Positions 1 through 21,753 of a stretch of 21,753 bases of DNA are shown one piece after another. The notes under the pieces are model-generated. The model had not been told where the DNA came from and did not search any database. It was given only the letters and a program-made list of their open reading frames with translations. This stretch comes from a virus, in the IMG/VR virus record IMGVR_UViG_3300025483_000083, positions 1-21,753 of that record; one strand, 5' to 3'. Made by a program: the position numbers and the translations under genes. Numbering within the stretch: the first letter of the stretch is position 1; the number at the start of each line of letters is the position of its first letter.

Positions 1-1082
1 ATCCTAACGGTAAGCCTTCTACTGTTGAGCCTACGGGTACTTCAACTTCTATTATTACCACTGCTGACGGTTATCGTTGGAAGTATATGTATACGATCCC
101 TGTGGGTCAGGTGCTGAAATTCTTCTCCAATGAATACATGCCTGTGCTGAGTGACACCGCTGTGGTGTCTGATGCAATCGGTGGTGAAATCGATACTGTT
201 ATTATTGCATCCTCTGGTGCTGGTTATAACAACGGCACTTATGAGAACGTGTCTATCAAAGGCGATGGCGTTGGTGGTCGTGTTTCTCTGGTTGTTGACG
301 GTGGTCGAATTGTTTCGGCAACAGTGACTTCGGGTGGTAGCGGTTACACCTTCGGTAAGGTGGTGATTGATGAGGTCAACGGTATCGGTGCTGGCACAGG
401 CACAGGTGGTAGCGTCGAAGTCGTCGTGCCCCCCACAACGGGTCATGGTTCTGATCCTGCTACCGAGCTCGGTGGTTTCCGAGTAATGATCAACACCAAG
501 TTTACCTACGCTGAGGGTAGTGGTGACTTCCCAACTGATAACGACTACCGTCGTATCGGTCTTGTGATCAACCCTAACAAGTTTGGCACACAAGAATTGA
601 CTGCTGACCTTACGTTGTCTGCAACAAAGGCAGTTATCTTCTCGCCTTCCTTTACTGGTAACTTCCAGACTGACGAGATTATTACACAGTCCCGCACAAT
701 TGGTGGTCAGCAAGTGACTGCTCGTGGTCGTGTAATCTCCTGGAATAGCACCACAAAGGTCCTTAAGTATTACCAGAATAGAATTGATGGTATCTTCCCA
801 GAATTCACTGGTAACTTGATTGAGTTTGAAGGTGGTAACCCCGTTGTGGGTGCCACATCAGGTGCGTCCGCTGACCCTGATATTAACTTCCCAATCGTTT
901 CTGGTGCGTCAACTCGTATCATTAACAACACTGAATATGATCTAGGTATGGCATTTACCAACGGTTATGCAAAACCAGAGGTCCAACCTAACTCTGGAGA
1001 AGTTATCTACATAGATAACAGAGGCGCGATTACTCGTGCTGGAGACCAAATCGAAGACATTAAGATCGTAGTAGAGTTCTAA
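1..1082 (+). CDS. 8: Baseplate wedge protein gp8 (T4-like), 5' end outside window
   Basis: The reading frame is open from the first full codon at base 3, so the N-terminus lies upstream; the first internal ATG (87) is not the start. It is the wedge subunit that links inner baseplate proteins to the periphery in T4. Two anchors fit T4 gp8 as I remember it: DGYRWKYMYTIPVG (from 66; T4 has DGYVWEYLFEIP) followed by NEYMPV, and the C-terminal block SGEVIYIDNRGAITRAGDQI (T4 ends SGEMIYMENRPPIIMAMDQ), finishing in a hydrophobic VVEF. Between these anchors lie extra segments: a Gly-rich stretch with TSGGSGYT (186-437) and an SGA-type repeat module (about 650-870), both also found in gp14. The stop is 3 bases before the next ATG, consistent with co-transcription. 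Identity is by motif recall and synteny with gp13-16, not by alignment. Confidence 0.88.
   Translation, partial: PNGKPSTVEPTGTSTSIITTADGYRWKYMYTIPVGQVLKFFSNEYMPVLSDTAVVSDAIGGEIDTVIIASSGAGYNNGTYENVSIKGDGVGGRVSLVVDGGRIVSATVTSGGSGYTFGKVVIDEVNGIGAGTGTGGSVEVVVPPTTGHGSDPATELGGFRVMINTKFTYAEGSGDFPTDNDYRRIGLVINPNKFGTQELTADLTLSATKAVIFSPSFTGNFQTDEIITQSRTIGGQQVTARGRVISWNSTTKVLKYYQNRIDGIFPEFTGNLIEFEGGNPVVGATSGASADPDINFPIVSGASTRIINNTEYDLGMAFTNGYAKPEVQPNSGEVIYIDNRGAITRAGDQIEDIKIVVEF
186..437 (+). other. Inserted Gly-rich GGSGYT domain within gp8
   Basis: About 84 codons rich in Gly, Val and Ser between the conserved NEYMPV and the later gp8 core. The segment contains SSGAGYNNGTYENVSI and then TSGGSGYTFGKVVIDEV, an alternating pattern suggestive of small beta-hairpins. 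The same signature (TSGGSGYTSAPTVSIDYS) occurs in gp14 of this window. T4 gp8 as I remember it has no such segment here, so I read it as a lineage-specific insertion; its function is unknown. Confidence 0.6.
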
Positions 1083-1085
1083 ACG

Positions 1086-4000
1086 ATGCCCCAGAATACT
1101 AACCTTAACATCTCTCCTTATTTTGACGACTTCGATAAGGATAAGAACTTTTACCGAGTGCTATTCAGACCTGGGTATCCTATCCAGGCGCGTGAGATTA
1201 CGACAATGCAGTCTATTCTGCAGAATCAGATTGAGTCTATCGGTCAGCACTTCTTCAAAGAAGGCGCAATGGTCATCCCTGGTCAGGTCGGTTATGACCT
1301 AAATGTCCAGGCAGTTATCCTCCAACAATCCTTCTTGGGTGTTGACATTGAGACCTACAGGACACAACTAGAAGGTCAAATTGTTGAAGGTCTTACCACT
1401 GGTATTAAGGCAAAGGTCCTGTATTCTATTCCATCCTCAGAATCTGAGCGTGGATACGCAACTTTATACGTTAAGTATATTGAGTCTGGCGATACTGTTT
1501 CAGATGTAGGTATCACTACTTTCCAACCTAATGAGCAGTTGATCGCTGAAAATGAAATCACTTTCGGCACAACACTGATCGAAGTTGGATCGCCTTTTGC
1601 TCAGTTGCTGCCTGTTGAGGCAACCGCTGTTGCTTCGACCGCATACATCAACAACGGTGTTTACTTTATTAGAGGACACTTTGTTGATGTCCCCTCCATG
1701 TATCTAATTCTGGAGCAATATGCTAACAACCCCTCCTATCGTGTGGGTCTGGAAGTTAGCGAATCTATTGTTACTCCAGAAGACGATCCTTCTCTGAATG
1801 ATAATGCAGCAGGCACATCCAACTATGCTGCACCTGGATCTCACAGATTCAGAATCAGGACTCAATTGGTTAAGAAACCAATCAACGATGAGACTGACAA
1901 AAACTTCATCGAATTGCTGCGTATCAACAATAGTAAGGTTGAGCAATTCGTTACTTCAACTGCATACTCCGAGCTGGAGAGATCTCTGGCACGTCGCACC
2001 TATGAAGAGTCTGGCGACTATGTTGTAGATACCTTCACTATTAAGGCAAGAGAGTGTCTGGATGACGGTTTCAACAATGGTGTGTATCGTCCTGGTGATA
2101 TCACCGCTCAGGGTAACATTCCATCTGACGATTTAATTACATATGAAATCTCTCCTGGTAGAGCATATGTAAGAGGATACAGGACTGAATTCCTAGTGCC
2201 TCAGTATATTGATGCACCTAAACCCCGTGACTATGAAGGTGTAAACAACGGTATTATCTCATTCCGTTTAGGTAACTTCCTCAAAGTATATGATGTATAT
2301 GGATGGCCTGATCTGACTGGTGAGGGTGTTACCTCAGCATATCAGACCCTTGAAATGTATGACGACTGGACCCTGAATACTACTAATGTAACATCGGGTA
2401 GAATGATCGGTCGTGCTCGTGCTGTACAGATTCAAAAAGACACAGATACTACCTACGATCTGTGGATTTTTGATGCTCAGATGTTTACTGCTCTCAATTT
2501 TGCAGCAGGTAATAACTCTGTGTCTGTTGGTGATGTGCTAAAAGGGCGCAACTCCAATGCTCGTGGTTTCGTTGCTGATGCTGGCAGTGGTAACTGGTGT
2601 CAAGTGGAGCAAGTCTCTGGCACCTTTATTAATGGTGAAGTTATTGAAAGAGATGGTCGTGTTATCGGCACTCTGGAAGCAGCACACACATTTAACCTGA
2701 CTGATACTAGATCTGCATTTGGAAGAAACAGCACCAACCAAATTATCTTTGGTTGCAACCTGTTGTTGAATGACCAGGCAGAGATTGAAGCATCTACAGT
2801 TACTATCGATTCATCTGCTGGTGAGATCGAAGGTTTCCGCACCAAGTTTATCCAGGATCTTCGTCCTGGTGACGTTATCACTGCTACAAACTCCACTTCC
2901 GAGGGTGAGAATACTCTCAGAGTTGAAAGAGTTGACCCACAATACATTAAGACTATTGCTGGCAACCAATACACTGGCGCTACTGATGCAATCTTCGATG
3001 ACCTAAATCAGGTTGTCAAAATTGATAATGCTCTTACTAAAGGCAGCGTTGCTGACGGCGAATATAGCACTTTGGTGAGAATGCGGCCTTTCGTATTCCA
3101 AAAAGACTACCAGAATGGTGAGCTTACGATTGATACTCCTCGTATCTCGATGAGATCGATCTCTGACGAATCATTCTTTGTCTATCGCACCTTCACTAAT
3201 AAGACCGTGGTGTCTGGTGGTGTTACTGTTTCACTACCAGAATCAGAGCAGTTTGCATCACTCGATGATGAAAACTATGTGCTCACCATTCTGGCAGAGT
3301 CTGGATCTGCATATACTGTGGGTCAAAACCTCAACATCGATGCTCTGAATGATGCAGGCACACTGACAGTTACCTTCGGTGCTGATCGCCAGTCTGTAAC
3401 TATTGATGGTCTGACAGGCGTTACAACAGTCAAACTGACTGCTCTCGTATCTAAGAATATCGTCTCGAAGAAAATTAAGACGGCATCTAAGATGCGTGCG
3501 TTGAAGGTCATCAGGACCCGTAACAATAACGACCAACAAAAGTATGGTCTTGCTTACGGTAATCTGTATGGCACCAGAATCGAAGACGAAGAGATTTCAT
3601 TTGCTTTGAATGATGTCTACAAAATTCATGCAGTCTTCGAGTCTGAAAATGATAGCGATGCAGAGCCTCCTTACCTCACTCTTACTGAGTCTACCTTCTT
3701 CGACAACGGATCTGTTATTATCGGTCGCACCTCAGGTGCTAGGGGACGTGTAATCCAATTTATCAACAGCACACTGCGTCTCTATATTGTCCAACTTAAC
3801 GAAATTCCCTTCCTCCCTGGTGAGTCCATCGATGGTGTCGATGATGACAATGTGCCACTGGTAGCAGTTATTGATGACGCTGAAGGATCAGTGTCTAAAG
3901 GTAGTAAGGTAGTCACATCTCAGTATGAGTTGGAGTCTGGTCAGAAAGCACACTACTATGATGTGTGTAAGATGCTGAGACTACCTCAGTTTACACCTCC

Positions 4001-7000
4001 TATCCGTAAACTGTTGGTGATCTTCGATTATTTTGTCCATGAATCATCAGGTGACTACTTTGCATCACAATCCTACACAGGTATTAGTTACAAAGATATT
4101 CCTAAGTATAAACTCGACGGATCTATTAACTATCTGAAAGATCAGATTGACTTCCGTCCTGGTGTTGGTGAGTTGGCATCTGGTGCTGGCACCATCACTA
4201 ACGAATACTATGTAAATTGTGCTTCACTAGACTTTGGCGCTCGTCAGTTTGATACTGGCGGTGGTTCTGGTGGATCTACCATCTTTGACATTCCTAAGGT
4301 GGCAACTGAGATCCGTATGGACTACACCTACTATCTGCCCCGTGCAGATAAGATTTTCCTGACTCATGAAAATGAGTTGAGAATCACACGAGGTGTATCT
4401 TCCGAGGATCAACCACCCCCAGATAATATCCAAAACGCAATGTTGCTGGCACAACTTGAGTGTCGTGCGTATGTGTATGACGTTGAGCGTGATGTCCTGA
4501 TCTATCCTGAGATCATCCGTCGTTATACCATGAAGGATATTGGCGATCTGGAGACCAGACTGTCACACGTTGAGTATTACACCTCACTGTCTCTACTGGA
4601 AACACAGGCAGAGAATACCAAGACATACGATGACAATGGTTTCGATCGTTTGAAGAATGGTTATGTTGTAGATGACTTTACAGATCATACTATCGGTGAC
4701 GTGCTCAACATTGACTATAAGTGCTCGATGGACTTTAAGGAAGGTTTCCTGCGTCCTTCACACTACACTTCAAACGTCCCCCTACAACTCAACCTGGCAT
4801 CATCTTCTAATGTTGTGAAGACTACAGGTAACATGGTGCTACTGCCTTATGAAGATCTGGCAATCGTCAGCCAACCTTATGCATCCAGGACAGAGAATGT
4901 AAACCCATTCAACGTGTTTACTTTCATCGGTCGTATTGACCTAACTCCTGCATCTGATGACTGGGTTGACATTAAGCGTTTGCCTGCTCGTGTTGAAAAC
5001 GTTGAAGGTGACTTCTCCGCTGTTGCTAGAGACCTACAAATTGACCAGAATGGTTTTGCTCCTATCCAGTGGGGATCATGGCGCACTAACTGGACTGGTG
5101 AGTCCTTGGTTTCTCGCACAAGATTTAGAAACAGATCTGGCAGTTTCGCTGCTGGTGGTCGTCGTCTGGGTCGTTTGGGTCACGGTCAGGGTCGTCAACC
5201 TATCTTCGTCCACGAGAGACGCACATGGCGTGTTGTTAACAACCAAGCACGTCAAGGTGTTAGGACTCGCGTGGTGCCCAAAATTGAGCGTAAATCACTG
5301 GGTGATACCGAGCTGTCACAAACAGCAATCCCCTGGATCAGATCCCGTAACGTGTCCTTCAATGTGGACCGTATGAAGCCTCGCACAAGAATCTATGCAT
5401 TCTTCGATGGTGTCAACGTTACTGGATACATCACACCTAAAGTTATCGAGCTGGTCAAGTCTTCGACTGCTGATCCTCGCTCTAATGAAACTCCTTTCGT
5501 TGTGGGTGAGACTGTTATCGGTCAAAACTCAGGTTGTCGCTTCAGAGTAGCACCTGCGAATGATGCATACAAGACAGACCCATATGGCGTTGGTGAAGCG
5601 ACTCTTGCCGAGTCCTATGCATCTACCACAAGTTTCTTGAATATCGACACTCAAGGTCTGGCAGAAACTGTCAATCCTAACTTCTTCGGTAACATGCAAA
5701 CTGGTGAAGTGCTGATTGGTCAGACCTCTGGTGCTCGTGCAGTTGTGAAGGATCGCCGTCTCCTGACTGACAACATCGGTAATTTCCGTGGATCCTTCTT
5801 CATTCCTAACCCTGGTAACGACTCCAACCCTCGTTGGGCAACTGGCACCAGGACCTTTAGATTCACTACATCACAAACCAATAGTAGAGCAAATGATGAG
5901 GTTACCTCATCTGCAGATACTACCTACAGTGCAACTGGCACCCTGAGGACCGTTAGAGAGAATATCCTGGCAGTCCGTAATGCTGAGATCGTGAGAGATA
6001 CTGTTAATGATGCTCGCACGGTTATCACAACCAGGACTGAAACACGTCAGATTGGTTGGTATGACCCTCTGGCACAATCCTTTATTATTGATGAGGAAGG
6101 TGGTGTATTCCTGACTGGTATCGACATCTTCTTTAAGACTAAAGATGCCAACATTCCTATCTCAATGCAGATCAGGACCATGGAGAATGGTTATCCCACT
6201 AAGGATATTCTACCTTTCTCTGATACTACTATCGATCCTGATCAAGTAGAGCTATCTGATAACGCAGCAGTGCCTACCAGATTCACATTCAGATCACCTG
6301 TTTATATCAAGCAGTCTACTGAATACTGCTTCGTGCTTCTGTCTGACTCCAACGAATATAACGTTTGGATCTCCAGAATGGGTGACATTGATGTGTCTGG
6401 CACAAGGACAATCTCTGAGCAACCATATGCTGGTGTGCTCTTTAAGTCACAAAACGCTTCTACCTGGACTGCTGACCAGTATGAAGACTGCAAGTTTACA
6501 ATTTATCGTGCAAACTTCACTGCATCTCTGGGCACAGCAATCCTTAACAACGCTGAATTGGGTAAAGGTAACGGTGGTATTCATAACCTGATTGAGAATC
6601 CTATCCTCACCATCAAACCCAAGCAAACTCTGCTGCTGCCAGCAGGTCAAAATTATAACTTCACTATCGGTGCAAGACTGCTGCAGTCACCTTCAGGTGC
6701 AAGCGGCACAATCACTGAGTTTGATGCAGTCTCTGATCCAGAGCGTATTACTATTACTGATATTGAAGGTCAATTCTCATCAGGTTTCCTTGATGCTAAT
6801 AACGTGCCTTTCCAAGGTCTCGCATCGTCTCAGTCTGTTGGCACGTTTGTCTTGTCAGCAATCTTCAATGGCACCTTTGAGGCAGGTGATACTGTCAGTG
6901 GATCTACTTCTGGATCAACAGGCACAGTCACGTCATATGATGGTGGCACTAACACTTTGATACTGAATTATCTGTCATATGCATTCGATGCATCAGATAC

Positions 7001-8402
7001 CCTGACAAATGCTAGCGGCACATCGGCAACGATTACCAGTATCACATATTCAGGCGATTCCTACGACGCTTATCCAACTCAGGCACCTTCCTTCCCTGAG
7101 GATGATAAAGAAGTTGCGGTTTTCCATAGAAACCATGGTATGCACCAGCGCACCAATAACGTGGAGATTGAAGGCGTTACCTCTGAAGTTCCTCCTACAA
7201 TATTGACTTCTTCACTGTCATCAGGCACTACATCGATTCAGGTGCAGGATGCATCACAATTCCATAACATCATCGGTGGCACCAACATCGGTAACCTCAA
7301 CCCTGGTTTCCTGAAGATCAACGATGAGATTATTCAATACTCTGCAATTTCGGCAAATGGTCAAGTGATCACTGTCGCAACCAGTGGCAGAGGTGCATCA
7401 GGCACTGCTGATGTGACACACGAATCTGGATCTGTGGTTGAGTGCTACAACTTGGATGGTATTCCTCTGACGCAAATCAACAAAGTCCACGCAAGAATTG
7501 AGTGTCCTTGGATTGACTCCTACATGATTTCGACTGATTTCGTTGCATCTAACGGTATCAGAGGTGGTGGCACAGGAGTCTATGCTTCACAGAATGTCCA
7601 GTTTGAAACTCTGACTCCTACCATCTCTACGATGGTACTTCCAGAAACCGAGATTACTGCTCGTGTAAATACTACTACAGCAACGTCAGTTGGCGAAGGT
7701 GGTGGTGAAGGTGGATCTGCACCTCGCGACCAATCATCCTTCATCAACAATGGTCAATTCCTTGACGTTGTGCTCAACGAAGAGAATGCATTTACATCTC
7801 CCCAGATGGTTGCATCCAAGATCAATGAGCAAAACAAACTGGATGGTAACAAGTCACTGACAATGGCATTACAGTTGACGACTGAGAAACCCACTCTGTC
7901 TCCATGTATTGACCTTGACAGACTATCCTTGATTACTACAACTAACAGAGTCAACTGGTGGCCAGGTGGTCCTGCTCCTTATGGTCAGCAGTCTGCTATC
8001 GACCGCACCCAGGATGTTTCTACTCTGCCCAATGGCGATCAAAATGATGCTGTGTATATCACACGTCTCGCACGTCTAGGTAGTGAAGCAAGATCTCTGA
8101 AAGTTGACTTCCAGATCACACGTCACCCTTCCACTGAAGTCCGAGTTTACTATCGTGCATTCAAGGCAGGTGACACCGCTGATCCCAATACTCTCGGATG
8201 GGAGTTGGTTGGACAACCTCTAACAACTCAGAATCAACAGTATGACTCTAGTCCTACAGATGAATATCTGTGGAAGGATTATGCATACGAGAAGAAGGGT
8301 CTTACCTTCAACGCATTCCAGTTGAAGATCGTCATGAGATCTAAGAATCAGGCGAGAGTACCACTTATTGCTGATCTGAGAGCAATTGCTCTAGCTACTT
8401 AA
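1086..8402 (+). CDS. Giant baseplate/adhesion virion protein with DUF4815-type N-terminus (2438 aa)
   Basis: The N-terminus (residues about 10-60, with FRPGYPIQAREITTMQSILQ and FKEGAMVIPG) is typical of the DUF4815 family of phage structural proteins. Further blocks: PWIRSRNVSF to FFDGVNVTGYITP (about 1416-1451); WYDPLAQSFIIDEEGGVFLT with EIRTM-like and NGYPT motifs (about 1658-1705); a segment with NPGFLKINDEIIQY (about 2075-2090); and a C-terminal block ending in PLIADLRAIALAT, which I recall from other marine T4-like virion proteins. At least five SGA-type modules (GRTSGARGRV, GQTSGARAVV and others) are scattered through it. Residues about 1344-1404 form an Arg/Gly-rich low-complexity segment, and GEGGGEGGS (about 2205) looks like a linker. 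It has no signal peptide or membrane helix. It directly follows gp8, where T4 has genes 9-11, so an outer wedge or fibre-attachment role is inferred, not shown. Confidence 0.78.
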   Translation: MPQNTNLNISPYFDDFDKDKNFYRVLFRPGYPIQAREITTMQSILQNQIESIGQHFFKEGAMVIPGQVGYDLNVQAVILQQSFLGVDIETYRTQLEGQIVEGLTTGIKAKVLYSIPSSESERGYATLYVKYIESGDTVSDVGITTFQPNEQLIAENEITFGTTLIEVGSPFAQLLPVEATAVASTAYINNGVYFIRGHFVDVPSMYLILEQYANNPSYRVGLEVSESIVTPEDDPSLNDNAAGTSNYAAPGSHRFRIRTQLVKKPINDETDKNFIELLRINNSKVEQFVTSTAYSELERSLARRTYEESGDYVVDTFTIKARECLDDGFNNGVYRPGDITAQGNIPSDDLITYEISPGRAYVRGYRTEFLVPQYIDAPKPRDYEGVNNGIISFRLGNFLKVYDVYGWPDLTGEGVTSAYQTLEMYDDWTLNTTNVTSGRMIGRARAVQIQKDTDTTYDLWIFDAQMFTALNFAAGNNSVSVGDVLKGRNSNARGFVADAGSGNWCQVEQVSGTFINGEVIERDGRVIGTLEAAHTFNLTDTRSAFGRNSTNQIIFGCNLLLNDQAEIEASTVTIDSSAGEIEGFRTKFIQDLRPGDVITATNSTSEGENTLRVERVDPQYIKTIAGNQYTGATDAIFDDLNQVVKIDNALTKGSVADGEYSTLVRMRPFVFQKDYQNGELTIDTPRISMRSISDESFFVYRTFTNKTVVSGGVTVSLPESEQFASLDDENYVLTILAESGSAYTVGQNLNIDALNDAGTLTVTFGADRQSVTIDGLTGVTTVKLTALVSKNIVSKKIKTASKMRALKVIRTRNNNDQQKYGLAYGNLYGTRIEDEEISFALNDVYKIHAVFESENDSDAEPPYLTLTESTFFDNGSVIIGRTSGARGRVIQFINSTLRLYIVQLNEIPFLPGESIDGVDDDNVPLVAVIDDAEGSVSKGSKVVTSQYELESGQKAHYYDVCKMLRLPQFTPPIRKLLVIFDYFVHESSGDYFASQSYTGISYKDIPKYKLDGSINYLKDQIDFRPGVGELASGAGTITNEYYVNCASLDFGARQFDTGGGSGGSTIFDIPKVATEIRMDYTYYLPRADKIFLTHENELRITRGVSSEDQPPPDNIQNAMLLAQLECRAYVYDVERDVLIYPEIIRRYTMKDIGDLETRLSHVEYYTSLSLLETQAENTKTYDDNGFDRLKNGYVVDDFTDHTIGDVLNIDYKCSMDFKEGFLRPSHYTSNVPLQLNLASSSNVVKTTGNMVLLPYEDLAIVSQPYASRTENVNPFNVFTFIGRIDLTPASDDWVDIKRLPARVENVEGDFSAVARDLQIDQNGFAPIQWGSWRTNWTGESLVSRTRFRNRSGSFAAGGRRLGRLGHGQGRQPIFVHERRTWRVVNNQARQGVRTRVVPKIERKSLGDTELSQTAIPWIRSRNVSFNVDRMKPRTRIYAFFDGVNVTGYITPKVIELVKSSTADPRSNETPFVVGETVIGQNSGCRFRVAPANDAYKTDPYGVGEATLAESYASTTSFLNIDTQGLAETVNPNFFGNMQTGEVLIGQTSGARAVVKDRRLLTDNIGNFRGSFFIPNPGNDSNPRWATGTRTFRFTTSQTNSRANDEVTSSADTTYSATGTLRTVRENILAVRNAEIVRDTVNDARTVITTRTETRQIGWYDPLAQSFIIDEEGGVFLTGIDIFFKTKDANIPISMQIRTMENGYPTKDILPFSDTTIDPDQVELSDNAAVPTRFTFRSPVYIKQSTEYCFVLLSDSNEYNVWISRMGDIDVSGTRTISEQPYAGVLFKSQNASTWTADQYEDCKFTIYRANFTASLGTAILNNAELGKGNGGIHNLIENPILTIKPKQTLLLPAGQNYNFTIGARLLQSPSGASGTITEFDAVSDPERITITDIEGQFSSGFLDANNVPFQGLASSQSVGTFVLSAIFNGTFEAGDTVSGSTSGSTGTVTSYDGGTNTLILNYLSYAFDASDTLTNASGTSATITSITYSGDSYDAYPTQAPSFPEDDKEVAVFHRNHGMHQRTNNVEIEGVTSEVPPTILTSSLSSGTTSIQVQDASQFHNIIGGTNIGNLNPGFLKINDEIIQYSAISANGQVITVATSGRGASGTADVTHESGSVVECYNLDGIPLTQINKVHARIECPWIDSYMISTDFVASNGIRGGGTGVYASQNVQFETLTPTISTMVLPETEITARVNTTTATSVGEGGGEGGSAPRDQSSFINNGQFLDVVLNEENAFTSPQMVASKINEQNKLDGNKSLTMALQLTTEKPTLSPCIDLDRLSLITTTNRVNWWPGGPAPYGQQSAIDRTQDVSTLPNGDQNDAVYITRLARLGSEARSLKVDFQITRHPSTEVRVYYRAFKAGDTADPNTLGWELVGQPLTTQNQQYDSSPTDEYLWKDYAYEKKGLTFNAFQLKIVMRSKNQARVPLIADLRAIALAT

Positions 8403-8454
8403 AGCTAGTTTGTTTCAACCCTTACATGGTTGATTATAATTATTATTAGTTACT
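8403..8454. promoter_or_regulatory. 52-base intergenic gap with weak hairpin and TATAAT-like box
   Basis: The gap holds a small inverted repeat (CAACC, 7-base loop, GGTTG; about 8417-8433) and, right after it, a TATAAT box (8435-8440) with a poor TTTCAA candidate 16 bases upstream. The hairpin has no clean T-run, so it is not a convincing terminator. The TATAAT could be a host-sigma-type promoter for the two small genes, but an AT-rich gap can produce this by chance. Confidence 0.25.
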
Positions 8455-8727
8455 ATGTCAACCCCCAAGAAAGATAATATTGATCACATCGAACCTTACC
8501 GCCCAGACCTTATCCCCGTTGAGGGAAAGGATGGGTGGTTTAGGGATCCTGAATCAAATGCAATTGTCAACTGCAACAAAACGCAGTATGATGAATACAT
8601 GGCCGCTTACCGTAAGCGCCAGAAGAAGGATCAAAAGTTTGAGACTTTACAAAACGATGTAGATGGTCTAAAATCTGACTTATCAGAAATCAAATCATTA
8701 CTGAAATCATTAGTTAAAGGAGACTAA
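8455..8727 (+). CDS. Small charged coiled-coil protein of unknown function (90 aa)
   Basis: The first half is Pro/Asp-rich with a short block WFRDPESNAIVNCNKTQYDE (about residues 28-47). The second half is a predicted coiled coil: from about residue 50 the chain is Lys/Glu/Asp-rich with Leu/Ile at heptad spacing (DGLKSDLSEIKSLLKSLV). I remember similar short proteins from marine T4-like phages, where they remain uncharacterised. No enzymatic motif, signal peptide or membrane segment is visible. The stop is followed after 2 bases by the next ATG, so the pair is translationally linked. Its place between two giant structural genes suggests an oligomerising virion or assembly factor; that is inference. 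Confidence 0.7.
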   Translation: MSTPKKDNIDHIEPYRPDLIPVEGKDGWFRDPESNAIVNCNKTQYDEYMAAYRKRQKKDQKFETLQNDVDGLKSDLSEIKSLLKSLVKGD

Positions 8728-8729
8728 AC

Positions 8730-8951
8730 ATGCCTGCTGACGTGACTGAGACTGCCTCACAAGAAGAATTGCTTGAGCAATTCCAAACTCGTTACAAAAA
8801 CCTGCTTCGTGAAAACAACGAGCTTTCTAAAAAGATCAAGGACAACGAAGCAACTGCCCTGAAACTTCTTGGTGCTATTGAGACCCTTGAGTATCTTGCA
8901 CCTAAAGAAGAAGAAGAAGAGGCGGAAGAAGAAACTCCTGCTGCGGAGTAA
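8730..8951 (+). CDS. Small acidic-tailed helical protein of unknown function (73 aa)
   Basis: The start is supported by a good ribosome binding site (AAAGGAG, 8716-8722, 7 bases before ATG). Residues about 10-58 should be helical with a coiled-coil pattern (QEELLEQFQTRYKNLLRENN and KIKDNEATALKLLGAIETLE). The C-terminal 15 residues are a polyacidic tail of mostly Glu. Similar short proteins occur, as I recall, next to structural genes of other marine T4-like phages, with no known function. It ends 9 bases before a strong terminator, so it closes its transcription unit. An assembly-chaperone role would suit a short coiled coil with an acidic tail but cannot be shown from sequence. Confidence 0.72.
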   Translation: MPADVTETASQEELLEQFQTRYKNLLRENNELSKKIKDNEATALKLLGAIETLEYLAPKEEEEEAEEETPAAE

Positions 8952-8960
8952 AGATGCAGC

Positions 8961-8981
8961 ACCCCCGTAAGGGGGTTTTTT
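8961..8981 (+). terminator. Rho-independent terminator
   Basis: A perfect 6-bp stem (ACCCCC / GGGGGT) with a GTAA tetraloop runs directly into six T residues. It lies 9 bases after the stop of the 73-aa gene and just before a late promoter, so it separates two transcription units. Confidence 0.9.
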
Positions 8982-8986
8982 AATGG

Positions 8987-8994
8987 CATAAATA
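8987..8994 (+). promoter_or_regulatory. T4-type late promoter box (CATAAATA)
   Basis: The box CATAAATA differs from the T4 late consensus TATAAATA only at the first position. T4-type late promoters have a single -10-like element and no -35. It sits 6 bases after the terminator and 42 bases before the fibre gene ATG, the right place to drive that gene and probably gp13 onward. Recognition would need the phage late sigma factor homologue (gp55), which lies outside the window. Confidence 0.7.
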
Positions 8995-9036
8995 AACAAG
9001 AAAGACCTTTGTCTGTTGCTAGGATCCTTATAAACA

Positions 9037-12000
9037 ATGGCAAATAGAATCCAATTAAGACGTGACGGCGCTCAGCAGTGGGCAAACGTCAACCCTATCC
9101 TTGCCCAGGGCGAGTTAGGTATCGAAATTGATACCTCACGTCTGAAGATCGGGGATGGTGTTACTGCGTGGAACTCTCTGAAGTATGAGAGGCCGCTTGA
9201 AACGGAATCAAATACTGCTAACACCCTGGTTAAAAGGGATGCTGACGGTAACTTTGAAGCAGGTGCCATTACTGCTTCACTGATTGGTAATTCTGCAACC
9301 GCTACTCGTCTGGCAAACGCTCGCCAGATCCAACTGGGTGGCGACATGTCTGGTAGCGGCACGTTTGATGGATCCTCAAACCTGACCATTACTGCAGAAT
9401 TGAATTATGTGGTGGCACTGCCCCACTACGATCCTACTGACCTAGACGCAACAGGCACCTATACTCGTATTACGGTTGACTCTCGGGGACGTATCGTTGA
9501 TGCTGACTCTCCTACAGACCTGGCATCCTACGGCATTGCGGACGCACAACCTTTAGACAGTGATCTGACATCACTGTCAAATATGACCACCTTCGGTTTT
9601 CTCTCTCGTCAGGCAGAGGGTAGTATCGTTTCTAGGACCATTACTGGTGGTAGTGGTCGTATTATTGTCCAGAATGGTAACGCACAGGCATCTAATCCAT
9701 TCCTTGATCTGGCAGATACCACAGTTGTGGTGGGTAAATATAACCCCATCTCAGCAATGGATCCACTGGTCGATCCTTTGATCAGTGCTACAACTGGTGA
9801 GGAAACTGTTAATACAGTCAACTTCCAAGTTGACAGATATGGTCGCCTCATCTATGCTAATACCTCACCAATCGCTACTGCGACTCAGGGGGCAAAGGAT
9901 GGCACATCTTTCACCACTTACGATAACGCTACTGCGTATCCTAGATTCAGCAAGATTATTGCATCTAATGGCAGAACGTATCAGGCTGCTATTAGGGATA
10001 TCCCCGCAGGACTCGGCGAACCATCACACAACACCCAACAGGGCGATTCAGACGATCAGGGTGGATGGAGAGATCTGGGTACTGATGCAGTCGAGCAAAA
10101 GGGTGTTGCGAGTTTCGACCAAGAAGATTTCGACGTAGACGCAAACGGTCACGTCACAATTAGTGAGAATGCAATTGAGAATTCTCAAATGCAGTCCCAT
10201 GGTCTGTTAATGTTTACGGATCAAAATGCAACAGAAACATTTGAGCTTGACCGCGAGCGCACAACTGATAATGCTTATCATGGCATTACCACCATTAACC
10301 ACGTTAATGTTAATAACAGGACAGGGGGTAGCGTATTCCGTGTCGTTGGTTACGATACTGCTGAGTATCCTTTTCAACCTGGCATTTTGGATCAGGGCAA
10401 TTCCTACCCTGCTGTTGCTGCTGACGACGCTAATGGTAACGGTGACGCAAACTGGGGATCGAGTTATACTGGTCTTATTGACATTAACCTCGATACTACC
10501 GTATCTGGTAATATTACTCTTGATGTTACAAAAGACAACCAGTTTATTAAGAGGACATCGGGTAATGTAGATTTCCACCTCGAAGTAAACGAGGCGGAAG
10601 ATCGTAACATGAATATCACCGCCAACAATGCTGATGGTGGTGGCACTGCAAATATCAATATCACTGCTGACAATGAGATTACGATCTCCAGCACTGACGC
10701 TGCATACTTTGTTAACGTAGAGGACTACAGATTCCAATACAACGTTCTGAGCACCCGTGACGCTACCATGGTGCTCGATCCAGGGGACGATGATGCAGCG
10801 ACGGGTCTTGTGCAAATCCGTGGTGACTTGCAGGTGGACGGCATCACAACCACTGTAAACTCAGTGGTCATGACTGTACAAGATCCGATCATCACCCTGG
10901 GTGGTGAAGACACACTTGTTGCAGATGATAACAAAGATCGCGGTATTGAATTTAGGTATTATGATACCCAAGAGAGATTTGGATTCTATGGTTGGGACGA
11001 AGATTATGCGGACTCTAATATATGGAATGGCACTGGCGGTTATCGCTTCCTCTACAACGCGACTAACACAAATGAAGTTTTCTCTGGTACAGACGCTGCT
11101 GTCATTGCTGGTAACCTCCGACTAACTACCAATACGGATTCCACTTGGAAGACCCCAACAACAGGCACCCTGGTGGTGACTGGTGGTGCAGGTATTTCTT
11201 CTAACCTTAACGTTGGTGGCACTACCTATATCCAAGGCAACACTGAGATTGACGGCACGGTTGATATCGATGCCAACTTCGCAGTCAGGACTGCTGGTCA
11301 TGTAAACAAAGTTACTATCGAGAGTGCTACAGGTAACACTGTTATTGAAGGCACCTTAGATGTCCAACTGGACACCGAGATCACTGACAACCTGACTGTC
11401 CGTGCAGACAACAAAGAGTTTAAGATCCAGACTGATGCTGGTGTAACTAAGTTTGTTGTTGACACTGACAATGGTAACAGCGTCATTAGTGGCACCGTTA
11501 ATATTATTGGTGCAACTGACATCGACGACACCCTTAATGTAGATGGTGATGTTACCTTTAACTCTAACTTCGATCTGGATGGCACAGCAACCTTCCATGA
11601 CACTATCCATATGGATACTGGTGCGAAGGAGTTTAAGATCTCCAATGGTGGTACTCAGAAATTCCAAATTTCGTCTACCAATGGTAACACTGACATTGAA
11701 GGTAGTCTGAATGTTGGTGGTTTCAATACCTTCGAGCGCACCAACAACATCGCAGTTGATGCGACCACCTCAGAATCTGACATTACCTTAGCAACCGATG
11801 GTGCTATCACCGTCGCTGGTGGTGTCAACATTGAGAAGGATGTGAGGATCGGTGGTGACCTCTACATGGGCGACCGCATTGTCGTCAAGGACGCTGGCAC
11901 TGCCCGCACCCGTCCTTCCCTAATGAATAATCTTGATGTCCTGTATCGTCAGGTCATCGGTGGTAGTGCAACACACAACGCAACCTTCGCTACTGACACA

Positions 12001-15000
12001 AGTGCTCAACTGAGAGTCACTGGTGGTGTGGGTATTGGACAAGATCTCCACGTTGGTGATGACTTCTACATTGGTAAACTCAACAGTAATGATACTATTG
12101 AATTTAGTATCCTGGGTGAGTCTGGTTACACAACCATCGGTCGTGTGGGTCAGGGTAATGCTACTGACGGTGCTCTGGTTGTCCACGGTGATGCAACATT
12201 CAACCGTGAGTTGAATATCACTGGTGCTCTGACGACTATTGGTGATTCTAATACGGATGTATTTACAGTCAACGCTGTCTCCACCTTTACTGACAATGTA
12301 ACTATTAATGGCGATCTGGAAGTTGATCAGAATGTGATCATCAACCAGAATCTCACAGTCCATGGCACAACCACCACTGTGAATTCCACGGTGGTCACTC
12401 TGGATGATCCTATCGTTACTCTAGGTGGTGATACCGCTCCTGGATCTGACGATGGTAAGGACCGTGGTGTTGAATTTAGATACTACGATTCAACCGCTCG
12501 GGTTGGTTTCTTTGGTTGGGATAACTCAGCATCACGCTATGCTCTTTATCACAACGCTACCAATAGCAGTGAAGTATTCAATGGCACCAGATCTGGTATG
12601 GATGCAGGTAGTATTAAATTATTTGATACTACAAACTCGTCTTCTGCTTCCACAGGCACACTGATTGTTGGTGGTGGTGCAGGATTCGGACTTACTGTTA
12701 ATATAGGTCAGGACCTTTTCGTAACTAGAAATGTTGGCATTACTGGCAATACAGATATTACTGGCACTCTTGACGTTGCTGATGACTTCGCTGTATCTAC
12801 GACCTTCACAGTCGATGCACAAACTGGTAATACTTTCGCTAACGGTACATTCACTGTTAATGGCAACAGCACTATCGGTAATGCTGGGTCAGATTCTCAT
12901 ACAGTAAACGGCACAGTCCAGTTTAATCATGCACTGACTGGTGCAGCACGAGCAAACATTCGTGATCTTAAGATCGGCACAGACGCTGCTAACGAGATTG
13001 GCACTCTTTCTGGTAACCTCATCCTTGACTCCGCTGGCGGCACTGTCAATATCACAAACAATGCTGATGTAGACGGAGACCTCAATGTTGATGGCAATAC
13101 ACAGATTGATGGCACGCTCACAGTCGATGGCAATGTCACTCTCGGCAATGCTGGGACGGATGCACATGTGGTTACAGGCACAGTCACCTTCAATCAGGCG
13201 ATTACCTCCACAGACATCACGGCAGATAGCGTCAAGATCGGCGTTGATGGTGCGACCGAAATCTCCACCACAACAGGAGACCTGATTCTTGACTCTGCAG
13301 GTGGTAAAGTCCATGTCACAGACAATGCTGAGATCGATGGATTCCTCCAAGTAGATGGCAACACTACTTTGGGTAATGCTTCTAGCGACACTCTGATAGT
13401 TAACGCTACATCTACATTTAATGCTGCAATCACCTCTACTGACATCACCGCCGACTCTGTGCAGATTGGCGTCTCTGGTGCATCTGAGATTGATACCTCT
13501 GCTGGTAACCTGACACTGGATTCTACTGGTGGCACAGTCATTGTTGATGACAACCTCAACGTTGCTGGTAACAGCATCTTCACGGGTCAGATGACTGTCA
13601 ATGACAGCATCATCCTTGATTCCACTAACGAAGCATTTATCATCAGATCTTCTCTGGTTGATAGATTCACTGTTGACACTGACAATGGTAACACCTTCAT
13701 TGCTGGCACAACTCAGATCGAAGGTCTGACAACCATCAATGATAACGTTGATATCAACGGTAACGCTGATGTCTCTGGCACATCCACACTGGGTGATGTT
13801 GTTAGTATCACTGATACTACTAACGCATCTACTGGCAATAACTTCTCTGCCTCTGGTGCTCTGAGAGTTGCTGGTGGTGCATCTATCGCTAGGGATCTGT
13901 CAGTCGGAGAAGACTTCAAGGTCTATGGTGACTTTGAGGTAGATGGTAACGTTGTCCAGAAAGGTAACCAGGAATTCCGTGGTCGCGTTGAATTCACTAA
14001 GAATGAGACCGCATCTCGTCTTACTGGCAACTGTGCAATCATGGTGCCTAATGGTGGCGTGGCAATCTACGAAGATTCCTTCTTCGGTGAGGATCTATTC
14101 ATCGGACCTGACCAGAATGAGACCATCACCTTCTTCGGTGCTACTGGTAATGCTACCTTCGATGGCGCAGTTACGTCTTCTACTCTTAGTGCCACCACAG
14201 GTAACATCGCTACCATCAACACGACTTCCAACATCACCGTTGGTGGATCGATCATTGTCAACACTAACAAGTTTATTGTTGCAGGTGCCTCTGGTAACAC
14301 AGACATCGCTGGCACTCTGGATGTTGTTGGTAACACTGTCCTGGCAGCACAACTCAATGTCCAGAATGCAGTTGACTTTGACAGCACTCTGAATGTTGAC
14401 GGCGCTACCACATTCAACGCTACCATCACTCAAAACAGCACATCTCTCTTCAGAGATAACGTTGTTGTCCGTGGTGCTTCTAAGGTCCTGCAACTGCAGA
14501 ATGGTGCTAACGTCACCAAGGTTGAATTGCAGTCCACCACTGGTAACATTATTGCTGCTGGTCTTACTCAGACCAACACTCTGGATGTTGTCAGCAATGC
14601 AACTATCGGTGGCACTCTGGGTGTCACGGGTCAGATTACTGGTAACGTCACTGGTGACCTTACAGGCACCGCAGATAAAGCACTGCTGGTTGATGTTACT
14701 GAGACTGCAACTTCTAACCTGACTTACTATCCTGCATTCGTCTCTACGAATAATGGATTCACTGAGGTCCGCACAGACTCCAGCAACCTTACATATAACC
14801 CTAGCACCAATACGCTGCAGGTTAACAACTTCAAATCAACCACTGACTTTGAAGTCCAAGGTAACTTGAATGTTACTGGGGCGATTACATTCTTCCAGTC
14901 ACAGGTTGGTAGTATTGCTAACCATGACACTGATGCTCTGACAGAAGGCACCAGCAACCTCTATTTCACTGATGAGAGAGTTGATGATCGTGTTGCTGCT

Positions 15001-15993
15001 CTGATCAACGGTGGCACGGGTATCTCTGCTACCTATGATGATCTGGGTAATCTGCTGACTCTGAGTGCAGTCCAGTCTGATATCAATACTGATAACCTAA
15101 CTGAAGGCAGCACCAACCTGTTTACCACCGCTACTCGCACCCGCACTCACTTCACCTATGGCACTGGTATTCAACTCTCTACTGGCGATCTGTCAATTGC
15201 CTTTAATGAGTTTACCTCCGATAACATTGTTGAGGGTTCTACAAACCTCTTCATCACAGACTCTCGCGTCCGTGGTGCTCTGAGTGCTGGTGGTGATCTC
15301 AACTACAATGCTTCCACTGGCAGATTCAGCATCGATCAGGCAGACCTGAATGTTGATGATCTGATCTCCTTGACAGGTCGTGCTAACGGGTCTACTCACC
15401 TGTCAGCATTCACTGGCAGCACGATCACTGACAACAACACCATTAAGGGTGCTTTGCAAGAGTTGGAGACATCTCTTGAGTTGAAGCAAAATGCTTCTGC
15501 CTTGGGCAGTGCTGCCTTTACGGCATCCACTGCATATGCAACTTCATCCCAAGGCGCATTGGCAGACTCTGCAATTCAACCTGCAGATCTAGCAACTGTC
15601 GCTACCACAGGTGCTTATAGTGACCTGTCTGGTCTGCCCACACTGGGCACTGCTGCTGCAACTGCTTCTACTGATTATGCTACTTCTTCTCAGGGTGCTC
15701 TGGCAGATACTGCTATCCAACCTGCTGACTTGGCGACTGTTGCTACCAGTGGATCATATAATGATTTGTCCAACCTGCCTACGCTCTTCTCTGGTGCTTA
15801 TGCAGATCTGACTGGCAAACCCACCCTTGGCACTGCCGCCGCTACTAACAGCACTGCATATGCAACTGCTGCACAGGGTGCTCTCGCAGACTCTGCACTT
15901 CAAGCAGAGACGATTACATTAGCAACCCTTAAAGCAGAAGTCGCTGCTTCCACCGACTTTGCTGACTTCAAGTCCCGTATCGCTGCTCTCTGA
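9037..15993 (+). CDS. Giant repetitive tail-fibre-like protein (2318 aa)
   Basis: Residues 1-52 (MANRIQLRRDGAQQWANVNP, then GELGIEIDTSRLKIGDGVTA) are the N-terminal module common to phage tail fibres and resembling that of the Bordetella phage major tropism determinant. A tail-fibre repeat follows (TATRLANARQIQLGGDMSGS, about 87-106), then a block with ASYGIADAQPLDSDLTSL. Most of the rest (about 500-1950) is beta-type repeats of the pattern G-T-L-x-V-x-G/D-N, with two copies of an RDP/DDP-(I/V)-(I/V)TLGG...GFxGWD module and three tandem copies of a GNAG/SSD module. Near the C-terminus are EGxxNLxxT repeats, then DLSxLPTLGTAA / QGALADxAIQ repeats, and a short end ADFKSRIAAL. No endosialidase-type chaperone domain is visible. 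It precedes gp13, in the slot of T4 genes 11, 12 and wac; receptor binding is inferred. Confidence 0.83.
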   Translation: MANRIQLRRDGAQQWANVNPILAQGELGIEIDTSRLKIGDGVTAWNSLKYERPLETESNTANTLVKRDADGNFEAGAITASLIGNSATATRLANARQIQLGGDMSGSGTFDGSSNLTITAELNYVVALPHYDPTDLDATGTYTRITVDSRGRIVDADSPTDLASYGIADAQPLDSDLTSLSNMTTFGFLSRQAEGSIVSRTITGGSGRIIVQNGNAQASNPFLDLADTTVVVGKYNPISAMDPLVDPLISATTGEETVNTVNFQVDRYGRLIYANTSPIATATQGAKDGTSFTTYDNATAYPRFSKIIASNGRTYQAAIRDIPAGLGEPSHNTQQGDSDDQGGWRDLGTDAVEQKGVASFDQEDFDVDANGHVTISENAIENSQMQSHGLLMFTDQNATETFELDRERTTDNAYHGITTINHVNVNNRTGGSVFRVVGYDTAEYPFQPGILDQGNSYPAVAADDANGNGDANWGSSYTGLIDINLDTTVSGNITLDVTKDNQFIKRTSGNVDFHLEVNEAEDRNMNITANNADGGGTANINITADNEITISSTDAAYFVNVEDYRFQYNVLSTRDATMVLDPGDDDAATGLVQIRGDLQVDGITTTVNSVVMTVQDPIITLGGEDTLVADDNKDRGIEFRYYDTQERFGFYGWDEDYADSNIWNGTGGYRFLYNATNTNEVFSGTDAAVIAGNLRLTTNTDSTWKTPTTGTLVVTGGAGISSNLNVGGTTYIQGNTEIDGTVDIDANFAVRTAGHVNKVTIESATGNTVIEGTLDVQLDTEITDNLTVRADNKEFKIQTDAGVTKFVVDTDNGNSVISGTVNIIGATDIDDTLNVDGDVTFNSNFDLDGTATFHDTIHMDTGAKEFKISNGGTQKFQISSTNGNTDIEGSLNVGGFNTFERTNNIAVDATTSESDITLATDGAITVAGGVNIEKDVRIGGDLYMGDRIVVKDAGTARTRPSLMNNLDVLYRQVIGGSATHNATFATDTSAQLRVTGGVGIGQDLHVGDDFYIGKLNSNDTIEFSILGESGYTTIGRVGQGNATDGALVVHGDATFNRELNITGALTTIGDSNTDVFTVNAVSTFTDNVTINGDLEVDQNVIINQNLTVHGTTTTVNSTVVTLDDPIVTLGGDTAPGSDDGKDRGVEFRYYDSTARVGFFGWDNSASRYALYHNATNSSEVFNGTRSGMDAGSIKLFDTTNSSSASTGTLIVGGGAGFGLTVNIGQDLFVTRNVGITGNTDITGTLDVADDFAVSTTFTVDAQTGNTFANGTFTVNGNSTIGNAGSDSHTVNGTVQFNHALTGAARANIRDLKIGTDAANEIGTLSGNLILDSAGGTVNITNNADVDGDLNVDGNTQIDGTLTVDGNVTLGNAGTDAHVVTGTVTFNQAITSTDITADSVKIGVDGATEISTTTGDLILDSAGGKVHVTDNAEIDGFLQVDGNTTLGNASSDTLIVNATSTFNAAITSTDITADSVQIGVSGASEIDTSAGNLTLDSTGGTVIVDDNLNVAGNSIFTGQMTVNDSIILDSTNEAFIIRSSLVDRFTVDTDNGNTFIAGTTQIEGLTTINDNVDINGNADVSGTSTLGDVVSITDTTNASTGNNFSASGALRVAGGASIARDLSVGEDFKVYGDFEVDGNVVQKGNQEFRGRVEFTKNETASRLTGNCAIMVPNGGVAIYEDSFFGEDLFIGPDQNETITFFGATGNATFDGAVTSSTLSATTGNIATINTTSNITVGGSIIVNTNKFIVAGASGNTDIAGTLDVVGNTVLAAQLNVQNAVDFDSTLNVDGATTFNATITQNSTSLFRDNVVVRGASKVLQLQNGANVTKVELQSTTGNIIAAGLTQTNTLDVVSNATIGGTLGVTGQITGNVTGDLTGTADKALLVDVTETATSNLTYYPAFVSTNNGFTEVRTDSSNLTYNPSTNTLQVNNFKSTTDFEVQGNLNVTGAITFFQSQVGSIANHDTDALTEGTSNLYFTDERVDDRVAALINGGTGISATYDDLGNLLTLSAVQSDINTDNLTEGSTNLFTTATRTRTHFTYGTGIQLSTGDLSIAFNEFTSDNIVEGSTNLFITDSRVRGALSAGGDLNYNASTGRFSIDQADLNVDDLISLTGRANGSTHLSAFTGSTITDNNTIKGALQELETSLELKQNASALGSAAFTASTAYATSSQGALADSAIQPADLATVATTGAYSDLSGLPTLGTAAATASTDYATSSQGALADTAIQPADLATVATSGSYNDLSNLPTLFSGAYADLTGKPTLGTAAATNSTAYATAAQGALADSALQAETITLATLKAEVAASTDFADFKSRIAAL
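10840..11118 (+). repeat. Fibre module A, copy 1 (TLGG / GFYGWD)
   Basis: Codes for a block with TTTVNSVVMTVQDPIITLGG, DNKDRGIEFRYYD and FGFYGWD, ending near EVFSGTDAAVIAGNLRL. It is repeated with clear protein similarity at 12364-12630, about 508 residues further on, so it is a duplicated domain inside one gene. I recall the same block in fibres of other marine T4-like phages; its fold and function are unknown. Confidence 0.75.
12364..12630 (+). repeat. Fibre module A, copy 2 (TLGG / GFFGWD)
   Basis: Second copy of the module at 10840-11118: TTTVNSTVVTLDDPIVTLGG, DGKDRGVEFRYYD, VGFFGWD, then EVFNGTRSGMDAGSIKLFD. It is slightly shorter than copy 1 because the loop after GWD is shorter. The cores are nearly identical in protein but differ at many third codon positions, so the duplication is not recent. 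Confidence 0.75.
12856..13545 (+). repeat. Three tandem copies of a 76-89 residue fibre repeat
   Basis: Copies start at 12856, 13123 and 13351 (residues about 1274, 1363 and 1439). Each begins V-(N/D)-G-N-x-T-(I/L)-G-N-A, continues through a V-x-G/A-T-x-x-F-N stretch, then (I/V)-G-x-(D/S)-(G/A)-A-x-E-I and L-x-L-D-S-(A/T)-G-G. Copies 2 and 3 share SxxITSTDITADSV-type cores. This looks like stepwise unit duplication in an elongated beta-structured shaft. Confidence 0.75.
15520..15900 (+). repeat. C-terminal fibre repeats (QGALAD / LPTLGTAA)
   Basis: Units of about 40-60 residues: AYATSSQGALADSAIQPADL, then a DLSGLPTLGTAA block, repeated with DYATSSQGALADTAIQ and DLSNLPTL, and a last partial copy DLTGKPTLGTAA to AYATAAQGALADSA. 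Units of this kind are common near the ends of phage tail fibres. The DNA copies are similar enough to be possible recombination substrates. Confidence 0.75.
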
Positions 15994-15999
15994 TAACTA

Positions 16000-16800
16000 A
16001 TGGCAATTCTAACTTCCCAAGCTGAATTGGCGGCGTATGCTAAGCGCCGCCTGGGTGATCCTGTCGTCGAAGTGAATGTCTCCGACGATCAAGTTAATGA
16101 TGCTATCGAATACACACTACAGAAATTCCAGCAGTTTCACTACGATGGATGTGAGCGTGTATACCTGAAGCACCTAATTACTCAGGATGTTGTTGATCGT
16201 GCTAAGTTATCTACCCAGACAACTGCTAAAGCAGGTAACGATCTTTGGAAGGAAGGTAACGGATATATTGAAGTCCCTGATCATATCCTTGCCATTGAAG
16301 GACTCTTCTCGTATACAGATAAAGGATCGTCAAACATCTTTGACATTCGTTATCAGATGAGACTGAATGATTTGTATGACTTTACGTCTACACAGTTTTA
16401 TCATTACTACATGGTTAAGCAGCACCTGGAGACTATTGATTTTCTCCTGGAAGGCATGAGACCTATTCGTTATCATGCAGTGCAAGATCGTCTTTACATT
16501 GACTGGGACTGGCCAGCAGATGCTCTGGTAGGTCAGTATATTGTGATTAAGGCATACCGTGCTCTCGATCCTACAACCTGGAATGAGATCTACAATCAAT
16601 TGTGGGTCAAAGACTATGCAACTGCAAAGATCAAAAAGCAATGGGGCACAAACCTCACCAAGTTTAACGGTGTCCAGATGCCTGGTGGTATCACACTGAA
16701 TGGTGAGATGATTTACAACGATGCTGTTAACGAGCTCAAGGAGCTTGAAGAGCAACTACGCTCCCAATGGGAGCTTCCACCTCTAGATATGATTGGTTGA
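16000..16800 (+). CDS. 13: Neck protein gp13 (T4-like head completion)
   Basis: In T4, gp13 and gp14 form the neck that seals the filled capsid and provides the tail-joining site. The N-terminal region (about 7-60) carries AKRRLGDPVVEVNVSDDQVN and then AIEYTLQKFQQFHYDGCERV, the pattern I recall for cyanophage gp13: a Leu-Gly-x-Pro-Val-(I/V) start and a helix ending in F-H-x-D-G. At 266 residues it is somewhat shorter than T4 gp13 (about 309). The start ATG follows the fibre-gene stop by 6 bases and lacks an obvious Shine-Dalgarno, suggesting translational coupling. The next gene begins 1 base after its stop. The identity is strengthened by the immediately following gp14 and gp15. Confidence 0.88.
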   Translation: MAILTSQAELAAYAKRRLGDPVVEVNVSDDQVNDAIEYTLQKFQQFHYDGCERVYLKHLITQDVVDRAKLSTQTTAKAGNDLWKEGNGYIEVPDHILAIEGLFSYTDKGSSNIFDIRYQMRLNDLYDFTSTQFYHYYMVKQHLETIDFLLEGMRPIRYHAVQDRLYIDWDWPADALVGQYIVIKAYRALDPTTWNEIYNQLWVKDYATAKIKKQWGTNLTKFNGVQMPGGITLNGEMIYNDAVNELKELEEQLRSQWELPPLDMIG

Positions 16801-16801
16801 T

Positions 16802-17914
16802 ATGGCACTCAATCCTTACTTCACTCAAGGCACTACAGGTGAGCAGAATCTTCAAGAGAGTCTGGTCATCGAGCAGATCAAGATGTTTGGGAAAAACGTA
16901 TACTACGTCCCTCGCACCTTGGTTAAGGAAGACACTATCTTCACAGAGGATACGTTGTCTGAATTTAATGAGGCATTTCAAATTGAAGCATACATTGAAG
17001 ATGCTTCAGGTTTCCGTGGTGACGGAGACATGTTTAGTAAGTTTGGCGTAAGAATCTCTGATCAATGCACCTTTATCATTGCTAGGAAAAGATTTACTGA
17101 GGCAGTGGATGACAATACCACTCTCATTGTAGAAGGTAGACCTAACGAGGGTGATCTAATTCACTTCCCTCTGGTAGGTAAGACCTTTGAGATCCAGTTT
17201 GTTGAGCATGAAGTCCCATTCTTCCAGTTGGGTAAGATTCATACATGGGGTCTTCGCTGTGAGTTGTTTGAATACAGCGACGAGGATATTGATACTGGTA
17301 TTGCAGAGATCGATGCTATCCAAACAAACTTTGCTGCATCGATTAAACTTGTCATGGATCCTGGTGGCACAGGAGACTTCCAGATTGGTGAAGAGATCGT
17401 TGGTGATCTTTATCGTGCAAAAGCAACTGCAACTATCTCTGGTGATGCGGTAGATGCAATTGCATTAACTGATGCTGGCAACCATTACAATCAAGCATTA
17501 CCACCTACAGTTACTATCTCAGGAGGTGGTGGAAATGGTGCTACAGCGACTGCTACAGTTAACGCTAGTGGGCTTGTTACTGGCATTGCTATTACATCTG
17601 GCGGGAGTGGTTACACTTCTGCACCTACTGTCAGCATCGACTACTCACCTAAAGACAACAGAGCAGAAGTTAAGTCTTGGAATAACGCAACCCGTGCCCT
17701 AGAGGTTGTCAACCGCACTGGCACATTCAATACGGGTGAGACTGTTAAGGGTCTAACCTCAGATGCTCTCTGGAGTCCTGAGACTTACAACACACTAAAT
17801 AATACTAACCTCAGTGATACCATCGATCAAAACTTCAACATCGAGTCTGAAGCAGATGATATCCTTGATTTTACTGAGACCAATCCCTTTGGCGAATTTG
17901 GTGACGCAGACTGA
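16802..17914 (+). CDS. 14: Neck protein gp14 (T4-like) with inserted beta-repeat modules
   Basis: The start is taken as ATG 16802, giving MALNPYFTQGTTGEQNLQES; an upstream in-frame TTG at 16793 would overlap gp13 and adds nothing conserved. Matches to T4 gp14 as remembered: LNPY, the YYVPR motif (residues about 36-40), IFTEDTL, FSKFGVRISDQ, then EGDLIHFPLVGKTFEIQFVE and FFQLGK (about 116-145), and an acidic C-terminal NPFGEFGD end. It pairs with gp13 at the head-tail joint. At 370 residues it is more than 100 longer than T4 gp14 (about 256). The excess sits around residues 188-325 and consists of GE-x-x-x-G and GGSGYT-type modules shared with gp8. Stop and the gp15 start overlap by one base. 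Confidence 0.9.
   Translation: MALNPYFTQGTTGEQNLQESLVIEQIKMFGKNVYYVPRTLVKEDTIFTEDTLSEFNEAFQIEAYIEDASGFRGDGDMFSKFGVRISDQCTFIIARKRFTEAVDDNTTLIVEGRPNEGDLIHFPLVGKTFEIQFVEHEVPFFQLGKIHTWGLRCELFEYSDEDIDTGIAEIDAIQTNFAASIKLVMDPGGTGDFQIGEEIVGDLYRAKATATISGDAVDAIALTDAGNHYNQALPPTVTISGGGGNGATATATVNASGLVTGIAITSGGSGYTSAPTVSIDYSPKDNRAEVKSWNNATRALEVVNRTGTFNTGETVKGLTSDALWSPETYNTLNNTNLSDTIDQNFNIESEADDILDFTETNPFGEFGDAD
17365..17770 (+). other. Inserted SGA/GGSGYT-type modules within gp14
   Basis: The region starts with FQIGEEIVGDLYRAKATATI, continues with a Gly-rich ISGGGGNGATATATV block and TSGGSGYTSAPTVSIDYS, and ends with RAEVKSWNNATRALEV followed by GTFNTGETVKGLTSD. The last part closely parallels gp8 (ARGRVISWNSTTKVL) and the giant protein (ARGRVIQFINSTLRL). 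It is absent from T4 gp14 as I remember it and replaces the expected short C-terminal linker. Confidence 0.65.
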
Positions 17915-18726
17915 TGTTAGGCACTTACTCATATCACGAAGTTATTAAAAAAACAGTTGTCGGATTCGGCACACTGTTTAACAATATTGAGCTTCGTCGC
18001 ACAGACAATGCTGGCAATGTTGAAGAGGTAATGAAAGTGCCTCTGGCGTATGGTCCTAAGCAAAAATTTCTTGCAAGACTTCGCCAAGTTGGTGATCTAA
18101 CACAGAAGGATCAAGTGCAGATCACTATGCCTCGAATCTCTTTCGAGATTAATGGCATCTCTTATGATCCCACTCGGAAAGTATCTCCTACTCAATACAT
18201 CAGAAACACTGGTGAGAATGGGAAGCAGGTCAAGATGTTTGCACCTGTCCCATACAATATCAATTTTGAGTTGGCGATCCTCGCTAAAAACCAGGATGAT
18301 TCGTTGCAGATCCTGGAGCAAATTCTTCCATACTTCCAACCTAGTTTCAATATCACAATGACACTGGTGCCTGAGTTGGGTGACAAAAAAGATTATCCAG
18401 TTACACTCACGTCGGTAGATTACCAAGATGAGTATGAGGGTGATTATGACACACGTCGCACGCTGATTTATACCTTGCAGTTTGTTGCCAAGACCTATCT
18501 CTATGGTCCTGTCAATGACTCCACTAACGAGGTTATCAAGAAAGCGATTGTGGATTATTCCACTACAATGGATACCCAGAATGCTCCTCGTGAGGTGCGT
18601 TATACAGTCCAACCTGATCCTATTACAGCGGATGCTGGTGACGACTTTGGTTTCAATGAAATGACGAGTTACTTTACCGATGCAAAACAATACAACCCCG
18701 TCACAGGACAAGACGAAGACGTTTGA
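17914..18726 (+). CDS. 15: Tail sheath stabiliser and completion protein gp15 (T4-like)
   Basis: gp15 forms the terminator ring on top of the tail tube and sheath and binds the neck. Signature blocks: GFGTLFNNIELRR near the N-terminus (T4 has a comparable LFSNIQIKR), VPLAYGPKQKFLARL, ITMPRISFEINGISYD (about 69-84), and the strongly conserved ILEQILPYFQPSFNITM (about 131-147; T4 has IVEQILPYFQPHFNTTM). At 270 residues it matches T4 gp15 (272). The start ATG overlaps the gp14 stop (TGATG at 17912-17916), a classic coupling arrangement. Its 3' end overlaps the proposed gp16 start by 47 bases. Confidence 0.92.
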   Translation: MLGTYSYHEVIKKTVVGFGTLFNNIELRRTDNAGNVEEVMKVPLAYGPKQKFLARLRQVGDLTQKDQVQITMPRISFEINGISYDPTRKVSPTQYIRNTGENGKQVKMFAPVPYNINFELAILAKNQDDSLQILEQILPYFQPSFNITMTLVPELGDKKDYPVTLTSVDYQDEYEGDYDTRRTLIYTLQFVAKTYLYGPVNDSTNEVIKKAIVDYSTTMDTQNAPREVRYTVQPDPITADAGDDFGFNEMTSYFTDAKQYNPVTGQDEDV

Positions 18727-19129
18727 TGGTATTGAGGATGCTATGGATGTAGAGACGGAAGTCGTCCCTGCAGAACCAGCACCTCTCGCCAAAGCGGAAG
18801 AGATTGTTACTTCTACGAAGGAGCAACTCAAGAAAGACTATGAATACACTCGTGGCAACCTTTACTCACTGATCGAAAAAGGTCAAGAGGCAGTGGATGG
18901 CATCCTTGAGTTAGCACAGGAGTCCGATCAACCTCGTGCTTTTGAAGTCGCTGGTCAGTTGATTAAGCACGTCGGTGATGTAGCAGACAAACTGGTAGAC
19001 CTTCAGAAGAAGGTTGCTGAGATCGAAAACCCCAAGAAAACAAAAGAGGTCAATACTACAAACAACACTATGTTTGTTGGTAGCACTGCAGACCTAGCTA
19101 AATTTCTAAAGTCTCAACAAGATAAATAG
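18680..19129 (+). CDS. 16: Terminase small subunit gp16 (T4-like)
   Basis: gp16 is the DNA-recognition and regulatory subunit of the packaging motor. The family pattern is clear: a short acidic N-terminus, a central helical region LKKDYEYTRGNLYSLIEKGQ (T4 has a comparable LEDDYGVVRRNMHF), then ESDQPRAFEVAGQLIKHVGD (T4 NADSPRHMEVFATLMGQM), and the C-terminal NNTMFVGSTADLAKFLK block (T4 NATVFMGSPTELM). Length 149 against 164 in T4. Start is uncertain: ATG 18680 keeps FDGIEDAMDVE but overlaps gp15 and has no clear Shine-Dalgarno, while ATG 18743 has GAGG 5 bases upstream and gives 128 residues. The large subunit gp17 does not lie directly downstream in this window. Confidence 0.87.
   Translation: MQNNTTPSQDKTKTFDGIEDAMDVETEVVPAEPAPLAKAEEIVTSTKEQLKKDYEYTRGNLYSLIEKGQEAVDGILELAQESDQPRAFEVAGQLIKHVGDVADKLVDLQKKVAEIENPKKTKEVNTTNNTMFVGSTADLAKFLKSQQDK
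19121..19128 (+). promoter_or_regulatory. T4-type late promoter box (GATAAATA)
   Basis: GATAAATA matches the T4 late consensus except for its first base, the same position that varies in the box at 8987. It lies over the last codons of gp16 (the stop TAG is 19127-19129), 23 bases before the ATG of the 91-aa gene. The spacing suits a promoter for the gene cluster after gp16. Part of the match is forced by Asp-Lys-stop codons, so it is less certain than the first. Confidence 0.5.
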
Positions 19130-19151
19130 TCTGGTAGAATACTATATCAAC

Positions 19152-19427
19152 ATGTCACGAAGAATTATCATCCAATCTGCCGAAGTGACTTTGAGTGTTC
19201 CCACTAATCTGAGCAATGCCAGAATGGTGAGAGTGCTTAATGATACTGATGCCAGTATTGTGCTCATTATTGATGATGCAGCACAAGTTGCTGCTCGCAC
19301 TGACTATAACACTCTAGGCACTAGGACGACGACGATTGGTGCTGGCGAAACTGTGTATCTTGAAAAGGAGCCACTGGAGACCATCAATGGTGTTGGTCTG
19401 AAATGTACCGCTATTGCACGTCAGTAA
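19152..19427 (+). CDS. Small beta-rich protein of unknown function (91 aa)
   Basis: The sequence alternates hydrophobic and polar residues throughout (MSRRIIIQSAEVTLSVPTNL, ARMVRVLNDTDASIVLIIDD, GAGETVYLEKEP, CTAIARQ), as in a compact beta-sandwich. I recall similar short proteins in other marine T4-like phages near the terminase genes, with no assigned function. No signal peptide, membrane helix or catalytic motif is visible. It probably starts a unit driven by the late-promoter-like box at 19121, and its stop is 1 base before the next ATG. A small virion decoration or head-completion protein would fit size, fold type and context, but this is a guess. Confidence 0.7.
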   Translation: MSRRIIIQSAEVTLSVPTNLSNARMVRVLNDTDASIVLIIDDAAQVAARTDYNTLGTRTTTIGAGETVYLEKEPLETINGVGLKCTAIARQ

Positions 19428-19428
19428 G

Positions 19429-21168
19429 ATGCCTGCCGTCTCGAAAAAACAGCAGCGTTTCTTTGGGATGGTCCGAGCTGCTCAAAAAGGTGAAGGAGCA
19501 GCATCGCCTGAGGTTGCTAAAGTTGCTACCAACATAAAAAAGAAAGACGCTAAAGACTTCGCCTCCACCAAACACAAAGATCTACCAATGAAGAAAGAAG
19601 GATTTATTAACGAAGAAGACTACGATCGCATGAAAGATCGTCGCATGGAGCGTGGTGGCGTTGGTGGCAACCGACGTTACAGCAAACCAGTTAGTAACAC
19701 ACCAAATACATTTGGTAAGAAAAAACCAAATTATGATGGTATGTCAGCACTTGAAAAAGTAAAAGCAGATATCCGTGCTAAGCATGGTGATAAAGCACTT
19801 AAAGAAGATGCCAAGATGGGTAAGCAGTCAGATGAGAAACTGGCAGCGTTACATAAGCAAGTCAGTGGTGCTGACCAGAGTCTCCCCTCTAATCAATTCA
19901 TGTTGAAGAGAGTGACGAAGGAAATGAATCGCAGAAAGAAAACAACCAAGACTGAGGGATATGCCCCTGGTGATGTTGATCAGAAGGTTGGTGCTGTAAC
20001 TCCTATCCCTAAGCAGGATCAGGATGATGCTCGTGCAAGAATCCTTGCAAAGGCAAAGGCCAAGCGTGCCGAGAGAATGAAAGAGTCAATGTGGAATGGC
20101 GTTGACATCTTTGAAGAGTTGTCAGATTGGGAGATTGAATTGATCTCCGATGATATGATTGAGGACATCATCCTTGATGTATTCACTGAAGAGTTGGCAG
20201 AAGGTAGAGAGATTGACGCTATCTCAGACATGCTCTGTGAGTCTGTTGACTATTCACTGAGTTTACTTACTGAGGTTACCAGTCCTGCTAAGGTTAATGC
20301 TCTTCGCTTGAAGGATAAATCATCTGCTGCTTCTGGTCAGGGACAAAGTGCTGGTAGAGATGCTGGTGCTGAAGCAAGGAGTCGCATTGGAAGTGGATCT
20401 TCATCGTCCTCAACGAGATCCGACAGACTTTCTAAAGTCAAGAGTGTTGCTAAGAAAGTTGGATCTGCACTGAAGTCTGGTCTTAAAACTGGCGCTAAAT
20501 TGGCACGCAAAGGCGCTGTCAAAGGATCTGAAGTTGCTGGTAAAGCAGCAGGTCATGCCAAAAATCTGGCGAAGGACATGGGAAGTGCCGCTAAGAAAGG
20601 ATATGATTCCACTCAATCATCTTCTTCCTCTAGCGACAGTAGCGATTCATCTTCCTCTTCTTCGTCATCCTCTTCCAGCTCTTCTAGTAGTAGTGATTCA
20701 GGTCCTAAGAAGCCTGGTCTACTCAGCAGAATTGGTAGCAAACTGAAGCGTGGTATCAAGAAAGCAGTTGGTGCTGGTGCAAGATCCCTTTCCCGTGGTG
20801 CTCGTAACGTAGCACGCAAACTGGGTGAAGAGTCTATCACTGAGCGTGCTGACATGTGGCATCCAGATCCTGAGAAGGATAAGAAACTGGGTGGTCCTGG
20901 TGCCAACCAGCGTGCTCGTGAAGATCGTGCTGCTGCATCCAAACCCAAGGAAGATCCTAAGAAACTGCGTCCTGGTGAGTCCTACATGGACTATTCCAAG
21001 CGTCAGAAGTCTTCCTATAAGTCAAGTGGTAGCACTGCTCGTGAGCGTCTACAGAAAGCAGGTGCAAAGATGTCACCTCCTAAGAAGGAAGGTCTGAGAT
21101 CTAAGATCAAGCGTAAGTTGGGTCTTGGTGAAGACGTGATGTCATTCAAGCAATTTATTGGAGAGTGA
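19429..21168 (+). CDS. Basic/acidic low-complexity virion-type protein with DUF3008-like N-terminus (579 aa)
   Basis: Start ATG 19429, 1 base after the previous stop; an in-frame TTG at 19414 would overlap that gene and precede the conserved MPAVSKKQQRFFGMVRAAQK. Residues 1-58 (with DAKDFASTKHKDLP) match what I recall as DUF3008, a short domain of unknown function. Order: DUF3008-like domain; FINEEDYDRMKDRRMERGG (about 59-77); a lysine-rich linker; an acidic helical part (about 225-280, LSDWEIELISDDMIEDIILD); a very basic Ala/Gly/Lys region (about 330-395); a 28-residue Ser/Asp tract (397-424); a second basic amphipathic part (GLLSRIGSKLKRGIKKAVGA); a charged tail ending MSFKQFIGE. Possible prohead-protease sites (L/I-x-E) fall between segments. 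It resembles a head-internal DNA-binding precursor; that is inference. Confidence 0.72.
   Translation: MPAVSKKQQRFFGMVRAAQKGEGAASPEVAKVATNIKKKDAKDFASTKHKDLPMKKEGFINEEDYDRMKDRRMERGGVGGNRRYSKPVSNTPNTFGKKKPNYDGMSALEKVKADIRAKHGDKALKEDAKMGKQSDEKLAALHKQVSGADQSLPSNQFMLKRVTKEMNRRKKTTKTEGYAPGDVDQKVGAVTPIPKQDQDDARARILAKAKAKRAERMKESMWNGVDIFEELSDWEIELISDDMIEDIILDVFTEELAEGREIDAISDMLCESVDYSLSLLTEVTSPAKVNALRLKDKSSAASGQGQSAGRDAGAEARSRIGSGSSSSSTRSDRLSKVKSVAKKVGSALKSGLKTGAKLARKGAVKGSEVAGKAAGHAKNLAKDMGSAAKKGYDSTQSSSSSSDSSDSSSSSSSSSSSSSSSSDSGPKKPGLLSRIGSKLKRGIKKAVGAGARSLSRGARNVARKLGEESITERADMWHPDPEKDKKLGGPGANQRAREDRAAASKPKEDPKKLRPGESYMDYSKRQKSSYKSSGSTARERLQKAGAKMSPPKKEGLRSKIKRKLGLGEDVMSFKQFIGE
20617..20700 (+). 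repeat. Poly-serine (Ser/Asp) tract
   Basis: 28 codons giving 25 Ser and 3 Asp, including 16 consecutive Ser. Codons are mixed (TCT, TCC, TCA, TCG, AGC, AGT), so the tract is kept at protein level and is not a simple DNA slippage product, although length change between relatives is likely. It separates two basic amphipathic segments and probably acts as a flexible linker. Confidence 0.85.
21139..21165 (+). other. Capsid-targeting-like peptide at the C-terminus of the 579-aa protein
   Basis: The last nine codons read MSFKQFIGE, directly before the stop. This parallels the T4 internal-protein targeting peptide (MKTYQEFIAE) and the start of the nearby 105-aa protein (MKSFKNFLSE). Here the Glu is the final residue, so cleavage after it would release nothing; a docking role is possible. 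Confidence 0.45.
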
Positions 21169-21169
21169 A

Positions 21170-21286
21170 ATGACTATTAAAACTTGTAAGTATTGTGGAT
21201 TGACTTCTCCCAAGGGGCATCAACGCCCCGATGCATACATGGAGAAGCACGAAAGAAATTGTCCCAAGAATCCCAATAACAAATGA
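21170..21286 (+). CDS. C2HC zinc-finger microprotein (38 aa)
   Basis: ATG 21170 lies 1 base after the stop of the 579-aa gene and has GGAGAG (21160-21165) as a ribosome binding site 4 bases upstream. The product, starting MTIKTCKYCGLTSPKG, has Cys6-x2-Cys9 and His27-x3-Cys31, a C2HC arrangement with 17 residues between the pairs, enough for one small zinc knuckle. It is rich in Lys, Asn and Pro and could bind nucleic acid or protein. Such tiny zinc-finger genes are easily missed. The tight packing and good ribosome binding site argue that it is real. I do not recognise a named family. Confidence 0.68.
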   Translation: MTIKTCKYCGLTSPKGHQRPDAYMEKHERNCPKNPNNK

Positions 21287-21311
21287 AAAGTCTTAGAGCC
21301 TGGAAATGCAA

Positions 21312-21341
21312 ATGAAATCCTTTAAGAATTTTCTATCCGAA
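21312..21341 (+). other. Capsid-targeting sequence with predicted prohead protease site
   Basis: MKSFKNFLSE followed by Ser: Met-Lys start, aromatic at position 4, F-(I/L)-x-E at positions 7-10, then a small residue. This matches the T4 internal-protein targeting peptide in length, spacing and the L/I-x-E cleavage rule. Confidence 0.6.
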
Positions 21342-21629
21342 AGCGTCAACATCTCTGGCGACTTTAACGGCAACCTCTACATCAACTCTGCTGAACAACA
21401 GCAGGTAGATGAAAAGTATTCTGCCGATGTTGAATGGAATGGCGAGTTGTATCAGATTGAACTGGTAAAGGAAGGTGAGATTCCATCCCGAAGAGAATTA
21501 TCAGAGATGCTTCAGGGAGATTATCCTGGAGCAATTGTGCAGAATGTATATCCAATTCCACGTTATAGTAATAATCTAAATATCACCAGGAGTAATAAGG
21601 TCCAACATCAAGGTCCTTATTTGGCATAG
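21312..21629 (+). CDS. Protein with T4-type capsid-targeting N-terminus (105 aa)
   Basis: ATG 21312 is chosen over the in-frame ATG 21306 because it places the peptide MKSFKNFLSE at the very start, as in T4 internal proteins (MKTYQEFIAE, cleaved after the last Glu by prohead protease gp21), and because GGA (21302-21304) then has normal spacing. The predicted cut Glu10|Ser11 would leave a mature chain starting SVNISGDFNGNLYINS. The rest is a compact alpha/beta-looking domain: VEWNGELYQIELV, then IPSRRELSEMLQGDYPGAIV, then VYPIPRY. I recall a conserved hypothetical of this type in cyanophages near the terminase genes. A capsid-internal protein is inferred from the targeting peptide; the mature function is unknown. 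Confidence 0.75.
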   Translation: MKSFKNFLSESVNISGDFNGNLYINSAEQQQVDEKYSADVEWNGELYQIELVKEGEIPSRRELSEMLQGDYPGAIVQNVYPIPRYSNNLNITRSNKVQHQGPYLA

Positions 21630-21634
21630 ATTAC

Positions 21635-21753
21635 ATGGCAATTTGGAATAAGAATACACAGGACTTTCTCAATCAAGAAAGAACCCTTTTTGAAGTAGGG
21701 ATGCTTGCCACTAAAGATGGCACAGTTTGTGATGAAAACAATCCCCTTCCTGT
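21635..21753 (+). CDS. Virion structural-type protein, N-terminal 39 codons only
   Basis: The open frame begins MAIWNKNTQDFLNQERTLFE and continues VGMLATKDGTVCDENNPLP to the window end. The start pattern (M-A-I-W/F-x-K-N-T-Q-D-(F/Y)-L, then E-V-x-M-x-A-x-x-x-G) is one I recall from large structural proteins of marine T4-like phages. The V-x-D-x-N-N-P-L-P phrase is common near the N-termini of phage fibre or structural proteins. It does not resemble the N-terminus of terminase large subunit gp17, which would follow gp16 in T4. The stop of the previous gene is 5 bases upstream of the ATG. Function is tentative because only the first residues are visible. Confidence 0.55.
   Translation, partial: MAIWNKNTQDFLNQERTLFEVGMLATKDGTVCDENNPLP

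Follow-up and report, generated by a model that had tools for sequence, protein, structure and literature searches.

A likely T4-type capsid targeting sequence on a small cyanophage protein, shared with enzymes detected in cyanophage virions

The internal proteins IPI-III of bacteriophage T4 block restriction and Alt acts on RNA polymerase, and gp67, gp68 and most of gp22 are broken down and for the most part disappear as the head matures. As read from the T4 record, both IpII and IpIII begin with MKTYQEFIAE, IpI starts with MKTFKEFTSTTTPVSTITEA, in which the common part is MKTFKEF only, and Alt starts with MELITELFDED, which hardly fits; the core proteins gp67 and gp68 carry no N-terminal tag of this kind. 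The decapeptide of IpII and IpIII is their capsid targeting sequence (CTS; Mullaney and Black 1996, as reviewed in PMC9026906), and T4 genetics assigned its positions 4 and 7 to targeting and positions 8 and 10 to processing (PMC9026906).

We investigated a small gene in a 21,753-base IMG/VR fragment (the window, that is, the whole stretch of DNA analyzed), which comes from a T4-like cyanophage and extends from genes for the baseplate and neck to gp15 and gp16, as assigned by PHROG and Pfam families. The nearest named relative that we found for the window is Synechococcus phage S-SZBM1. Nucleotides 21312-21341 on the plus strand, ATGAAATCCTTTAAGAATTTTCTATCCGAA, encode MKSFKNFLSE, followed by Ser11, so that the open reading frame and its translation agree with the start of the 105-aa protein given in the preliminary description; the ORF program begins two codons upstream (21306, MQMKSF), and the homologues begin at the Met encoded at 21312. 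The protein matches phrog_1742 (E 2.7e-40), and a Pfam search with it returned no match. The preliminary description had aligned the peptide position by position with IPI-III and Alt. This alignment stands for IpII and IpIII, is partial for IpI and poor for Alt, so that "IPI-III/Alt" is too broad and should read IpII/IpIII.

The resemblance to IpII and IpIII comprises an N-terminal decapeptide with Lys2, an aromatic residue at position 4, Phe7, Ile or Leu at position 8, Glu10 and a small residue at position 11, common to otherwise unrelated proteins, and small, non-essential-looking genes in variable regions. The differences lie in the host family and the protein bodies, and in that cleavage, packaging and injection are steps that we infer for the cyanophage protein. 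Moreover, the T4 internal protein genes lie near the lysozyme gene, whereas the cyanophage gene lies between gp16 and gp17. Relatives were found in 137 phage records (E<=0.01), every one of them a phage of Synechococcus or Prochlorococcus or a cyanophage named otherwise, and in the records that we opened they reside upstream of gp17 (large terminase), in most cases flanked at a short distance by gp16 on their other side. The gp16-gp17 region has been described as a variable hot spot (PMC3037559). The related phages S-SZBM1, S-SCSM1 and S-CREM2 have genes for a gp21-type protease and a gp22-type core protein, the window being a fragment that does not reach them, and the cyanophage major capsid precursors carry LTE or LAE followed by A where a gp21 site would be expected.

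Table 1. Features of the window around the gene for the 105-aa protein
Feature	Position	Strand	Basis
Gene for the 105-aa protein, phrog_1742, function unassigned	21312..21629 including stop	+	ORF and translation
Putative capsid targeting sequence (CTS), T4-type, MKSFKNFLSE	21312..21341	+	T4 IpII/IpIII comparison and conservation
Predicted protease cut, after Glu10 and before Ser11	Ser11 codon, 21342-21344	+	predicted site
Folded body domain, residues 31-85, beta-beta-alpha-beta	21402..21566	+	AlphaFold, trimmed domain pLDDT 89.7, pTM 0.69
Second LxE triplet, residues 63-65, family-conserved, within predicted helix	21498..21506	+	L63 80/80, E65 79/80
gp16 (small terminase subunit), bounding on the left the variable region with the gene	18680..19129	+	phrog_445 E 7e-55, Pfam PF11053
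579-aa low-complexity protein, DUF3008-like N-terminus, S-SZBM1_194 homologue up to the tag	19429..21168	+	tblastn, families
Tag-like MSFKQFIGE, extreme C-terminus of the 579-aa protein	21139..21165 (stop to 21168)	+	sequence, tblastn
38-aa Cys/His-rich ORF, S-SZBM1_193 homologue	21170..21286	+	tblastn, 71% identity
KSLRAWKCK and stop, probable C-terminal remnant of a tagged DUF6321 gene (S-SZBM1_192)	21286..21315	+	position, homologous junctions, weak blast score

The immediate neighborhood of the gene contains further traces of the tag. In S-SZBM1, the tagged DUF6321 protein 192 adjoins the family gene; in the window it is absent save for the probable tail KSLRAWKCK, the stop of which overlaps the start codon of the 105-aa gene. 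The blast score of this tail alone is weak, and its position and the homologous junctions point to a probable leftover of a deleted tagged gene. At the position of MSFKQFIGE, S-SZBM1_194 reads ITYREFIAE and extends further, with a SAM-lyase domain following; the stop right after MSFKQFIGE in the window is possibly a truncation. General C-terminal tagging was considered and rejected: across all loci read, a closed strict C-terminal tag occurred only in this window protein and in one doubtful frame, and C-terminal tags in the three proteomes described below showed no excess over chance. Separately, the 69-aa DUF3008 protein S-SCSM1_93 (L019:41626-41832), which is labeled as a virion protein, ends with RTFKEFLEYIE, a tag-like C-terminus.

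Among the outcomes that the preliminary description named as counting against its reading was loss of the peptide in homologues that keep the rest of the protein; the homologue scans did not bear this out. The strict T4 register, M..[FYW]..[FY][ILMV].E, is present in all 80 unique homologues, with K2, F7 and E10 invariant and S, A or D at residue 11. Because the tag was among the seeds of this first scan, which risked ascertainment bias, we reran it with body-only seeds and also scanned a second family from its catalytic core. With body-only seeds, the tag was recovered in 78 of 80 relatives, 75 in register and 3 with one extra preceding residue (M[SA]KSFKQFLSES), and the remaining two have a rearranged and frameshifted upstream part without the tag. 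In these two (L391:272-560 and L398:1320-1600), the phrog_1742 body is out of frame with an upstream ..NCVKED[IV]NISGGSVGTIVIGGDLPKK that ends in a stop, at an A run; the frameshift common to both may be programmed or may reflect a decayed fusion.

The second family comprises the cyanophage NMNAT/cytidylyltransferases (T4-GC190; S-SZBM1_140, S-SCSM1_91, S-CREM2 gp154), which share with the 105-aa protein the N-terminal tag and the phage group, but are large enzymes with an unrelated body and a long variable linker, and are detected in virions by mass spectrometry (MS). The scan seeded with the catalytic core found the tag in 80 of 80 loci, 71 in strict N-terminal form and 9 in a form close to it, such as MKSFNNFFGEA or MKTLSNFLMEA. 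In the 68 unique sequences, it reads F-x-x-F-[ILF]-x-E-[AS], with F7 and E10 (T4 numbering) each present in all 68, positions 5, 6 and 9 varying freely, and a linker of 24-125 aa to the catalytic core; the constrained positions are the ones that T4 genetics linked with targeting (4, 7) and with processing (8, 10). NMNAT has been found in the virions of S-SM1 (PMC3037559), S-SCSM1 (PMC9602691), S-SZBM1 (PMC9146016) and S-CREM2 (PMC10665884), and the enzymes of all four phages are tagged, that of S-SM1 starting with MKKFSAFLNEA. In Klebsiella phage RaK2 and in Cronobacter phage GAP32, the homologue has no tag and starts at the catalytic core, and its counterpart in Stenotrophomonas phage DLP_6 carries MKNIKDILEA, a degenerate form. 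The main text of the RaK2 virion paper does not mention the cytidyltransferase, so that RaK2 is unusable as a negative control.

The association of the tag with virions was assessed in three cyanophages with published virion MS, S-CREM2 (PMC10665884, Table 3), S-SZBM1 (PMC9146016, Table 1) and S-SCSM1 (48 virion-protein labels in GenBank, 45 proteins according to PMC9602691), which together have 719 annotated proteins. The preliminary description had proposed a scan of related phages for the N-terminal pattern, and here [FYW]xx[FY][ILMV]xE, beginning within the first 7 residues, matched 8 of the 719 proteins, compared to 0.75 in shuffles, virion enzymes being among them. MS detection was recorded for 5 of the 8 tagged but 125 of the 711 untagged proteins (Fisher p 0.006; three cyanophages), a value that we treat as indicative because the numbers are small (8 tagged proteins), the looser variants were chosen by inspection and the pattern was refined with these families in view. 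The five tagged and detected proteins are the SAM lyase, APH-like kinase and cytidylyltransferase of S-CREM2, the NMNAT of S-SCSM1 and the cytidylyltransferase of S-SZBM1; the three without detection are two members of the 105-aa protein's family and S-SZBM1_192. In addition, the MS-detected Cas9-like virion protein of S-CREM2 carries RFASFMAEAA near residue 20, and two other MS-detected S-CREM2 proteins, gp13 (MKDLHSFLTE) and gp136 (MQTFSMFFSE, adjoining gp16), start with close variants of the tag. Together, conservation and the presence of the tag on proteins found in cyanophage virions support the reading of the peptide as a T4-type CTS.

The record of the family itself in virions bears on the fate of the protein. 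S-SZBM1_191, which is 90% identical to the 105-aa protein, is not among the 30 listed S-SZBM1 virion proteins, and S-SCSM1_30 bears no virion-protein label in the S-SCSM1 record, its neighbors being labeled. This non-detection in two virion proteomes lowers confidence in the 105-aa protein more than in the tag, and favors an alternative in which binding of the tag to the prohead core is real and the protein is a core component that is degraded and largely lost at maturation rather than an injected effector. Both experiments had little depth for small proteins. The nearly invariant second LxE triplet in the body, possibly a further, unproven protease site, points in the same direction, but it lies within a confidently predicted helix and may be kept for folding. 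Given also that gp67 and gp68 of T4 lack the N-terminal tag, that S-SCSM1_30 yields only two usable tryptic peptides (S-SZBM1_191 yields six), and that the virion MS of S-SZBM1 missed 8 of 32 predicted structural proteins (PMC9146016), we regard a degraded core component as unlikely.

We consider it more improbable still that the motif serves to bind something else, be it a chaperone, host protein or membrane, with detection in virions reflecting carry-over of abundant proteins: the conserved positions are those mapped in T4 for targeting and processing, the same enzyme appears in four independent virion preparations, and its RaK2 and GAP32 homologues lack the tag. Contamination is nonetheless allowed explicitly by the authors of the proteomes, who left it undecided against packaging for the virion enzymes (PMC9602691, PMC10665884) and noted for S-CREM2 that CsCl-purified particles may carry contaminants (PMC10665884), and RegA (S-SCSM1_70), untagged and non-structural, bears a virion-protein label too. 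Conservation at the level of nucleic acid, for example, of a translation-control site around the start codon, would fit the location of the tag at that codon and the AAA at codon 2 in 69 of 71 sequences. However, codons 3-12 vary at synonymous sites, so that it is the peptide that is under selection; moreover, the tag also occurs inside proteins and, in the NMNATs, shifts by one residue relative to Met. We therefore rejected conservation of the mRNA, to which we assign next to no probability.

The reading that we favor, and hold to be quite probable by analogy with T4, is that the first 10 residues are a T4-type CTS and that the protein would be core-bound, cleaved by gp21, retained and injected. 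Taken separately, it is likely that the tag on the 105-aa protein is a functional CTS, and likely that the protein is packaged in virions. During head assembly, the tag would bind the prohead core, and the protein would thereby be built into the prohead. The gp21-type protease would then cut after Glu10, giving a mature 95-aa protein (SVNISGD...) that would stay in the head with the DNA, enter the cyanobacterium at injection and act early. Our working guess is that its task in the cell might be to block a first-line host function, like T4 IPI-III or Alt.

In the AlphaFold model, the tag is disordered (residues 1-9, pLDDT <50) and the body is folded as beta-beta-alpha-beta over residues 34-81, with a helix at residues 60-70. 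A PDB sequence search with the protein gave a best E of 0.46, and fold searches of the body (Foldseek and PDB comparison) produced no secure structural match. The RNA polymerase inhibitor Gp2 of T7 (4lk0_M), which has a similar beta-beta-alpha-beta arrangement of about 50 residues, came out first or second whenever the body was compared with the PDB (Z 5.0 and 5.8, the latter with 2.4 A over 50 residues; Foldseek E 0.15-0.16), but these weak scores were tied with those of ribosomal proteins, and Gp2 has no sequence relationship to the 105-aa protein. Viral models with the domain of the body include the MS-detected virion protein S-SCSM1_29.

The tag extends well beyond these families. A DNA pattern for MKSFxxF[..]xE matched at least 120 stretches in IMG/VR, compared to 19 in all for a codon-permuted control of equal composition, and the ORFs from 80 of the matches listed formed at least 25 clusters whose sequences downstream of the tag share no detectable homology, including the S-AdoMet lyase PF23780, NMNAT, DUF6267, a methyltransferase-like protein and a zeta-toxin-like kinase. 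The lyase family (S-CREM2 gp6, L241) has tagged members, and the tagged lyase of L241 carries a C-terminal domain matching phrog_1742 (E 1e-4); it differs from the 105-aa protein in its catalytic lyase domain, which the latter lacks. The recurrence of the same label on enzymes found in particles of related viruses makes the tag a possible marker of proteins injected by cyanophages into host cells. More tentatively, and with a probability that we place a little short of even, T4-like cyanophages could run a general, tag-addressed protein-injection program of dozens of families, among them SAM lyase, NMNAT, kinase, Cas9-like nuclease, methyltransferase-like and zeta-toxin-like proteins and small candidates like the 105-aa protein, several with a second module, drawn partly from the gp16-gp17 variable region, with a tag that may also work internally or C-terminally.

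The T4-type CTS itself is already known; what is of interest here is its likely extension to cyanophage virion enzymes, and we found no report of a CTS in cyanophages in the open-access literature, subscription papers being outside the scope of the search. Cyanophage virion proteomes repeatedly report enzymes without an obvious reason to be in the particle, for which a T4-type peptide offers a concrete, testable mechanism. The tag also allows injected proteins to be sought by sequence in abundant aquatic viruses that are difficult to study genetically, and the proteins findable in this way probably include anti-restriction and early-takeover factors.

Several further observations were made along the way. 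A second module, approximately LGL..DGHGGWYD..GEFVAKT..G.L.F, is located behind the tag in NMNATs, in the S-CREM2 Cas9-like protein and, twice, in the S-CREM2 kinase, all of which are tagged (L019:38819-40045; L023:7707-12846, minus strand; L178, L182, L183, L185); among the untagged proteins of the three proteomes, none was found to carry it except for one weak match. A tagged 173-aa protein (L195:10529-11047, minus strand) has the pattern YHGT..S..GL, which on visual inspection recalls an ADP-ribosyltransferase, an activity that the packaged T4 protein Alt has; searches of Pfam and PHROG gave no match, and we therefore do not claim this identity. Finally, in T4, the 54-aa hypothetical protein gp61.1 (L014:18966-19130, minus strand) starts with MKTFKEFIKED and is a candidate for a further CTS protein of that phage.
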